From Cloacibacillus evryensis DSM 19522 (GTDB lineage: Bacteria; Synergistota; Synergistia; Synergistales; Synergistaceae): a stretch of 64,000 nucleotides of DNA. A model generated the notes under the pieces. That model was given only the letters and a program-made list of their open reading frames with translations, made no database searches and had not been told where the DNA came from. Position numbers and translations under genes: made by a program. Below, in pieces: positions 1-64,000 of this stretch. The first letter of the stretch is position 1. Every line of letters begins with the position of its first letter. The stretch lies in NCBI RefSeq assembly GCF_000585335.1, contig NZ_KK073872.1, forward strand, positions 2,223,283 through 2,287,282, in the 5' to 3' direction.

Positions 1-960
1 AAGGCCGCGCGCCTCGAGGCGCAGACACAGGGCAAGCCCTTCGCCGTCCCCGCGGAGGCCGCGGACTCGATGCAGAACATCATCGAACACGAACGCCGGC
101 TCTACCAGACGAGCCTCGAAGAGATGCGCTCCGCCGTCAAAGTGGCGCGCGACCAGGCATTCCAGCGCCGCCAGGAGCTTGTCGAGGCCAACGCGCGCCT
201 CTCCCAGCTTACGGGAGCCTGCGAACTGGCGGAAAACGAACTTAAAGCGACGAAACAGCTTCTGTCGTCGGGAGCCGTCTCCGAACTCGAAGTGATCCGC
301 CTCGAAAAAGAATCGGCGCGCGCAAAGGCAGACCGCGACCAGGCGAGGGCCCAGATAACACGCACCAGAGGCGCGATACAGGAGGCCGAAGGACAGATAA
401 AGGAGACCGAACTGCGCTACCTGAACAGTTGGCGCAACGAGCTCACCGCGACGCTGCGCGAGCTCGAAAGCCTCGAAGAGGGAAACAAAGCGCTCATCGA
501 CCGCGTCTCACAGGCAGAGATAAGGGCCCCTATCAGCGGCACGATAAAGCGGCTCTTCGTAAATTCCAAGGGCTCCGTCATCATGCCAGGCGGCGCGGTG
601 GCCGAGATCGTCTCTGACCGGGACGCGCTCGTCGTAGAGGCGCGCCTCGCGCCGAACGACAGGGCCTTCGTCCGCCCGGGCCTGCCGGTCGTCGTGAAAG
701 TCACCGCCTATGAATACGCGGTCTACGGCGGCCTTGAGGGGACCGTGGAACACATCGGCCCGGATACGATCACCGACGAAAAAGGCAGCACCTACTACAC
801 CGTCCGCATCAGGACGAAAGAGACGGACTTCGGCCCCGACCGCCCCATACTTCCGGGAATGGTGGCGCAGGTCGACATTATGACGGGAAAACGCACCATA
901 CTAGCCTACCTTTTACGGCCGCTCTTCCGCGCCAAAGAAAAGGCATTCAGAGAACATTAG
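1..960 (+). CDS. HlyD-family periplasmic adaptor (membrane fusion) protein, 5' end cut by window edge
   Basis: The reading frame is open from the first base; the first internal Met is at 70, but codons 1-69 read on in frame with typical HlyD sequence, so the gene starts outside the window. Visible are a long alpha-helical hairpin rich in Glu, Arg, Ala and Leu (about residues 25-165), a beta-barrel with an IRAPISGTIK-type lipoyl motif, and the family C-terminus (PGMVAQVDIMTGKRT). This family links an inner-membrane ABC exporter to an outer-membrane channel in type I secretion. The stop lies 16 bases before the giant adhesin start, so the two are probably one operon and the adhesin its cargo. 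The ATPase and outer-membrane genes are not in view. Confidence 0.93.
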   Translation, partial: KAARLEAQTQGKPFAVPAEAADSMQNIIEHERRLYQTSLEEMRSAVKVARDQAFQRRQELVEANARLSQLTGACELAENELKATKQLLSSGAVSELEVIRLEKESARAKADRDQARAQITRTRGAIQEAEGQIKETELRYLNSWRNELTATLRELESLEEGNKALIDRVSQAEIRAPISGTIKRLFVNSKGSVIMPGGAVAEIVSDRDALVVEARLAPNDRAFVRPGLPVVVKVTAYEYAVYGGLEGTVEHIGPDTITDEKGSTYYTVRIRTKETDFGPDRPILPGMVAQVDIMTGKRTILAYLLRPLFRAKEKAFREH

Positions 961-976
961 ACAGGGGGAGACCGAC

Positions 977-3900
977 ATGGCAAAACAGATCGTGACAAAG
1001 GCGGAGGGAGAAGCATACCGGATAGAGGCCGACGGAAGCAAAATAAAGCTTCGCGTCGGAGACCTCATAGACGACGGCGCGCGGATAATCACCGAAACGG
1101 GAGCATCCGTGCGCTTCGAGGACGAAAAAGGCGTCCCGCTGGAAATCGGTGAAAACACCGGGACGATACTCTTCAGCGACGCCGGGCCCGAGCTGAGCGG
1201 CACGCTCCTGGCGGCCGCCCCGCAGGATGCGCCCGCCAAAGAAACAGACGCCCCGACGCCCGATGACGCCGGAGCGCAAAATCCCCTGCCCTCCGACAGC
1301 GAGGGAGAGGACGACAGCGAAGCGCACTCCTTCGTCGAACTGCCGCGCATAAAATATGGCAGCGACATAAATCTGCAGTACGCGCGCGACGTGAACGTCA
1401 CCGACCAGATAGAAGGCCGCGCCTCGCTGAATCCCAGAATAAAATATTCATACAACCTCTCGATCGACCAGGAGATACAATCCTATAAAGACACCCGCTT
1501 CCCCTTCGACGGAGGCGCCAAGCCTTTCGAACCTGAACGTCCCACAGCCGGCGACCCGCCCGCGCCCGAGACCGACGGCACGAAAGCCGTCACCGCCGAA
1601 GATACGGGGATAACAGTCGATCCGCTGGAAAATTTCGTCACCCCCGCCGGAGTGGAACTCACCGTTACGGGGGCCGCGGCACAGCACGGCACAGTGGAAA
1701 TACTGCCGGACGGCACCCTCAAATACACACCCGCCCCGGACTGGTTCGGCACGGACGTCGTTAACTGCACCTCGACGGACCAATCCGGCAGAACATACAA
1801 TTCCACCGTCGAAGTGACGGTGACCCCCGTCATCGACACGAGAGACGACGACGCCGGCACAGTCAGGGAAAATTCCGCCATCGACACCGACGTGACGGCA
1901 AACGACCTCTTCGCCGACCATGAAGGAGCGAAAGTCGTGAGCGTGACCGACGGCAAATACGGGACGGTGACGATAAACGAAGACGGCACGGTAAAATACA
2001 CGCCCGCCATCGACTTTTTAGCCGCAGGCGAAACCATCACCGACCAATACACCTACACAGTCCAGACAGCGGCCGGAAACCTTGAAAGCGCGACCGTCAC
2101 GGTAACCATCACCGGCACAAACGACGCCCCCGTCGTCACCGCGATCACCGGTACGGCGACGGAGGACACAACACTCACAGCCTCCGGCGACATCATCGCC
2201 GACCACGTGACCGACGCCGACAAAACTGATACGCACGCCATCGTCAAAGTAGACGGTGACACTTCAAAAGTCGGAACCTCCGTATCCGGCATATACGGCA
2301 GTATCACGGTCAACGCCGACGGCACATACACATACACTTTGAACAACGGCACGAACGGCGACGGCGGGAACAACGTTCAGAAACTCGCCGAGGGCGAACA
2401 CTACGACGAGGTCTTCTCCGTCACCGTCAGCGACGGACACGGAGGCGAAACGACGCAGAACATCACCATCACCGTACACGGCACAAACGACGCGCCGACG
2501 GCGGCGCACAACGCCGGCTCCGTCGTCGAAGATACCCGAGTCAGCGTAACGGACACAGACGGCGTAAACACGGACGGCAACATCCTCGCCAACGACGACG
2601 ACATCGACAACGGAGCTTCACTCTCAGTCTCACAGGTCGGGGGAAGCGCGGCGAACGTCGGAACCTCCGTTGACGGCACATACGGCAAAGTGACGATAAA
2701 CGCCGACGGTACCTACAAATACGACCTAAACAACACAGACCCGAACGTACAGGCGCTCCGCGTCGGACAGACTGTCACGGACACATTCGACGTCGTCGTC
2801 ACCGACGAACACGGCGCGGCGGTGACGGAGACGCTGACGATAACCATTACCGGCACAAACGACGCTCCGAAGATATCCGTTGGGACAGGCGACAGCGACA
2901 GCGCCGCGCTCGCTGAGACGAACTCCTCCCTCACGGAGTCCGGCACTCTCACGCTCACCGACATCGACGTAAAAGACGCCGTCTCCACCGTCAAAGTCGA
3001 CTCCATCGTAAAGGGCGGCACATACGCCGGCACTCTGCCGACAGACGGCGTACTCAAAGATATGCTTTCGATATCGAACGGCGCTCTCACGGACAGCGAG
3101 ACAGGCGGCAAGATAAACTGGAACTTCAACTCGGGAAGCGAACACTTTGACTTCCTCGCGGCGGGAGAAACTCTGACCCTCACATACACCGTGAAGTCGA
3201 CCGACGATTCCGGCACGGCGAACGACAACGACACACACGAGATAACGGTAACCATCACCGGCACGAACGACGTCCCCGTCGTCACCGCGATCACCGGTAC
3301 GGCGACGGAGGACACAACACTCACAGCCTCCGGCGACATCATCGCCGACCACGTGACCGACGCCGACAAAACTGATACGCACGCCATCGTCAAAGTAGAC
3401 GGTGACACTTCAAAAGTCGGAACCTCCGTATCCGGCACATACGGCAGTATCACGGTCAACGCCGACGGCACATACACATACACTTTGAACAACGGCACGA
3501 ACGGCGACGGCGGAAGCAGCGTTCAGAAACTTGCCGAGGGCGAACACTACGACGAGGTCTTCTCCGTCACCGTCAGCGACGGACACGGCGGCGAAACGAC
3601 GCAGAACATCACCATCACCGTACACGGCACAAACGACGCACCGACGGCAAAGGACAACGCCGGCTCCGTCGTCGAGGATGACAGGACGTCGACGACGGAA
3701 GGCCACACGACCTCCGACGGCAATATCCTCGCCAACGACGACGACATAGACAACGGCCACACCCTAACAATAGCGGAAGTCGAAGGCAGCGCGGCCAACG
3801 TCGGCAAAGCGACGAACGGCGAATACGGAACCGTCACGATAAGCGAAAACGGAACGTATAAATACGACCTTGCGAACGACGACCCCCGCGTCCAGGCCCT

Positions 3901-6900
3901 CGCCGAGGGAGAAACGCTCACGGATACGTTCCGCATAACCACAACCGACGAACACGGAGCGACAGTAAACGAAACGCTGACAATAACGATAACGGGTACG
4001 AACGACGCGCCTGAAATCTCCGTGATAACAGGTTCGGTAACGGAAGACGTCACGCTCACATCGTCCGGCAACATCATCACGGAACACGTGACGGACCTTG
4101 ACGCGACGGATACGCACACGATAATCAAAGTCGACGGAGCCGAAAGCAAGGTAGGACAGGAAATAACGGGAACCTACGGCACAATCGTAATAAACACGGA
4201 CGGCAGCTACACATACACGCTGAACAACGACGCCGACAGCGTGCAGTCGCTCGGAGAGGGAGAGAGCCACGACGAAATATTCAGCGTCACGGTAAGCGAC
4301 GGCCACGGCGGAGAGGCGACGCAGAATATAACGATAACGGTCAATGGCACAAACGACGCGCCGACGGCGGCGCACAACGCCGGCTCCGTCGTCGAAGATA
4401 CCCGAGTCAGCGTAACGGACACAGACGGCGTAAACACGGACGGCAACATCCTCGCCAACGACGACGACATAGACAACGGCCACACCCTAACAATAGCGGA
4501 AGTCGAAGGCAGCGCGGCGAACGTCGGAACCTCCGTTGACGGCACATACGGCAAAGTGACTATAAACGCCGACGGTACATATACCTATGAACTTAATAAC
4601 GGCGCCGATAACGTACAGGCGCTCCGCGTCGGCCAGACTGTCACGGACACATTCGACGTCGTCGTCACCGACGAACACGGCGCGGCGGCGACGGAGACGC
4701 TGACGATAACCATTACCGGCACAAACGACGCTCCGAAGATTTCTTTGACTGGAACGGATCATGACAGCGCCGCGCTCACGGAGACTAACGCCTCTCTCAC
4801 GGAGTCCGGCACGCTCACACTCACCGACATCGACGTAAAAGACACCGTCTCCACCGTCAAAGTCGACTCCATCGTAAAGGGCGGCACATACGCCGGCACT
4901 CTGCCGACAGACGGCGTACTCAAAGATATGCTTTCGATATCGAACGGCGCTCTCACGGACAGCGAGACAGGCGGCAAGATAAACTGGAACTTCAACTCGG
5001 GAAGCGAACACTTTGACTTCCTCGCGGCGGGAGAAACTCTGACCCTCACATACACCGTGAAGTCGACCGACGATTCCGGCACGGCGAACGACAACGACAC
5101 ACACGAGATAACGGTAACCATCACCGGCACGAACGACGTCCCCGTCGTCACCGCGATCACCGGTACGGCGACGGAGGACACAACACTCACAGCCTCCGGC
5201 GACACCATCGCCGACCACGTGACCGACGCCGACAAAACTGATACGCACGCCATCGTCAAAGTAGACGGTGACACTTCAAAAGTCGGAACCTCCGTATCCG
5301 GCACATACGGCAGTATCACGGTCAACGCCGACGGCACATACACATACACTTTGAACAACGGCACGAACGGCGACGGCGGAAGCAGCGTTCAGAAACTTGC
5401 CGAGGGCGAACACTACGACGAGGTCTTCTCCGTCACCGTCAGCGACGGACACGGCGGCGAAACGATGCAGAACATCACCATCACCGTACACGGCACAAAC
5501 GACGCGCCGACGGCAAAGGACAACGCCGGCTCCGTCGTCGAGGACGAGAGGACGTCGACAACGGAAAGCCACACGACCTCCGACGGCAATATCCTCGCCA
5601 ACGACAACGACATAGACAACGGAGCTTCACTCTCAGTCTCACAGGTCGGGGGAAGCGCGGCGAACGTCGGAACCTCCGTTGACGGCACATACGGCAAAGT
5701 GACGATAAACGCCGACGGTACATATACCTATGAACTTAACAACGACGCCGATAACGTGCAGGCGCTCCGCGTCGGACAGACTGTCACGGACACATTCGAC
5801 GTCGTCGTCACCGACGAACACGACGCGGCGGTGACAGAGACGCTGACGATAACCATTACCGGCACAAATGACGCTCCGAAAATTTCTTTGACTGGAACGG
5901 ATCGTGACAACGCCTCGCTCACGGAGACTAACGCCTCCCTCACGGAGTCCGGCACTCTCACGCTCACCGACATCGACGTAAAAGACGCCGTATCCACCGT
6001 CAAAGTCGACTCCATCGTAAAGGGCGGCACATACGGCGGCGCTCTGCCGACAGACAGCGTACTCAAAGATATGCTCACGATATCGAACGGCGCTCTTACG
6101 GACAGCGAGACAGGCGGCAAGATAAACTGGAACTTCAACTCGGGAAGCGAACACTTCGACTTCCTCGCGGCGGGAGAGACTCTGACACTCACATACACCG
6201 TGAAGTCGACCGACAATTCCGGCACGGCGAACGACAACGACACACACGGGATAACGATAACCATCACCGGCACGAACGACGCCCCCGTCGTCACCGCGAT
6301 CACCGGTACGGCGACGGAGGACACAACACTCACAGCCTCCGGCGACATCATCGCCGACCACGTGACCGACGCCGACAAAACTGATACGCACGCCATCGTC
6401 AAAGTAGACGGTGAGAGTTCAAAAGTCGGAACCTCCGTCGACGGCACATACGGCAGTATTACGGTCAACGCCGACGGCACATACACATACACTTTGAACA
6501 ACGGCACGAACGGCGACGGCGGGAACAACGTTCAGAAACTCGCCAAGGGCGAACACTACGACGAGGTCTTCTCCGTCACCGTCAGCGACGGACACGGCGG
6601 CGAAACGATGCAGAACATCACCATCACCGTACACGGCACAAACGACGCGCCGACGGCAAAGGACAACGCCGGCTCCGTCGTCGAGGACGAGAGGACGTCG
6701 ACAACGGAAAGCCACACGACCTCCGACGGCAATATCCTCGCCAACGACAACGACATAGACAACGGAGCTTCACTCTCAGTCTCACAGGTCGGGGGAAGCG
6801 CGGCGAACGTCGGAACCTCCGTTGACGGCACATACGGCAAAGTGACGATAAACGCCGACGGTACCTACAAATACGACCTAAACAACACAGACCCGAACGT

Positions 6901-9900
6901 ACAGGCGCTCCGCGTCGGCCAGACTGTCACTGACACATTCGACGTCGTCATCACCGACGAACACGGCGCGGCGGCGACAGAGACGCTGACGATAACCATT
7001 ACCGGCACAAACGACGCTCCGAAAATTTCTTTGACGGGAACGGATCATGACAGCGCCGCGCTCACGGAGACGAACGCCTCCCTCACTGAGTCCGGCACGC
7101 TCACACTGAGCGACATCGACGTAAAAGACGCCGTCTCCACCGTCAAAGTCGACTCCATCGTAAAGGGCGGCACATACGGCGGCACTCTGCCAACAGACGG
7201 CGTACTCAAAGATATGCTTTCGATATCGGACGGCTCTCTTACGGACAGCGAGACGGGCGGCAAGATAAACTGGAACTTCAACTCGGGAAGCGCACACTTC
7301 GACTTCCTCGCGGCGGGAGAGACTCTGACACTCACATACACCGTGAAGTCGACCGACAATTCCGGCACAGCGAACGACAACGACATACACGAGATAACCA
7401 TCACCATCACCGGCACGAACGACGCGCCCGTGATTACCGGGACTTCCTCCGGCGCGGTAACGGAAACAGACGCTGATCACCTGACAGACAACGGCACGCT
7501 CACTCTCACCGACGCCGACTTCACCGACACCGTCACCGTCAGCGTGGACAAGGTCGAAGGCTACACGGCATTGGCCGGCAAGGGCGCGCCCACACTCGAA
7601 GAAGTCAAAAACATGCTCACCGTCGCCAAGGCCGGCGAGATTACATACGGGTCCAGTGCCGAGGTCGTCGCCTCCGGCGAAACCGGCGCGGCGGACAATC
7701 TGCTGTGGAAATTCGACACGGGGGACGCGACCTTCGACTACCTCAAAAAGGGCGAGACCGTCACGCTGAAATACACGCTGACCGCGGAAGATTCCAGCGG
7801 CGCGAAGGCGACGCAAGTCGTCACCGTCACCGTCACCGGCACAAACGACACGCCGGTGCTCACTGTGAATCCCGGGGACGGCGACTCGGCCTCAGCCCCC
7901 GGCCTGACAGAATCGGCGGCGGCGCTGACCGCCACGGGTAATATCAGCGTATCCGACGAGGATATAAAGGATACTATCTCAGAGAATATCATCGATTCCG
8001 TAAAAACAGAGGGAAGCACCGCCGGATTAACGCTCAGCGAAGCACAGCTCAGGGCGCTGCTGACGCTCAATACGACGGGGCTCACGGATGCGAACGACAG
8101 CGGCAAGCTGGAATGGAAATTCGACAATACGGGCAATACCCACGCCTTCGACTATCTCAAAGAGGGCGAAACGCTGACAATAACCTACGACGTGAAGGTA
8201 AAGGACTCATCAGGGCAGGGAGCGGCCTCCGGCGCGAACGAAGCGGATACGTCAAATATCGTACCGATAACCATTACTATCACCGGCACCAACAGCGCGC
8301 CGGCGCTGGCTGACGATACGAATTCCGTGACGGAGGACAACGGCCTGCTTAATGGGACGATACCGCCTGTTGAAACCGCCTCCGCGAGCGTCATCACCGC
8401 CGCCGACACCGACGCCGATTACAACGGCAAGGATGCCTGGCTGATCACCTCCGCGAAAGAGACGTCGGCAGCCGGAAGTACGGCTGTCGCTGCCGGCGGA
8501 ACAGCCGCCGACGTCGCCGGCAAATACGGCACGCTGCACATAAAGGCGGACGGGAGCTACACCTACACGCTTAGCAACAGTTCCGATCAGATACAGCAGC
8601 TCGGCCACGACGGCAGCCTCGCGGATGAGTTCTCCGTCACCGTGACAGACGGCAGCCTTACGGCGACGCAGACGCTGACGATAAACATCGGCGGCACAAA
8701 CGACAAGCCGACGATTGGCGTAGCCGCCGGGACCGGCGACAGCGCCGCGGCGGATGTGATCGAGGGGAACATCGACCCCTCTGTTGACAAAGCGGAGGCG
8801 ACCGGCACGCTCACCTTCTCCGATATTGACCTCGGCGATACTGTCACGGTGACGAAACTGGCTTTGAGCGACGCTGACTTTACCATAAGCGGCCCGCAGG
8901 ACGGCCTTATCTCGACGCGAGCGGAGCTTTACGATATGCTCACGCTGACCGACACGACCTTCACCACCGCCGGCGGAACTAATTCGCACCAGCTCACATG
9001 GACCTTTGAGAGCGGAGACGAACGATTCAATTATCTCAAAGCGGACGAAACGCTGACGCTCACTTACAAGGTACAGGCGAAGGACGATTCCGGAATAACC
9101 GCGAACGACACAAGCAAAACGCAGAACATCGTCATCACGATAAAGGGCAGCGATTCGGCGACTGGCAGCAACCCGTCGCCCGACACGGGAACTGTGGCGG
9201 AGGACAAGACTCTCACCGTGAGCGGGCATCACGGCACGTCCGGGGCGAACCAGAACCTGCTCTACAACGACGACTCCGACGGCGCTATCGCCTCCTTCAA
9301 AGTGAAAGGAGACGATACGCAATATGGCGTCGGCAAAGATGTCGATGTAAAGATCGGCGACAACACGATCGGCACGATAAACATAAAGGCCAACGGCGAC
9401 TACACATTCACGCCGGTGAAGAATTACAGCGGCCCCGTTCCGCAGATAACCTACACGACGAGCGACGGAAAAACCTCGACGCTGGACATCACCGTCACCC
9501 CCGTCGCCGACAAGCCGACATGGGAGACCCCGGCCCCGTCGACGGACGGCACGGAGGACGCGAAGATCGCGATGAACCTAAAGCTGCCGACGATCACGGA
9601 CGCCAAGGACCTCAACGGCGCCGGCACCGGCGACCATCCAGAGCGGCTCGGGTACATCACGCTGGAAAATATCGGCAAAGCCACTGTTTATTATAATGGA
9701 GATAATGGAGATACCGCACTCACCGCCATAGGCGGCAAGATAACGATAGCCATCGTCAACGACGAGGGCGCTCTGGACACGAACCTGCACTACACCGGCC
9801 TCGACATCAGCGGTACCAACATCGTGAAACTCACGCAGGCGCAATTCGAGGCGCTCACGATACAGCAGGAGGCAGATAGCGGGAAAAACATCACCGGCCT

Positions 9901-12900
9901 CAAGCTCAGCGTCACAAGCTACGAGACAAACGACAGCGGTGTACCGATCTCAGGCCTCGACGGAGCAACGGGCACAAAGACATTCAACGTCAACGTCCTC
10001 GCCGTGACGGACGCGACGCCTGACGTAAAACTCGGGGGCTCCAACAGCACGCCAACCGAAAGTGATTTGACAACCGCAATAACCGACGGCCACATCACCA
10101 TAACCGATACTCAGGGCACAGCAACGGGAACCATCTCCGCGAAAACAGAGGGCGGCAGCGGCGCGATCGTCATTGAGGAAGACTGCACGATGAAAATAGA
10201 CGCGGACTATCTCAAAGCGTCGGTGTCCTCAACCGATACCGACGGCAGCGAAAAGTATGTCGTTACCGTATCTGGGCTTGCGGCGGGAAGCGTGGTCAAC
10301 GGCGTCACCGCGGGAGCGGACGGTACGGTGACGCTCACGGCGGAAACATCCGTCAAAAGCGGCTCTATCGACATTTTCACGAGCGGCCTCACGATCACGC
10401 CGCCGGAAAACTTCAGCGGCAAGATGGACGGAGTCACGATCAAGGTCGAGACCTACGATACCGACGGCGATTCCAGCGGCACTATAGCCCACAACACCGC
10501 CGAGATGACACTGCCTGTGCTGGTGGTCACGCCGGTCGTCGACGGCGTCGACACCCTTGCGGTGAAGCAGGCGGTCGGCAACGAGGACGAACCGATAGCT
10601 CTGCATATAAAACCGAGCTGCAGCGACGGCTCGGAGACCTTCAACGTAAAGATAGAAAAGATACCGGATGACGCGAAGATAACTTACGACGGTACCGAAT
10701 ACACGGCGGCAGGCGGCAGCGTCACGATAAACGGCTTTGACAGCACGAAACCCCTCACCGTCACGCCGCCGCTCGACAGCAACGCCGACTTCAAGCTGAC
10801 GGTCACGGCGCAGACGGTAGAGAGCGACGGCTCACAGTCAGCGTGGTCCACCGAGGTGGATCTCGCCGTCACCGTACACAGCGTCGCCGACCCCGTCTAT
10901 GTCCTGAATACGGCACTCAAACCGCTCACTTACACTGAAACGCAGGCCGAGGCTAACGGAATCAAGCTGGGAAAGCTGATCGTGAAGACCGATGATAACG
11001 CCGACGGCTCCGAACAGGTAACGCTCACGGTGACCAACCTCGCTCCCGAGTTTACCCTTGCCGGAAGCGCGGTGGAATTCAAGGGCGGCGAAGGCACGAA
11101 ACGCACATGGCTCGTGACTATGGATAAAGGCGGCAGCCTTGAAAATACCGACGCCTATATAAAGACGCCGGCGAATTTCAGCGGAAAAATAGAATTCAGC
11201 GCGCAGGCGACGAACACCGACTCTACGCAGGACGGCACGCCTGACTCCAGCACCAGGACCTCCGCGAAGACAGACGTCGCCATCACAGTCACGCCGACGC
11301 CCGAGGCGACGGTCAACCTCTCCGGCGCGGCGAATGAGGACGAGCTCCAGCAGCTCTCCTTCGCCATCAAACACCAGAACGGCGACACGGACGAAACGCT
11401 GAACGCGATCTACATCAAAGCTTCGGAGGTCGACGCGGGACACGGCAAGAATTTCAGCGTTCTCTACAGCGAAGACGACGGGAAGACGACGATGACGCTG
11501 CAAGAGGCGCTAGACGCAGGCAAGATCACGAAAGACGGCGGTTTCTATAAGATAACATCCGCCGACGGCAAAGACGTCGATACGATCTTCGTCAAAGGAA
11601 ACGCGGAATATTCGGGCACGGGAAATGCACTCACCGTCAAATACGCCGTGACCGACGAGGCATACACCGGCGAGGGCACGCACACGACCTCCACCCCCGT
11701 GACGACGGTATCGGGCGATACAAACTACGGCATTACCTTCAAACCGGTGACAGACCCGACGACTATGAAGGCCGTCGATACCGGTGACATAACTGTCGAC
11801 GGCAGCGCGATCACGCTGAGCGGCACGACGGTGACGGTGGGCGCAGGCAGCGCGAACAGCTTCTCCGTCAATGTGACGGTCAACGCGCCGGCGGACGTCG
11901 ACGGCAGCGAACATTTCATCAAGCTGATCGTCGACGGCGTGCCCGACGGCGTCTCCGTAAACGGCGCGACCTACCTCGGAGACAGCCGCGCCGACGTGGG
12001 AACGGGACGCTGGCTGCTGACGGTCGACGCCGGCAAGTTCTTTGACAGCTCGCACGGCAGCTTCACGACGAAGCTCGACTTCACCGTCGACCGCGGCAAC
12101 CCCAATATATGGGGCCTTCACGGGGAGGATGCCGTCAAGGTAACAGTGACGGCGGTCTCACAGGACGAGAAGGGAAGCATGAAGGGCGACGAGGAGGAAA
12201 GCTCCACCGGCGCCGAGTTCGGCATCAAAATCGATTTTGACGGAACAGACCCAGCTCATGCCGACATTCCCGCCCCCGGGATAAACATAACCAAAGGGGC
12301 AGGCACGGAGGAAGATTCGGGAGAATGCACCCTCGGGAACTTCATCAAAGCGGAATATCAGATCGACACTGACAAGTCACAGGGGCAAACCGAATACCGC
12401 TTCTCCTTCGAGATAAACGGCCTGCCCGAGGATACCGTAGTCAGCGGCGACGCGGTGGGCGGCAGCGTGACGATAAAGGAGGGCGGCGGCGTGACGGTCA
12501 GCGGCTTCGGCAACCAGGCGGCGATGCAGTCCGTCCTTGACAATATCAAGGTGACGCTGCCGCCAAACTATAATAACAACAGCGACAGCAACACCGCAGA
12601 CGGGATGAATCTCGACGTCACATGGAAGACAGACGGCTGGGATCTGAACGGCGGCGACGCGCCGGCCCCCGCGACAGGCACGATCAACGTGACCCCGAAC
12701 GTGACGCCCATAACCGACCCGATGGAGATAAAGATTGAACCGGCGTCGGGTACGATAAACGAAAATCAGCCCGGCGAGGCGGGAACATTCAGCTTCACCG
12801 TCAGCGTCGGCGCGGGCAATGACGGCGGTTACGGAAATGTCCTCAACGAAGGCAAGCTCTTCCTGAAGCTCGACGGCGCGGGGGAAAGCGGCGCCATAAC

Positions 12901-15265
12901 ATACGGCGACAAAACATATCCGCTGACCGATGTTGCCGACGGAGAGTACAGCGGAATAACGGCGGGAAAATACTACGTCATCGACGGCGTCAGCACCGGC
13001 AACGAGCTGACGCTGGCCTATCGGCCCGCCGATTATTATTCCGGGAATATAAAGGTCACCGCAACGATCGTATCGCAGGAAACGGGAGCCGCAAACGTAA
13101 TCGCCGCCTCCGGAAACTCGGAGCTGACGGTTAATCCGGTAAACTCCGCATACGACTTTACCGTCGCCACTACCGCGGCCAACGAAAACGGTACGGCGAA
13201 CCTGACGATCTCGCCGTCGGGAGGCCATGACGCCGACGGCTCGGAGAAGATACACTCGGTCGTCCTCTCCGGCGTCGACGCGGCGCACAGCGACGACTTC
13301 ATCGTCAAATACACCGTCGACGGAGCGGAAAAAACGGCGGCGAAGGTCGCGGCCGGTACGGACGCAGAGGGAAATCAGCTCTATGAGTGGGTGCTCTCCA
13401 CCGACAGCGCGGGAAACCTGCCGATCGGTATCAAGATAACCGGCCTCAACCATTACAGCGGCACGCAGAACCTCACGATGACGGTCGTCACCGGTGAAAC
13501 GGCGCTGGGAACAGGCAAAGAAAACAGCTACGGCTTCTCGCTCACCTTCCATCCGACGGCGGACGGCTTCTCCGATTTCACGCCGACGCTGACCTTCGGC
13601 AAGGCCGGGGAATACATCGACCTAAACCTCAACGCGATGGTCAACGATACCTCGGACACGGGCAGCGAAACGGCGACGGTGACGCTTAAAGGCCTCGGCG
13701 ACGGCGCGTCGTTCTTCATAGAAGACGGAGGCAAGTACAACTCTGTCACAACCGCCTATGATGCCGCAAATAAGACATACACCCTCTCCGGCATCGCTCT
13801 GGACGAGATAAACGATATAAAGATCCTCAGCCCCAACGTGGGCAAGACAAACGTCACGGTGGACGCCTGGACGGTGGAGCCAGACGCGCAGAGCGGCTAT
13901 GGGCAATCGAAGCCTATCTCGGAGGATACTGGGCATTTCGGCAATAAGTTCGATATCACCGTCTCGGCGTCCGCGCCGACAAGCGGTGAGGACAGACTGA
14001 TCTACGGCGGCGCGGCGGGAACATACGACGGCGGGGCCGGCACGGATACGCTCTATCTGGCGAACTTCCGGGAGACGGCAAACAGCGCGAAGAATGATAT
14101 CGACTTCGAAGCGGCCGCAACCATCAAAAATATCGAAATAATAGATATGAGCGACGGCGCGCACTCTCTGACCAAAGTCACGGCGGAGGCGGTGAAGAAT
14201 ATGACCGACGCCAACAACAAACTGCTGATAAAGGGCGGCGATGACGATACGATCGCGCTCTCCGACGGCTGGGTGAAGGGCGAGGATACACTTGAGGGCT
14301 GGCGCACCTATACGAACGGCGGAGCGACGATAAACGTCGACGGCGGCGTGAACGTCATGATAAACGGGATCGCCTCGATGAGCCTGATGATGGCGATGGC
14401 CTTCGCGCCGCTCGCGGCGGCCGCCGAACCGGCGATCATGCCCGACAGCCTCGCCGGCTATGACTTCTCCTCCGACTTCGGCGCGGCGGCAGCCTCGGGT
14501 TCGCCCGCCTTTTCGCTCACGGCGGAGGGGATGATCGACTTCTCATCGCTCACGCATTCCTCCTTCGGCACGCTCGATATGGAGAACGCCTCGGCGCAGT
14601 CGCTTTACCACGTGGACCCATACGGCGTCTACGGCGTCACGGACGGTTCGCATGAGCTGACGGTGACCGGCACGGAGCTTGACAGCGTCTCGCTCGCGGA
14701 TTCCGCGGAGGCGGCCTGGGGCGCGCCGGAGCTCTCCGCCGACGGCTCGCATTACTCCTACACGGCAACGGGCGATTTCGACCACGACGCGGCGACGCCG
14801 GACGAGACGGTGACGCTCAACGTCTCGCGCGCCATCTACGACGACACGCTCGCCTACGACGCGCACGCGATGAACGACGGCGGCCTCGGCGACGACACGC
14901 TGACATTCGGCCATGAGGATTCCACTGTGGATTTCAGCGGCGGCGCGGCCTCGCATATCGCGAATATCGAGCGTTTCGACCTTGGAGAGGGCGATCATTC
15001 GCTGGAGAATATCACGGCGAAGGACGTTTTCAATATGACGGACGCGCGCGGCACGCTGACGATAAACGGCGACAACGCCGACCATGTGACACTCTCCGAC
15101 GTGCTGGACGACGCCACGGACGGCATGTGGGAGTCCAGCCCCTTCCAGAGCGTGGAGAGCGGCGTAAGCTACAGCGTCTACACCGGCAGTTTTGAGGGGC
15201 ATATGGTGACGCTGAAGATAGAGGACGAAATAATCCAGCAGTTGACGACGCACACGAAAGGCTGA
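977..15265 (+). CDS. Giant VCBS/cadherin-like repeat adhesin, probable type I secretion substrate (4762 aa)
   Basis: ATG at 977 follows a GGGGGAG ribosome-binding site. Residues about 1-75 resemble the FecR-like retention module at the N-terminus of LapA/BapA-type adhesins. Two single Ig-like domains follow (about 205-380), then VCBS domains separated by GTNDAP motifs (about 380-2725), cadherin/Ig-like domains with no near-identical repeats (about 2725-4335), and two related C-terminal segments with RTX-like GGxGxDxL motifs near 4350 and 4640. The chain is very acidic, as expected of Ca2+-stiffened extracellular adhesins. The HlyD gene just upstream supports type I export, with the C-terminus as the likely signal. 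No LapG-type cleavage site could be identified. A hydrophobic stretch near 4460-4485 is odd for this class. A role in surface attachment or biofilm is inferred. Confidence 0.93.
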   Translation: MAKQIVTKAEGEAYRIEADGSKIKLRVGDLIDDGARIITETGASVRFEDEKGVPLEIGENTGTILFSDAGPELSGTLLAAAPQDAPAKETDAPTPDDAGAQNPLPSDSEGEDDSEAHSFVELPRIKYGSDINLQYARDVNVTDQIEGRASLNPRIKYSYNLSIDQEIQSYKDTRFPFDGGAKPFEPERPTAGDPPAPETDGTKAVTAEDTGITVDPLENFVTPAGVELTVTGAAAQHGTVEILPDGTLKYTPAPDWFGTDVVNCTSTDQSGRTYNSTVEVTVTPVIDTRDDDAGTVRENSAIDTDVTANDLFADHEGAKVVSVTDGKYGTVTINEDGTVKYTPAIDFLAAGETITDQYTYTVQTAAGNLESATVTVTITGTNDAPVVTAITGTATEDTTLTASGDIIADHVTDADKTDTHAIVKVDGDTSKVGTSVSGIYGSITVNADGTYTYTLNNGTNGDGGNNVQKLAEGEHYDEVFSVTVSDGHGGETTQNITITVHGTNDAPTAAHNAGSVVEDTRVSVTDTDGVNTDGNILANDDDIDNGASLSVSQVGGSAANVGTSVDGTYGKVTINADGTYKYDLNNTDPNVQALRVGQTVTDTFDVVVTDEHGAAVTETLTITITGTNDAPKISVGTGDSDSAALAETNSSLTESGTLTLTDIDVKDAVSTVKVDSIVKGGTYAGTLPTDGVLKDMLSISNGALTDSETGGKINWNFNSGSEHFDFLAAGETLTLTYTVKSTDDSGTANDNDTHEITVTITGTNDVPVVTAITGTATEDTTLTASGDIIADHVTDADKTDTHAIVKVDGDTSKVGTSVSGTYGSITVNADGTYTYTLNNGTNGDGGSSVQKLAEGEHYDEVFSVTVSDGHGGETTQNITITVHGTNDAPTAKDNAGSVVEDDRTSTTEGHTTSDGNILANDDDIDNGHTLTIAEVEGSAANVGKATNGEYGTVTISENGTYKYDLANDDPRVQALAEGETLTDTFRITTTDEHGATVNETLTITITGTNDAPEISVITGSVTEDVTLTSSGNIITEHVTDLDATDTHTIIKVDGAESKVGQEITGTYGTIVINTDGSYTYTLNNDADSVQSLGEGESHDEIFSVTVSDGHGGEATQNITITVNGTNDAPTAAHNAGSVVEDTRVSVTDTDGVNTDGNILANDDDIDNGHTLTIAEVEGSAANVGTSVDGTYGKVTINADGTYTYELNNGADNVQALRVGQTVTDTFDVVVTDEHGAAATETLTITITGTNDAPKISLTGTDHDSAALTETNASLTESGTLTLTDIDVKDTVSTVKVDSIVKGGTYAGTLPTDGVLKDMLSISNGALTDSETGGKINWNFNSGSEHFDFLAAGETLTLTYTVKSTDDSGTANDNDTHEITVTITGTNDVPVVTAITGTATEDTTLTASGDTIADHVTDADKTDTHAIVKVDGDTSKVGTSVSGTYGSITVNADGTYTYTLNNGTNGDGGSSVQKLAEGEHYDEVFSVTVSDGHGGETMQNITITVHGTNDAPTAKDNAGSVVEDERTSTTESHTTSDGNILANDNDIDNGASLSVSQVGGSAANVGTSVDGTYGKVTINADGTYTYELNNDADNVQALRVGQTVTDTFDVVVTDEHDAAVTETLTITITGTNDAPKISLTGTDRDNASLTETNASLTESGTLTLTDIDVKDAVSTVKVDSIVKGGTYGGALPTDSVLKDMLTISNGALTDSETGGKINWNFNSGSEHFDFLAAGETLTLTYTVKSTDNSGTANDNDTHGITITITGTNDAPVVTAITGTATEDTTLTASGDIIADHVTDADKTDTHAIVKVDGESSKVGTSVDGTYGSITVNADGTYTYTLNNGTNGDGGNNVQKLAKGEHYDEVFSVTVSDGHGGETMQNITITVHGTNDAPTAKDNAGSVVEDERTSTTESHTTSDGNILANDNDIDNGASLSVSQVGGSAANVGTSVDGTYGKVTINADGTYKYDLNNTDPNVQALRVGQTVTDTFDVVITDEHGAAATETLTITITGTNDAPKISLTGTDHDSAALTETNASLTESGTLTLSDIDVKDAVSTVKVDSIVKGGTYGGTLPTDGVLKDMLSISDGSLTDSETGGKINWNFNSGSAHFDFLAAGETLTLTYTVKSTDNSGTANDNDIHEITITITGTNDAPVITGTSSGAVTETDADHLTDNGTLTLTDADFTDTVTVSVDKVEGYTALAGKGAPTLEEVKNMLTVAKAGEITYGSSAEVVASGETGAADNLLWKFDTGDATFDYLKKGETVTLKYTLTAEDSSGAKATQVVTVTVTGTNDTPVLTVNPGDGDSASAPGLTESAAALTATGNISVSDEDIKDTISENIIDSVKTEGSTAGLTLSEAQLRALLTLNTTGLTDANDSGKLEWKFDNTGNTHAFDYLKEGETLTITYDVKVKDSSGQGAASGANEADTSNIVPITITITGTNSAPALADDTNSVTEDNGLLNGTIPPVETASASVITAADTDADYNGKDAWLITSAKETSAAGSTAVAAGGTAADVAGKYGTLHIKADGSYTYTLSNSSDQIQQLGHDGSLADEFSVTVTDGSLTATQTLTINIGGTNDKPTIGVAAGTGDSAAADVIEGNIDPSVDKAEATGTLTFSDIDLGDTVTVTKLALSDADFTISGPQDGLISTRAELYDMLTLTDTTFTTAGGTNSHQLTWTFESGDERFNYLKADETLTLTYKVQAKDDSGITANDTSKTQNIVITIKGSDSATGSNPSPDTGTVAEDKTLTVSGHHGTSGANQNLLYNDDSDGAIASFKVKGDDTQYGVGKDVDVKIGDNTIGTINIKANGDYTFTPVKNYSGPVPQITYTTSDGKTSTLDITVTPVADKPTWETPAPSTDGTEDAKIAMNLKLPTITDAKDLNGAGTGDHPERLGYITLENIGKATVYYNGDNGDTALTAIGGKITIAIVNDEGALDTNLHYTGLDISGTNIVKLTQAQFEALTIQQEADSGKNITGLKLSVTSYETNDSGVPISGLDGATGTKTFNVNVLAVTDATPDVKLGGSNSTPTESDLTTAITDGHITITDTQGTATGTISAKTEGGSGAIVIEEDCTMKIDADYLKASVSSTDTDGSEKYVVTVSGLAAGSVVNGVTAGADGTVTLTAETSVKSGSIDIFTSGLTITPPENFSGKMDGVTIKVETYDTDGDSSGTIAHNTAEMTLPVLVVTPVVDGVDTLAVKQAVGNEDEPIALHIKPSCSDGSETFNVKIEKIPDDAKITYDGTEYTAAGGSVTINGFDSTKPLTVTPPLDSNADFKLTVTAQTVESDGSQSAWSTEVDLAVTVHSVADPVYVLNTALKPLTYTETQAEANGIKLGKLIVKTDDNADGSEQVTLTVTNLAPEFTLAGSAVEFKGGEGTKRTWLVTMDKGGSLENTDAYIKTPANFSGKIEFSAQATNTDSTQDGTPDSSTRTSAKTDVAITVTPTPEATVNLSGAANEDELQQLSFAIKHQNGDTDETLNAIYIKASEVDAGHGKNFSVLYSEDDGKTTMTLQEALDAGKITKDGGFYKITSADGKDVDTIFVKGNAEYSGTGNALTVKYAVTDEAYTGEGTHTTSTPVTTVSGDTNYGITFKPVTDPTTMKAVDTGDITVDGSAITLSGTTVTVGAGSANSFSVNVTVNAPADVDGSEHFIKLIVDGVPDGVSVNGATYLGDSRADVGTGRWLLTVDAGKFFDSSHGSFTTKLDFTVDRGNPNIWGLHGEDAVKVTVTAVSQDEKGSMKGDEEESSTGAEFGIKIDFDGTDPAHADIPAPGINITKGAGTEEDSGECTLGNFIKAEYQIDTDKSQGQTEYRFSFEINGLPEDTVVSGDAVGGSVTIKEGGGVTVSGFGNQAAMQSVLDNIKVTLPPNYNNNSDSNTADGMNLDVTWKTDGWDLNGGDAPAPATGTINVTPNVTPITDPMEIKIEPASGTINENQPGEAGTFSFTVSVGAGNDGGYGNVLNEGKLFLKLDGAGESGAITYGDKTYPLTDVADGEYSGITAGKYYVIDGVSTGNELTLAYRPADYYSGNIKVTATIVSQETGAANVIAASGNSELTVNPVNSAYDFTVATTAANENGTANLTISPSGGHDADGSEKIHSVVLSGVDAAHSDDFIVKYTVDGAEKTAAKVAAGTDAEGNQLYEWVLSTDSAGNLPIGIKITGLNHYSGTQNLTMTVVTGETALGTGKENSYGFSLTFHPTADGFSDFTPTLTFGKAGEYIDLNLNAMVNDTSDTGSETATVTLKGLGDGASFFIEDGGKYNSVTTAYDAANKTYTLSGIALDEINDIKILSPNVGKTNVTVDAWTVEPDAQSGYGQSKPISEDTGHFGNKFDITVSASAPTSGEDRLIYGGAAGTYDGGAGTDTLYLANFRETANSAKNDIDFEAAATIKNIEIIDMSDGAHSLTKVTAEAVKNMTDANNKLLIKGGDDDTIALSDGWVKGEDTLEGWRTYTNGGATINVDGGVNVMINGIASMSLMMAMAFAPLAAAAEPAIMPDSLAGYDFSSDFGAAAASGSPAFSLTAEGMIDFSSLTHSSFGTLDMENASAQSLYHVDPYGVYGVTDGSHELTVTGTELDSVSLADSAEAAWGAPELSADGSHYSYTATGDFDHDAATPDETVTLNVSRAIYDDTLAYDAHAMNDGGLGDDTLTFGHEDSTVDFSGGAASHIANIERFDLGEGDHSLENITAKDVFNMTDARGTLTINGDNADHVTLSDVLDDATDGMWESSPFQSVESGVSYSVYTGSFEGHMVTLKIEDEIIQQLTTHTKG
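2113..7440 (+). repeat. Near-identical VCBS coding super-repeats inside the adhesin
   Basis: Three domain types alternate: A (starts VVTAITGTATED), B (NAGSVVED) and C (SLTESGTLTL). The same A-type DNA begins at 2131, 3277, 5143 and 6286, giving spacings of 1146, 1866 and 1143 bases. The order reads ABC, AB A' BC, ABC, ABC, where A' near 4015 is a diverged A. Copies are almost identical at the DNA level, including synonymous sites, which indicates recent duplication or gene conversion. The B domain comes in recombined versions that share blocks with different neighbours. Confidence 0.9.
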
Positions 15266-15310
15266 TAAACAAAAAACCGTAAATGCGTGAGATCCATAAA
15301 AATACGTACA

Positions 15311-15350
15311 AGCAGGCCGAAGAATTTTTCTCCGGCCTGCTCTCTTTTAT
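15311..15350. terminator. Bidirectional terminator between the adhesin gene and thrS
   Basis: A 9-bp stem, AGCAGGCCG paired with CGGCCTGCT, has its arms at 15311-15319 and 15333-15341. A short T-rich stretch follows on the plus side. It sits between two convergent genes. Confidence 0.7.
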
Positions 15351-15371
15351 CGCGTATCGAGTTGATTATCC

Positions 15372-17261
15372 CTACAGCGGGTTGAATTCCGTCTTCGTCT
15401 GGGCGAGGAATTCCTCGAAGGTCATTGAGCCGAGATCGCCCTTCGAGCGCTCGCGGACGGCGAGCGTGCCGTTTTCGGCCTCTTTCGCGCCGATGACGAG
15501 CATGTAGGGGACCTTCTGTATCTGCGCGTCGCGTATTTTTTTGCCGAGTTTCTCGTCGCGCGCGTCGATCTCCACCCGTATGCCGCACTCTTTGAGGCGT
15601 TCCGCCATCTTTTCGGCGTAGGGCAGGTAGTCGGCGGCGACGGGCAGCAGCTTCGCCTGCACCGGAGCGAGCCAGTAGGGGAAAGCGCCGGCGTAGTTTT
15701 CAATGAGGATGCCCATGAAGCGCTCGAGGCTGCCGAGGACGGTCCGATGCAGCATTACGGGGCGGTGTTCCGCGCCGTCTCTGCCGATATAGGTCATGTC
15801 AAACTTCTCGGGCATCTGGAAGTCGAGCTGTATCGTGCCGCACTGCCATGTACGTCCTATGCAGTCTTCGAGGTGGAAGTCGATCTTAGGGCCGTAGAAG
15901 GCGCCGTCGCCCGGGTTGAGCTTGTAGGGCGTGCCCGTCTCTTCAAGCGCCTCTTTGAGGCACTGTTCGGCGAGGTCCCAAAGCTTCGGGTCGCCCATCG
16001 AATCCTCGGGGCGCGTCGAGAGCTCGACATAGTATTTGAAGCCGAATACGTCCTGATAGAAGTAACGGTCAAGCTCCATGATCGCCTTGATCTCGTCTTT
16101 TATCTGCTCGGGCGTGCAGTAGATGTGCGCGTCGTCCTGCGTGAAGGCGCGCACGCGCATGAGGCCGTGCAGCGCGCCGGAGCGCTCGTGGCGGTGGACG
16201 AAGCCTAGTTCGGCCATGCGCAGCGGCAGTTCGCGGTAGCTGTGGATGTCGTTTTTATAGACAAGGATGCCGCCGGGGCAGTTCATCGGTTTGACGGCGA
16301 ACGGAGCCTCGTCTATCTCCGTGAAGTACATATTTTCTTTATAGTGGTCCCAGTGTCCAGACTGGAGCCAGAGCGAACGGTCGAGGATCATCGGCGTCTT
16401 GATCTCCACGTAGCCGCGCTTGGTATGCTCCTTGCGCCAGAAGGCCTGAAGTGTGTTCATGATGACCATGCCCTTCGGGTGGAAGAAGGGGAAGCCGGGG
16501 CCTTCGTTGTGGAGGCTGAAGAGGTCGAGTTCCCTGCCGAGCTTGCGGTGGTCGCGCGCCTTGGCCTCTTCGAGACGGCGCAGATAGGCTTTAAGCTCGT
16601 CCTCCGAGCCGAAGGCGGTGCCGTAGATGCGCGTGAGCATCTCGTTCTTCTCGTCGCCGTGCCAGTAGGCTCCGGCCAGCGAGAGCAGTTTGAAGAATTT
16701 GCAGCAGCCGGTGTGCGGCACGTGCGGGCCGCGGCAGAAGTCGGCAAAGTCGCCCTCGGTATAAACGGAAAGCGTTTCGCCCTCTATGCCTTCGATCAGT
16801 TCTACTTTGAGGTCCTCGCCCATCGCGGAGAACTTCCTGACCGCCTCTTCTTTGGAAAGTTCACTGCGCACGAGCGGGATCTTTTCCTGCGATATTTTGC
16901 GCATCTCGGACTCTATCTTCGGCAGGTCGTCTTCGGAGATAGGCTTCGGGAAGCGGATATCATAGTAGAAGCCGTCTTTTATCGCGGGGCCGATGCCGAA
17001 CTTGGCTTCGGGATAGAGGCGCAGCACGGCGTGCGCGAGCAGGTGCGCCGTCGAATGGCGCAGCAGGTGCAGCCCCTCTTCGCTGTCGGGAAAGAGCGGC
17101 GTGAAGATGGTGTCCTCCGTGAATACTTTGTCGCAGTCCGCAGGCTCTCCGTCAACAGCCGCGCCGACCGCCTTCTTTAAATGCCATACGTCGAGCAGCT
17201 GGCGTATCGTCGCGCTCTCCGCCTCGTAGCTTTTGCCTTCCGGTGTTGAAAAACGTGCCAT
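15372..17261 (-). CDS. thrS: Threonyl-tRNA synthetase
   Basis: Charges tRNA-Thr with threonine in the cytoplasm. In order: N-terminal TGS domain (1-60), editing domain with the HSTAH metal/catalytic motif near residue 70, class II catalytic core with the zinc-site MNCPGG, RHERSGALHG (motif 2) and HRTVLGSLERF (motif 3), and a C-terminal anticodon-binding domain. The start at 17261 (MARFSTPEG) follows a GAAGGGAG ribosome-binding site; an in-frame ATG eight codons upstream has no such site. The length of 629 aa is normal. Expression is very likely set by the T-box leader directly upstream. Confidence 0.97.
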   Translation of the reverse strand: MARFSTPEGKSYEAESATIRQLLDVWHLKKAVGAAVDGEPADCDKVFTEDTIFTPLFPDSEEGLHLLRHSTAHLLAHAVLRLYPEAKFGIGPAIKDGFYYDIRFPKPISEDDLPKIESEMRKISQEKIPLVRSELSKEEAVRKFSAMGEDLKVELIEGIEGETLSVYTEGDFADFCRGPHVPHTGCCKFFKLLSLAGAYWHGDEKNEMLTRIYGTAFGSEDELKAYLRRLEEAKARDHRKLGRELDLFSLHNEGPGFPFFHPKGMVIMNTLQAFWRKEHTKRGYVEIKTPMILDRSLWLQSGHWDHYKENMYFTEIDEAPFAVKPMNCPGGILVYKNDIHSYRELPLRMAELGFVHRHERSGALHGLMRVRAFTQDDAHIYCTPEQIKDEIKAIMELDRYFYQDVFGFKYYVELSTRPEDSMGDPKLWDLAEQCLKEALEETGTPYKLNPGDGAFYGPKIDFHLEDCIGRTWQCGTIQLDFQMPEKFDMTYIGRDGAEHRPVMLHRTVLGSLERFMGILIENYAGAFPYWLAPVQAKLLPVAADYLPYAEKMAERLKECGIRVEIDARDEKLGKKIRDAQIQKVPYMLVIGAKEAENGTLAVRERSKGDLGSMTFEEFLAQTKTEFNPL

Positions 17262-17285
17262 AAAAATTTCTCCCTTCGTAATCAA

Positions 17286-17323
17286 TCAAAAAGCCGCCGC
17301 CTGAAACTAATCAGGAGGCGGCT
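17286..17323 (-). terminator. T-box-controlled intrinsic terminator before thrS
   Basis: On the minus strand, AGCCGCC-t-CCTGA pairs with TCAGG-c-GGCGGCT, followed by five T residues. It lies directly 3' of the T-box element and 25 bases before the thrS start. It is the OFF structure that competes with the antiterminator. Confidence 0.85.
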
Positions 17324-17545
17324 GAAATTCCGCGGTTCCACTCCATTTCGGCTTACGAAAAGCCCTCGTGCGCGCTGTACAGGGCGCGGCCCTGACGCCT
17401 TATCCTTTGGCGGCTTCGGCGTCCGCTCCGGGGTGGTCTTCAAAACTCTCGTGCGGGAAACCTTTCAGCTCCGCTTTCGCGGGGTCCCTCTCTGACGCAC
17501 GTGGCTGTCCCTACTCTCCCCATCATCGCTCTGCGGTATAGAAAA
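17286..17545 (-). promoter_or_regulatory. T-box riboswitch leader for thrS (Thr specifier ACC)
   Basis: The minus-strand leader has all the parts of a T-box. GATGGGGAGAGTA opens stem I. The loop-E-like AGTA/GAA pair flanks the specifier loop, where GAAGACCA precedes the closing CCCC. This places ACC, a threonine codon, as the specifier at 17435-17437. The conserved TGGAACCGCGG T-box sequence at about 17330-17340 precedes the terminator. Uncharged tRNA-Thr should bind both sites and allow readthrough. Specifier position is read by eye from pairing. Confidence 0.88.
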
Positions 17546-17557
17546 CCAACATCTGCG

Positions 17558-17586
17558 TTTATACCGCGATAAAAGGGTTTTGTCAA
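17558..17586 (-). promoter_or_regulatory. Sigma-70-type promoter for thrS
   Basis: On the minus strand, TTGACA (17581-17586) and TATAAA (17558-17563) are separated by 17 bases. It lies just upstream of the T-box leader. Confidence 0.85.
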
Positions 17587-17617
17587 GCCAAATCGCGAAC
17601 GGCCCGGGGCTTTCACA

Positions 17618-17785
17618 TTACTGGGACAGCGGCGGCGTCAGCTGTGTGACAGTGATAACGCCGCTGTTATCGGTATCGTTTTTCCCGACCTCTATCGTCC
17701 CTTTGCTGGGGGAGCCGCCGGCGTTGTCCTTGTCCGCGGCATAGAGCCGTTTGCCGTTCTGTGTGACGCTGAGCCAGTCCGCGTC
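17618..17785 (-). pseudogene. Orphan 3' end of a BACON/Ig-like domain gene
   Basis: Immediately after the M20 stop codon, and in the same frame, the minus strand encodes 55 residues with no start codon, beginning DADWLSVTQNGKRLY and ending VITVTQLTPPLSQ before TAA. The WLSVTQ and ITVTQ strands fit the last part of a BACON-type surface domain. It is unrelated to M20 peptidases. It is best read as the leftover tail of a deleted surface-protein gene. Confidence 0.6.
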
Positions 17786-18964
17786 CTATATCTCCTTTGC
17801 CGCTTCCTTGAATTCTTCGAGGGCCTTTTTACGAAATTCCTGATCGGTGAATAGGTCGCTGGCCGTCATCGCCATTCCCTTCGCGGCGAGGAGGACGACT
17901 TCGTCCCCTCGTTCCGAAACGGCGGCTTCTCTGAATTCATCGGTGTGGGGGCCCTTGCCCTGATTTATCCGGAGATATTCGTGGATGGTCGGGACCCGGC
18001 GCGATACGTTGCCGATATCGGAGGAGCCCCTTCTTTCGTTGGGCGCGGGAAGGTTCATTTTTTCGCCGAGGCAGGTCATGTTTTCCGCGAATTTGAGCCC
18101 CATCGTCCTGTTGGGGATCGTGTCCTCGCATATTTGGCCGACCCGGGTCTTAACCTCCGCGCCAAGAAGCCCGGCGGAACATTCAGCCGCCTTCTTGATA
18201 TCGGCGATCATTGCCAGCAGCTCTTTCGTATGTTCGGCTCTGAGCATAAAGGAACCGCAGGCATAGGGTGTGATGACGTTCGCCGCCTTGCCGCCCTCCC
18301 TGATGATACCGTTTACGCGCGGCGTCCAGTTGGTATTCCACCGCTGGCGCAGCACGTCTATCTGGTTAAAAAGCAGGATCAGGGCGCTGAGCGCGTTTAC
18401 GCCAGAGGCCGGGTCGGAAGAATGCGCGGATTTTCCGAAATATTCAACGACCATGTCGGTGCAGGCGATGTTGCCCCGGCTGATGATGTTTTTGTTTGAG
18501 GGGTGCACCTCGAGGACGAAGTCCACGTCGTCAAAGGCCCCGTTTTTTAAAAGCGTGATCTTGCCGTCGCCCTTCTCTTCCGCGGGGCAGCCGATGACGC
18601 GTATCTCGCCGCCTTCGCCTTCAATGAATCCCGCCAGGCCGAGCGCGGCCCCCGCCGCCCCGGAGGCGATGATGTTATGGCCGCAGGCGTGGCCGATCCC
18701 CTCAAGCGCGTCGTATTCGGCGATAAAGGCCACGACGGGCCCCGCCGCCGCGCCTTTTTTGACGGCGCGGAAGGCCGTATCCATTCCGCAAAATTTTGTC
18801 TCAGTCTTAAAGCCATGTTTTTCCATGAAGGAGACGAGCGCGGCGGCGGCCGCGTATTCCTCTCCCGACAGCTCGGGATTGTCGTGGATACAGTGGCTGA
18901 GCCCGATCAGTTCGTCTTTGTATGAGTCTATTTTTTCGCAAATTTTATTTTTCACGTCGTTCAT
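17786..18964 (-). CDS. M20-family amidohydrolase/peptidase
   Basis: Metal-dependent cytoplasmic hydrolase of amide bonds, of the aminobenzoyl-glutamate hydrolase/amidohydrolase type. Metal-site motifs are visible: AEYDALEGIGHACGHN, the CPAEEKG glutamate, and the HPSNKN histidine. A dimerisation domain follows (about 170-285). The 392-aa length is normal. ATG at 18964 overlaps the stop of the upstream ATPase gene (ATGA), implying translational coupling; longer in-frame starts would run deep into that gene. As last gene of the peptide-transport operon it probably cleaves the imported substrate. The exact substrate is unknown. Confidence 0.88.
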   Translation of the reverse strand: MNDVKNKICEKIDSYKDELIGLSHCIHDNPELSGEEYAAAAALVSFMEKHGFKTETKFCGMDTAFRAVKKGAAAGPVVAFIAEYDALEGIGHACGHNIIASGAAGAALGLAGFIEGEGGEIRVIGCPAEEKGDGKITLLKNGAFDDVDFVLEVHPSNKNIISRGNIACTDMVVEYFGKSAHSSDPASGVNALSALILLFNQIDVLRQRWNTNWTPRVNGIIREGGKAANVITPYACGSFMLRAEHTKELLAMIADIKKAAECSAGLLGAEVKTRVGQICEDTIPNRTMGLKFAENMTCLGEKMNLPAPNERRGSSDIGNVSRRVPTIHEYLRINQGKGPHTDEFREAAVSERGDEVVLLAAKGMAMTASDLFTDQEFRKKALEEFKEAAKEI

Positions 18965-19968
18965 CTGCGGTCCTCCAAGCGTTTGGAAAAATCCGGCGAA
19001 TCGTAATGGCAGGCCACAAGGTGGCCGTCTTTGGGGTCCCCCGTGCCGCGAAGCGGCGGCGGCGTCTTGCAGAGTTCCGTCGCGTACCGGCACCGCGTGC
19101 GGAAACGGCAGCCCTCGGGGGGATTGGCTGGGCTGGGGATATCTCCCTCCAGGATGATGCGTTCTCTTTTGTTCGCCTTGCCGACGACGGGAATGGCCGA
19201 GAGCAGGGCCTGAGTGTAGGGATGCGCCGCGGAGTTGAAGAGCTGCTCTTTGCCGGCGACCTCCATCACTTTGCCGAGGTACATTACGACCACTCTGCTG
19301 CAGATATGTTCCACGACGCTGAGGTCATGGCTGATGAAAAGGTATGTGAGCTTATACTTTTCCTGAAGTTCTTCGAGGAGGTTGAGTATCTGAGAGCGCA
19401 CGGAGACGTCAAGCGCCGATACGGGCTCGTCGCAGATGATGAAATCAGGGTTCGTGGCCAGCGCGCGCGCGATGACTATGCGCTGGCGCTGCCCGCCGGA
19501 GAATTCGTGAGGGAAACGGTTCAGGTGTTCCTCGCTGAGGCCGACGATCTTGATCATCTCACGCACGCGCTCGCGGCGTTTCTCTTTGCCGCCGTAACGG
19601 CTGATGATAAGCGGCTCCTCCAATATCCGTCCCACGCGCATCTTAGGGTGCAGCGAGCCGAAGGGGTCCTGGAATACTATCTGCATTCTGCGGCGCATCA
19701 CGCGCAGCTCGTCTTTTTTCTTTTTCAGAAAATCTTCTCCGCCGTATTCGATCTTCCCCGACGTCGGTTCAATGAGCCGCAAAATCGTGCGCGCCAGCGT
19801 CGACTTGCCGCAGCCGGATTCTCCTACCAGCCCGAGAGTTTCGCCGCGCCGGACCGAAAAGCTTACGTCGTCGACCGCCTTGATATAGCCGCGCGTATTC
19901 AGAAAGAGGCCGCGCCGGAGCGGGAACCACTGAGAGAGGTTTTCCACATTCAGCAGGATATCGTTCAT
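18961..19968 (-). CDS. Oligopeptide/dipeptide ABC transporter ATP-binding protein (OppF/DppF type)
   Basis: One of two ATPases powering peptide import at the inner membrane. It has Walker A GESGCGKST, the signature FSGGQRQR, Walker B FIICDEP with the following SALDVS, and the C-terminal oligopeptide extension with a cysteine pattern (CRFRTRC, CKTP). The 335-aa length is typical. It follows the DppD-type gene after a short gap and overlaps the M20 gene by four bases, so it belongs to the same operon. Confidence 0.94.
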   Translation of the reverse strand: MNDILLNVENLSQWFPLRRGLFLNTRGYIKAVDDVSFSVRRGETLGLVGESGCGKSTLARTILRLIEPTSGKIEYGGEDFLKKKKDELRVMRRRMQIVFQDPFGSLHPKMRVGRILEEPLIISRYGGKEKRRERVREMIKIVGLSEEHLNRFPHEFSGGQRQRIVIARALATNPDFIICDEPVSALDVSVRSQILNLLEELQEKYKLTYLFISHDLSVVEHICSRVVVMYLGKVMEVAGKEQLFNSAAHPYTQALLSAIPVVGKANKRERIILEGDIPSPANPPEGCRFRTRCRYATELCKTPPPLRGTGDPKDGHLVACHYDSPDFSKRLEDRR

Positions 19969-19986
19969 CTTCGTCCACCGCCCATG

Positions 19987-20967
19987 TTATCCATTTTTAT
20001 TCGGGCCGCGGTCATAAAGCCAGCATTTGACTTTATGCCCCGGCGAGATCTCGGCCAGCTCCGGCAGACACTCCACGCACCGCTGCGTGGCATGGCCGCA
20101 GCGGGGGTTAAAAACACAGCCTTGGGGAAAATTCTTCGGGCTCGGCACCGTTCCGGGAATGACGTGCAGTTTTTCGCCGCGTCCCGGATGCGGCAGCGAG
20201 TCGAGCAGCCCTTTCGTGTAGGGATGGAGCGGCCTGGAAAAGAGCTCTTCCGAAGAGGCCTCTTCCACGATCTGCCCGCAGTATACGATCACGGCCCTGG
20301 AACAGACCTCGCTGACGACGCCGAGGTCGTGCGTTATCAGCATTATCGAGGTGCCGAATTCGCGCCCGAGCTTCTTCATCAGCGTGAGTATCTGCGCCTG
20401 TATCGTCACGTCAAGCGCCGTGGTAGGCTCGTCGGCGATGAGGAGCATCGGATTGCAGGAGAGCGCCATCGCGATCATGACCCTTTGTCTCATGCCTCCG
20501 GAGAGCTGGTGCGGGTATTCGTCGATACGCTGTTCGGGCAGAGCGATATTTACCATCCGCAGCATTTCGATCGATTTTTCCCTGGCCTCTTTTTTGTTCA
20601 TCCCCTGATGGAAGCGGAATACTTCCATCAGTTGTTCTCCGACCGTAAAGACCGGGTTGAGCGAGGTCATCGGCTCCTGAAAGATCATCGATATCTTGTT
20701 TCCCCTGACGGCCCGCATCTCCGCTTCGCTCAGATCCAGCAGATTGGTCCCGTCAAGCAGCACTCTCCCGGAGATGATCCCGGGGGGCGACTTGATAAGC
20801 CGCATTACGGCAAGGGCCGTCATCGACTTTCCGCAGCCGGACTCGCCGACGATGCCGACGATCTCTCCTTTGCCGATGGCGAGGCTGAAATCACGCACTA
20901 TCGAGACCGTCTCGCCAAAGGATGAGAATGAAACGTTAAGGTTTTTGATCTCAAATATGTTTTCCAT
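19987..20967 (-). CDS. Oligopeptide/dipeptide ABC transporter ATP-binding protein (OppD/DppD type)
   Basis: The second ATPase of the importer. It has Walker A GESGCGKS, signature LSGGMRQRV, Walker B LLIADEPTTALDVT and a C-terminal region with the CVFNPRCGHATQRC cysteine motif seen in this subfamily. It is 326 aa. ATG at 20967 follows AAGGGGAG, 13 bases after the permease stop. Confidence 0.94.
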   Translation of the reverse strand: MENIFEIKNLNVSFSSFGETVSIVRDFSLAIGKGEIVGIVGESGCGKSMTALAVMRLIKSPPGIISGRVLLDGTNLLDLSEAEMRAVRGNKISMIFQEPMTSLNPVFTVGEQLMEVFRFHQGMNKKEAREKSIEMLRMVNIALPEQRIDEYPHQLSGGMRQRVMIAMALSCNPMLLIADEPTTALDVTIQAQILTLMKKLGREFGTSIMLITHDLGVVSEVCSRAVIVYCGQIVEEASSEELFSRPLHPYTKGLLDSLPHPGRGEKLHVIPGTVPSPKNFPQGCVFNPRCGHATQRCVECLPELAEISPGHKVKCWLYDRGPNKNG

Positions 20968-20979
20968 GATCGTCTCCCC

Positions 20980-21801
20980 TTAGTTGAGGCGCGGGTCCAG
21001 CGCGTCTCTAAGTCCGTCGCCAAGTATGTTGAGCGAAAGGACCGACCACAAAATAGCGAGGCCGGGAAGAAAGATCAGATAGGGCGAAGTGCTCACATGC
21101 TGGCGCGCTTCCGAAAGGATCGTGCCCCAGCTCGGTATTTCCGGCGAGAGGCCGACTCCAAGGAAGGTCAGGCTCGCCTCGCTGAGCACTGTCAGCGCCA
21201 TCGCGAGCGTCAGGCGCACGATGAGGGGCGATATGCAGAGAGGGAAAATGTAGAGGAACATGATGCGCATATCGGTGGCTCCCATCGCCCTGGCGGCTTC
21301 GATGTGCTCGAACTGTTTTGCGGATATGACAGTCGTCCTCACCGTCCTCACTACGCGCGGGATCTGGGAGACCGAAAGCGCGAGGACGAGGTTGGGAATG
21401 CCCGAGCCGAGCACGGTCAGTATCACCAGCGCGAGGATCACGGTGGGAAAAGCCATCAGCCCGTCCATAAACCGCATGATTATCGTGTCGGCGAGGCTGT
21501 AATAACCGGCCAGCAGCCCCAGTACGGAGCCGATGACCCCTATCACCACGAGCACGGAGAGGGAGATCGTGAGCGAGATGCGGGCGCCGTAGACGATGCG
21601 TGAAAACACGTCGCGGCCAAACTCGTCCGTCCCGCAGAGATGCTGCGCCGAAGGCGGCTCAAGGGACTGGGTCATGGAGATCTTCGCCGGATCCTGCGTG
21701 GCGACGACGGGGGCGAAGATCGCCGTAAATACTATCATCAGGAACATGATCCCCCCGAATATCACCGCTTTGTATCTGTACCATGTTTTTGCGTAATTCA
21801 T
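20980..21801 (-). CDS. Peptide ABC transporter permease (DppC/OppC type)
   Basis: Inner-membrane channel subunit with about six membrane segments. It has the N-terminal OppC-type segment (residues 15-35) and the EAA-loop region EAARAMGATDMRIMF that contacts the ATPases. It is 273 aa. The start at 21801 is preceded by GGGGGG and lies 12 bases after the upstream permease. Confidence 0.93.
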   Translation of the reverse strand: MNYAKTWYRYKAVIFGGIMFLMIVFTAIFAPVVATQDPAKISMTQSLEPPSAQHLCGTDEFGRDVFSRIVYGARISLTISLSVLVVIGVIGSVLGLLAGYYSLADTIIMRFMDGLMAFPTVILALVILTVLGSGIPNLVLALSVSQIPRVVRTVRTTVISAKQFEHIEAARAMGATDMRIMFLYIFPLCISPLIVRLTLAMALTVLSEASLTFLGVGLSPEIPSWGTILSEARQHVSTSPYLIFLPGLAILWSVLSLNILGDGLRDALDPRLN

Positions 21802-21813
21802 CTGGCAGCCCCC

Positions 21814-22761
21814 CTACTTATATTCCACACGCGGATCAAAGAACTTGTAGAGCAGGTCCACGATAAGGTTGACAAAAACATATACGAACGCGACGAAGAG
21901 GATGTGCCCCTGGATAGTCGGATAGTCGCGGCGCGCGATCGAATCAAAGGCGAGGCGTCCGATGCCGGGGATGTTGAAGACCGACTCGATGACCACGGAA
22001 CCGCCCATGAGGATGGCGAATGAAATGCCCGCCTGCGTCACTATCTGGTTCGCCGCGTTCTTCAGCGCGTGATAGGCGATGACACGGTACTCCGAAAGCC
22101 CCTTCGCCTTCGCGGTACGGATATAGTCGTTATTCAGCACGTCGAGCATACTGGAGCGCGTCACCCTCGCGATGCTGGCCGAACGCTGGAGTCCCATCGC
22201 CGCCGCCGGCAGCGTCAAATACTTCAGGCTCTCCAGCAGCCCGCCTTCGCGTATCATCGAGTAGCCGACGGAGGGAAGCCATTCCAGCTTCACGGCAAAG
22301 ATTATGATGAGGTTCAGCGCGAGCCAGAAACCCGGCATCGATATCCCCGTCATCGAGAGGATCATGCAGAACCTGTCGATAGGGCCGTTTCTGTGTGTGG
22401 CCGCCGTAATGCCGAGCGGCACGCCGATAAGCAGGCAGATCGTCATCGCGTAGAGCACAAGGAGGACCGTCGGCTCAAGATGGGCGGAAATCACCTGCGT
22501 CACAGGCTTGCGGTAATAGATGGAATCTCCGAGGTCTCCCCGCAGCACCTTGGAGGTCCAGCGGACAAACTGTACAGGCAAGGGCTGGTCTATTCCCAAT
22601 TTTGCCTCCATACGGGTTATCTCGTCCGGCGTCGCCTCTTCGCCGAGCATCACCAGCGCCGGGTTGCCGGGGACCATTCTTATGAGGACGAACACCAGAA
22701 CGGCGACTATGATAAGCGTAGGCAGCGACGAGAGCAGCCGGCGGATCGTATAATTAATCAT
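21814..22761 (-). CDS. Peptide ABC transporter permease (DppB/OppB type)
   Basis: The partner permease, 315 aa. It opens with the family's first membrane helix, followed by the PGNPA motif. Further helices and an EAA-like loop (RTAKAKGLSEYRVI) follow, and the C-terminus ends in FFDPRVEYK as in DppB proteins. ATG at 22761 follows GGGGGTG. Together with the neighbouring permease it forms the translocation pore. Confidence 0.93.
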   Translation of the reverse strand: MINYTIRRLLSSLPTLIIVAVLVFVLIRMVPGNPALVMLGEEATPDEITRMEAKLGIDQPLPVQFVRWTSKVLRGDLGDSIYYRKPVTQVISAHLEPTVLLVLYAMTICLLIGVPLGITAATHRNGPIDRFCMILSMTGISMPGFWLALNLIIIFAVKLEWLPSVGYSMIREGGLLESLKYLTLPAAAMGLQRSASIARVTRSSMLDVLNNDYIRTAKAKGLSEYRVIAYHALKNAANQIVTQAGISFAILMGGSVVIESVFNIPGIGRLAFDSIARRDYPTIQGHILFVAFVYVFVNLIVDLLYKFFDPRVEYK

Positions 22762-22799
22762 TCACTTTCACCCCCGCGCCAGACGGTACGGCGCACATA

Positions 22800-23882
22800 C
22801 TATTTAATATCCGCGAGGCGTATTTGTGAATACTCATTCTCGCACGGATTACAGCAGCAGAGATCCATAGTCAGGCTGTCAAGATCATATATCAGAGAAG
22901 CTACCGTCTGCCACATCTTATATGGGTCAGTCGAGCCCGTCCCCGAGTGCGGGTGCGAGCAGACGGACTCGGGATAGCCCTGATGATCGCGGAGGCATTC
23001 CTTGATATAGTCGAGGGTGATATCTCCCCTTTTCGCCTCCAGCAGCGCCCAGAGCCTCTCTCCCCTGAATTTTTTGCCGTGTGAGGTGTCGAATTCAGGA
23101 TTGGAGACGATATGGTTGGCGTGAGCGACGATGCCGTTTTTCGGGTAGATCAGACCGGGATGCTTGGGGATCGCCTCTATATCGACGGCCAGGTTTTCCG
23201 CGGAGGCTATGCAGTAGTTATTGGCGACGGAACGGTGCACCGAGCTGATATATTCCGCCATTTCGGCATAGCTCTTCGAGCGCAGGACCCTCATCCTCAT
23301 GAAGTTGCCGGGGATGCCGAGGTCGTGTTCGTCAAATGATGAGTGGAGGCTGTTTGAAGCCAGCCCGATACCGTGTGAGTTCATCCCGTTGCGCAGAAGC
23401 TGCCCCGCTTCCGTGAGCCCGATGATCTTCGTACCGTCCTCCAGCTTCATCCCCAGCACTACCGAATGGCGCACCACCATCGCGTGCTGATCCCAGTTCT
23501 GCCCGACATAGACTTTTTTATCCTTCGACGCCTCGCGCAGCACCGCGAACGATGTGCATTCCCCCGGGGCGCTTGCGCCCGCGGGGTAGTGCAGTATTTC
23601 GTAACGCGTGTTCAGCACCATGATGTCTTCAAAATCATACCCCGACCCCGCCGCCACACCGCGCAGCATCTCCGTTTCCTGCGGCAGGGCTCCCGAAACG
23701 AGAGGTATATATTCGCAGGCGTCCTTTCTGGCCTCTTCCCAGGAGAGGTTCCTTAAGGTCATAAAGTGCTTCTTGTAAGAGTCGAGGCAGAGGCCGATCT
23801 CTTGCCGCGTCCGCCTCCCGTATTCCTCACCGCGCCCAAAACTGTCCGGCGCGGTGAGAAAAATTGTTTTGAACTTCATCAT
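22800..23882 (-). CDS. C45-family peptidase/acyl-CoA:6-APA acyltransferase-like Ntn hydrolase
   Basis: Resembles the C45 family, whose members are made as precursors that cut themselves in front of a cysteine nucleophile and then hydrolyse or transfer amide-linked acyl groups. The candidate nucleophile is the Cys of PGECTSFAV (about residue 104), followed by the family's NWDQHAMV and GMNSHGIGLASN motifs. Glu, not the more usual Gly, precedes the Cys. Start is one of two adjacent ATGs (23882 or 23879) overlapping the stop of the binding-protein gene. No signal peptide is seen. Its place between binding protein and permeases suggests it processes the imported compound. Substrate unknown. Confidence 0.85.
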   Translation of the reverse strand: MMKFKTIFLTAPDSFGRGEEYGRRTRQEIGLCLDSYKKHFMTLRNLSWEEARKDACEYIPLVSGALPQETEMLRGVAAGSGYDFEDIMVLNTRYEILHYPAGASAPGECTSFAVLREASKDKKVYVGQNWDQHAMVVRHSVVLGMKLEDGTKIIGLTEAGQLLRNGMNSHGIGLASNSLHSSFDEHDLGIPGNFMRMRVLRSKSYAEMAEYISSVHRSVANNYCIASAENLAVDIEAIPKHPGLIYPKNGIVAHANHIVSNPEFDTSHGKKFRGERLWALLEAKRGDITLDYIKECLRDHQGYPESVCSHPHSGTGSTDPYKMWQTVASLIYDLDSLTMDLCCCNPCENEYSQIRLADIK

Positions 23883-25441
23883 TTCTGATCCAGCCACGTA
23901 TTCCAGTAGTACTTCGTCGTCGTCGTGAACATGCCATGCACATTGCTGCGGGCAACGATCGCGACCCTGCGTTCGCCGTAGGTGATAAAGGGAAGCTCTT
24001 CGTAGAAGACCTTTGTCAGATCTTTCCACGCCTTATAGCGGACCTTGAAATCGCCCTCGTTCTGAAGAATGGCCGCATACTTCGACTTCTTCGGCGAAGC
24101 GTAGGCTCCGCACCATGTGTCGTCCATGATCGAGATCAGCGTGGGGTCCAGCTTGGCGGTGAGACCGGCGCTGAAAATATCATACTTGTCATGCTGTGTG
24201 CGGTACTGCTGGAGCGTCGGGTTGTCATATACCTGAAGGTCGATCTTGATGCCGGCCGGTTTGACCATCTGCTGTATCAGCAGCGCGGTCTTGTAGAAAT
24301 AATCGTTGGCTTTCGTGGTGATGAATACGAGAGGCTTTCCGTCGTAGGACGAGGCCTTCAGATATTCCGCCGCCTTTTTGAGGTCGGGCTTGTTGTATTT
24401 TCCAAGGCTCTCGCTCGTCCACCAGCGGCTGCTCTTCGGCATGAGCCCAGGGTTGAGGTAATAGAGCGATTTATCTCCCTGCGCGGCCAGCATCAGCTCA
24501 TTCATGTCAAGGCAGGCCAGGATCGCGTTTCTCAGGTTGACGTCAGTGGCGCGCCCCTTCTTGCAGTTGAACATCGCGCATGGCATGATACCGAGGTCCA
24601 CCGTCTCGACCTTAAGTTTCGGATCTTTCTTTAAAACCTCAAGCATGTTTGAGGGGACGCCGAGGCCGATATGATATTCTCCGGTCTGTACCCCGGTGAT
24701 CCTCGCCGTCTTGTCGGAGACGGGGTAGAAGAGGATTTCGTCGGTATAGCCGTGTTTTGTCCCGGCGAGGCCGGAGGCCTTCGTCTCAAAGGGAACGTAT
24801 CCGGCAAACTTCTTGAGCGTGATGAAGCGGCCCGACTGATGATCTTTGAACTGGTAAGGGCCGGTGCCGATGAGGTCCTTATTTTCAACCTGGGCTGAGG
24901 CGTATTTCTCGCAGATATTCTTCGGCATGATATAAAGCCCTCTGTCCCACGAAGACATGAAGGTCAGGGCGAGAGGCGTCGGTTTGCTGAAGGTAAATAC
25001 AAGCTTATCGCCGGCGACGCGCATCTCTTTCAGATTGGCCGCGACCTGCGTCTTGGCGGCGTTGACGTTGGCGAGCCAGCGGACCGCCGAGGCTTCCACG
25101 TCTTTGATCGTAACTTCCTTATTATTCTGGAACTTCACGCCTTTTCTGACGGCGAGTTCGACGGTCTGCCCCTTGTCTTTAACGGTATAGGTGCAGACGC
25201 AGGGATAAATGGCTCCCTTGGCGTCGGCGGCAACCGCCGTTTCAAAGATATGAGCCGCCGGTATCTGCCCGGGCTCGCTGCTCTCAAATATAGGATCAAG
25301 CGACGGCGGGTCTGAATTGATCGTAGTCTTCAGCTTGCCTCCGTATACGGGGGCGTCCCCCGCCGATGCCGCCGAGACCGCCATAAACATGGCGAGCACC
25401 AGCAGCGATACAAAAAAAACAGCACTCTTACCTTTCATCAT
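23879..25441 (-). CDS. Peptide ABC transporter substrate-binding protein (SBP family 5)
   Basis: Periplasmic receptor for peptides or related amides. A signal peptide covers residues 1-27, with probable cleavage after ASA; no lipobox cysteine is seen. The mature chain shows family-5 features: the GGKLKTTINSDPPSLDP start, the central FSKPTPLALTFM and YLNPGLMP-type regions, and a C-terminal YKAWKDLTKVFYEELPF segment. It is 520 aa. A strong AGGAGGAG precedes ATG ATG. It is the first gene of the operon. Confidence 0.93.
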   Translation of the reverse strand: MMKGKSAVFFVSLLVLAMFMAVSAASAGDAPVYGGKLKTTINSDPPSLDPIFESSEPGQIPAAHIFETAVAADAKGAIYPCVCTYTVKDKGQTVELAVRKGVKFQNNKEVTIKDVEASAVRWLANVNAAKTQVAANLKEMRVAGDKLVFTFSKPTPLALTFMSSWDRGLYIMPKNICEKYASAQVENKDLIGTGPYQFKDHQSGRFITLKKFAGYVPFETKASGLAGTKHGYTDEILFYPVSDKTARITGVQTGEYHIGLGVPSNMLEVLKKDPKLKVETVDLGIMPCAMFNCKKGRATDVNLRNAILACLDMNELMLAAQGDKSLYYLNPGLMPKSSRWWTSESLGKYNKPDLKKAAEYLKASSYDGKPLVFITTKANDYFYKTALLIQQMVKPAGIKIDLQVYDNPTLQQYRTQHDKYDIFSAGLTAKLDPTLISIMDDTWCGAYASPKKSKYAAILQNEGDFKVRYKAWKDLTKVFYEELPFITYGERRVAIVARSNVHGMFTTTTKYYWNTWLDQK

Positions 25442-25558
25442 AACTCCTCCTCAGTTTTTATATATTACCTGGCGGAACATTAAATTGATGCCGTTTTCAT
25501 ACAATTTCATATTAAAAATTTATTCTATTTAACCGGCTTTGCCTCTTATGTTTGTTTT

Positions 25559-25586
25559 ATTATAGGTATGTGCTAATATATGTCTA
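25559..25586 (-). promoter_or_regulatory. Probable promoter of the peptide-transport operon
   Basis: On the minus strand, TAGACA (25581-25586) and a perfect TATAAT (25559-25564) are 16 bases apart, giving a leader of about 110 bases. The AT-rich spacer between this operon and the divergent LysR gene (25442-25644) is where the regulator would be expected to bind. Confidence 0.65.
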
Positions 25587-25644
25587 ATATTTATTTGTTA
25601 TCGCCTCTATAACTTTTAGTTTCGCAGTCTTTGGAGGATAGGCT

Positions 25645-26619
25645 TTGGACATAAACAGGTATATCTACATAAGCGCCGTCGCCGCGCTGCAAAATCTCAC
25701 AAAGGCGGCGGAGGAACTTCATATATCCCAGCCCGCGCTGACGAAAGCCATCCGCAGGACAGAGGAAGAGACCGGCGTGCAGCTCTTTGAACGCAGGTCA
25801 AATTCCCTGCGCCTCACCTACGCCGGCGAGCGCTTCCTCAACGGGGCAAAAAATCTCATCGAGGCGAAAAATATGCTTGACAGGGAGATGCTCCAGATCG
25901 CCTCGGGACAGCGGGGCAAAATATCCCTGGGCATCCATCCCGAAATAGCCGCCTCATGGCTCCCCAAGATGCTGCCGGAGTTCGCCGTGAGATATCCCGA
26001 CATCGAAATAGAGATAATCGAGGCCACCAGTGAACACTTCGCCGCCAAGATCCTCGACGGCACGATGGATTTCTGTATATATACGCTGCCGGTATATTCG
26101 GACGAGCTTGACTATGAAATACTCGGAGAGACGCCGATACTGCTCGTATCTTCGGAAACACACCCCTTCGCTAAGGATATCGCTCTCGCGGAAAACAGCC
26201 CCAATAAGCCCTTCCTGCTGGACCCGCAAAGAATGAACGGCGAGCGTTTCCTGACGATCACGAAGGGCCGCGGCATGCAATATGTGGGCAAGCAGATATT
26301 CGAGAAACACGGCATAAAGGTCAACGTGGTACTGCGCCTGGAAAGCAGCAACGCCGTCAGCCAGCTTGCGGCATCAGGCTTCGGAATGTGCTTCGCCACC
26401 TTCAAAACCTGCGAGGAATTAAAGATGAAGGCTGACCTCAATCCCGTCTTCTACACGCTCGACAACCCCGTATATACGAGAAAGACGATGATCGCCTATA
26501 AAAAGGGCTGCCGCCTCTCCCTTCCGGCAAGGACCATGATCGAAATGGTCAAGCGGGCCGGGAGACAAAGGCCCCAAAGGATCATCAACGTCGACCGCGG
26601 CGAAAAAAGCGCAATATAG
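25645..26619 (+). CDS. LysR-family transcriptional regulator
   Basis: A winged helix-turn-helix occupies residues about 5-60, with the classic TKAAEELHISQPALTKAIRRTEEETGVQLFER pattern in part. A LysR substrate-binding domain follows (about 90-300). The start is TTG at 25645, eight bases after GGAGG. It is transcribed divergently from the peptide-transport operon, the usual layout for a LysR regulator and its target; this target is an inference. The effector is unknown. It is 324 aa with a basic C-terminal tail. Confidence 0.9.
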   Translation: MDINRYIYISAVAALQNLTKAAEELHISQPALTKAIRRTEEETGVQLFERRSNSLRLTYAGERFLNGAKNLIEAKNMLDREMLQIASGQRGKISLGIHPEIAASWLPKMLPEFAVRYPDIEIEIIEATSEHFAAKILDGTMDFCIYTLPVYSDELDYEILGETPILLVSSETHPFAKDIALAENSPNKPFLLDPQRMNGERFLTITKGRGMQYVGKQIFEKHGIKVNVVLRLESSNAVSQLAASGFGMCFATFKTCEELKMKADLNPVFYTLDNPVYTRKTMIAYKKGCRLSLPARTMIEMVKRAGRQRPQRIINVDRGEKSAI

Positions 26620-26677
26620 CACCGTCACGGCCCCCAAACAAAGCCAGCGTCTGCGGAAGAAAAGCCCTCCATGAAAA

Positions 26678-26709
26678 TATCCCCCGGCTGTCACTGCATC
26701 CGGGGGATA
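26678..26709. terminator. Bidirectional terminator between the LysR gene and dut
   Basis: A perfect 10-bp stem, TATCCCCCGG paired with CCGGGGGATA, at 26678-26687 and 26700-26709. On the minus strand it is followed by TTTT, so it mainly ends the rpsO-pnp-dut transcript. Confidence 0.8.
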
Positions 26710-26763
26710 AAATTATTGAAGGTATCTCTTACTTCTTAAGTTATTACGCGCGGGAGCGCGGTA

Positions 26764-27201
26764 TTATTTCTTTCCCGTGCTGCCGAAGCCTCCGGCGGCT
26801 CGCTCCGTCTCTCCGAGTTCCGGCGCGGCTTCAAGCTCCGCGCGCGTCACGGCGGCGAAGACTATCTGCGCGATGCGGTCGCCCGGCTCGATCGTAAAGT
26901 CTTCTTTGCCGAAGTTCGCAAGGATGACGCGTATCTCGCCGCGGTAATCCGAATCGATCGTGCCGGGGGTGTTGAGCACCGTCACACCGTGCTTGAGAGC
27001 GAGGCCGCTGCGCGGGCGCACCTGCGCCTCGCAGCCCTCCGGCATCTCAAGGTAGAGCCCCGTCCCCACACAGCCGCGTTCGCCGGCTTTTATCACTGCG
27101 GCTTCATTGGCGCGGATGTCCATCCCGGACGAGCCGGGAGTCGCGTAGGCGGGAAGGGAGACTCCATCGGCCGCCTTGACTTTTACGGATATCTTTTCCA
27201 T
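26764..27201 (-). CDS. dut: dUTP diphosphatase (dUTPase)
   Basis: Hydrolyses dUTP to dUMP and PPi, keeping uracil out of DNA and feeding dTMP synthesis. The five trimeric dUTPase motifs are present in order: [31 protein letters not shown] and the C-terminal [11 protein letters not shown]. The start MEKISVKV at 27201 gives 145 aa, normal for the family; longer in-frame starts would overlap the end of pnp. It lies seven bases after the pnp stop with a weak ribosome site, suggesting coupling. Confidence 0.95.
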
Positions 27202-27208
27202 TTTTATT

Positions 27209-29533
27209 TTAGTTCTTGCGGTCTCTCTCGAAACGGCGCGCCGGGCGGCCCTGTCCGTCGCCGTCGCCGCGCGGACGGTCATGTCTGCGGTCTCCGCGGT
27301 CACGATCTCCCCTGTCGCGGTCTCCGCGGTCGCGTCCGCCGCCGTCACGGCGTTCTCCGCCGCCCTTCGGGAACTGCGAGTATCTCTCTTCGCGCTCCTT
27401 TTCCACCGGCACCTGCTCCGCAAATTCAGGATCTAGGGCAAGCTCGTCGAGCTTATCGAGGATGCGCTTGCGGCTGAGGTTGACGCGGTGCATGTCGTCT
27501 ATCTCCTTCACCGTCACGAGCACCCTGTCGCCGATCTCAAAGGCGTCCTCCAGCGTCGGCACACGATAGTTGCTGATCTCGCTGACGTGGAGCAGCCCCT
27601 CTTTGCCGGGCAGGACTTCGATGAAGACGCCGAAGGAGAGCATCCTCGTCACGGTGCCGACGAAGGTCTCGCCCGCCTCAACTTCACGGACGATGTCTTT
27701 TATGATCTTAACGGCCATCTGGGCCGCGTCGTCGTTGACCGCCGCGACGCTGACTCTGCCGCTGTCCTCGACGTCGACCTTGGCGCCGGTCTGCTGGACT
27801 ATGCCGCGGATCGTCTTTCCGCCGGAGCCGATGACGTCGCGGATCTTTTCAGGATCGATATTGAAGGTGACGATCTTCGGAGCCGTCGGCGAGAGTTCGG
27901 GGCGCGGGGCCGCGATCGCGGCGTCCATTATGTCCAATATCTGGAAACGTCCCTTCTTTGCCTGCGAGAGGGCCTCCGTGAGTATGCCGCGGGTGATGCC
28001 GCCAGCTTTGTTGTCCATCTGCAGCGCCGTTACGCCGTCGCGCGTGCCGGCGACTTTGAAGTCCATATCGCCGTAGTGGTCTTCAAGGCCCTGAATGTCG
28101 GTGAGGATGCAAACCTGCCCGGCGTCGGCGATGAGTCCCATCGCGATGCCGGCGACGGCCTTTTTAACGGGAACGCCGGCCGCCATCATCGAAAGGCTGC
28201 CGCTGCATACGGAGGCCATCGAGCTGGAACCGTTCGATTCCAGGATATCGGAGACCTGGCGCACGACGTACGGGAATGATTCGTCATCGGGGAATACGGC
28301 GCGCAGCGAACGCTCCGCGAGCGCTCCGTGGCCTATCTCACGGCGTCCGGGACCGCGCATCGGGCGCACTTCGCCCACAGAGTACGGCGGGAAGTTGTAA
28401 TGAAGGATGAATCTCTTTGACGGTTCGTCGAGCTTGAGGCCGTCCATCATCTGATCGTCCAGCCCTATCATTCCAAGGGTGGTTACTCCGAGCGACTGGG
28501 TCTCGCCGCGCGTGAAGAGCGCCGAACCGTGCGTCATCGGCAGGATGTCGATCTCGCAGGTGATCGGGCGAAGTTCGTCCATCGCGCGTCCGTCCGCGCG
28601 CTTCCTGTCTACCACGAGCAGCTTGCGGACCGCTTTCTTGACCATCTCGTCCATCAGCGAGGCGATATACTTAGCCGAGTCGGGATAGCTTTCGGCAAAC
28701 CGGTCCTCGGCCTTCTGCTGGGCCGCGGCGATCGCGGCGCCGCGCGCCTGCTTCTGGTTGATCTGTACAGCCTCGTATATTTCGTCGGTGAGGTTTTCCT
28801 TCACCCAATCGTCTATTTCCTCAATTACCGCGGGCGCGGGAAGCTGTGCTTTCGGCTTGCCGATCTCGGCGACGACGCCGTCGATGAAGTCCACGATCTT
28901 GCGGACCGCTTCGTTGGCGAGCTCCATGGCGTCGACGAGCAGGTCTTCCGAGACCTCTTTCGCGCCGGCCTCGACCATCGTGATGCCGCCCCTGTGTCCG
29001 GCTACCACGAGATCCAACGTGCTGTTCGCGATGTCGGCCTCGTCCGGGTTCACGACGAGTTCTCCGTTGACGCAGCCGATGCGCACCGCCCCTATCGGGC
29101 CGTCCCAGGGGATGTCGGAGATCGCGAGCGCGAGCGAAGCGCCGTTGATGCCGAGGATGTTCGCGGGATTTTTCTGGTCTACTGACATGACGGTCGCTAC
29201 GACGTGCACGTCGTTCCTCATCCATTCGGGGAAGAGGGAGCGGATCGAGCGGTCGATCATGCGTCCGCTGAGGATCGCCGTCTCGGAGGGGCGTCCCTCG
29301 CGCTTTATGAATCCGCCCGGAACTTTACCGGCGGAATAGTAACGTTCTTCGTAATCTACGAGCAGAGGGAAAAAGTCGAGTCCCTCGCGCGCCTTCTCGG
29401 CAAGCACGGTCGTCACGAGCAGCGCCGTGTCTCCATGTTTCGCGAGCAGCGCGGCGTTTGCCTGCTTCGCGAGGCGTCCCACTTCAAAGGACATCTTTTT
29501 CCCATATAAATCAAGTTCAAAAGTCTGTTTCAT
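27209..29533 (-). CDS. pnp: Polyribonucleotide nucleotidyltransferase (PNPase)
   Basis: Phosphorolytic 3'-5' exoribonuclease in RNA turnover. Two RNase PH-like domains are joined by an alpha-helical linker, then a KH domain ([15 protein letters not shown]) and an S1 domain ([21 protein letters not shown]). It ends in a disordered Arg/Asp/Gly-rich tail with repeated GDRDR units (about residues 720-774), probably extra RNA-binding surface. The start MKQTFELDL at 29533 follows GGAGGAAG; a longer in-frame version begins with an implausible hydrophobic and Lys-rich leader. It lies downstream of rpsO, the common bacterial order. Confidence 0.97.
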
Positions 29534-29589
29534 TTTCTTCCTCCTACCTTTTTTCCCTTTTATCTTCAACAATAGAAGGATAACACAAA

Positions 29590-29625
29590 AAAACAAAAAA
29601 TGGCGAAAGGATATACCTTTCGCCA
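29590..29625 (-). terminator. Intrinsic terminator after rpsO
   Basis: On the minus strand, TGGCGAAAGG pairs with CCTTTCGCCA and is followed by TTTTTTGTTTTTTT. It lies in the rpsO-pnp gap, so pnp expression depends on readthrough or on a promoter not identified here. Confidence 0.9.
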
Positions 29626-29656
29626 TGCGAATCTTTGTAATTTTGCGTGATTTTGA

Positions 29657-29923
29657 TTAGTGGCGCAGTCCGAGGCGCTGGATGAGCGTCTGATAACGCA
29701 TAAAGTCCTTCTTCTTGAGGTACTGCAGAAGCTTGCGGCGCTTTCCGACCATAATGAGAAGGCCGCGGCGGCTGTGGAAGTCCTTCTTGTGCTCTTTCAT
29801 GTGGGCCGTCAGCTCGCGGATACGCGCCGTGAGGACCGCCACCTGCACCTCTGTGGAACCGGTGTCCGCGTCGTGGGTCTTATACTCTTCGATTATCGAC
29901 TGTTTTTTCTCTTTCTCGATCAT
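29657..29923 (-). CDS. rpsO: 30S ribosomal protein S15
   Basis: Primary 16S rRNA-binding protein of the small subunit platform. The conserved core [25 protein letters not shown] and the end IQRLGLRH are all present. ATG at 29923 is chosen because GGAG lies eight bases upstream; a GTG three codons earlier sits on top of that site. The result is 88 aa, the family's length. Confidence 0.97.
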
Positions 29924-30111
29924 TTCGATCACTCCATTCTGAGCCTGCTGCGCTCGATTTCCCTTAACTCAGGCAGGTATAAAGACGCCTGTCCGTGTAA
30001 AGGGCTCATGTATATTATCAGAAAGAGGCCGAAAATGGCAAGCTTTTTATTTGAGATCGCCATGTCCCGGCATATTGGCAATAGATTATTGCTCTTCGGC
30101 AAAAAATTCCA

Positions 30112-30140
30112 TTGACTCGCCCCGCCTGTATTTATAGAAT
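30112..30140 (+). promoter_or_regulatory. Probable glpK promoter
   Basis: TTGACT (30112-30117) and TAGAAT (30135-30140) are separated by 17 bases, about 57 bases before the glpK start. The rest of the rpsO-glpK gap shows nothing else recognisable. Confidence 0.7.
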
Positions 30141-30175
30141 TTTATTAATCATTAACAAAATGAATCCCAATGTAA

Positions 30176-31693
<1,518 letters not shown>

Positions 31694-31727
31694 CCGGCAC
31701 AGACAACCGGTTCCAGCAACGGCGGTA

Positions 31728-31977
31728 CAAAAACAAAAGTTTCATATCACGCCGCGCCGCGGCGAATATTACATCGTCAACAAAAAATACGCCGGCTGTT
31801 TCAACGCCGCGATATTCCAGCTCCCGACAAGAATGGGAAAGGGCATCCTCGTCGCCCCGACCGTGGACGGCGCTAAGAGGAACGACGGGACAGCTCCCCG
31901 TCCATATCGGGGATATCATGATAAAGGGAGTCTGCGGAACGGAGGCAGACGTCGTAGCGACAAAAGAACTATACTAA
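31728..31977 (+). pseudogene. Deletion scar: GlpA-like oxidoreductase fragment joined to a DUF1667 C-terminus
   Basis: In one frame (codons from 31740) the DNA encodes FHITPRRGEYYIVNKK and then IFQLPTRMGKGILVAPTVDG, a diagnostic internal stretch of NAD/FAD-dependent glycerol-3-phosphate-type dehydrogenases. In another frame, from about 31890, it encodes LPVHIGDIMIKGVCGTEADVV and ends ATKELY before TAA at 31975, matching the extreme C-terminus of DUF1667 proteins. These genes commonly follow glpK. Everything between the two fragments is gone, with the join near 31870-31895. Neither fragment has a start codon. Confidence 0.75.
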
Positions 31978-32002
31978 AATGCAAAAATTTCAATATATCA
32001 AC

Positions 32003-32045
32003 GGAGGCGAGCGGCATAAATTCTCCGCCTCCGGCTATTTTTATG
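32003..32045 (+). terminator. Terminator after the glpK region
   Basis: GGAGGCG (32003-32009) pairs with CGCCTCC (32026-32032), followed by GGCTATTTTT. Confidence 0.65.
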
Positions 32046-32146
32046 TGTCAAAAAGGATTTTTTATGTTATAAATATTGGTAATGTACCATTTTGAATTGC
32101 GTAAAATTAAGCGCCACAACAATGTTTTACGGAGGAGATCATCACC

Positions 32147-32692
32147 ATGCCATCACCATGGAACCTGCCCAATATGCTGAGCCTGTCGAGGGTATTTCTC
32201 GTGCCGGTCATACTGGTCTTTCTGACGCTGCGGACACAGTTCGGGTTCATCGAGGGAGTAAATATCGGAGACCTCATCGCGGGGCTGGTATTCATAATCG
32301 CTTCGATAACCGACGCCGCCGACGGGCATATCGCGCGCAAGAGAAATCTTGTGACAAATATGGGAAAATTTATCGACCCTCTGGCCGACAAGATACTTGT
32401 CATCGCCGTATTGACGGCGCTTGTCGAGCTTCACCGTTTCCCTGCCTGGATGGTAGTCGTTATCGTCTCGCGCGAGTTCATCGTATCCGGCCTGCGAATG
32501 GTCGCCGCCTCCGAGGGAGTGGTGATCGCCGCTTCGAAGGGCGGGAAATTGAAGACAGTCACCCAGATCATAGGCATCGTTATGCTCATCTTCAACATCC
32601 CCTACGCGATGGCGGTAATGTGGGTCGCCGTCATCCTCACGGTATGGTCCGGCGTCGACTATGTCGTAAAGGGAGCGGATCTGCTCAATTAA
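32147..32692 (+). CDS. pgsA: CDP-diacylglycerol-glycerol-3-phosphate 3-phosphatidyltransferase
   Basis: Makes phosphatidylglycerophosphate from CDP-diacylglycerol and glycerol 3-phosphate at the inner membrane. The CDP-alcohol phosphotransferase motif D-x2-DG-x2-AR-x8-G-x3-D-x3-D is intact (DAADGHIARK then GKFIDPLAD). There are about five to six membrane helices in 181 aa. GGAGGAG precedes the ATG. PgsA is chosen over other family members by length and the N-terminal NLPNMLSLSR. Confidence 0.92.
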   Translation: MPSPWNLPNMLSLSRVFLVPVILVFLTLRTQFGFIEGVNIGDLIAGLVFIIASITDAADGHIARKRNLVTNMGKFIDPLADKILVIAVLTALVELHRFPAWMVVVIVSREFIVSGLRMVAASEGVVIAASKGGKLKTVTQIIGIVMLIFNIPYAMAVMWVAVILTVWSGVDYVVKGADLLN

Positions 32693-32714
32693 GCTTGCCG
32701 GAGAAAAATGACGG

Positions 32715-32751
32715 GGCCGCCGGGACTAAAAACGAACCGGCGGCCTCTCTT
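32715..32751. terminator. Bidirectional terminator between pgsA and plsY
   Basis: GGCCGCCGG (32715-32723) pairs with CCGGCGGCC (32737-32745), then TCTCTTT. A second hairpin, with arms TTTCGCGCG and CGCGCGAAA, lies at about 32774-32811, nearer the plsY end. Confidence 0.8.
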
Positions 32752-32831
32752 TGTGTCAGGATCGAAGAGTAATTTCGCGCGGTGAACCGTCCGTGCTTTC
32801 ACGCGCGAAAGACGGGAGCGGCTGCGCCGGC

Positions 32832-33425
32832 CTACAACTTTACTTTGGATTCCGTACCGTTTCTCAGCCGCACGATGTTCGCCCGGTGGCGCCACACCGA
32901 CAGGAAAGCGAGAAAAAACGAAGCCGCCGTGTAGGGACGCGGCATTCCAAAACAGGCGGTGAGCCCCGCGGCGGCGAGCAGTCCGACCATCGAGGCCACG
33001 GAGACATATTTCGTGATCTTCATGACCGCGTACCAGATAATGCCGCCGATTATGGCCGGCCATGGCATGAAAAAGTTATAAAACCCGATCACCCCGAAGG
33101 TGGTCGCGACCCCCTTGCCGCCCCTGAAACCCAGCCAGACCGGGAAATTATGTCCCAGCACCGCGCAGAGCCCCGTAAGCGCCAGCACCGCGGGGTCCGG
33201 AACGAAACATGAGGCGGCAAGGACCGCAAAGCCGCCCTTGAGCATATCAAAAACGGCTACGGCCACGGCCCACCTTTTCCCCATCAGTCTGCCTACATTG
33301 GTCGCTCCGATATTGCCGGAGCCGAAACCGCGAATGTCGGCCCCTTTTATATATTTGGCGACAAGAAAGCCGGACGGGCACGACCCGGCAAGATATCCGA
33401 TAAGGGCCCATATAGCAGTTGTCAT
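32832..33425 (-). CDS. plsY: Glycerol-3-phosphate acyltransferase PlsY
   Basis: Transfers an acyl group from acyl-phosphate to glycerol 3-phosphate, the first step of phospholipid synthesis, at the inner membrane. The PlsY motifs are clear: SGNIGATNVGR and GHNFPVWLGFRGGKGVAT. There are about five membrane helices in 197 aa. ATG at 33425 has GGAG at ordinary spacing. It is convergent with pgsA. The PlsX partner is not in the window. Confidence 0.95.
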   Translation of the reverse strand: MTTAIWALIGYLAGSCPSGFLVAKYIKGADIRGFGSGNIGATNVGRLMGKRWAVAVAVFDMLKGGFAVLAASCFVPDPAVLALTGLCAVLGHNFPVWLGFRGGKGVATTFGVIGFYNFFMPWPAIIGGIIWYAVMKITKYVSVASMVGLLAAAGLTACFGMPRPYTAASFFLAFLSVWRHRANIVRLRNGTESKVKL

Positions 33426-33860
33426 ATGATCATCTCCACATGAAATTTTATGATGATAACAGTCCCATTGTCACAATAAATTTTACGATAGAGAGAAATG
33501 CAAGTCAAATGAGGCGGAACAAGCCCAAAGGAGCATGGGAGGCTGACGGCGGAGTGCGGCCGGCGCGAAAAACCCGATCACACAAAGATCCTTATAATTG
33601 TATTTTACTGTATTTTAAATTAATATTCGCAAAACAAAATATATCATAAATATTCGCTGATAAACATATTTTTCCCGCCGGGACCAAAAACACGGACACA
33701 ACTTATATCCGCCGCGTATCCACGGATATTTTTGACAGGCTTTCCCGACCCGCACTTAAAGCAAGTTTATTGAATAGATTTATTTCAATAATAAATTTAT
33801 TTTTTAGATATATTGATATAAATATTCAAAATAACGTAAATAAATAAACACGAACATCGC
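33426..33860. other. AT-rich intergenic stretch, no gene seen
   Basis: Between plsY and the NhaC leader there is no convincing coding frame. Base composition is much richer in A and T than the flanks. The plsY promoter should lie in its left end, but no consensus pair stands out. Confidence 0.6.
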
Positions 33861-34061
33861 TATAATAATGAAAAGTTAAGAATGCCTACGGGGCAGAATG
33901 GTATCAAAGCTATCGGCAGTGAAACTTTATATTCTTAAAAAATTTAACACGCTCATTTTTTGATAATACCGCAAAAGGGAGGAGGCGTTACTGTATCGTC
34001 CGAAGTACGGCAAGAGCCGTGGGCAATCCAATCTTAGACACCATGAAGGGAGATTCGGAAT
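33861..34061 (+). promoter_or_regulatory. Promoter -10 and structured 5' leader of the NhaC gene (candidate riboswitch)
   Basis: A perfect TATAAT (33861-33866) has no good -35 partner. The predicted leader of about 190 bases opens with a long-range stem, TTAAGAAT paired with ATTCTTAA, enclosing about 45 bases with a small TGCC/GGCA hairpin. A second hairpin, ACGGC-AAGA-GCCGT, lies nearer the gene, before a GGGAG ribosome site. I do not recognise a known riboswitch class. Sodium, pH or another ion as ligand would fit the gene but is only a guess. Confidence 0.45.
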
Positions 34062-35597
34062 ATGAGTACAGTCAGTCATGAACCACGAAGACCATCTTTG
34101 ATTTTATCAATAGGCGTTTTTCTCGCAATTGCGGCGTTAATAGCGGCGGCAGTCCTTGTATGGGAGACGGACATACATATCGTCCTCATCATGGGAGCGC
34201 TTCTCGCCGGGATCATCGGCGTGTTTTATCTGGGCTATGATTATCTCACGATCGAGAAGGGCGTTATTGACGGCATCATGGTGGGCATGCAGGCATGCCT
34301 TATTCTTTACACTGTCGGGCCGCTCATCGGTACGTGGATCTGCAGCGGCGTCGTTCCGAGCATGATCTATTATGGACTTTCAATACTGTCTCCATCCATA
34401 TTCCTCTTCGCGACGCTCTTCATCTGCTCCATCGTCTCGCTGGCGACCGGCACCTCGTGGGGCACCTCCGGAACGGTCGGCATCGCGCTCCTCGGTATTG
34501 CGATGGGACTCGGCATTCCGGCTCCGGTCACGGCGGGCATCATAATATCGGGAGCATATTTCGGCGACAAGATGTCGCCCCTCTCTGATACGACCAACCT
34601 CGCTCCCGGCGTCGCCGGAACCGACCTCTTCCAGCATATCCGCGCGATGTGCTGGACCACCGGCCCCACATACGTCATAGTCGTCGTCATCACGCTGGTG
34701 ATCGGCAGCCGCTATGCGGGCGGAACGCTCGATTACGCGAAGATCGAAGCGATACAAAGCATAATCGCGGCGGAATTCTGGGTCAGCCCGATAACGCTCA
34801 TCGCTCCGATCGCGGTCATCGCCCTCTCCGCGATGCGCAAACCGGCTCTCCCCGCCCTATGGGTAGGTATCTTCATTTCAGTTGTATTCGCGCTCGTTGA
34901 GGGCGTGAACTTCGGAGACATATTAAACATCATGCAGAACGGATATGTCCCCGTACTCTCGGCCGAGATCGCGGGTGCCGCGGAAGACGCGGCCGCTCTC
35001 GCAAAAGTGCTCTCCGAGAACAGCATCAGCATCGATCCTAAGGTCGCCGTCGAAGCGGCGAACGACATCGTGTCGCTTATGGAGCGCGGCGGCCTCCAGT
35101 CGATGAACTGGACGATCTCCCTCATCCTCTGCGCCTTCACCTTCGGCTCGACAATGGACGCCTGCGGCTTCCTCAAGGTCATGCTCGAGGCGATCATGAA
35201 GCCGATCAAATCGGTCGGCGGGATGATCACGGCGGTCATCATGTCATGCTTTGTCTGCGACATATTCCTCGGAGACCAATACCTGTCGATCGCGATGCCG
35301 GGAACAATGTTCAAATCGGCGTTCGACAAATCAGGGCTGCATCCGAGGATGCTTTCCCGCTCGCTTGAGGACGCCGGTACGCTGCTCTCCGTCCTCATAC
35401 CCTGGAACACCTGCGGCGCATACCATACGGGAGTGCTTGGCGTCCCGACATTCCAATATCTGCCTTACGCCTTCCTGAACTACCTGAACCCGATAGTGGC
35501 GATAGTCATGACGTACATGGGTATAGGCATATTCTGGCGCGGCAAGAACGGCGAGCCTGTGAGGGGCGGAAAGACGCGCCCGGCTGACCTGGTCTAA
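34062..35597 (+). CDS. nhaC: NhaC-family Na+/H+ antiporter
   Basis: Inner-membrane secondary transporter with about 11-12 helices in 511 aa. The family hallmark TSWGTSGTVGIALLG is followed by GAYFGDKMSPLSDTTNLAPG, the conserved ion-path region. Relatives exchange sodium for protons, and some exchange organic acids, so the exact substrate is open. The start has GGGAG upstream. It stands alone, behind an unusually long leader and before a strong terminator. Confidence 0.92.
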   Translation: MSTVSHEPRRPSLILSIGVFLAIAALIAAAVLVWETDIHIVLIMGALLAGIIGVFYLGYDYLTIEKGVIDGIMVGMQACLILYTVGPLIGTWICSGVVPSMIYYGLSILSPSIFLFATLFICSIVSLATGTSWGTSGTVGIALLGIAMGLGIPAPVTAGIIISGAYFGDKMSPLSDTTNLAPGVAGTDLFQHIRAMCWTTGPTYVIVVVITLVIGSRYAGGTLDYAKIEAIQSIIAAEFWVSPITLIAPIAVIALSAMRKPALPALWVGIFISVVFALVEGVNFGDILNIMQNGYVPVLSAEIAGAAEDAAALAKVLSENSISIDPKVAVEAANDIVSLMERGGLQSMNWTISLILCAFTFGSTMDACGFLKVMLEAIMKPIKSVGGMITAVIMSCFVCDIFLGDQYLSIAMPGTMFKSAFDKSGLHPRMLSRSLEDAGTLLSVLIPWNTCGAYHTGVLGVPTFQYLPYAFLNYLNPIVAIVMTYMGIGIFWRGKNGEPVRGGKTRPADLV

Positions 35598-35650
35598 AGG
35601 CGGCCCCTGCCCGCATTAAGAGACAACAAGGACATCAACACACCACAAAG

Positions 35651-35714
35651 CGGCGCCCTCTTCGTAGGAGATCCTCCTCTCCTGACATTCCTCGAAGAGG
35701 GCGCCGCCCTTTTT
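35651..35714 (+). terminator. Strong terminator after nhaC
   Basis: A perfect 14-bp stem has arms CGGCGCCCTCTTCG (35651-35664) and CGAAGAGGGCGCCG (35693-35706), followed by CCCTTTTT. The loop holds a smaller AGGAG/CTCCT hairpin. Confidence 0.92.
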
Positions 35715-35789
35715 GCCGTATGCCTCACTACGCCGCTCCGCATCACCTGCAAATAAAAACGAAACAATAAAAATCTCATCAGTTTGCCC

Positions 35790-35819
35790 TTGTATATTTT
35801 GCGCGGTAAAAACTATAAT
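35790..35819 (+). promoter_or_regulatory. Probable promoter of the NlpE/META-like gene
   Basis: TTGTAT (35790-35795) and a perfect TATAAT (35814-35819) are 18 bases apart, leaving a leader of about 70 bases. Confidence 0.6.
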
Positions 35820-35897
35820 ATGCCCTGCTGCCCGCATTCAGCGGACAAATTGGGGATATGCCCCATGGCTATAAACATAAAACAGGAGGTCATTTTC

Positions 35898-37256
35898 ATG
35901 CGGATAAAGACATTGCTGGCTTCGGCGGCTCTGGTAATACTGCTGGCGGTTCCGGCGTTTGCCGCGCCGCTGCTGATACAGGCGGACAGATACGAGGGCA
36001 ATATATCAAAGAAAGGTTCCGCCGCCGGACGTACAGTCCTTGTGCTCAAATACGACGCCGTCACCGAAGCCCCGGTAAGCTATCTTGAGACGTCCACATC
36101 GGACTGGACAAATTGGACGAGGAGCAACGGGACCTTCGTCGTAAAGGATGACCGCTCCACCGGCGCGTCGCGATTCACGCTGATGCCCCGCGCCGCCGGC
36201 AAGGACCAAAAATTCATCAGAACATATATGGGCGCGAGCCTGCGGACCATGAACGCGGGAGAGTCCGGCGTACTGCCGCCGACGGGCGCGCAGCTGCTGA
36301 AAAACGGCAGAGAGATAATGCGCTTCCCCTCAAGCTACAGCGGGACCATCCCGGCGGCCTCCGGCCCGGGGATACTTCTGGAAGTCACGTTCCGGGCGGA
36401 CCGCACCTTCCGCATAGCCGAAACCTATATCGACGAACCGGATGGAAGTAATAAGTTCTATGAAAGCGGACGCTGGTCCGTCGGTTTGAACGGCAAGACC
36501 CCTCTGCTCACGCTGGAGGCAAGGAGCGGACGGCGTTACTTCGCAATCGGCGATAAAAGTATCACGATGGTCGACGGCAGCGGGCGCCCAGCCGAGAGCA
36601 AACTGAACTACACGCTGAGAGAGGCTAAGGGCGGCGACCTTTTCAACAAACCCTTCCTTATGGAGGGCGAATACAGCCAGACATATGAAACGGGAATCTT
36701 CCGCGACGCCGCCACCGGCAGGAGGTATCTCGTGGCAAAGGGCGGCGGCAATGCCGGGCTGGAACGCGCCTATTCGGAAAAGGACAAGGGGCCGGGCGAA
36801 TATCTGCCCGCACTGGTCACCGGCAGCATCGTCATCCGCAGCGGAGAGGACGACCAGCCCGAAGAGATGCTGCTGGTAAACCGGCTCGTCGCTCTTGGAA
36901 TACAGGAGACCGCTCTGGTCAAGGGCGACTGGAAGATAGTCAGCGCCGGCGATGTGCCGGCGCCCGAAAACCCCGAGGGAGAAATTCCCTTCCTGAAGTT
37001 CGACACGGACGGACGCTTCTACGGATATGCGGGATGCAACCGCATCGCCGGCTCATACATCCTTTCTGGAATGAAGCTGACGCTGGACGGCCTCCTCAGC
37101 ACGAAGATGGCCTGCCGCGACATGAGGCTTGAGGACGCGCTCCTGCAGGCGCTGCCGCATGTGCGCTCGTACGCGGTGGATAAGGGCGTACTGATCCTGA
37201 AAGGCCCGGACGGGAAGGTCCTGGTCAAGCTCACAGACGAGGGGACTGCCCGGTAA
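35898..37256 (+). CDS. Exported NlpE-like and META (HslJ-like) domain protein
   Basis: A signal peptide (residues 1-22, cleavage near AFA) leads to an N-terminal domain of unknown type (about 25-135). An NlpE-like domain follows (about 145-260; SSYSGTIPAASGPGILLEV, then a GRWSV strand), and a C-terminal META domain (about 355-450; YAGCNRIAGSY and STKMACRDM, the usual Cys pair). In classic NlpE the second motif holds a CxxC; here it reads ASGP, so copper-type cysteine chemistry is absent. The start is fixed by AGGAGGT ten bases upstream. A role in envelope stress or redox sensing is plausible but unproven. Confidence 0.75.
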   Translation: MRIKTLLASAALVILLAVPAFAAPLLIQADRYEGNISKKGSAAGRTVLVLKYDAVTEAPVSYLETSTSDWTNWTRSNGTFVVKDDRSTGASRFTLMPRAAGKDQKFIRTYMGASLRTMNAGESGVLPPTGAQLLKNGREIMRFPSSYSGTIPAASGPGILLEVTFRADRTFRIAETYIDEPDGSNKFYESGRWSVGLNGKTPLLTLEARSGRRYFAIGDKSITMVDGSGRPAESKLNYTLREAKGGDLFNKPFLMEGEYSQTYETGIFRDAATGRRYLVAKGGGNAGLERAYSEKDKGPGEYLPALVTGSIVIRSGEDDQPEEMLLVNRLVALGIQETALVKGDWKIVSAGDVPAPENPEGEIPFLKFDTDGRFYGYAGCNRIAGSYILSGMKLTLDGLLSTKMACRDMRLEDALLQALPHVRSYAVDKGVLILKGPDGKVLVKLTDEGTAR

Positions 37257-37304
37257 AAAAGTATTCAGCAAACAGTGCCGCGGTATAAACGGCGGAAACA
37301 GCAT

Positions 37305-37347
37305 GCGGCCGGGCCGCCCGTAAATACGGGTCCGGCCGCTTTCGTTT
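37305..37347 (+). terminator. Terminator after the NlpE/META gene
   Basis: GCGGCCGG (37305-37312) pairs with CCGGCCGC (37332-37339), with an inner CCCG/CGGG extension and a T-rich tail. Confidence 0.75.
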
Positions 37348-37394
37348 ACCAAAGCGCCGGCGTAAATAAAAACAGCGGCAAAAACTTAACGGCG

Positions 37395-37422
37395 ATGACA
37401 TTCGCACCATTTCTAATATAAA
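37395..37422 (+). promoter_or_regulatory. Possible topB promoter
   Basis: ATGACA (37395-37400) and TATAAA (37417-37422) are 16 bases apart, 26 bases before the topB start. Confidence 0.45.
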
Positions 37423-37448
37423 ATAAGACAAAAGAACGGAGGAACGAC

Positions 37449-39569
37449 ATGAGACTCTTCATCGCAGAAAAAGCATCCCTGGCAAAGGCCATCGTCGAGG
37501 CCCACCCGGGAAGAATAAAATCACGCGACCGCTTATCCGTAACGATGGATAACGGCGACGTCGTCTGCTGGTCTGCCGGACATATTTTGACGATGCAGAC
37601 GCCGGATATGATCGACGCCGAATATAAAAGATGGCGCGTCGCGCCGCTGCCGATAATCCCGCGGGAATGGCCGAAGTTTCCCGATCAGGAGAGAAAAGAT
37701 CTGCTGGCAAATATCGGCAGGCTGCTCAAAGAGGCCGATACCGTCGTCCACGCCGGCGACGCCGACAGGGAGGGGCAACTGCTCATAGACGAGATACTTC
37801 ACTATTTCAAGTTCAAGGGTGAGGTAAGGCGTCTGCTCATAACCGATTTGAACGCCTCCGCGATACAAAAGGCGATGGGTGAGATGCGCTCCAACCTGGA
37901 TTACAAAAACCTTTCAAGCTCGGCGGAGGCGCGCCATCGCGCCGACTGGATATTCGGCTTTAACCTTACAAGGCTGTTCACCTGCACCACGGAAAGAGAC
38001 AGGGGCGAAATAATCTCGGTCGGCAGGGTCCAGACGCCCACGCTTGCGCTCGTGGTAAACCGCGACCTGCTGATAGAAAACTTCATCTCCAAGCCCTTTT
38101 ACGACGTCAAGGCGCGCAGCGTCATCAAGAACGGAGAGTTTATCGCCTCATGGAAGCCGAAGGAAGACCAGGAGGGGCTTGACGAAGAGGGCCGCATAAT
38201 AGACAGGGACGCCATCTCCAGACTTGAGAAAAAGCTCGCCGGCAAAGTCGGCCGCGTCTCTGATTTTGAAAAAAAGAGATCACCGGCACAACCTCCGCTG
38301 CCGCATTCCCTGCCGACGCTGCAAAGCGAGGCGGCGAAGAAATTCGACATCTCCCCCGCCGATACGCTGAAGACCGCACAGCGTCTTTATGAGTTGAAAT
38401 ACACCACCTATCCGCGCTCCGACTGCTCATATCTCCCGGAATCGCTCTACGGGAAAAGAGAACGTGTCATTGAGGTCATAAAAAAGGCCAATCCGGAATA
38501 CGAGGCATATAACTTCGACACGGAGCTCAAATCGGCGGCGTGGAACACCGAGAAGATCGAGGAGCACTTTGCGATCATTCCCACCGGTGAGATGCCGCAG
38601 GATTTAAGCGAAGAGGAGCGGACCGTCTTTGACCTCATAGCAAGACGATATGCCGCCCAGTTCCTCCCCGCGCAGGAGTTCGCGGTCGTCTCGCTCGAAT
38701 ACGACATCGAGGGAGAATTTTTCAAAGCCTCAAGCCGCCAGTGCGTAAAAGAGGGCTGGCATCTACTGTACGGCAAAGACAAGGATATGGACGACGACGA
38801 AAAGGAACCGGAGACAAAGATCCCCGACGCCGTGACCGGAGAGCCGGTGGGCGTCAGAGAGCTGATCATCTCGGAAAGAAAGACTGCGCCGCCAAAACAT
38901 TTTACGGAATCGACGCTGCTTGACGCCATGAACCACATCCACCTCTACGTCGAAGCTCCGGAGGTAAAAAAGATCCTCAAAGAGACCTCCGGCATCGGGA
39001 CGGCCGCCACCCAGGCGAAGATCATCGAGACGCTCCAGCAGCGGCAGTTCATCGTCAAAGACAAAAAGGCGCTCATCTCGACGCCGAAAGGGCGTAAGCT
39101 CATCGAGGAGATCGACGACATGCTGCGCAAACCAGATATGACGGCGCTCTGGGAGGCGGCCCTGCGCGACATCCAGGAGGGCCGGAAGGACCCGGATTCA
39201 TTCATAAGCGAGATCGCGGATACCGTAAGAAAAATGACCGAGCAGCGTAAAAAGACCGCCAGGGAATATATCCCCGCCAGACCGCAGGGAGAAGAACCGC
39301 AGGGAACTCAATGTCCCGGATGCAAGGGGAACCGCATGCTGCCGCGCGTCGGCAGGAACAAGAAGAACAAATTCTGGGCCTGCAGCGATTGTGGGCTGAT
39401 CCTTTCCAACGAACGGGGCAAACCCCAGAAGACGGCATCATGCCCCCTCTGCGGCCACCTGTGCGTGCGCATAAAGGGAAAACGCGGCTGCTTCTGGCTC
39501 TGCCGAAACCAGGAATGCAAAAAGACCTTTGAGGACAACAGGGGGAAACTGGCGGCCCCGAAACCTTAA
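37449..39569 (+). CDS. topB: DNA topoisomerase III (type IA)
   Basis: Breaks and rejoins single DNA strands to decatenate DNA. The N-terminal Toprim domain has the catalytic Glu of IAEKASLAKAI and the DADREG acidic triad. The active-site Tyr is in TTYPRSDCSYLP. The core is followed by two C-terminal zinc-ribbon units (CPGCKGNRM...CSDCG and CPLCGH...CRNQEC). It is 706 aa. GGAGGAA precedes the ATG. It stands on the chromosomal side of the prophage junction and reads toward it. Confidence 0.95.
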   Translation: MRLFIAEKASLAKAIVEAHPGRIKSRDRLSVTMDNGDVVCWSAGHILTMQTPDMIDAEYKRWRVAPLPIIPREWPKFPDQERKDLLANIGRLLKEADTVVHAGDADREGQLLIDEILHYFKFKGEVRRLLITDLNASAIQKAMGEMRSNLDYKNLSSSAEARHRADWIFGFNLTRLFTCTTERDRGEIISVGRVQTPTLALVVNRDLLIENFISKPFYDVKARSVIKNGEFIASWKPKEDQEGLDEEGRIIDRDAISRLEKKLAGKVGRVSDFEKKRSPAQPPLPHSLPTLQSEAAKKFDISPADTLKTAQRLYELKYTTYPRSDCSYLPESLYGKRERVIEVIKKANPEYEAYNFDTELKSAAWNTEKIEEHFAIIPTGEMPQDLSEEERTVFDLIARRYAAQFLPAQEFAVVSLEYDIEGEFFKASSRQCVKEGWHLLYGKDKDMDDDEKEPETKIPDAVTGEPVGVRELIISERKTAPPKHFTESTLLDAMNHIHLYVEAPEVKKILKETSGIGTAATQAKIIETLQQRQFIVKDKKALISTPKGRKLIEEIDDMLRKPDMTALWEAALRDIQEGRKDPDSFISEIADTVRKMTEQRKKTAREYIPARPQGEEPQGTQCPGCKGNRMLPRVGRNKKNKFWACSDCGLILSNERGKPQKTASCPLCGHLCVRIKGKRGCFWLCRNQECKKTFEDNRGKLAAPKP

Positions 39570-39584
39570 CTACTTAACTTAAAT

Positions 39585-39618
39585 AAAAAGGGGCCGATTC
39601 TGATGAACCGGTCCCTTG
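39585..39618. terminator. Hairpin between topB and the tRNA fragment
   Basis: AGGGGCCG pairs with CGGTCCCT with one G-T pair on the plus strand. On the minus strand the T-run follows, so it probably ended the original tRNA transcript. It also sits where a topB terminator is expected. Confidence 0.55.
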
Positions 39619-39625
39619 AGATATC

Positions 39626-39670
39626 TGGTCGGGATGAGAGGATTCGAACCTCCGACCACCTGCACCCCAT
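39626..39670 (-). other. Prophage attachment junction: 3' fragment of tRNA-Pro(GGG)
   Basis: The minus strand reads from the anticodon loop (TGGGGT) through stem GCAGG, the variable loop, the T-arm GGAGG-TTCGAAT-CCTCT and acceptor CATCCCG to ACCA. The 5' half of the tRNA is missing: the bases upstream do not pair with the anticodon stem. This is the displaced 3' end left when the element inserted. The intact tRNA-Pro should lie at the far prophage end, outside the window. Confidence 0.82.
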
Positions 39671-39831
39671 GTTTATTTTAATGACGCACAGTAACTTTTT
39701 AGTTTTTCTTTTATCTCACAAAATAGCTATATAACTTGATTTTTCGATTTTTTTAGCTTACAATGCGTTATATAGTTGCAAGGCGCGTCAAAAGCGCGAG
39801 GTTAAATACAGGTTAAAGCGGAGGGATAGTA
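39671..39831. other. Attachment-side region upstream of the integrase
   Basis: AT-rich, with no gene. An inverted repeat CTATATAAC (39727-39735) and GTTATATAG (39767-39775) flanks T-runs and could hold integrase arm sites or a terminator. GGAGGG lies just before the integrase ATG. Confidence 0.45.
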
Positions 39832-41040
39832 ATGCCGACGGTGAAATTAACTCAAACATACATCAATAATCTTCCTATACCTGAAAAAGGATATTGGATA
39901 CTAGATGTAACTATGCCGGGATTACGTCTTTATGTTGGCAAACAGAGTAAAACCTATTATCTAAAATATAAAAATGCTAAAGGTAAGAGCGATTCTTTCA
40001 AAATTGGCGATGAGCGGCTATTTACGCCCATACAAGCGCGGGAGGCCGCCAAGAAATTTCTCTCTGAAATGGCCGTGGCGGGGACAGACATTAAACGGGA
40101 ACGCAAAAAGGAAAACAAACCAACCGTAAAAGAATTGTGCGACGCATATATAGCCGCAGGTGGGTCTAAATTTACTGACGTAATGGCAAGAAGTCTAACA
40201 GAGTTTTTAGATCGCGCAGCGGAAGAGATTACGCCAATAGAGATAGAAACATGGCGCACAAATGAAAAGAAACGAACCGGCAATAAGGATGCTAGTCTAA
40301 ATAAAAAGGTCTGTAGCCTAAAATCTATCTTAAATTTTTCGGCAGACCGAGGATTGATCGCAGCGAACCCGTTGGCAAAAGTGAAGAAGCTCAAAGAGGT
40401 AGATTCAAAAAAGAAGATTCGTTACCTATCTGCCGACGAACGACCGCGCTTCATGGCGGCGCTGGACAAATATGACAAAGAACAGCGAGAGATGCGCCGC
40501 CGCACCCGGCTTCACGCCAAGGGTAAAGACCTTCCCTCTATGGAGGGGTGGGCTTTTGCAAACTATTTCAAGCCGCTCATTATTGTGGCGCTCAATACCG
40601 GCATCCGCCGCCATGCGCTTTTGTCGCTTCGTTGGGAGGATATTGACCTTGTGCATGGTAATATCACGCTTCGCGCTGAGACTGCGAAGAGCAAAAAGGA
40701 AGATATCATACCGATAAACACGACGGCGAAGGCGACGCTTGAAGCATGGAAAAAACAACGCCTCGATGAGAGTAACCCTCTTGTCTTTCCGTCGCCCCAA
40801 GGTGGCGGCGTTATGCACGATTGTAACAGCTCGTTTGAATGGTTGTTGAAAGAAGCCGAGATAAAAAATTTCACATGGCACGACATGCGCCATGATTTTG
40901 CCAGCCGCCTTGTGATGGCCGGCGTCGATCTCAACACCGTGCGTGAGCTCATGACGCATTCAGATATAAAGATGACACTCAGGTACGCGCACCTCGCCCC
41001 CGAAAAGAAAAAAGAGGCTGTGGAAAAAATAGCAAAATAG
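39832..41040 (+). CDS. Phage-type tyrosine recombinase (integrase)
   Basis: Catalyses site-specific integration and excision. It has an N-terminal arm-binding domain as in P4-like integrases (about 1-90), a SAM-like core-binding domain (about 95-185) and the catalytic domain (about 205-395). The catalytic set is visible: Arg in NTGIRRHALLSLRW, HDMRH (His-x-x-Arg), His in MTHSD and nucleophile Tyr in LRYAHL. It is 402 aa. The N-terminal half is noticeably more AT-rich than the chromosome. It reads away from the tRNA fragment. Confidence 0.95.
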   Translation: MPTVKLTQTYINNLPIPEKGYWILDVTMPGLRLYVGKQSKTYYLKYKNAKGKSDSFKIGDERLFTPIQAREAAKKFLSEMAVAGTDIKRERKKENKPTVKELCDAYIAAGGSKFTDVMARSLTEFLDRAAEEITPIEIETWRTNEKKRTGNKDASLNKKVCSLKSILNFSADRGLIAANPLAKVKKLKEVDSKKKIRYLSADERPRFMAALDKYDKEQREMRRRTRLHAKGKDLPSMEGWAFANYFKPLIIVALNTGIRRHALLSLRWEDIDLVHGNITLRAETAKSKKEDIIPINTTAKATLEAWKKQRLDESNPLVFPSPQGGGVMHDCNSSFEWLLKEAEIKNFTWHDMRHDFASRLVMAGVDLNTVRELMTHSDIKMTLRYAHLAPEKKKEAVEKIAK

Positions 41041-41063
41041 GGCCGCAAATGCGGCCCTATTAT
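41034..41063. terminator. Bidirectional terminator between integrase and hicB
   Basis: A perfect 11-bp stem AATAGGGCCGC-AAAT-GCGGCCCTATT (41036-41061) includes the integrase stop codon and touches the hicB stop. Confidence 0.85.
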
Positions 41064-41467
41064 TGAACGTGCAACTCTTGTCTTATTGCCTGTTGGAGTA
41101 AAGCGGAATAGTTGAGCTTCTGCTCCTCCGCAAGTTCCGCAAGATAGGCCGGAATCGTAAGGGTCTTTTTTACCGCTTTCTGGCTCCATGCCCGGCGAAC
41201 TGGGGGCATGAAGGCAACCACGAGCTGAGTAACGGAATCATCGCTCTGATTTAACGGTATATCGCTGGGAGCAGGGATATTCTCCTTGCCTTTTTCCAGA
41301 AAATAGAGACAGTCCTCCAGCGTATATTTCGCATGGTCAATGGCCTCCTCCAGCGTATCCGCCGAGGTGAAGCAATTATCCAAATCAGGAAATCTTACAT
41401 CCCACATTCCCTCCTCATCCTTAGAAAAGATGGCGGGAAAAATATAGCGGTCAGGATATTTTTTCAT
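41060..41467 (-). CDS. hicB: HicB-type antitoxin
   Basis: An N-terminal HicB fold (YIFPAIFSKDEEGMWDVRFPDLDNC, in parts) neutralises HicA. A C-terminal ribbon-helix-helix (KKTLTIPAYLAELAEEQ) probably binds the operator upstream of the pair. The start at 41467 (MKKYPDRY) follows AGGAG at eight bases; the in-frame start 11 codons earlier lacks one. It is 135 aa. Confidence 0.88.
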   Translation of the reverse strand: MKKYPDRYIFPAIFSKDEEGMWDVRFPDLDNCFTSADTLEEAIDHAKYTLEDCLYFLEKGKENIPAPSDIPLNQSDDSVTQLVVAFMPPVRRAWSQKAVKKTLTIPAYLAELAEEQKLNYSALLQQAIRQELHVQ

Positions 41468-41511
41468 GTTATCAACTCCTTTGTTTATCTTTTTGTCCAA
41501 AGGGGCCGGGG

Positions 41512-41718
41512 CTATTTAAGCCCCAGCGCCTTCTTTATTGCCTGATCCACTCCGATGGAGATTTTATAGGGGATTGGAAAACCTCTTTGTCCTTCTTTGG
41601 AGGCCCAGTAATGGCTTCCTTTTCCCCGGCTCTCTGTTACCGTCCAGCCAAGTTCTCTTGCTATCTTTACGAACTCGCTTTGCGTGTATCTTTTATTGGC
41701 TGGATATTCTTTTTTCAC
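41512..41718 (-). CDS. hicA: HicA-type toxin (mRNA interferase)
   Basis: A 68-aa double-stranded-RNA-binding-like fold. The catalytic His lies in KGSHYW (His36), followed by the family pattern of a basic strand and a helix ending KKALGLK. The likely start is GTG at 41718 behind GGGAGG. The toxin gene precedes the antitoxin gene, normal for hicAB. Such modules stabilise prophages or act in abortive infection. Confidence 0.87.
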   Translation of the reverse strand: MKKEYPANKRYTQSEFVKIARELGWTVTESRGKGSHYWASKEGQRGFPIPYKISIGVDQAIKKALGLK

Positions 41719-41746
41719 TGTTGAGCCGCCTCCCTTCGATGAATTA

Positions 41747-41782
41747 ATTATAGCACAAATACGATACGTGTCAATACGTATT
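41747..41782 (-). promoter_or_regulatory. hicAB promoter with overlapping inverted-repeat operator
   Basis: Consensus TTGACA (41769-41774) and TATAAT (41747-41752) are 16 bases apart. An inverted repeat AATACG-N13-CGTATT (41758-41782) covers the -35 box, as expected of a HicB-repressed promoter. Confidence 0.8.
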
Positions 41783-41798
41783 AATTAGATGAAGGCAC

Positions 41799-41824
41799 AA
41801 AAAAAGATAAATGTGCTAATCTTT
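41799..41824 (-). terminator. Weak terminator after the cargo block
   Basis: On the minus strand AAAGAT pairs with ATCTTT, followed by further Ts, at the end of the 170-aa gene. Confidence 0.4.
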
Positions 41825-42328
41825 GTATATTGCCCCTGTTGGCAGCAGCTTTGTAAAGTCGTTCGCGTATTCTTCGAGATTCTCTTTTTCCTGCTGCCAA
41901 AAGCCGCTTGCCCAGGCAAAAAAGCCTAGGATGGCCAGAGAGGTAAACGGTACAACTCCCTCTATTTCCCCCGGAACGGAAAAGAGCGCGCATAACCTCG
42001 CGATCTGCTCATCGTTCCACTGTAGGTGTGCTCCGCCGCCATAACGGAGCCACTGTTCGAGCTCACGGCTGCAATATATTATCGGCGGCAGCGCGTTGTC
42101 GCGCGCAAAGAGGATCACCGCCTTGCGCTGTTCCGGCTTCAGGAGCGCGAAGCTGCGGCGGCAGCCGTTTTCGTATTCTTCCTCGGCAACTTCAAAAATT
42201 CTATTCGCCGAAGCCCCGAGGCTCCTTGATGAGCAAGGGAAACGGGCGAGGAAGTCGGCGTCTTTTAGCTCGATCTTCGCCGTTTTGGGCTTCATTATTG
42301 TATTGTCGTACTTCGTAGTATCTTTCAT
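41816..42328 (-). CDS. Unknown prophage cargo protein with one probable membrane segment
   Basis: I do not recognise this protein of about 170 aa. It has a charged N-terminus, a middle rich in Arg and Glu (EVAEEEYENGCRRS), and a hydrophobic stretch VVPFTSLAILGFFAWASGFW (about residues 125-145) that could span the membrane. The start at 42328 is preferred because GAGGTGG lies about seven bases upstream; an ATG two codons earlier sits on that site. Its first 128 bases overlap the end of the upstream gene in another frame. It is the third gene of the leftward cargo block, before hicAB. Confidence 0.55.
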   Translation of the reverse strand: MKDTTKYDNTIMKPKTAKIELKDADFLARFPCSSRSLGASANRIFEVAEEEYENGCRRSFALLKPEQRKAVILFARDNALPPIIYCSRELEQWLRYGGGAHLQWNDEQIARLCALFSVPGEIEGVVPFTSLAILGFFAWASGFWQQEKENLEEYANDFTKLLPTGAIYKD

Positions 42329-42986
42329 ATTCATCCACCTCGCTGCAATGTCGAATTTCTATAGGTTTTCCCTGGAAATCATATGGTTCGTTGCGGAGCG
42401 TAAAAAATGTCCAGGCAATAAATTTATCTGGCATCGTAATCATATAGAACGGATCAAGTTTTTCATATCCGTTCGTGCCTTTTATCATAATGCTAGATAC
42501 CCCTAATGATACACGGTATCCTTCACTGGAGATGCCGCCGCGCTTCCATGTCTGGGTTTTAAAATCAAAAAGCGTTTCCCATACGCGCCTGGCAGCATCG
42601 AATCCGTGCAGAGGGAAAAACATCCGCTGACGTTCCAAAAAGATAGGATCGCGATCATCCATCCCCCCAATATTGCAATATGGGAGATCATTTCTATCCA
42701 AAAACAAAAAGCACCCGTCCGCCGGCGCATCGTATTGTTTTATTATGCGATTGTAGCGAGCAAATATATTTCGATAAAACATTATCTTCCAGGGGCCACG
42801 CTTCATTCCAGCCATTTCTCTCCAGATATATCCCGTGCCGCGCTTTTCTACCTCAACTTCCCGGTACAGTCCCCTCTTGCGGTCGTACTCCACAGCTGGT
42901 ATGATTTTACTCACTCCTTTTGTAGGATGCCGCCCCTGAAACTCCCGTGCGTGGGAAGGGGCGGCTTTTCGTTTTTTGTTACTCAT
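42201..42986 (-). CDS. Unknown prophage cargo protein (about 261 aa)
   Basis: No family recognised. It is a soluble, basic and aromatic-rich chain, with PWKIMFYRNIFARYNRI near the N-terminus and YMITMPDKFIAWTFFTLR near the C-terminus. The start is uncertain: MSNKKRK at 42986 is assumed, but its ribosome site is weak, and TTG (43019) and ATG (43010) also exist. A strong plus-strand terminator-like hairpin lies inside its first codons, so the true start may be further in. The last part (VRQYNNEAQNGED onward) overlaps the next gene and is Arg/Pro-rich, perhaps only tolerated sequence. Confidence 0.5.
   Translation of the reverse strand: MSNKKRKAAPSHAREFQGRHPTKGVSKIIPAVEYDRKRGLYREVEVEKRGTGYIWREMAGMKRGPWKIMFYRNIFARYNRIIKQYDAPADGCFLFLDRNDLPYCNIGGMDDRDPIFLERQRMFFPLHGFDAARRVWETLFDFKTQTWKRGGISSEGYRVSLGVSSIMIKGTNGYEKLDPFYMITMPDKFIAWTFFTLRNEPYDFQGKPIEIRHCSEVDEYERYYEVRQYNNEAQNGEDRAKRRRLPRPFPLLIKEPRGFGE
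42929..42978 (+). terminator. Plus-strand intrinsic terminator inside the cargo block
   Basis: GCCGCCCCT (42929-42937) pairs with AGGGGCGGC (42957-42965), with an inner CCC/GGG extension, followed by TTTTCGTTTTTT. No plus-strand gene is annotated nearby. A second, similar element (CATGGGC/GCCCATG then CTTTTTT) lies at 43024-43047. Confidence 0.6.
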
Positions 42987-43050
42987 TCTTAAATGCCATA
43001 TAAAAAACATAGATTTCAATCCACATGGGCAGGCCCATGGCTTTTTTATA

Positions 43051-43503
43051 TTAGGCGGCCTCGTTTATCAGCCGTTTAATATCAGATTCGTCAGCCCTGA
43101 TGTTCAGGAGCAGGAAGGGGAGGTCTGTATTTTCCGTCGTATGCGCCGCGAACAGAGAGGCAAACTCTTCTTTTTCCGCGAGGGCCAGGGCCTTGTCGCG
43201 GCTGACTTCGTGCATGTCGTTTTCGGCGATAACGCGGAAGGTGTCGTTCAGCATGTTTTCAAGGACAGTTTTGAGGGTGGGTTTCTGGATATCGACCCGC
43301 AAGGCAACCTGCCCCTTGCCGAGATTTTCCAGCGTAGAATCCAAGCGAAGCAACGTGCCGCGTTCGTTGCGATATTCGGCGGCGGCATCATACTGCTCCG
43401 CATCTATTATGTAGGCTACAGCAAGCCCGCTCTTCGCCGTATAGAACTCCTCCGCCATTGCCGCTACTTCCTTACCGTTCTGATAGATTCTTTCGTTTTT
43501 CAT
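43051..43503 (-). CDS. Unknown prophage cargo protein (150 aa), first gene after the operator-controlled promoter
   Basis: No family recognised. It is an acidic, soluble protein, mostly helical, with KPTLKTVLENMLNDTFRV in the middle and ESDIKRLINEAA at the end. The start at 43503 (MKNERIYQ) follows AAGGAG at a good distance; a version 11 codons longer lacks support. It is the gene closest to the consensus promoter with palindromic operators, so it should be strongly expressed when that promoter is not repressed. It is separated from the lysis module by a terminator, like a moron. Confidence 0.6.
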   Translation of the reverse strand: MKNERIYQNGKEVAAMAEEFYTAKSGLAVAYIIDAEQYDAAAEYRNERGTLLRLDSTLENLGKGQVALRVDIQKPTLKTVLENMLNDTFRVIAENDMHEVSRDKALALAEKEEFASLFAAHTTENTDLPFLLLNIRADESDIKRLINEAA

Positions 43504-43556
43504 TGTGTTTTTCTCCTTTTTATATGAGCGGTGCATCGCTCTTATTTAATAATGAT

Positions 43557-43585
43557 ATTATAGTGCTTATATAGCACTATGTCAA
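43557..43585 (-). promoter_or_regulatory. Consensus promoter for the cargo block, spacer filled by an operator
   Basis: TTGACA (43580-43585) and TATAAT (43557-43562) are exactly 17 bases apart. The spacer is the palindrome TAGTGCT-ATATA-AGCACTA (43561-43579 with the flanks). Confidence 0.88.
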
Positions 43586-43602
43586 GCGATTTCGACATAA
43601 TA

Positions 43603-43623
43603 TTAGTGCCAATTTAGCACCAA
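43603..43623. promoter_or_regulatory. Second operator-like palindrome upstream of the cargo promoter
   Basis: TTAGTGCC-AATTT-AGCACCAA repeats the GTGC/GCAC half sites of the first operator about 40 bases away, centre to centre. Two spaced sites suggest a phage-type repressor binding cooperatively. Confidence 0.7.
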
Positions 43624-43644
43624 TAATATGCCAAAGAGATTTTT

Positions 43645-43686
43645 AACAAAAAAAATAGGGGCGAGCTCCCGAAGGAACCCGCCCCG
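43645..43686 (-). terminator. Terminator at the end of the lysis module
   Basis: On the minus strand GGGGCG pairs with CGCCCC around an inner GGTTCC-TTC-GGGAGC hairpin, followed by TATTTTTTTT. Confidence 0.85.
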
Positions 43687-43734
43687 TGCTGAGCATATAT
43701 AGCGATTAGTTGCCCGGTGGACTCACCAACTTTC

Positions 43735-44295
43735 TTATTTTATGCCTCTTTTCTTTATTTCTTCTTCGATCCGGCGATCAATGTTGGACAGATCGACATC
43801 TTTTAGAGATGGTGATTTTAACGTTATTGTTTCTGCCGTTTTATTGTGCGCGCCAACCGGCGTTGCATCGCCCTTGGCGGCGGCCGCCTCGACCAACATT
43901 TTGCTCGGACTTTTTAGCTGCCCGTTGGGATAATAAAATTCGTTGTTGTCCATGTATTTTTTACCGAGCAGGGCCGCCACGATGCCGCCGACTAAGGCGA
44001 TAACGGAATCCGGCAGAGGCACCTCCGGAACTGTCGCGCCGAAAGCCCGCGCCCATGGGAGCAGAATATAGTTGTTGGCGAGCGAGAATACAAACACCCA
44101 GATGATCGCGGGGATGGCCCCGGCTACGAAGATGCTCTTGTTGGATAGCATCGCCTGCAGCACGCCCATGCGGGCCATCGTGTCTTGCGCGTCGAGCTTC
44201 GCCATCTCGAGCTTGAGTTCTTGTTGCTTGTTCGGGTCAGGGATGATTTTGTCTATTACCCCGGAGATGCCGGGGATGAGTTCGAGTACGTTCAT
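43735..44295 (-). CDS. Holin of the three-membrane-segment (GTA-like) family
   Basis: An N-terminal amphipathic helix region (ELIPGISGVIDKIIPDPNKQQ) matches 3TM holins. Hydrophobic segments at about 55-80 and 98-112 follow, then a long soluble tail (about 115-186), longer than most holins. It should form the membrane lesion that lets the endolysin reach peptidoglycan. It overlaps the stop of the upstream small membrane protein. Confidence 0.75.
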   Translation of the reverse strand: MNVLELIPGISGVIDKIIPDPNKQQELKLEMAKLDAQDTMARMGVLQAMLSNKSIFVAGAIPAIIWVFVFSLANNYILLPWARAFGATVPEVPLPDSVIALVGGIVAALLGKKYMDNNEFYYPNGQLKSPSKMLVEAAAAKGDATPVGAHNKTAETITLKSPSLKDVDLSNIDRRIEEEIKKRGIK

Positions 44296-44633
44296 TTGTC
44301 TTCCTCCCTCACATCGATTTTAAGCCGCTGATACACCAGCCTCTTAAAGGTGTCCTGGAGCCACTGCAGGCCGATGAATATCGCGCCGCCGACAACGCCC
44401 ATGCAAAAGGCGTATGGGTAGCCCATTCCGCGCATGAGCAGGCCGAGGATGGAGCCCTGCACCACCGCAAGCAAAGCGCCGATAAGCAGCTTCGATGCCA
44501 TAAAGGGTTCTACGCGCCAGTGGAGTGCGAAGTATTTGGCGGTAGTGGCGATGAGAGCCGCCCCGCCGCAAAGCAACACGGTGTAGAAGATATCCCGCAG
44601 CACCCCTTTGATTTCATTCCCGATCTCCTGCAT
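44292..44633 (-). CDS. Small phage membrane protein, probable second holin or antiholin
   Basis: 113 aa with three to four hydrophobic segments (FYTVLLCGGAALIATTA, LLIGALLAVVQGSILGLL, AFCMGVVGGAIFIGL) and a charged tail. ATG at 44633 follows GGGG and lies just after the endolysin stop. Two membrane proteins with an endolysin form the lysis cassette. Which is holin and which antiholin cannot be told. Confidence 0.65.
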   Translation of the reverse strand: MQEIGNEIKGVLRDIFYTVLLCGGAALIATTAKYFALHWRVEPFMASKLLIGALLAVVQGSILGLLMRGMGYPYAFCMGVVGGAIFIGLQWLQDTFKRLVYQRLKIDVREEDK

Positions 44634-44638
44634 CGGTA

Positions 44639-45811
44639 TCAGCCCCTTTCGATGTATTCCTTTATGCCCGCGGCGATCGCGGCCGCCGCTTTCTCCTGCC
44701 ACGCGGCGGAGGTAAGTTTTTCGCGGTCGGCGGCGTTGCTGATGAAGCCCAGCTCCACGAGCACGGCGGGCTTTTTAGTTTCGCGCAGCACATGGTAGTT
44801 GGCCGCTTTGATTCCCCGCCCCGCCATGCCGGAGGCGGCGAGCAGTTTTTTGTAGATGGCACTCGCCGCGGCAACCGATCTATCGCTCTGGCTTGTGTGC
44901 GTGTACACCTCTACGCCGTTAGCCTTTTCGCTCGTTGCGCTGTTGCAATGGATAGATACCAGGATATCCGCCTTGCTGCGGTTGGCGTAGTCGGTGCGCT
45001 CCGGCAGCGCCACGTAATTATCGGCGGTGCGCGTATATACCACGGTGTGGCCGGCCAGTTTGCCGCCGATCAACTTAGCCACGGAAAGCGCAATATCCTT
45101 CTCCGGCACCCCTCCGGCGCAGGCTCCGGGGTCTTTGCCGCCATGGCCGGCGTCGATACAGATTGTTTTCGGCTTGCCGGCAGCGTTCGCGGATAGGGCG
45201 GCAGCGTTCTCGATTTCCGGCGCTTTCGGCCTGTTTTTCGCACCATCGTTCGCGGCGTAGATGCCGAGCACATCGATCGCGATCGCGGCGTTGGCGTCGG
45301 AGAGATATCCCTTTTCGATCGCATACAGCAGCGCGGTTTTGAGTTTCAGCTCCGCCGCCTCCGCGCCGAAGATCTCCGGCGCGAGCCTTACGGCGGTCTC
45401 GGCGAGGCGGCGGAAATACTCTTTGTCGGTAGCCCATTTGTAGGGGCCGGTGAGCAGGCCATCAAACACGCCCCAGAAGTTATCGCGGCGCTCATCGCAG
45501 AGCGGGTACATCTTGGCGATCTTGGCTTCGTAATCGGCGAGGAAATCGGCGATTGAATCGTATTTACGAAACGCGCTCTCGGCGTTGTACTTGTCGCCGT
45601 CGGCGCTCTGCTCCCACGATACCTTGTTGTAGATCGCACCCTGCCAGCCAGAGCCCTTTTTTATTCCCGCGCAGTTGTTCGCCGCCCAGCATAGTTCCGA
45701 GCTCCACGGCTTACCGGCCTCGCGCGTTTCATGGTGGCATTGGCAAAGCGCGGCGAAAGCGTTCAGCTGCGGGCGCTGCTGCGCAAGCGCGAAAAATGTT
45801 TTGTTGTCCAT
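44639..45811 (-). CDS. Two-domain endolysin: glucosaminidase-like N-terminus and N-acetylmuramoyl-L-alanine amidase
   Basis: Residues about 10-150 resemble a bacterial glucosaminidase-type domain (ALCQCHHETREAGK, NNCAGIKKG). Residues about 213-388 are an Amidase_3 domain with zinc ligands in DAGHGGKDPG, SIHCNS and the catalytic Glu of LVELGFISN. It would cut both glycan and peptide links. There is no signal peptide, so it is holin-dependent. 390 aa. GGGAG precedes the ATG. Confidence 0.9.
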   Translation of the reverse strand: MDNKTFFALAQQRPQLNAFAALCQCHHETREAGKPWSSELCWAANNCAGIKKGSGWQGAIYNKVSWEQSADGDKYNAESAFRKYDSIADFLADYEAKIAKMYPLCDERRDNFWGVFDGLLTGPYKWATDKEYFRRLAETAVRLAPEIFGAEAAELKLKTALLYAIEKGYLSDANAAIAIDVLGIYAANDGAKNRPKAPEIENAAALSANAAGKPKTICIDAGHGGKDPGACAGGVPEKDIALSVAKLIGGKLAGHTVVYTRTADNYVALPERTDYANRSKADILVSIHCNSATSEKANGVEVYTHTSQSDRSVAAASAIYKKLLAASGMAGRGIKAANYHVLRETKKPAVLVELGFISNAADREKLTSAAWQEKAAAAIAAGIKEYIERG

Positions 45812-45833
45812 ATCATTGCTCCCTTCTGAATAT

Positions 45834-45856
45834 AAAAAAAAGAGCCTCTCGGCTCT
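45834..45856 (-). terminator. Strong terminator between the tail-tip genes and the lysis genes
   Basis: On the minus strand AGAGCC-GAGA-GGCTCT is followed by eight Ts. The late genes on both sides run the same way, so lysis-gene transcription must read through or start afresh. Confidence 0.85.
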
Positions 45857-45869
45857 CCGTGCTCCTTGC

Positions 45870-46376
45870 TTACTTCCAGAGGCCTATGGCTGTTATGTTT
45901 ATTGTAAAATCGGTTATCACCGCGTTGCCTCCTATTTTCAGAGAATTTGCTGCATTTATGTCACTTGATTTTGCACCTGTGTTAAATATGGTGGGCGTTC
46001 CGTAAGATAAAATATAACCTATCTGTACATTATAGTTATCTGCGCTTGTAGCAAATGCACAAACAGTAATTGTTTTAGTACCATCTGCTACAAAGTTGGC
46101 AGGAAAAACATAATCACTGTAACCCCAAAATATATCGTCTGGCGCGATGTTTTGATTGCTTTTTTTAACTGTACTTGTGCATATCATTGTGCCATCAGCG
46201 AATTTTGTGTACCTCCCATTGGCATTCTCGCCGCTCTCGATCACCGCGCTTCCCATAGCCCCCACGATCGGCAGCTGTGAGATGTCCACTAGCCCATCGA
46301 TCAGCGCGGGAGATTCGTACTGCTTTACGAGTACGCCGTTTATCCGCTTATAACGCACCACTTTCTTAGCACACAT
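45870..46376 (-). CDS. Tail-fibre tip paralogue 1 (receptor-binding type)
   Basis: 168 aa. After a divergent head, the conserved block SAVIESGENANGRYTKFADGTM leads to a variable beta-rich region and the family ending ITAIGLWK. The same frame is seen in the genes at 46868 and 48290 and in the decayed copy near 47894. Proteins of this form lie at fibre tips and contact the host; host recognition is inferred. A 10-base poly-G tract lies 39-48 bases upstream of the ATG on the coding strand. Confidence 0.75.
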   Translation of the reverse strand: MCAKKVVRYKRINGVLVKQYESPALIDGLVDISQLPIVGAMGSAVIESGENANGRYTKFADGTMICTSTVKKSNQNIAPDDIFWGYSDYVFPANFVADGTKTITVCAFATSADNYNVQIGYILSYGTPTIFNTGAKSSDINAANSLKIGGNAVITDFTINITAIGLWK

Positions 46377-46399
46377 GGCGCGTTACCCCATTGTTTACG

Positions 46400-46431
46400 T
46401 GCTTACTGGGATTGCCCCCCCCCCGTAAGCA
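46400..46431. repeat. Poly-C/poly-G tract (10) in a hairpin upstream of tip gene 1
   Basis: Ten C residues (46415-46424) lie between arms TGCTTAC and GTAAGCA (7 bp). It sits between the stop of the chaperone-like gene and the tip gene. Confidence 0.9.
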
Positions 46432-46432
46432 T

Positions 46433-46852
46433 TTACGAGTTGTTAGCATTGTCTAAAACCTCCCATGTGATAGCGTCAAGCTCGGCCTGTGTCGCGGCGG
46501 CCGTGATCTCGGTGTCTAGCAGTTGCTGTCTGCCGATCACGGCGGCGGAGAGCGCGCCGTAGCTTGCCACGTTGGCGAGTATCTTTCCCACGAGCACGGC
46601 GGTTTCGATACCCCGCGTAGTGGCGATTGCCGCGACAAACTGCGCCGCCTCGGTTTCTGTGTTGCCGGCGGCGTAATCCTTCGCGCCATGCTCCTGCTTG
46701 CTCCAACTCTCGATCTCCGCTCCGGTGTAGTTCGCCTTCACCTCGGCGAGTACGGCGTCGCCTGCCGCCCATATCTGGCGGCGCTTCGCCTCTTTTGCGC
46801 GCGCAAATTTCATCTCGGGCGTGTCTAGTTTTGTCCAGTTAATGTTTCCCAT
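46433..46852 (-). CDS. Tail-fibre chaperone/assembly-like protein
   Basis: 139 aa, helical, Ala-rich. It starts MGNINWTKLDTPE and ends DAITWEVLDNANNS. The INW start and helical body resemble small proteins found after fibre genes in many siphoviruses, often annotated as fibre assembly proteins. It lies between two tip paralogues. The ribosome site is AGGACTGG upstream. Function inferred from place and form. Confidence 0.6.
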   Translation of the reverse strand: MGNINWTKLDTPEMKFARAKEAKRRQIWAAGDAVLAEVKANYTGAEIESWSKQEHGAKDYAAGNTETEAAQFVAAIATTRGIETAVLVGKILANVASYGALSAAVIGRQQLLDTEITAAATQAELDAITWEVLDNANNS

Positions 46853-46867
46853 ATTTACCAGTCCTTT

Positions 46868-47341
46868 CTATTTCCAGCGGCCTATGGCAACAAATTTTGC
46901 CCTTCCGTTCAGCAGCGGCGTGTTGCCACCCAAAGTTTGGCAGCACATCTGGCAATAAGTAGTTCTTTCGCCGTTACTGACAGGGGCAAATAGGAACGAC
47001 GTTGCCAAAGTAGTATCTGTATCTCCCATATAGATTGCAACAGAAGGCAAGACAATAGGCACTGCTGCAAATGCTGCTGGATATGTAAATGTTTGCATAA
47101 CACCAGGGTCACTTCCAAAAGGAATATATACAGACCAGCAGTGCATCGTACCATCCGCAAATTTGACATATTCTCCGTTGGCGTTAGAACCGCGCTCTAT
47201 TATGGCGCTTCCTATCGTCCCGACAACCGGCAACAAAGAGATATCTATTTTATCCCCATCTAACATCGGCAGCTCGGCCACAGTCTCAAGTCCATCCGCC
47301 GTGCGCCTCTGCACAAGATATTTCTCAGGCATAGTGCGCAC
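46868..47341 (-). CDS. Tail-fibre tip paralogue 2
   Basis: 157 aa. It has the shared core (IGSAIIERGSNANGEYVKFAD, GTMHCW), then a variable region unlike the other copies and the ending FVAIGRWK. A tract of 11 G residues lies 43-53 bases before the start on the coding strand. It is the middle of three intact tip genes. Confidence 0.75.
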   Translation of the reverse strand: MRTMPEKYLVQRRTADGLETVAELPMLDGDKIDISLLPVVGTIGSAIIERGSNANGEYVKFADGTMHCWSVYIPFGSDPGVMQTFTYPAAFAAVPIVLPSVAIYMGDTDTTLATSFLFAPVSNGERTTYCQMCCQTLGGNTPLLNGRAKFVAIGRWK

Positions 47342-47383
47342 ACTCCAAAATGTTAACTATGGGACATATGTTACCTAGGAGCG

Positions 47384-47394
47384 CCCCCCCCCCC
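47384..47394. repeat. Poly-C/poly-G tract (11) upstream of tip gene 2
   Basis: Eleven C residues on the plus strand. The flank on the gene-start-distal side is similar to that of the 10-base tract (AACAATGATAACAACTTGTAA against GACAATGCTAACAACTCGTAA), so the two tracts belong to duplicated units. Confidence 0.9.
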
Positions 47395-47402
47395 TGGCTA
47401 CA

Positions 47403-47438
47403 TTACAAGTTGTTATCATTGTTACGTCCTCCTGTCAT
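47403..47438 (-). pseudogene. Collapsed chaperone-like ORF (11 codons)
   Basis: An AGGAGA ribosome site and ATG lead to MTGGRNNDNNL and TAA. Its end matches the last codons of the intact 139-aa chaperone-like gene, and it sits in the same place relative to a poly-G tract and tip gene. It looks like an internally deleted copy. Confidence 0.55.
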
Positions 47439-47442
47439 TCTC

Positions 47443-47778
47443 CTATACAACTTCTGGCTCAATAGCCTGGTCTTCGGCACCTAATTCATCTATCGCTATT
47501 ACCTGCCCGGATGCATCGACATATACGGGTTTGGGAAACCGCTGCTCTTCCGTCGCATTGCTAGGTATCGGGAATAGCAGTGTCAGTTCAATAGTGTCTC
47601 CGCTGCGCGCAACGTCCGACACTATAAACTCCGTGGCAAAAGCATCGCAAGGCAATGTCGCCCCGTCTTGCAGAGGTTCAAGGTCAAAAGTTTGGCCGTT
47701 TATGATTATTGTCGAGCCGCTGACAGATACAGATAAGGTATCCTCCCGCACCTGTGGACTAAGGTTGATTTTGAACAT
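47443..47778 (-). CDS. Small tail-cluster protein (111 aa)
   Basis: Begins MFKINLSPQVREDTLSVSVSGS, then INGQTFDLEPLQDGATLP and a beta-rich body, and ends in an acidic tail. Proteins of this form are common just before fibre assembly genes in siphoviruses; their role is not established. GGAGAG precedes the ATG. It lies between the inverted decayed tip copy and the collapsed chaperone ORF. Confidence 0.7.
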   Translation of the reverse strand: MFKINLSPQVREDTLSVSVSGSTIIINGQTFDLEPLQDGATLPCDAFATEFIVSDVARSGDTIELTLLFPIPSNATEEQRFPKPVYVDASGQVIAIDELGAEDQAIEPEVV

Positions 47779-47893
47779 TTTTATCTCTCCTTTACACGCT
47801 TTTTACTCAGCCACACATCATTAGTCAGGTGGTGGCCTGTGATTTGGGTATTTATGCTTTTTGTCTTATTACACGAGTATTAGCCTATTGTTT

Positions 47894-48287
47894 CCGAGCC
47901 CGCTCTGTGTCGCGCTTGACACGTGCATATTGGGTGCGCTGGCGTCGGGGGCGATCATAGAGAGCGGCTCGAACGCCAATGGGCGATACATATAAGTATG
48001 CGGACAATAAGATGATATGCACGCAAGTTGTTAGCCGGGTAGCGATGACGGTTGCTCAAAGGGATGGTGTGCGTGTAAGTTGGGCATACCCTGTGTAAGT
48101 CGTAGATATGGAAGATTTATGTAGAATAGACCAGGTGTCAGGTTGGTCATCAAATATATTCGTGGCGAATTTGTATCGGAATATAATGACATATGCTTAC
48201 GGTGGATGTTTTGCAATTAGCGGTGAGTGGAGTTTCACAGGCGCAACATATGTAGTTCAGATAGCCATAGGCAGATGGAAGGCGTGA
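47894..48287 (+). pseudogene. Decayed tail-fibre tip copy in inverted orientation
   Basis: On the plus strand, one frame gives LDTCILGALASGAIIESGSN and then ANGRYI before a stop. A shift near 47995 restores KYADNKMICTQVV onward to another stop, and a third frame near 48230-48287 gives TYVVQIAIGRWKA and TGA. Together these rebuild a tip protein like the three minus-strand genes, but inverted and broken by frameshifts. Its 3' end faces that of tip paralogue 3, three bases away. Confidence 0.75.
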
Positions 48288-48289
48288 GG

Positions 48290-48742
48290 CTATTTCCAGC
48301 GGCCTATAGACCTCCATTGAATAAGGAATGTACCAGACCTCGCCGCGATATCAAGAACTCTAACTATTAGCTGATTTGATGATTTTGCTAAACAAGAACA
48401 CCATGCAGATTGTGTAGGAAATTGAACAGACGCAATATTCACCACGTTATCATTCACATATTGCGCCGGATATGGTATCCACACAGAACCTTCATATATG
48501 TTGCCGTAAACCGTAAGTGTCAGCTCAACGCCAAGTACACCGTAGCATTCCATTGTTCCATTGGCGTATTTTATCCAGCTCCCGTTGGCGTTTGCGCCCT
48601 CTTCAATAATCGCGCCATCGGCGCACGCACCGACGATGCGCATACACTCAGCCGGAAGCTTCAGCTCGGCATCGAGCACCGGAACCTTCACCTTGCCTCC
48701 CAGCGCGCCGAGCACGTTTTTGGCTATCGTGTATATCTGCAT
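48290..48742 (-). CDS. Tail-fibre tip paralogue 3
   Basis: 150 aa. It has the core GAIIEEGANANGSWIKYANG, TMECYG, a variable region, and the end WRSIGRWK. Its head (IYTIAKNVLGALGG) differs from the other copies. GGAGG precedes the ATG, which follows the stop of the fibre shaft gene by four bases, so this is the copy directly coupled to the shaft. Confidence 0.77.
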   Translation of the reverse strand: MQIYTIAKNVLGALGGKVKVPVLDAELKLPAECMRIVGACADGAIIEEGANANGSWIKYANGTMECYGVLGVELTLTVYGNIYEGSVWIPYPAQYVNDNVVNIASVQFPTQSAWCSCLAKSSNQLIVRVLDIAARSGTFLIQWRSIGRWK

Positions 48743-48746
48743 ATCT

Positions 48747-49535
48747 CTACACCTCCTCCAGCCGGTCGATGATGTCGCCGTCCTTCGTGGCGGCCAGTAT
48801 CTGCGCGTCGGTCTCGCCGTTTATAAACAAATGTGTCCGCTGGGTGGCCCCCGCTGGCAGCCATCCGAGGTCTATCTTGCCGTCCGCCCCCGCCTTCGGC
48901 ACCTGTCCCGCCGCCGGAAGCAGAGAGGCGATAGGCACCTGCGCCGCGCTGCTGGCCGCCTGTGCAGCGCTTGCCGCCGCGTTCGTGGCGTTGGTCTGGG
49001 CGGCGTTTTTTGCGGTCTCGGCGGCATTTTTTGCCGCGACAGCATCGGTCTTTGCCGTCTCGGCTGCGTTTTTAGCGTCTATCGCCGCCATCTTGGCGCT
49101 GGTCGCCGTGCCGGAGGCGGATACCGCCGTCTGGCGCGCCGTCTGCGCGTCGGTGTTGGCGGCCTCCGCCGTGGCGGCCGCCGTCTCCGCTCTAGTGGTG
49201 TAGCCGAGCGCGTCGGCGAGCACGGTTTTACATTTTTGCACGAGCGAGGCTACCAGCGCCGAGAGGTATGGCGTCGTGTGCTCGCCCGCCAGGTTCCAGA
49301 GGGCGTATTTCGCGCCTGTCGCGCTGGTGCCGCCGTAGTTGGCGGTCAGCGTCAGGTGCGAGTCGTCCGTTACACTCAACACCTCATAGTGAGGCGAGAT
49401 CGCCGCGCCGCTGGCATCCACCAGCGAAAAGCTATCCCCCGGCGTGATCGCTCCGTTGCCCCACGTGGTGCCCGTGCCGACCACGTCCGGGCTGCCGTTA
49501 GTTACGGTTACAGTTCCTGTTTTGTACCATGGCAT
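48747..49535 (-). CDS. Tail-fibre shaft protein
   Basis: 262 aa. An N-terminal beta domain (TGTVTVTNGSPDVVGTGTTW) is common to phage proteins that attach to the tail tip. An Ala-rich coiled region of repeated AAETAK-like heptads (about 115-195) follows, then a C-terminal segment. It would form the trimeric stalk carrying one of the tip proteins. Confidence 0.82.
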   Translation of the reverse strand: MPWYKTGTVTVTNGSPDVVGTGTTWGNGAITPGDSFSLVDASGAAISPHYEVLSVTDDSHLTLTANYGGTSATGAKYALWNLAGEHTTPYLSALVASLVQKCKTVLADALGYTTRAETAAATAEAANTDAQTARQTAVSASGTATSAKMAAIDAKNAAETAKTDAVAAKNAAETAKNAAQTNATNAAASAAQAASSAAQVPIASLLPAAGQVPKAGADGKIDLGWLPAGATQRTHLFINGETDAQILAATKDGDIIDRLEEV

Positions 49536-49547
49536 GGTTTATCACCC

Positions 49548-52500
49548 CTATTCTGAGATTGCCATATAATTCAAACTACCACTTGCTAACTGTTGCGACT
49601 GGACAGTAACACCATTAGTTACCAAAAGTTTCAGCCAACAGCGATTATAATCACTCTCTGTTTTGGGGCTTTCCCAACCCTCATTTGTCGCTGGCTCATC
49701 ATACGCACTAATGTAATATGTTGCATATGCACTGATATTTGAATTAGCTGGTATGCCAATTGTAAATGTGTTGGAGCTTACTTGGTACAAAGATGTCGGA
49801 TCGGAATTTATCAGACTCCGCCCATTAACACAACTTCCACCACCAACCAAATACGTATTACCGTTTATATTTAGATATACGTTATAGGACACGGTACCAT
49901 ATCGATATCTTTCCATGTGTCCGGTGTTAGATTGAGATAGGTATTGGCAGACTTGTCCATAAAATCCGATCTGTACCGATATGCTCTGCATGGCAACACT
50001 ATTGCTAATACTTGAGGTACTAAGATTTCCGCTCGATGCGGTACCGCTGTAATTTGCACCAGTACCTCCAAGAGTGATACTACCAGCGGCAATAATCAAA
50101 GTCGCAACGGGTTTAAATGTTGCGATACCAGTTGTCGGATTCCAAGTTATATCTGAGGCCAATAAGTTTAGTGTTTGATTGCCATCTGTACGGGCAGCAG
50201 AATAAGATTGCAACGCGCAAGGCGACACGATAATATTCGGTTTAGACGGCCAGTATCCTGGCAAGCTTACTGTCGTGTTGTTTGGTATATTTTGCCCATA
50301 GTGTATTTTTCGCAATGACTTCATTGGACGATAAGATCCGTTTAAATATTTATAGGTCGTGATATCGCCCAGCTCCATGCGGATGTAATCGCCGGAAGTG
50401 AGATTGTTCGGATCTTTCAGCTGCAATACGGCGGCCTCGGAATCGATCAGCACCGCCCCACTCCCCATCTGAAAAATGGAGCCGTTGCCCATGATCAGGC
50501 TGCCGCCCGCGCCGATCTGTATTTGCGCCGCCGCGCTGATCATATTCCCGACTATCCAGCCGCCGCCCGCCCCTTTGGCCGCATTCACAAACAGGTTCCC
50601 GTTCATCACGAGCTTGGGCGTGCCGCTGGTGGCATCGATGGCAAATATTTGTATTGGCTCGCCGCCTGCTACCGGGTTCGCGAAATAAAAAGCGTTGGCC
50701 AAAAATACCATCTCGGAGGTCTCGCCGTCGGAACCGAGTTTAACCCCGGCAATTCTGCCGTTGGTATCTACCACCACCGAATAGGTCGCCTCAACCTTGC
50801 CGTCTACCGTTGCGATGGCGTTGGCGGCGGTTTGAATCGCGCTAGTATTTTCGCCGACTTTCGCGGCAAGCTGCGTGCGCGCTGTAGCCTCCGCCTGGTC
50901 TGCTGTTGCGCGGGCGGTCTGCTCCGCCACTATCGCGCTAGTATTTTCGCCGACTTTCGCGGCAAGCTGCGTGCGCGCTGTAGCCTCCGCCTCAAGCCCC
51001 TCCACAACCTTTGTTTCGAGGTCTTGTGTCGCCTTGGCCGCCGTATTTCGGTTTTCGTCCTCGTTGGCGCTGTTGATGATGCTGGCCGCTGAGATTGCCT
51101 CTACTTCTTCGACCAATGCCTCCAACTGCGGAATAAATTTACTTGGCCTGATAGATTGGTCCGGGATGTCCGCGGCTCGGAGCTCCTCGGCTGTTACGGA
51201 GATCACGGCACTGTATTCGCTCTTGTTTCCGGCCACGTCAACAGCTCGGAGCCTGTACCACGCTGTCTGCAGCACGTAGAGGTTGCTGTCCACGTACTCC
51301 TGCGCGAAGCGCGGGGCGATGCCGATCTTCGTCATTTCAGCCGCGTCGGATTCCAGGGAGCGATATATCTCGATGTGGTCGAGGTCACCGTCACCGGGGT
51401 CGGCCCACGTGAGAGATGCCATGCGGAAACCGCCCGTGCCTTTGAGGTTAGTCGGCGGCGCCGGCGGCGTGAGATCTCCGCGCAGTATTTTGCTCGTCGT
51501 TTGTCCGTCGCTACGCACACCGAGGCGCGATACCACGTATATTTTTACGTAGAGCGTGTCGCCGATGTTGCCCGTGCAGGGCAGATAGTATTCCTCAGAG
51601 CCGCGCGGTAACGTGCCGGCGGGTTTCCAGCTTACCTCGGAGCTGTATCTGTACCAGAGTTCGAGCGAGGCATAGGATGCCGGCGGCGTCCAGGAGATTT
51701 TCGCGATCAGGTTGTAGCTGCCGTCCTGGAGCGTTACGAGCTGCTCGGTGATTGCCATCTCCGTCACGTCGTCGGGCTTATAGTTCGTTGTCAGGCTGGT
51801 GTCGATGTGGTGCGTGATGTCCAGCACGGAATCATCATACACGTCAGCGATGTACTCGGAGCAGGTCACGGTCATTACGTCCTGCCCGCTGTTTTTCACA
51901 GATACCACCCGGAACGGTTTTTTGTTCCAGCCGGTGAAGCTCTCAAAGGTCACTTGCAGCACTTCTCCGGGCTGGATATCGCAGTCTTTCAGCCCCACGC
52001 CAAACGAGCAAAAATTTCGCACCATGAGCGAGGTCTTGAGCAGGTAGTAGCCCATATGGCCCACCTGCCCGGAGCGCGTCACCGGCAGCATAGAGATCGA
52101 TTTTTCCACCACGCCGCGATCGGCGATGTCGGTCGAATCCTGAAATACGTCGGTCACGCGCTCGTAGCTGTTATCCGGATCTATCCAGTCGATGGTGATC
52201 CTGTTGCATACATCTTCATCGGCCGCCTGCCAGAAGGTGAAGCTGCCCTCCACGATGTTGTTGGGCGTGATCTCACGGCTGTAGATGGAGACCGGCGCGT
52301 CGATGCAAATTTGCAGCTTGTCGGTCTCCACCATATAGCCGCGGCAAGACGCAAGAAAATCGGCGAGCACGTCGCGGATCGGGCGCTGCGTGTCGAGTGT
52401 GAAGTCCAGCATGAAGCGCGCGCCATAGGATACCGTGCCGTCACAATATGCGGCCGCCGCTACAGCGCAGGCGTAATCTATTTTGTCCCAATCCGGGTGC

Positions 52501-53159
52501 TGGTATACGCCGTTTGTCACCGTGCCATAGCCCAGGCCGTAGCGCGGATGGCAGAGGATATCCAGGATAATCCACACCGGGTTGCGGCTCCACGCAAAGC
52601 CGGCGGGCGTCCACACCTTCACACCGTCTACAATGCTTGTCACCGTCGGCGTGCCGTTGAGTTTTTCCTGCGCCTTTAACGTCAGGCAGATCATCGCCAC
52701 GTCGTCGGGATATGGGCGCGCTCCGGATGGATCGCGGCTGTCGTGAGTCGCGGCCGCGGTGTTGAGGTATGTGGTGAGAGAGCAATCTTCGAGCGCCGCG
52801 GGGTCCTGGTCGTTGCAGAGCACAGAGTTTATTGCCGTTACCGGCCCCTCGCCGACCAGTATATAGAGATCCTGCACTTCCTTCTTGTCGTCCGCGAATG
52901 CCTGATAGATGATATTACCCGCGACACGGCATTTACCGTAAATTACGGGTATTGGCACGAGCTGGCTCATGGTGTTGCTGATCGGGCCGAAGCTGTATGT
53001 GGGCGAGTTCGAAAAATCTCCCATGTCGCGTGGCATGAAGAGCGAGCCGAGCGACGCGCCGAGCATGATCGCGCCAAACGCCGTTGTAACGATCCCCCAG
53101 CCGATCAGCGCGCCGGAAAATGCCCAGCCCAAAAGTGCGCCGACTGCGATTGTTACCAT
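49548..53159 (-). CDS. Central tail-tip protein (lambda J-like host specificity protein)
   Basis: 1203 aa. The hydrophobic start (TIAVGALLGWAFSGALIGWG) and the Phage-tail_3-like region with IPVIYGKCRVAGN and the YGLGYG motif are typical of J proteins. Two fibronectin-III-like domains (about 480-665), a coiled region with an internal 32-residue duplication, and a variable beta-rich C-terminus follow. It should sit at the tail end and touch the host surface. GGAGGTG precedes the ATG. It overlaps the end of the NlpC/P60 gene. Confidence 0.9.
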   Translation of the reverse strand: MVTIAVGALLGWAFSGALIGWGIVTTAFGAIMLGASLGSLFMPRDMGDFSNSPTYSFGPISNTMSQLVPIPVIYGKCRVAGNIIYQAFADDKKEVQDLYILVGEGPVTAINSVLCNDQDPAALEDCSLTTYLNTAAATHDSRDPSGARPYPDDVAMICLTLKAQEKLNGTPTVTSIVDGVKVWTPAGFAWSRNPVWIILDILCHPRYGLGYGTVTNGVYQHPDWDKIDYACAVAAAAYCDGTVSYGARFMLDFTLDTQRPIRDVLADFLASCRGYMVETDKLQICIDAPVSIYSREITPNNIVEGSFTFWQAADEDVCNRITIDWIDPDNSYERVTDVFQDSTDIADRGVVEKSISMLPVTRSGQVGHMGYYLLKTSLMVRNFCSFGVGLKDCDIQPGEVLQVTFESFTGWNKKPFRVVSVKNSGQDVMTVTCSEYIADVYDDSVLDITHHIDTSLTTNYKPDDVTEMAITEQLVTLQDGSYNLIAKISWTPPASYASLELWYRYSSEVSWKPAGTLPRGSEEYYLPCTGNIGDTLYVKIYVVSRLGVRSDGQTTSKILRGDLTPPAPPTNLKGTGGFRMASLTWADPGDGDLDHIEIYRSLESDAAEMTKIGIAPRFAQEYVDSNLYVLQTAWYRLRAVDVAGNKSEYSAVISVTAEELRAADIPDQSIRPSKFIPQLEALVEEVEAISAASIINSANEDENRNTAAKATQDLETKVVEGLEAEATARTQLAAKVGENTSAIVAEQTARATADQAEATARTQLAAKVGENTSAIQTAANAIATVDGKVEATYSVVVDTNGRIAGVKLGSDGETSEMVFLANAFYFANPVAGGEPIQIFAIDATSGTPKLVMNGNLFVNAAKGAGGGWIVGNMISAAAQIQIGAGGSLIMGNGSIFQMGSGAVLIDSEAAVLQLKDPNNLTSGDYIRMELGDITTYKYLNGSYRPMKSLRKIHYGQNIPNNTTVSLPGYWPSKPNIIVSPCALQSYSAARTDGNQTLNLLASDITWNPTTGIATFKPVATLIIAAGSITLGGTGANYSGTASSGNLSTSSISNSVAMQSISVQIGFYGQVCQYLSQSNTGHMERYRYGTVSYNVYLNINGNTYLVGGGSCVNGRSLINSDPTSLYQVSSNTFTIGIPANSNISAYATYYISAYDEPATNEGWESPKTESDYNRCWLKLLVTNGVTVQSQQLASGSLNYMAISE
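50839..50992 (-). repeat. 96-bp tandem duplication in the J-like gene
   Basis: Near-identical segments start 96 bases apart (50836 and 50932). They encode two copies of AEATARTQLAAKVGENTSAI in the coiled region. Confidence 0.88.
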
Positions 53160-53536
53160 AGCGGCACCTCCAATATCCTATAGATTCCAATAGTTTTTTT
53201 CTGGTATGGCGCGCTCCAACGCGTGAGGCGGCTCGTGCCGCCGCGCGGAATGTGCAAAAAAAGCGCCACGTCGACGAATGTGCCCAGGTGGAAGACGGGC
53301 GAAAAGTCAAAAAGAACGACCGCCCCCGGTTCGGGAGCGGCTATCTTATATGCTATCTTTTTAAGCTCATGCTCTATATCGCGCGTCCGCGCTTCGTAGT
53401 TCTCCGGCGTGTAGTCCCACGCAAGCGGGATCACGCGCCCGTATGTCTCCTGTGCGGCGATCGCCAGCCGCAGGCAGTCGGTCCGCCCGGGGCCGAAGCC
53501 CCACGGCAGACCGATAAGATTATTTAAGTCCGTCAT
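53153..53536 (-). CDS. NlpC/P60-type tail assembly protein (lambda K-like)
   Basis: 127 aa with the catalytic Cys of GRTDCLRLA (Cys21) and the His of VFHLGTFVD. In lambda-type tails this protein joins tip assembly and may cut peptidoglycan during DNA entry. It overlaps both neighbours by a few bases, fitting a tight J-K-L gene order. Confidence 0.85.
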   Translation of the reverse strand: MTDLNNLIGLPWGFGPGRTDCLRLAIAAQETYGRVIPLAWDYTPENYEARTRDIEHELKKIAYKIAAPEPGAVVLFDFSPVFHLGTFVDVALFLHIPRGGTSRLTRWSAPYQKKTIGIYRILEVPLW

Positions 53537-54069
53537 CTTCGTGTGGATAACTCACGCGGATTTTTCGCGCTCGGAATGTAGGGGAACATTGACGTCCAGC
53601 AAATTCGTCTCGGCACTTTATCCATTCCGTCGAATCCCTGTGAAATTATCGCGTCTACCTGCGTCTGCCCGATTGTGATACTGCGGATTTTGCCGCTGAA
53701 TTTCAGCGTCGCGCCGCTTTCGCTGGCCAGCGTGTTTTTTAGGGCGCTGTATACTTCGCAGCGCACGCCGTTTAGCTTATAGTATTGCGCGAGCCCCGTA
53801 ATGTCGTTGCTCACATTGTCCAGCGAGAGGTGGCACTGGTCGGTAGTTTGGTCTTTGCTGCGCTCTACCTCTTCGATCTCCATGCCGCAGGCAAAATATG
53901 TCTGCGGCTGACCGTTTTCGTCGAACCATGTTACATTCTCCGGTGCGTCGGTGAGATAGAGGTATTCTGTGTTGTGTGTGGCCGGGTTAAGCGGCGGGAT
54001 GTCAAGCACCCGCACAAGATATATTGGCTCTAAGGTTTCGGCTTGCGCCGCTGTCTTGTAGTCGCTCAT
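53533..54069 (-). CDS. Tail-tip protein (lambda L-like position)
   Basis: 178 aa, beta-rich, with LTDAPENVTWFDENGQPQTY and a late Cys (RICWTSMFPYIP). The fold pattern and location between M-like and K-like genes match tip proteins of the gpL/DUF2163 sort. No catalytic motif is seen; in lambda L a C-terminal cysteine cluster binds Fe-S, but only one Cys is clear here. Confidence 0.72.
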   Translation of the reverse strand: MSDYKTAAQAETLEPIYLVRVLDIPPLNPATHNTEYLYLTDAPENVTWFDENGQPQTYFACGMEIEEVERSKDQTTDQCHLSLDNVSNDITGLAQYYKLNGVRCEVYSALKNTLASESGATLKFSGKIRSITIGQTQVDAIISQGFDGMDKVPRRICWTSMFPYIPSAKNPRELSTRR

Positions 54070-54404
54070 AGTATCTCCCTCAAAGTAAGTTCAATCTTTC
54101 CGTGTCTCATGCCGGCGCGGTCCGATTTCAACGTATCGTCCTTAAAGCGCACGGTTATGGACGATGCCGCGCCCGGCGGCGTCCAAAGAAATGATTCTAC
54201 CGGGCCTTTTCGCGCGTTCCAAAATGCCTCTATCTCGGCGAGCGTCTCGGCGCGGCCGGTGAAGGTCAGTGCCCACTCGCGCGGCGCGGCCCCGCGGTCG
54301 CTGCGCTGCTCTTTGCCGCTTTCAAAGGTGGTGATGTTCACGCGCCGACGAAATTGCGGCTGCCATGTGAAATCCGGTATCCACGTAAACACAGGTGTTG
54401 GCAT
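54066..54404 (-). CDS. Minor tail protein (lambda M-like)
   Basis: 112 aa. Starts PVFTWIPDFTWQPQFRRRVN and contains the family-like ALTFTGRAETLAEIEAFW with a later ESFLWTPPGA, typical of phage minor tail proteins at this site. It overlaps the L-like start by four bases and follows the tape measure gene directly. Confidence 0.82.
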   Translation of the reverse strand: MPTPVFTWIPDFTWQPQFRRRVNITTFESGKEQRSDRGAAPREWALTFTGRAETLAEIEAFWNARKGPVESFLWTPPGAASSITVRFKDDTLKSDRAGMRHGKIELTLREIL

Positions 54405-57161
54405 TTACATCGCTCCTTTCACCGCGGTACGCAGGGCCCCGCCGCGCTGGAGGCCGTTCACGATGAGGCTTTCAATCGTGCCCTTGTTGCCTTGCAGCAT
54501 TTTCACAAAGCTTTGCGCATCTACCGCCTGAATCGTTATGCTGTAGTTATCACCAGCAGCGCCGCTGGACGCCCCGCCCTGCGAAGCGTTCTTAGGCACA
54601 ACAACTTCTCCGCGCTGAAGTATCGCCGGCACTTCGTCCGAGCGAAGCCCCGCGATGCCGCCGCCGTGCATTCGCGGCGCGTTGGCAAATACGGAGGGAC
54701 TTACCAGCGTCGGTGTGCCGCCGGCGCCTACAGTGCCGCCGCTGTGGAATTTCAGCCCCAGCATCCCAAAAAATCCGCCGCCGGAGCCGAAGAATCCGCC
54801 GGCCACGCCGCCGCCAAAAAGCGCCCGCATTATCATTGCTTTGGCGATCACCGCGCCGAGGTCCTGCAGGAGATCCAACATCGCTTCGCCGAGCGATTCG
54901 GTGCTGCGGATGGCGCTCTCAAACGCGTTGCCGATGCTCGCGGGCACGGCGTCGAGCCCCTCGCGCGCGCTGTCCCACGCCGCCGTTGCCTGCTGCGCGG
55001 CCGTTGGAAATTTATTCATGCTGTTTTCGTAGGCCTTGAGTGCGTCGTCGGCCAGCTTGATTACGATCGGCATATCCGCAAATTGTGTTTTCAGCTGCTC
55101 AATGGCGGCTTTATACTGCGTGCCGCTGATTTTACCGCTCTCAAACCGGTTTTTCAGCAAATCAAGCGATTTTGTAAATTCGCTACTGCCCGCGCTTTGC
55201 AAATCGCTGAAAGCCTTCTGCAACTCCGGCGGCCATTGCAAAAAGTTTTCGATGCTGCCGCCCGTCGCCTTGAATTGATCAGAGAGGTCAGCAAAGCGTT
55301 CTTTGAGTTTGCCGATATAGTCCGTGTCGCTCATGAGTCCTTGCGCATTTTGCCAACCATAGTTGCTGTATTCTTCCTCGCGCAGCCGCTTGGATTGCTC
55401 TTCGAGTGATTTCATGCGTTCGATCTGCTGCTTGTTTCGCTCTAACACATTTGCGGCCGAGAACGGATTTCGCTGTTCCGCGTCTTCCGTGATTTGCAGC
55501 TGGAGGTCACGGATTTTTTTCCAGTCCTCCGATAGAGGTTTTGATTTTGCAAGCCATTTATCAAGGATCGGCAAAAACGATTCCCCATCAGCATTGAGGT
55601 ATTTTATTTGATCTGAGATACCTTGCACGAGCGTTTCAGCCGCTGTTTTGCCCTTCGCGCCCTTTTTTGCTTTGCCGCCAGAAAATCCGCTATCGCTGCC
55701 GAGCGAACCAGCGAACAGGCTTTTCCAATCTGTGTTGCCGGAGAGATCGAGCGCGGTTTTTGCAAGCTGATTTTTAGCTCTTACAATCGCTTCCGTTATG
55801 CTCTTTGGGCGTCCCTTGCCGTTCTTGTAATCTTCCATCGCGGCTTGCTGATCGGCCTTTTCCTGCGCGGAGAGGGTTTTCTTTGCCGCCGGCGCCGGCT
55901 TTTCTGTCCCAGCGTCACCAAGTGCCGATGTTCTTAGCTGCGCCGTCTGGGCAATGGCTTCTGTGAGCTTCTCGAGCTTTTTTATCACAAAACCCACAAT
56001 ATCTACTATTTTTTCACATACGCCCTTGATAGTTTCCCATGCGGCGGTAAAAGCCTCAACGACCGCATCCCAGAGGTCTGTGAAAAAGCCGCCCATGCTG
56101 TCCCAGTTTTCGTATATAACCGCGGCCACCACGCCGCAAGCGGCGCCGATGGCAAGCAGCGGCCACGTTGCCGCGATCGTCGCCGCCGCCCAAGCTACAA
56201 ACGCGGGCACTACCAAGCCGGCAACGGTAGCCGCTATCACAACAAGGGCTTCGCGCACACTGTCGGGCACAAGCTGTTCAAAGGCTTCGCGCACGCCACT
56301 CGTTTTTATTATCTGCGCAAACGCCGTAAGCCACGATGTCACGCTGTACAGCCGTTCTTTCAAGTCGAAAGCCCGCGTTATTTCCTCTCCCACACCGCGC
56401 ATGATGCTCGATATCGCATCCTTCATGTTGCTTAACTGCTGCGGTATCTCTTTCGCTACAGCATCCATCATGCCGCCGAAACGCTTCTGCATACCGCCAA
56501 AAATCCCCTCAAGCGCGACTTGCGCGGAGATGGCGCCTTTTTTGGTCTTGTCCATCACATCAGCTACGCTGGTGCCCATGCTTTCAGCGAGCATCTTCCA
56601 CGCCGGCACGCCGGTTTCAGATATTTGGCGCATTTCTTCGGCTGATAGTTTGCCCTTCGCGGCAATCTGTCCGAAGGCGAGAGTCAGGCGGTCCACGCCC
56701 TCTTGGCTCAGACCAACGGCCATCGCGGCATCGCCGACCGTCTGCAGGATGGGTATCACAGCCTGCGCCTCGAATCCGTATGCCTGCAAACGCTTCGAGG
56801 CGTCTACAAGCCCCGAAAATTCAAATGGGGTTGTCGCGGCAAAACGTTCAAGGTCATTCAAGTGCGCCTGTGCTTCTTTTGCGCTGCCGGTCAGCACGGT
56901 CATGCTGCGCTTCACCATTTCAAAATCAGCCGCCATCTTTAGCGAGGCCGCACCGAGCGTGCCCATGCCGAGCGCCACCCATTTCAATTTTGATGCCAGG
57001 CTTGATGATAGCTTCATGGCGTCTTTGCCGAGCGCGACGTCAAAATTTTTCTTAATAGATTTTGAAAAAGCCGTAACCCGTGAAGTGAGGCTGCCCAGCT
57101 GGCGGGCCGCCTCCGTCACGTCGGCGGTAACTTTTATCTGCATTTTATTTGAGCTTGCCAT
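54405..57161 (-). CDS. Tail tape measure protein
   Basis: 918 aa. An N-terminal coiled region (TEAARQLGSLTSRVTAFSKS) is followed by the conserved TMP segment (TPFEFSGLVDASKRLQAYGF, in part), a hydrophobic stretch (about 310-350, LVVIAATVAGLVVPAFVAW), more coiled coil, and the C-terminal GGIAGLRSDEVPAILQRGE motif. It sets tail length; at roughly 1.5 angstrom per residue this predicts a tail near 140 nm, a family rule of thumb only. Confidence 0.94.
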   Translation of the reverse strand: MASSNKMQIKVTADVTEAARQLGSLTSRVTAFSKSIKKNFDVALGKDAMKLSSSLASKLKWVALGMGTLGAASLKMAADFEMVKRSMTVLTGSAKEAQAHLNDLERFAATTPFEFSGLVDASKRLQAYGFEAQAVIPILQTVGDAAMAVGLSQEGVDRLTLAFGQIAAKGKLSAEEMRQISETGVPAWKMLAESMGTSVADVMDKTKKGAISAQVALEGIFGGMQKRFGGMMDAVAKEIPQQLSNMKDAISSIMRGVGEEITRAFDLKERLYSVTSWLTAFAQIIKTSGVREAFEQLVPDSVREALVVIAATVAGLVVPAFVAWAAATIAATWPLLAIGAACGVVAAVIYENWDSMGGFFTDLWDAVVEAFTAAWETIKGVCEKIVDIVGFVIKKLEKLTEAIAQTAQLRTSALGDAGTEKPAPAAKKTLSAQEKADQQAAMEDYKNGKGRPKSITEAIVRAKNQLAKTALDLSGNTDWKSLFAGSLGSDSGFSGGKAKKGAKGKTAAETLVQGISDQIKYLNADGESFLPILDKWLAKSKPLSEDWKKIRDLQLQITEDAEQRNPFSAANVLERNKQQIERMKSLEEQSKRLREEEYSNYGWQNAQGLMSDTDYIGKLKERFADLSDQFKATGGSIENFLQWPPELQKAFSDLQSAGSSEFTKSLDLLKNRFESGKISGTQYKAAIEQLKTQFADMPIVIKLADDALKAYENSMNKFPTAAQQATAAWDSAREGLDAVPASIGNAFESAIRSTESLGEAMLDLLQDLGAVIAKAMIMRALFGGGVAGGFFGSGGGFFGMLGLKFHSGGTVGAGGTPTLVSPSVFANAPRMHGGGIAGLRSDEVPAILQRGEVVVPKNASQGGASSGAAGDNYSITIQAVDAQSFVKMLQGNKGTIESLIVNGLQRGGALRTAVKGAM

Positions 57162-57426
57162 GTGTACCGCCCCTTATCTTTGCGAGTTGCTGCGTTTTAT
57201 ACTCTGTTTCCTCGATAATGCGCACACCATCCCACACGCCGCAAAGCTCATCAAGCGTGTGATGCTGCTTGCTGTTCTGCCAGATCGCGGCGTAGGCCGC
57301 GGCGATCGCCGCCTCCCGCCTGCGAAGATATGCGTTATAGTTATACGCAATTATTTTGTCTGTGAGTTGGCCGTGTGTAATGTGCCATAAATCTTCATGG
57401 CTCAAGCCAAGAGGGCCCAGAGCCAT
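57145..57426 (-). CDS. Tail assembly chaperone, T part (read mainly as the GT fusion)
   Basis: 93 aa from an ATG at 57426 (MALGPLGLSHEDL). In phages this ORF is normally made by a -1 frameshift from the preceding G ORF, giving GT, which binds the tape measure. The -1 frame runs without a stop from the slippery site to this ATG and beyond. It overlaps the tape measure start by 17 bases. Confidence 0.8.
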   Translation of the reverse strand: MALGPLGLSHEDLWHITHGQLTDKIIAYNYNAYLRRREAAIAAAYAAIWQNSKQHHTLDELCGVWDGVRIIEETEYKTQQLAKIRGGTHGKLK

Positions 57427-57433
57427 GAGATAT

Positions 57434-57474
57434 AGCGACCGCCTATCCTCTAGACGGTCGCTGCCGCGTTTTTT
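57434..57474 (-). promoter_or_regulatory. Programmed -1 frameshift site joining G and T
   Basis: Heptamer A AAA AAC in the zero frame (57468-57474), a five-base spacer and a perfect 8-bp stem AGCGACCG/CGGTCGCT (57434-57462). Slippage gives AEKKRGSDRLEDRRSLYLMA into the T ORF. Confidence 0.88.
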
Positions 57475-57815
57475 TCTGCTTCTTCCTCTTCGGCCTTAAC
57501 AGCCTCGGGAAAAATCGTAACCATTGAGCCTGATAGCTCCTCGATCGCCGCCGCGATCACCTTCATATATTCGCCGCCCGCCTGCTCCAGGATGTCGCCG
57601 GCATCTTCCAATGTGATGTTGCGCCGGCGGCTTTTTAGGCCCGCCCACAAAAGGGCGCGCGTGAAGCGAAAGCTCGAGAGCCGTTTCTCCGGTTGCTTCG
57701 AGAGCGAGACCATTATCTCGGGGATGCTTTCGCCCGTTTGGTCTTCAAGCGCGCAAAGAGCGTTCTGCCCATATTCGAGAATATACTTCCGGCTGTTGAT
57801 TTCTACCTCACGCAT
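57450..57815 (-). CDS. Tail assembly chaperone, G part
   Basis: 121 aa from 57815 (MREVEINSRKYILEYG), two bases after the tail tube stop; longer in-frame starts overlap the tube gene. It has the helical body typical of this group (ALCALEDQTGES, FRFTRALLWAGLKSRR) and an acidic C-terminus (AEEEEAEKNAAATV) that covers the frameshift site. It acts during tail assembly and is not in the virion, by analogy with lambda. Confidence 0.82.
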   Translation of the reverse strand: MREVEINSRKYILEYGQNALCALEDQTGESIPEIMVSLSKQPEKRLSSFRFTRALLWAGLKSRRRNITLEDAGDILEQAGGEYMKVIAAAIEELSGSMVTIFPEAVKAEEEEAEKNAAATV

Positions 57816-57817
57816 GG

Positions 57818-58243
57818 TTACGCCCCCGCCTGCGCCGTATGATCCAGATCGCCGCCAGCAACCCACGAAACCGCCACTTCTACACGCGAATCGTTGGATG
57901 AGCTGATTTTCCAGCCGGTGATATATACCGGGGCTTTTATCTGCGATTTTCCGGAGCCGGTGCCCTCGAGGCGCACGAACAAATATACAAGCGCCTGTGA
58001 TTTTTGCGCCGTTTCCAGCATGTCCAGAGTTTCGCTCTCCGGGTCCAAAATAACGGTAAAAGATCCCTTGGCGTCTCCCTGTCCCGGTATATACTGTTTG
58101 TTTGAGTCATATATCCCAGTGACGTCGACCTCGGAGCAGCTGAGATCTATGTCCCATGCGGCCAGTGCTTCAACGGTCGTCGGCGATCCTACTTCTGTCG
58201 CCGAAACCATCACCAGCGCGTTTTTTGCAAGCTGTCTTGCCAT
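57818..58243 (-). CDS. Major tail tube protein
   Basis: 141 aa, beta-rich. Contains the tube-type core (ALAAWDIDLSCSEVDVTGIY, KGSFTVILDPESETLDML, VYITGWKISSSND). It follows the tail terminator gene and precedes the chaperones, the usual place. It has no C-terminal Ig domain itself. Confidence 0.87.
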   Translation of the reverse strand: MARQLAKNALVMVSATEVGSPTTVEALAAWDIDLSCSEVDVTGIYDSNKQYIPGQGDAKGSFTVILDPESETLDMLETAQKSQALVYLFVRLEGTGSGKSQIKAPVYITGWKISSSNDSRVEVAVSWVAGGDLDHTAQAGA

Positions 58244-58257
58244 TATTTTTCATCCTC

Positions 58258-58620
58258 CTATCGATATTCGTAATACCTTATGTCTATTACACCGTGCCAC
58301 CAGTCGGGTTCCGCGCTGTCCCGCATAATTTCCATGCCATCATCGAGCGCCCAGGCCGGCAGCGCCTTTTTTATGAGCGCGCCGATCTGCAATATCTCTT
58401 TGCGCCCGGCGTAGCGGCTCCAAATATGAAGCGTAGTTGTGATCTCCGCTCCGGTGTTGTTCAGCAGATCGTCACTTACCTCTTGCGTATCGCCAACCTG
58501 TATATAGGGCGATGCCGCGTTGTCCGGTGGCATGTCGTAGATGCCTGTTATCACGGCAGCCAGTGCAGCGTTATTTTTTAACGCCGCGTAGAGCTCGGTG
58601 TGCTTCGTGAGCATACTCAT
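58258..58620 (-). CDS. Tail terminator/completion protein (DUF3168)
   Basis: 120 aa. Has the DUF3168 pattern: LYAALKNNAALAAVITGIYD, a YIQVGD strand, LHIWSR and a late ALDDG segment. It would cap the tail tube end that joins the head. The start overlaps the stop of the gp10-like gene. Confidence 0.88.
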   Translation of the reverse strand: MSMLTKHTELYAALKNNAALAAVITGIYDMPPDNAASPYIQVGDTQEVSDDLLNNTGAEITTTLHIWSRYAGRKEILQIGALIKKALPAWALDDGMEIMRDSAEPDWWHGVIDIRYYEYR

Positions 58621-59033
58621 CGTGATGCTGCCGCCTCCAAAGCTGCAAGCACCAATGCAAGCACGCGTTTTTTATTGGCGCGAAGAGCCGGCTTGAGAAA
58701 TGGCTGCGCAATGGCGTGTCTGTTGCCATATTCCACCGCCATTGCGTAATAGAGCTGCTTCTGCCCCTTAAAACTGGCTTTACGGTCAGTGTTGGGATAA
58801 TCGCAATAAACATAGCCGTTCACCCCACCCTTATCGTCATTTTTAAAGGTTTTGGGCGTGATCGAGTCGCGGAGTGCTCCTGTCTCTACAGGGCAACGGC
58901 GTTTCGCGTCGGCCGCGATCATGTCGGTTCCCTCACGCAGCGCGTCGTAAACGGCATCGCGGATTTTACCGGAGGAAAGTTTTTTGAGCTTATCGATCAA
59001 CTCTTTTTCGCCTATTACCTTTACAGATAACAT
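58617..59033 (-). CDS. HK97 gp10-family head-tail joining protein
   Basis: 138 aa. Has the gp10 family core (DMIAADAKRRCPVETGALRDSI) and the AVEYGNRHAIAQPFLKPAL end. It is located between the adaptor and the tail terminator as in HK97. Confidence 0.9.
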   Translation of the reverse strand: MLSVKVIGEKELIDKLKKLSSGKIRDAVYDALREGTDMIAADAKRRCPVETGALRDSITPKTFKNDDKGGVNGYVYCDYPNTDRKASFKGQKQLYYAMAVEYGNRHAIAQPFLKPALRANKKRVLALVLAALEAAASR

Positions 59034-59037
59034 AGCC

Positions 59038-59355
59038 TCAAGCCTCCTGGATGCAGTCGAGTTCCACCTGTGCAGCCCGATAATCCGGGCGCACCGCCTT
59101 CACGGTAAGCGATTTGCCGCGCCATGCTATCACGTCGCCTTTTTGCGGCTCGGTTTTCGGCAGCCGCATTATCACGAGGTGCGTTCTTACTTCGATATCG
59201 CGGCCGCCGAGAAGTCCGTCTTTCGATTTTTTGGCAGTGACGGCAGCCCAGCCGGAGAAAATTGTCGTGTCCCGCGTTGTGCTGCCGCCCATGCCGTCGT
59301 CTTCAAAAACCGCCCGCGTGATCGTTATCTGCTCGCTTAGGCTTCCGGGATTCAC
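59038..59355 (-). CDS. Head-tail adaptor (phage stopper, SPP1 gp16/HK97 family)
   Basis: 105 aa. Starts NPGSLSEQITITRAVFEDDGMGG, has WAAVTAKKS and VIMRLPKTEPQKGD strands, typical of PF05521-like stoppers that close the head exit. It overlaps the connector gene by four bases. Confidence 0.88.
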   Translation of the reverse strand: MNPGSLSEQITITRAVFEDDGMGGSTTRDTTIFSGWAAVTAKKSKDGLLGGRDIEVRTHLVIMRLPKTEPQKGDVIAWRGKSLTVKAVRPDYRAAQVELDCIQEA

Positions 59356-59684
59356 AGGTAATCACCGCACGTTTCGATGTGTGTTAGAATCGCGTCTACT
59401 GTGTAGCTGATCTTATTGATGGTCTTGTTGCCCACAGTTTCAACAACCCGATTTTCATACCAGTGCGCAACGAGCAGCTTTACGGCGTGCTTATAGAGTT
59501 CATCACTGGCGATATCTTCATACGTCGGTTCTCCGCTCTCGTCTTTCGTGACATGCCGGGTCTTAGATATCTTGCCGCCAATAAAGGACTGCGCCGCGGA
59601 TATCTGGGCCGTTAAAAGCGCGTCCTCCGCGTCGTTGTCAACGCGGAGGAACGCCTTAACTTCTGCCAGCGTCAGCGCTGGCAT
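59352..59684 (-). CDS. Head-tail connector (HK97 gp6-like)
   Basis: 110 aa, helical. The LTLAEVKAFLRVDNDAEDALL start and the AVKLLVAHWYENRV helix are hallmarks of gp6-type connectors that dock on the portal. It starts at the stop of the X2-domain ORF. Confidence 0.9.
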   Translation of the reverse strand: MPALTLAEVKAFLRVDNDAEDALLTAQISAAQSFIGGKISKTRHVTKDESGEPTYEDIASDELYKHAVKLLVAHWYENRVVETVGNKTINKISYTVDAILTHIETCGDYL

Positions 59685-59946
59685 TAGCTGCCTACCGTCA
59701 CCTTTACGGTCGCCGTCAATCCGTCGGCCGTCTCGACCGTAAAGGTTTTTTCTCCGTTGGCCAGCGTTGCAAGATAATCGTCAGTTATCGTCAGCGTGCC
59801 GTCCAATACGGTGTAATTGTCCGAATTTACTGCCGTTCCCCCAATCTTGAGCGCAGATACAGAAGCCGATGCGCTCACCGTCAGCGCCACGTCAGCGGGG
59901 GCTGATTTGCTGAACGTGGCCGTCGCCGGGCTGACGGTTAGGAAGA
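59684..59946 (-). CDS. X2/Ig-like domain, expressed as a -1 frameshift extension of the capsid
   Basis: The -1 frame entered at 59947 reads IFLTVSPATATFSKSAPADV, then ALTVSASASVSALKIGGTAV, and on through DYLATLANGEKTFTV to VTVGS and stop. This is a complete X2 (CBM-X2/Ig-like) domain of 87 residues. The only start within it is GTG at 59890, without a ribosome site, and it would lose the first strand. Ig-like domains attached to phage capsids or tails are known and often bind cell or mucus polysaccharides. That use here is inference. Confidence 0.78.
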
Positions 59947-59953
59947 TTTTTTT
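59878..59953 (-). promoter_or_regulatory. Programmed -1 frameshift site at the end of the capsid gene
   Basis: Slippery A AAA AAA in the zero frame (59947-59953), three codons before the capsid stop. A nine-base spacer containing the stop, and a long-range perfect 8-bp stem CCGTCAGC/GCTGACGG (59930-59937 with 59878-59885), follow. Confidence 0.78.
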
Positions 59954-61185
59954 AGGTATGCAAACGCCTTTGTGGTGCGGACCTTGCCGTCCAGGATGGC
60001 GTAGCCCATGTACGTGGTTGTTCGTTTGGTCATGTGCTCGTCCTGCATCAGGCTTATATCTTCCTGTACGTTCATCAAGTACCCCTGCCCGACATTGGCC
60101 AGCAGCATCGCGTTGGCGGGAATAGCATCCTCTTCGTATACCACGTGGCCAAAGAGTCTTCCGACGCCACCAGACATCACGTCAGCAATAAAATACGGAC
60201 GTCCGTTGCTGTCCTTGATGTTCGCCAGCGTATTCCAGATAAAATCGTTCTTCGCGTAGATTGCCGCGCCGGTGGAATAGCCGCTCCGGATCTTCGACAT
60301 CAGAGAGGTCATTTTTATATATGTGACCTCATCCGTTGTCGGCGTCCAGGTGATCACCTGCGGCGTGCTGGCCTCCGCGTCAAGCGCCGTGATGATGCCC
60401 TGCGGCTGGCTCTTCCAGTTGTCACTTGCGCCGGCCGCGCCCTTGCCCAAAACCACCGCGGCCGCAAGCGCGTTGGCCATCTTTTCGGCCACCAGGCTCG
60501 CGACATAAGCCAAGAAGGAATCAATGCTCATCTTCTGTAGCTTCCAGGATATCTTCAGCGCCTTGGCGAGTTCATACCCGTCGAGGTCGAGCGCCGCGAT
60601 GGTGAAGCTGCCCTCCGTCACCTCGGTATCTTCGTCGTAGAACGCCGCATTGTCGCCGCTCACAGTTTCATAGGGATAGCTCAGCTTACCTTTTACAAAT
60701 GTTTTTGGCACGGCATTCAGGATCGGGTGCAGCTCGCCCATTTCTTTCCAGATGGCATCTACCAACGTTTTAGGGATCACAACTGTGTGCGTCGCCGCCG
60801 TCTGTGTCGCGTTCTGGATATCTGGCGCAAGACTGCGATTCACCTTGTCAAAGATTTCGGCCTCTTCCGCCGGCAGACGGAAGCCCATCAACGTGTGTGC
60901 GAACGCCTCGCGATATATGGCATCTTCATCCAGCACATCCTGCGTTTTTGCCGCCGGCGTTAAGCTCTGTGGCGCGTTGTCGCGCGGGATTGTTATGTCG
61001 ATCATCTTGCGCTCTTTTAGTGCGGCAAGGTTCGCGAGTTCACGCTGCTCGGCGTCAAAGCTCGCGTCCAGGTTCTCTATCTCCGTGCGCTTTGCGGCCG
61101 CAGCCTCAACATCGCCGGAGTGTACCGCGTCGGTCGCGGCGGTCATCAATTCGTTTCGCTTGTTTCTGTATTCTTCTACAGTCAT
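59938..61185 (-). CDS. HK97-type major capsid protein
   Basis: An N-terminal delta/scaffold domain (about 1-100, coiled, rich in Glu, Ala and Arg) is probably removed by the upstream protease; the HK97 fold follows (QTAATHTVVIPKTLVD, the KLSYPYETVSGD E-loop region, and GGVGRLFGHVVYEEDAIPA). The start at 61185 (MTVEEYRNK) is preferred because GAGGG lies nine bases upstream; an ATG three codons earlier overlaps that site and the protease stop. About 415 aa. A frameshift at its end can add the X2 domain. Confidence 0.92.
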   Translation of the reverse strand: MTVEEYRNKRNELMTAATDAVHSGDVEAAAAKRTEIENLDASFDAEQRELANLAALKERKMIDITIPRDNAPQSLTPAAKTQDVLDEDAIYREAFAHTLMGFRLPAEEAEIFDKVNRSLAPDIQNATQTAATHTVVIPKTLVDAIWKEMGELHPILNAVPKTFVKGKLSYPYETVSGDNAAFYDEDTEVTEGSFTIAALDLDGYELAKALKISWKLQKMSIDSFLAYVASLVAEKMANALAAAVVLGKGAAGASDNWKSQPQGIITALDAEASTPQVITWTPTTDEVTYIKMTSLMSKIRSGYSTGAAIYAKNDFIWNTLANIKDSNGRPYFIADVMSGGVGRLFGHVVYEEDAIPANAMLLANVGQGYLMNVQEDISLMQDEHMTKRTTTYMGYAILDGKVRTTKAFAYLKKSS

Positions 61186-61190
61186 TGGTA

Positions 61191-61883
61191 TCATCCCTCT
61201 TTCTTGAGATCCAGCAGCTTCAAACGTTCACGCTCGAGCGCGAGAGCTGCTATTTTTTTTATCGCCTCCGGAGCCGATTTCGGAAGCTCCTTTATCGCTA
61301 TCGCCGCAGGCTCGGCTATCGCCTCGGCAACCTCTACGCAGAAATAGCGGGCAGCCTCTTCCGCGGTAAACCAGGTTTCTTTGTACATGAGATCCTTAAT
61401 CGCATCGATACTCGCATCCGGGAGCAGCGCGCCCTCATATACGCTCAACATGCTCTCTTCGGCTTTCTCGAGTATCTCCGCGCACAACTTCATTTCGTTA
61501 GCATTGCCGCTGGCGCTCATCGTGGTTCTGTGTATCATCAAAAACGTATTGCGCGGCATAATTACACGGTCGCAGCAGAGCGCGATCGCGGAGGCGGACG
61601 ACGCGGCGAGCCCGTCGATATAGCAAGTCTTTTTACCATTGTGCTGCCTGAGCATGTTCACGATGGCCATGGCTGCGATGACGTTGCCCCCGCCGGAATT
61701 GATGTGTAGGTTCAAATTCTTGTCAGAGACGCCGGCAAGAAAATTACGTATCTTTTCCGGGTACTGATCGGCGGCATCCCACGCGCCCCACCACGAGGAG
61801 ACGATTTCGCCATAAAAATAAAGCGCAGCCTCGCCGTTTGCGAGATTGCGCACTTGGAGCAGTTTGTTTAGGTTGTCCTTCAT
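61191..61883 (-). CDS. ClpP-like prohead protease
   Basis: 230 aa, S14 ClpP fold. The oxyanion region is NLHINSGGGNV, the catalytic Ser is in DGLAASSASAIA and the His in MIHRTT. It cuts the capsid scaffold domain and perhaps itself during head maturation. It overlaps the portal end (four bases) and touches the capsid start. Confidence 0.92.
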   Translation of the reverse strand: MKDNLNKLLQVRNLANGEAALYFYGEIVSSWWGAWDAADQYPEKIRNFLAGVSDKNLNLHINSGGGNVIAAMAIVNMLRQHNGKKTCYIDGLAASSASAIALCCDRVIMPRNTFLMIHRTTMSASGNANEMKLCAEILEKAEESMLSVYEGALLPDASIDAIKDLMYKETWFTAEEAARYFCVEVAEAIAEPAAIAIKELPKSAPEAIKKIAALALERERLKLLDLKKEG

Positions 61884-63058
61884 TTTCCTTCACCTCCGCC
61901 CGTCTCCGCCGTCGGTGCGGTGTCAAGCCGTCGGACAGCCTGATCTCCGCCATCGATCGGGGCCATGTTCAGCACGCGGCGCCATTCGTTCGGCGTCAAC
62001 GCCCCGCGATCCACCATCTGCAGCAGGTTCAGCTTCGTGGTCATGCTCGCGTATTGCAGGCTCATACTCTCAAAAATGATTCGATTGCCGTAGCCGCGTT
62101 CCCGCGGGCTGAAAATTTTGCGTGTAAACTCGTTGCTCATTTGCAGGGCGACCGGCTCTATCACGCTTTCGTAATAGGCGTTCCATTCATCTTCGTTATA
62201 CGTCGAATCAATGATTTTCTGATTCGTGTTGTAATAACTGTGGATGCGCGTAATCGCCCTGTCCCACTGCACCGCGTTTGGCACGTAATCGTGAGGCGTG
62301 ATCTGGATGGCTTCCGCTTTGCTGTCAATGCCGATCGCGCCGACGCTGCCCTCCGACGAAAGATAGGTTTTTACAAAGTTCTCGGTCTCCTTCTTGATGT
62401 CTTCGGGGCGAAGCACTGAGCTCCATTTCAGCAGCCACTTGTTTACGGCGGAATTTTTCACGGCATCAACGAGACTTTTATCTATCGTCGCCGCGACGTC
62501 CATCACGTCGCGCAGCGCCTCGATGTTGCCCTCGCCAAAAATATCGTTGCCGTTGAAATCCTCCCTCAAGTGGACGATGTCGGAGTACGGGAACGTGCCC
62601 ATCTTTCCGCTTTTCAGGCCGAAGCGCAGGTAGAGCGTCATGTTTGCGTCGTAGAGCGCCTCGACGGATAGCGCCTCGATGGGGTATATCTGATTCGCAT
62701 ACCCCGCGCCATCGCGGATGATGAGCGCAAAAGCGTTGTTGTTTAGCGCGAGCTGCACGGCAAGTTTCTGTTGCAGCATCTGCCCGGTGATCAGCGGGTT
62801 CGGTTCTTCGAGGATCAACTTCACGTAGCGATCCGGATTAACTTTCAGCCCTTCCGGCCCCTCGCGGATCTGCTTCGCGCCCAGCTTGCCGATCGATCGC
62901 GCAAACGGACGGATGCAGCTCCGGATTATATCGGATTTGTACATCTGCCCATTCCAACCATAAAAGCCATTGCCGCGTTCAACGATCAGCTCGTGCTTTG
63001 TGGTCGTGGGACTACGCGTAACATAATTCATCAAACGTCGAAACATGTTCAAGGCCAC
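61880..63058 (-). CDS. HK97-family portal protein
   Basis: 392 aa. Forms the ring through which DNA enters and leaves the head. Family landmarks include NNNAFALIIRDGAGY, HLREDFNGNDIFGEG and the late GALTPNEWRRVLNMAPIDGGD. Starts are ambiguous: GTG (63058) lies only two bases from GGAGG, TTG (63052) is at an ideal eight bases, ATG (63046) is further. About 388-392 aa in any case. Confidence 0.92.
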   Translation of the reverse strand: MALNMFRRLMNYVTRSPTTTKHELIVERGNGFYGWNGQMYKSDIIRSCIRPFARSIGKLGAKQIREGPEGLKVNPDRYVKLILEEPNPLITGQMLQQKLAVQLALNNNAFALIIRDGAGYANQIYPIEALSVEALYDANMTLYLRFGLKSGKMGTFPYSDIVHLREDFNGNDIFGEGNIEALRDVMDVAATIDKSLVDAVKNSAVNKWLLKWSSVLRPEDIKKETENFVKTYLSSEGSVGAIGIDSKAEAIQITPHDYVPNAVQWDRAITRIHSYYNTNQKIIDSTYNEDEWNAYYESVIEPVALQMSNEFTRKIFSPRERGYGNRIIFESMSLQYASMTTKLNLLQMVDRGALTPNEWRRVLNMAPIDGGDQAVRRLDTAPTAETGGGEGK

Positions 63059-63065
63059 CGCCTCC

Positions 63066-64000
63066 CTAAATCAGATTCATGTAGTCTTCGCGATGGCGCT
63101 CGAAAACCACATACGCATCCAGCAGCGAGGCCAGCCCGTCAATGCGGCGCCGGCTGCTTGTGCCCTTCACAGGCTGGATGTTGTTGTTTTTGTCAATATC
63201 GATCGAGGTGTTGGAGATACACCATTTCAAGATCGGGTTGTTGTTATAGTTTACGATCTTTTTTTCAAGATCCGCGCCGAGTGACTTCATCGGCGAGCTG
63301 AGCGTTTTTTTGCCCTGGATCACCGGCTCTGGCACTTCGGCGCCAAACTCCGCCCTCATATCTGCAACAAAGTATTCCGCGCTCCATGCGTCGTAGCCAA
63401 AATACGGCATGTAGATGTCGCATTCCTCGCGCAGTTCAATAAACCACTCCACAACATGCTTGTAGTGGACACGGTTCCCAGGCGTCGTGCGGAGTAACCC
63501 CTGTTCTTTCCACGCCCCGTAGGGGATTTGGTCCTCCTGCTCCCGTTTTTCGAGCAGATCTTCAGGGAGCCAATACATCTGCTTAACATAGATGTGCGGA
63601 TCTTCCGGCACCATAAAAAGCAACGTTCCGCAGGTCAGGTCGGTCGTGCTGGAAAGGTCGGCGCCGCCTATGCCATAGCGCGGTCGCAGCGCGGCCAAGT
63701 CGTAGATCTCGGTATTGTTCAGCTGTTCAAAGGTCAGCCATGCTTCGGAGGTCGTCTCCCGAATGTTAAAATCTTTCGTTACGAGGTTCTTGACCAGCAG
63801 TGGGTTCTTTCTTGCTTTGTCTACCTTCTGCGCCAGATTTGCAGTGCGCTTTATTGTGCCAAGTCCGGGATTTGCCTTTATCCAGCAGCGCTCATCCATC
63901 CACTCGGAACGCCTGTCCAACTCGTAGATGATCGGCAAAACACCTTCGTCATGGTAGCCTTTCGGGTCGTCGTAGCCATCGAGGATCAGCTTGCACTCTT
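63066..64000 (-). CDS. Terminase large subunit, C-terminal part (5' end outside window)
   Basis: The frame is open to the right edge; the first internal start-like codon is a TTG at 63938, but codons upstream continue in frame (DGYDDPKGYHDEGV). The visible part includes the end of the ATPase domain (SEWMDERCWIKANPGLGT) and the nuclease domain (GGADLSSTTDLTCGTLLF with the metal-binding Asp, and FGYDAWSAEYF). The C-terminal SRRRIDGLASLLDAYV is typical. It packages DNA through the portal. Confidence 0.9.
   Translation of the reverse strand, partial: ECKLILDGYDDPKGYHDEGVLPIIYELDRRSEWMDERCWIKANPGLGTIKRTANLAQKVDKARKNPLLVKNLVTKDFNIRETTSEAWLTFEQLNNTEIYDLAALRPRYGIGGADLSSTTDLTCGTLLFMVPEDPHIYVKQMYWLPEDLLEKREQEDQIPYGAWKEQGLLRTTPGNRVHYKHVVEWFIELREECDIYMPYFGYDAWSAEYFVADMRAEFGAEVPEPVIQGKKTLSSPMKSLGADLEKKIVNYNNNPILKWCISNTSIDIDKNNNIQPVKGTSSRRRIDGLASLLDAYVVFERHREDYMNLI

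Follow-up and report, generated by a model that had tools for sequence, protein, structure and literature searches.

Immunoglobulin-like (Ig-like) capsid domains added by frameshifting are established in phages T3 and A2, and capsid genes with a frameshift are further known from A118/A500 and PSA (PMC5009743), which agrees with the statement of an earlier sequence-only reading of the present locus that such additions are known in phage structural proteins. In T3 (gene 10A/10B) and Lactobacillus phage A2 (major head protein), a -1 frameshift near the capsid stop adds the domain, as we propose here; the T3 shift is given in the annotation of its record, and we verified the A2 frame directly. The systems differ in the domain and in the sequence of the site. 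The T3 and A2 extensions match Big_2 (E 4e-10 and 5e-7), whereas the extension in the window, i.e., the whole stretch of 64,000 nucleotides of Cloacibacillus evryensis DSM 19522 that was analysed, is an X2 domain, and the capsid genes end in CTC CCA AAG (T3), ACC CCA AAA (A2) and CTA AAA AAA (window). BLASTP comparisons of the T3 and A2 capsids with the window capsid revealed no convincing similarity.

Two other systems are close in part. A -1 frameshift is likewise reported at the coat protein gene of Listeria phages A118/A500 (PMC5009743), but the -1 frame past the A500 capsid encodes a HeH/LEM domain (E 1.7e-13) rather than X2, and this domain is nearer to the helical extensions of four relatives of the window capsid (L016, L017, L018, L024). 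In phage SPP1, gp17.1* is also a virion protein in which frameshifting adds an Ig-fold to a fraction of the subunits, although it is a tail tube protein, the fold is FN3 and the shift is +1 (PMC8718954, PMC9022992).

The capsid gene and its slip site

The head genes of the prophage lie on the minus strand of the window and encode a terminase, a portal, a ClpP-like head protease, an HK97-type capsid and head-tail connectors, together with tail genes. The host genome consists of one 3.49-Mb contig, and the same capsid is found in IMG/VR on a contig of 39.6 kb. The 0-frame product of the capsid gene (59938..61194, minus strand) has 418 residues and matches the Phage_capsid profile (PF05065, E 1.9e-33) and the major head protein family phrog_10 (E 4.3e-56). 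With the ClpP-type protease, portal and terminase upstream and a head-tail connector downstream, these matches identify it as a major capsid protein of the HK97 fold.

The capsid gene ends, on the minus strand, in CTA AAA AAA TCT TCC TAA, so that the A_AAA_AAA heptamer (59947..59953, minus strand; codons CTA AAA AAA) is indeed framed for -1 slippage, as first read. The heptamer follows the X_XXY_YYZ pattern in the 0 frame, stands two codons before the stop TAA (59938..59940, minus strand) and is conserved; it is the only A-run of this type in the gene. From its last A, the -1 frame reads I F L T V S P A T A T F S K... and continues for 87 residues that hold one CBM_X2 domain (59684..59947, minus strand, including the stop codon TAA at 59686-59684).

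For comparison, we examined capsid relatives in 188 genomes of the same phylum, at 20 loci of one genome collection and at 43 loci of viral contigs, a set of genomes and metagenomes in which capsid identity falls as low as 38%. Within the phylum, a close capsid occurs in four genomes, the host included, and all four have the arrangement. The heptamer, the 0-frame stop, the X2 domain in the -1 frame and the hairpin described below recur in related phages and are therefore no product of chance. Wherever an in-frame NNA AAA AAR lies near the capsid end, it is accompanied by an open -1 extension of 84-261 residues (24 of 24 distinct junctions). The heptamer is always A AAA AAA except for one A AAA AAG (L018), and the 0-frame stop follows it by one to three codons. 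Where the heptamer is missing, the -1 frame of the capsid gene stays open for no more than 22 residues. We rejected three apparent exceptions (L028, L070, L071) as extensions: their frame belongs to the gene that follows, whose own ATG overlaps or adjoins the stop. Homologues in which X2 had its own start and ribosome site and in which the A-run was not conserved would have spoken against frameshifting, as the sequence-only reading pointed out; we found the opposite. On the capsid tree, the X2 label requires two changes and the helical label one, but near-copies inflate this clustering, and the tree thus shows only that the trait is inherited.

The next gene, encoding the head-tail connector (Phage_connect_1, PF05135, E 9e-15; 59352..59684, minus strand), begins in many members on the stop codon of the -1 extension or no more than a few bases away from it, often without a clear ribosome site. 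In the window, the X2-frame stop and the connector ATG overlap in TAATG (59682-59686), and connector translation may therefore be coupled to the shifted frame. Ribosomes that have shifted might then also feed the connector gene, which would couple connector dosage to frameshifting.

An X2 domain in the -1 frame

The extension matches CBM_X2 (PF03442) over profile positions 1-83 of 83 (E 3.4e-12), with a score of 46.7 bits against a curated cut-off of 28.9. This HMM search, which had been suggested together with the claim of a complete X2-type domain, bears that claim out. The extension is also related in sequence to 1EHX, a scaffoldin X2 module of known structure (E 7e-4). AlphaFold models it as an Ig-like sandwich (pLDDT 95.5) with strands at residues 4-6 and 9-13, and a fold search with this model retrieved parts of trimodular GH5 cellulases (TM 0.82). 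The predicted sandwich in the -1 frame of a capsid gene falls in the class of Ig-like virion domains added by frameshift, of the type reportedly described by Fraser et al. 2006. It is the sole X2 detected in the host genome. Pfam searches up to E 1 found no match to Big_2 (PF02368), and the extension had no hit of any kind in PHROGs. A tblastn search against annotated phages gave no match to the X2 extension, so the arrangement is absent from the annotated phage records searched.

The content of the extensions varies. A single X2 is found in the window, in L005, L006, L007, L011, L036/L037 and L062, and in the L015/L040 group, where it is preceded by a Gly/Ser-rich linker that fits a displayed domain. 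Two copies are found in L031 and L032, and three in L003, L012, L038 and L039. In the four remaining loci (L016 5227-5520, L017 5227-5520, L018 2377-2628, L024 3089-3382) the extension is an unrelated domain, without Pfam family and predicted with modest confidence to be helical; a fold search with that of L016 gave no reliable match. That one shift site can carry either X2, in one to three copies, or a helical domain points to a general port for capsid display.

By profile and fold, the domain belongs to the same family as the X2 of cellulosomal scaffoldins (PF03442, 1EHX), which sits in secreted cellulosome proteins, whereas here X2 would be carried by phage virion proteins. One study reports that scaffoldin X2 promotes the attachment of cells to cellulose in vivo, and that cellulosome X2 by itself does not bind cellulose or the cell wall (PMC9022034). 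The latter report makes an adhesive role uncertain. The family name CBM_X2 does not prove carbohydrate or surface binding, and such binding is putative here.

A review of the Ig-like superfamilies of phages does not name X2 (PMC9022992), and our searches of the open-access literature found nothing on CBM_X2 with capsid, nor on the X2 domain with phage, carbohydrate and Ig-like. This is in keeping with the earlier suggestion that the capsid-X2 pairing is perhaps undescribed. What appears to be undescribed is the choice of an X2 domain, the RNA element with its conservation and the exchange of domains, but the novelty is modest because T3, A2 and other phages already provide cases of Ig-like capsid domains gained by frameshifting (PMC5009743). 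The locus adds a probable frameshift system on a major capsid gene, well supported by comparison, in phages of little-studied bacteria and in metagenomes.

The RNA hairpin and its in-frame controls

Folding and covariation delimit a bulged hairpin of 20 bp past the heptamer (59877..59938, minus strand). Stem 1 has 9 bp (59938-59930 with 59885-59877) and begins 8 nt past the heptamer, within the distance of about 5-9 nt expected of a stimulator; it is followed by a 5' bulge of 9 nt (59929-59921), a stem 2 of 7 bp (59920-59914 with 59892-59886) and a stem 3 of 4 bp (59912-59909 with 59896-59893). The minimum free energy of the hairpin is -34.5 kcal/mol (z -4.26), and none of 200 shuffled sequences was equally stable. 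The 8-bp stem at nine-base spacing that was noticed from the sequence is real, but it is part of this larger hairpin, whose first stem has 9 bp at 8 nt.

We compared the region from the heptamer to +75 in eight homologues that align gap-free. RNAalifold agrees with the structure above, i.e., a 9-bp stem, a 9-nt 5' bulge and about 11 more pairs. The pairing is kept in 96.3% of the cells (100% in the outer stem), and eight pairs show two-sided compensatory changes. The covariation of the hairpin is 0.448, compared with 0.197 in shuffled alignments (0/500 as high) and at most 0.098 when the register is slid. Under a null that keeps the protein and the codon make-up, 154 of 160 pairs were observed against a mean of 114.6 (p<=0.0005); coding alone thus favours pairing somewhat, without explaining the 154. 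The strong tests are those of fixed register and covariation. A search for the best stem anywhere in each sequence reached only weak significance, with p about 0.01-0.15 for most sequences and 0.6 for the L015/L041 group.

Other junctions have structures of their own. In the three-X2 group, as in L036/L037 and L016/L017/L024, a stem of 10-11 bp lies 5-6 nt past the heptamer and encloses 40-61 nt; the stem of L018 has 7 bp. A covariance model trained on the eight homologues matches the three-X2 group weakly (E 0.002-0.004). In the L015/L040/L041/L080 group there is no stem at the conserved position, and a strong hairpin lies further down instead. No Rfam family scored above threshold at the shift site. 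We also considered an upstream Shine-Dalgarno stimulator (AAGG in some sequences) and rejected it: it is not conserved because the Lys codon varies between AAG and AAA.

Homologous X2 domains that lie in frame provide natural controls for the determinants of the stimulator. The tail-tube protein ends in an in-frame X2 in L012 (7912), L032 (7284), L033 (7312), L038 (7942) and L062 (6620); Pfam confirms those of L012, L033 and L062, and that of L038 falls just under the cut-off. The tail-tube protein of the window itself (57818-58243) has no X2. At the positions of the hairpin, the in-frame tail copies form 4-5 of the 9 outer pairs and the further X2 copies within extensions 3-6 of 9, which is no more than chance. 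By contrast, 9 of 9 pairs form at each of the eight capsid -1 junctions and at one tail -1 junction. The latter, in a genome of the host family (G009, locus L102 1310-2010, minus strand), was found with the RNA model only (E 1.8e-12): X2 lies in the -1 frame behind a tail-tube gene, the hairpin forms 20 of 20 pairs at the same distance, and the shift position reads TCT TTT instead of A_AAA_AAA. We left the nine-row alignment that includes this tail case out of the counts because the aligner placed gaps at the slip site. Since pairing is at chance where X2 is in frame and complete where it is out of frame, the hairpin tracks the frame break and not the domain; no other observation argues as strongly for its being a frameshift stimulator.

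As the hairpin follows the frame break rather than the domain, we tentatively suggest that the stimulator is carried by the codons for the first X2 strands and that X2 could thus be a portable cassette with its own -1 signal, which lands out of frame behind a capsid or tail-tube gene, allows display in limited copy number and loses the signal when in frame. We regard this as a possibility somewhat short of an even chance.

Alternative explanations and a proposed mechanism

The fusion could also be encoded at the level of the mRNA, if RNA polymerase slipped on the A7 run and left an altered number of A's in some transcripts. The run is present and the resulting protein would be identical. Seven A's are short for efficient transcriptional slippage. 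The A AAA AAG of L018, in which the run is broken to A6G, favours ribosomal over transcriptional slippage, and a hairpin kept at a fixed distance with compensatory changes, at out-of-frame junctions only, is what one expects of ribosomal shifting. We consider transcriptional slippage very improbable.

Alternatively, X2 could be made as a small protein of its own, begun at an internal GTG or by ribosomes that re-initiate past the capsid stop. The capsid stop is near, and the window extension, which has no ATG, has in-frame GTG codons at positions 20 and 24. A product begun at either codon would be missing the predicted strands at residues 4-6 and 9-13, which open the domain and precede the earliest GTG, in line with the claim that no independent start could include the first strand. 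The initial count of a single internal GTG without a ribosome site was too low, as there are two: the first indeed lacks a Shine-Dalgarno sequence, and the second has a 3-nt match before it. Six relatives have no ATG, GTG or TTG within the first 45 codons of the extension, and an internal start would leave unexplained both the covarying hairpin and a heptamer that is kept exactly with the extension. A separate protein is thus very improbable. The dN/dS of the extension (about 0.05-0.35 in eight pairs) reveals purifying selection, which indicates that the frame is used as protein. Finally, it is scarcely credible that the frame break is a recent mutation or a sequencing error in what is truly an in-frame fusion or a dead remnant: A7 runs are error-prone and one lies at the slip site, but the homologues refute this reading, because the same break, heptamer and stop one to three codons on recur down to 38% capsid identity and the extension is under purifying selection.

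The conserved heptamer and -1 frame, the covarying hairpin, the lack of suitable starts and the purifying selection all support the initial proposal, and a programmed -1 ribosomal frameshift very probably makes the capsid-X2 fusion. Most ribosomes would end at the TAA and release the 418-residue capsid protein. A fraction of them, which the 20-bp bulged hairpin would hold up at the mRNA entrance, would slip back one base, with the two lysyl-tRNAs slipping in tandem on A_AAA_AAA, and so bypass the stop. The shifted product would gain the 87-residue X2 (Ig-like) domain and reach about 503 residues, with a junction spanning FAYLKK-IFLTVSPATATF. If T3/T7 gp10B and A2 are a guide, the fusion may make up a subset of the shell subunits, as in the minority of subunits with a binding domain that the sequence-only reading envisaged, with X2 on the outside, where it would probably provide weak adhesion to glycans of the cell surface or of the environment. 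We extrapolate the outward display and the weak adhesion from T3/T7 and from prevailing ideas about Ig-like domains in phages (PMC5009743, PMC9022992), and on balance think it likely that X2 is displayed on the virion and adhesive. Gene callers that ignore frameshifts miss the fusion.

Further capsid genes in our comparison, among the apparent exceptions to the rule of the heptamer, have shift-like sites of other kinds. In phage PLE2 (L084 3170-3300), the capsid gene ends in GGC CCA AAA GTG TAG and is followed by a 21-residue -1 extension and a CCCCGC/GCGGGG stem; L086 has the same stem, an extension of the same length and the end GCC CCA AAA GCC TAG. This is an A2-like shift site that would give a short product. 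In phage phiEG37K (L088 2885-3100), a HeH/LEM-like domain lies in the -1 frame behind the capsid, with a CCCCTA-CTTCGT-TAGGGG hairpin past the stop, a probable unannotated frameshift.

The window holds a further candidate among its tail genes, at 57145-57866 on the minus strand. A tail chaperone-like pair is formed by a gene at 57866-57450, with a weak match to the GTA-gp10 chaperone family, and a -1 frame at 57495-57145, and GAA AAA AAC (A_AAA_AAC) lies near the end of the first gene; this is probably a -1 frameshift of the lambda G/GT type.
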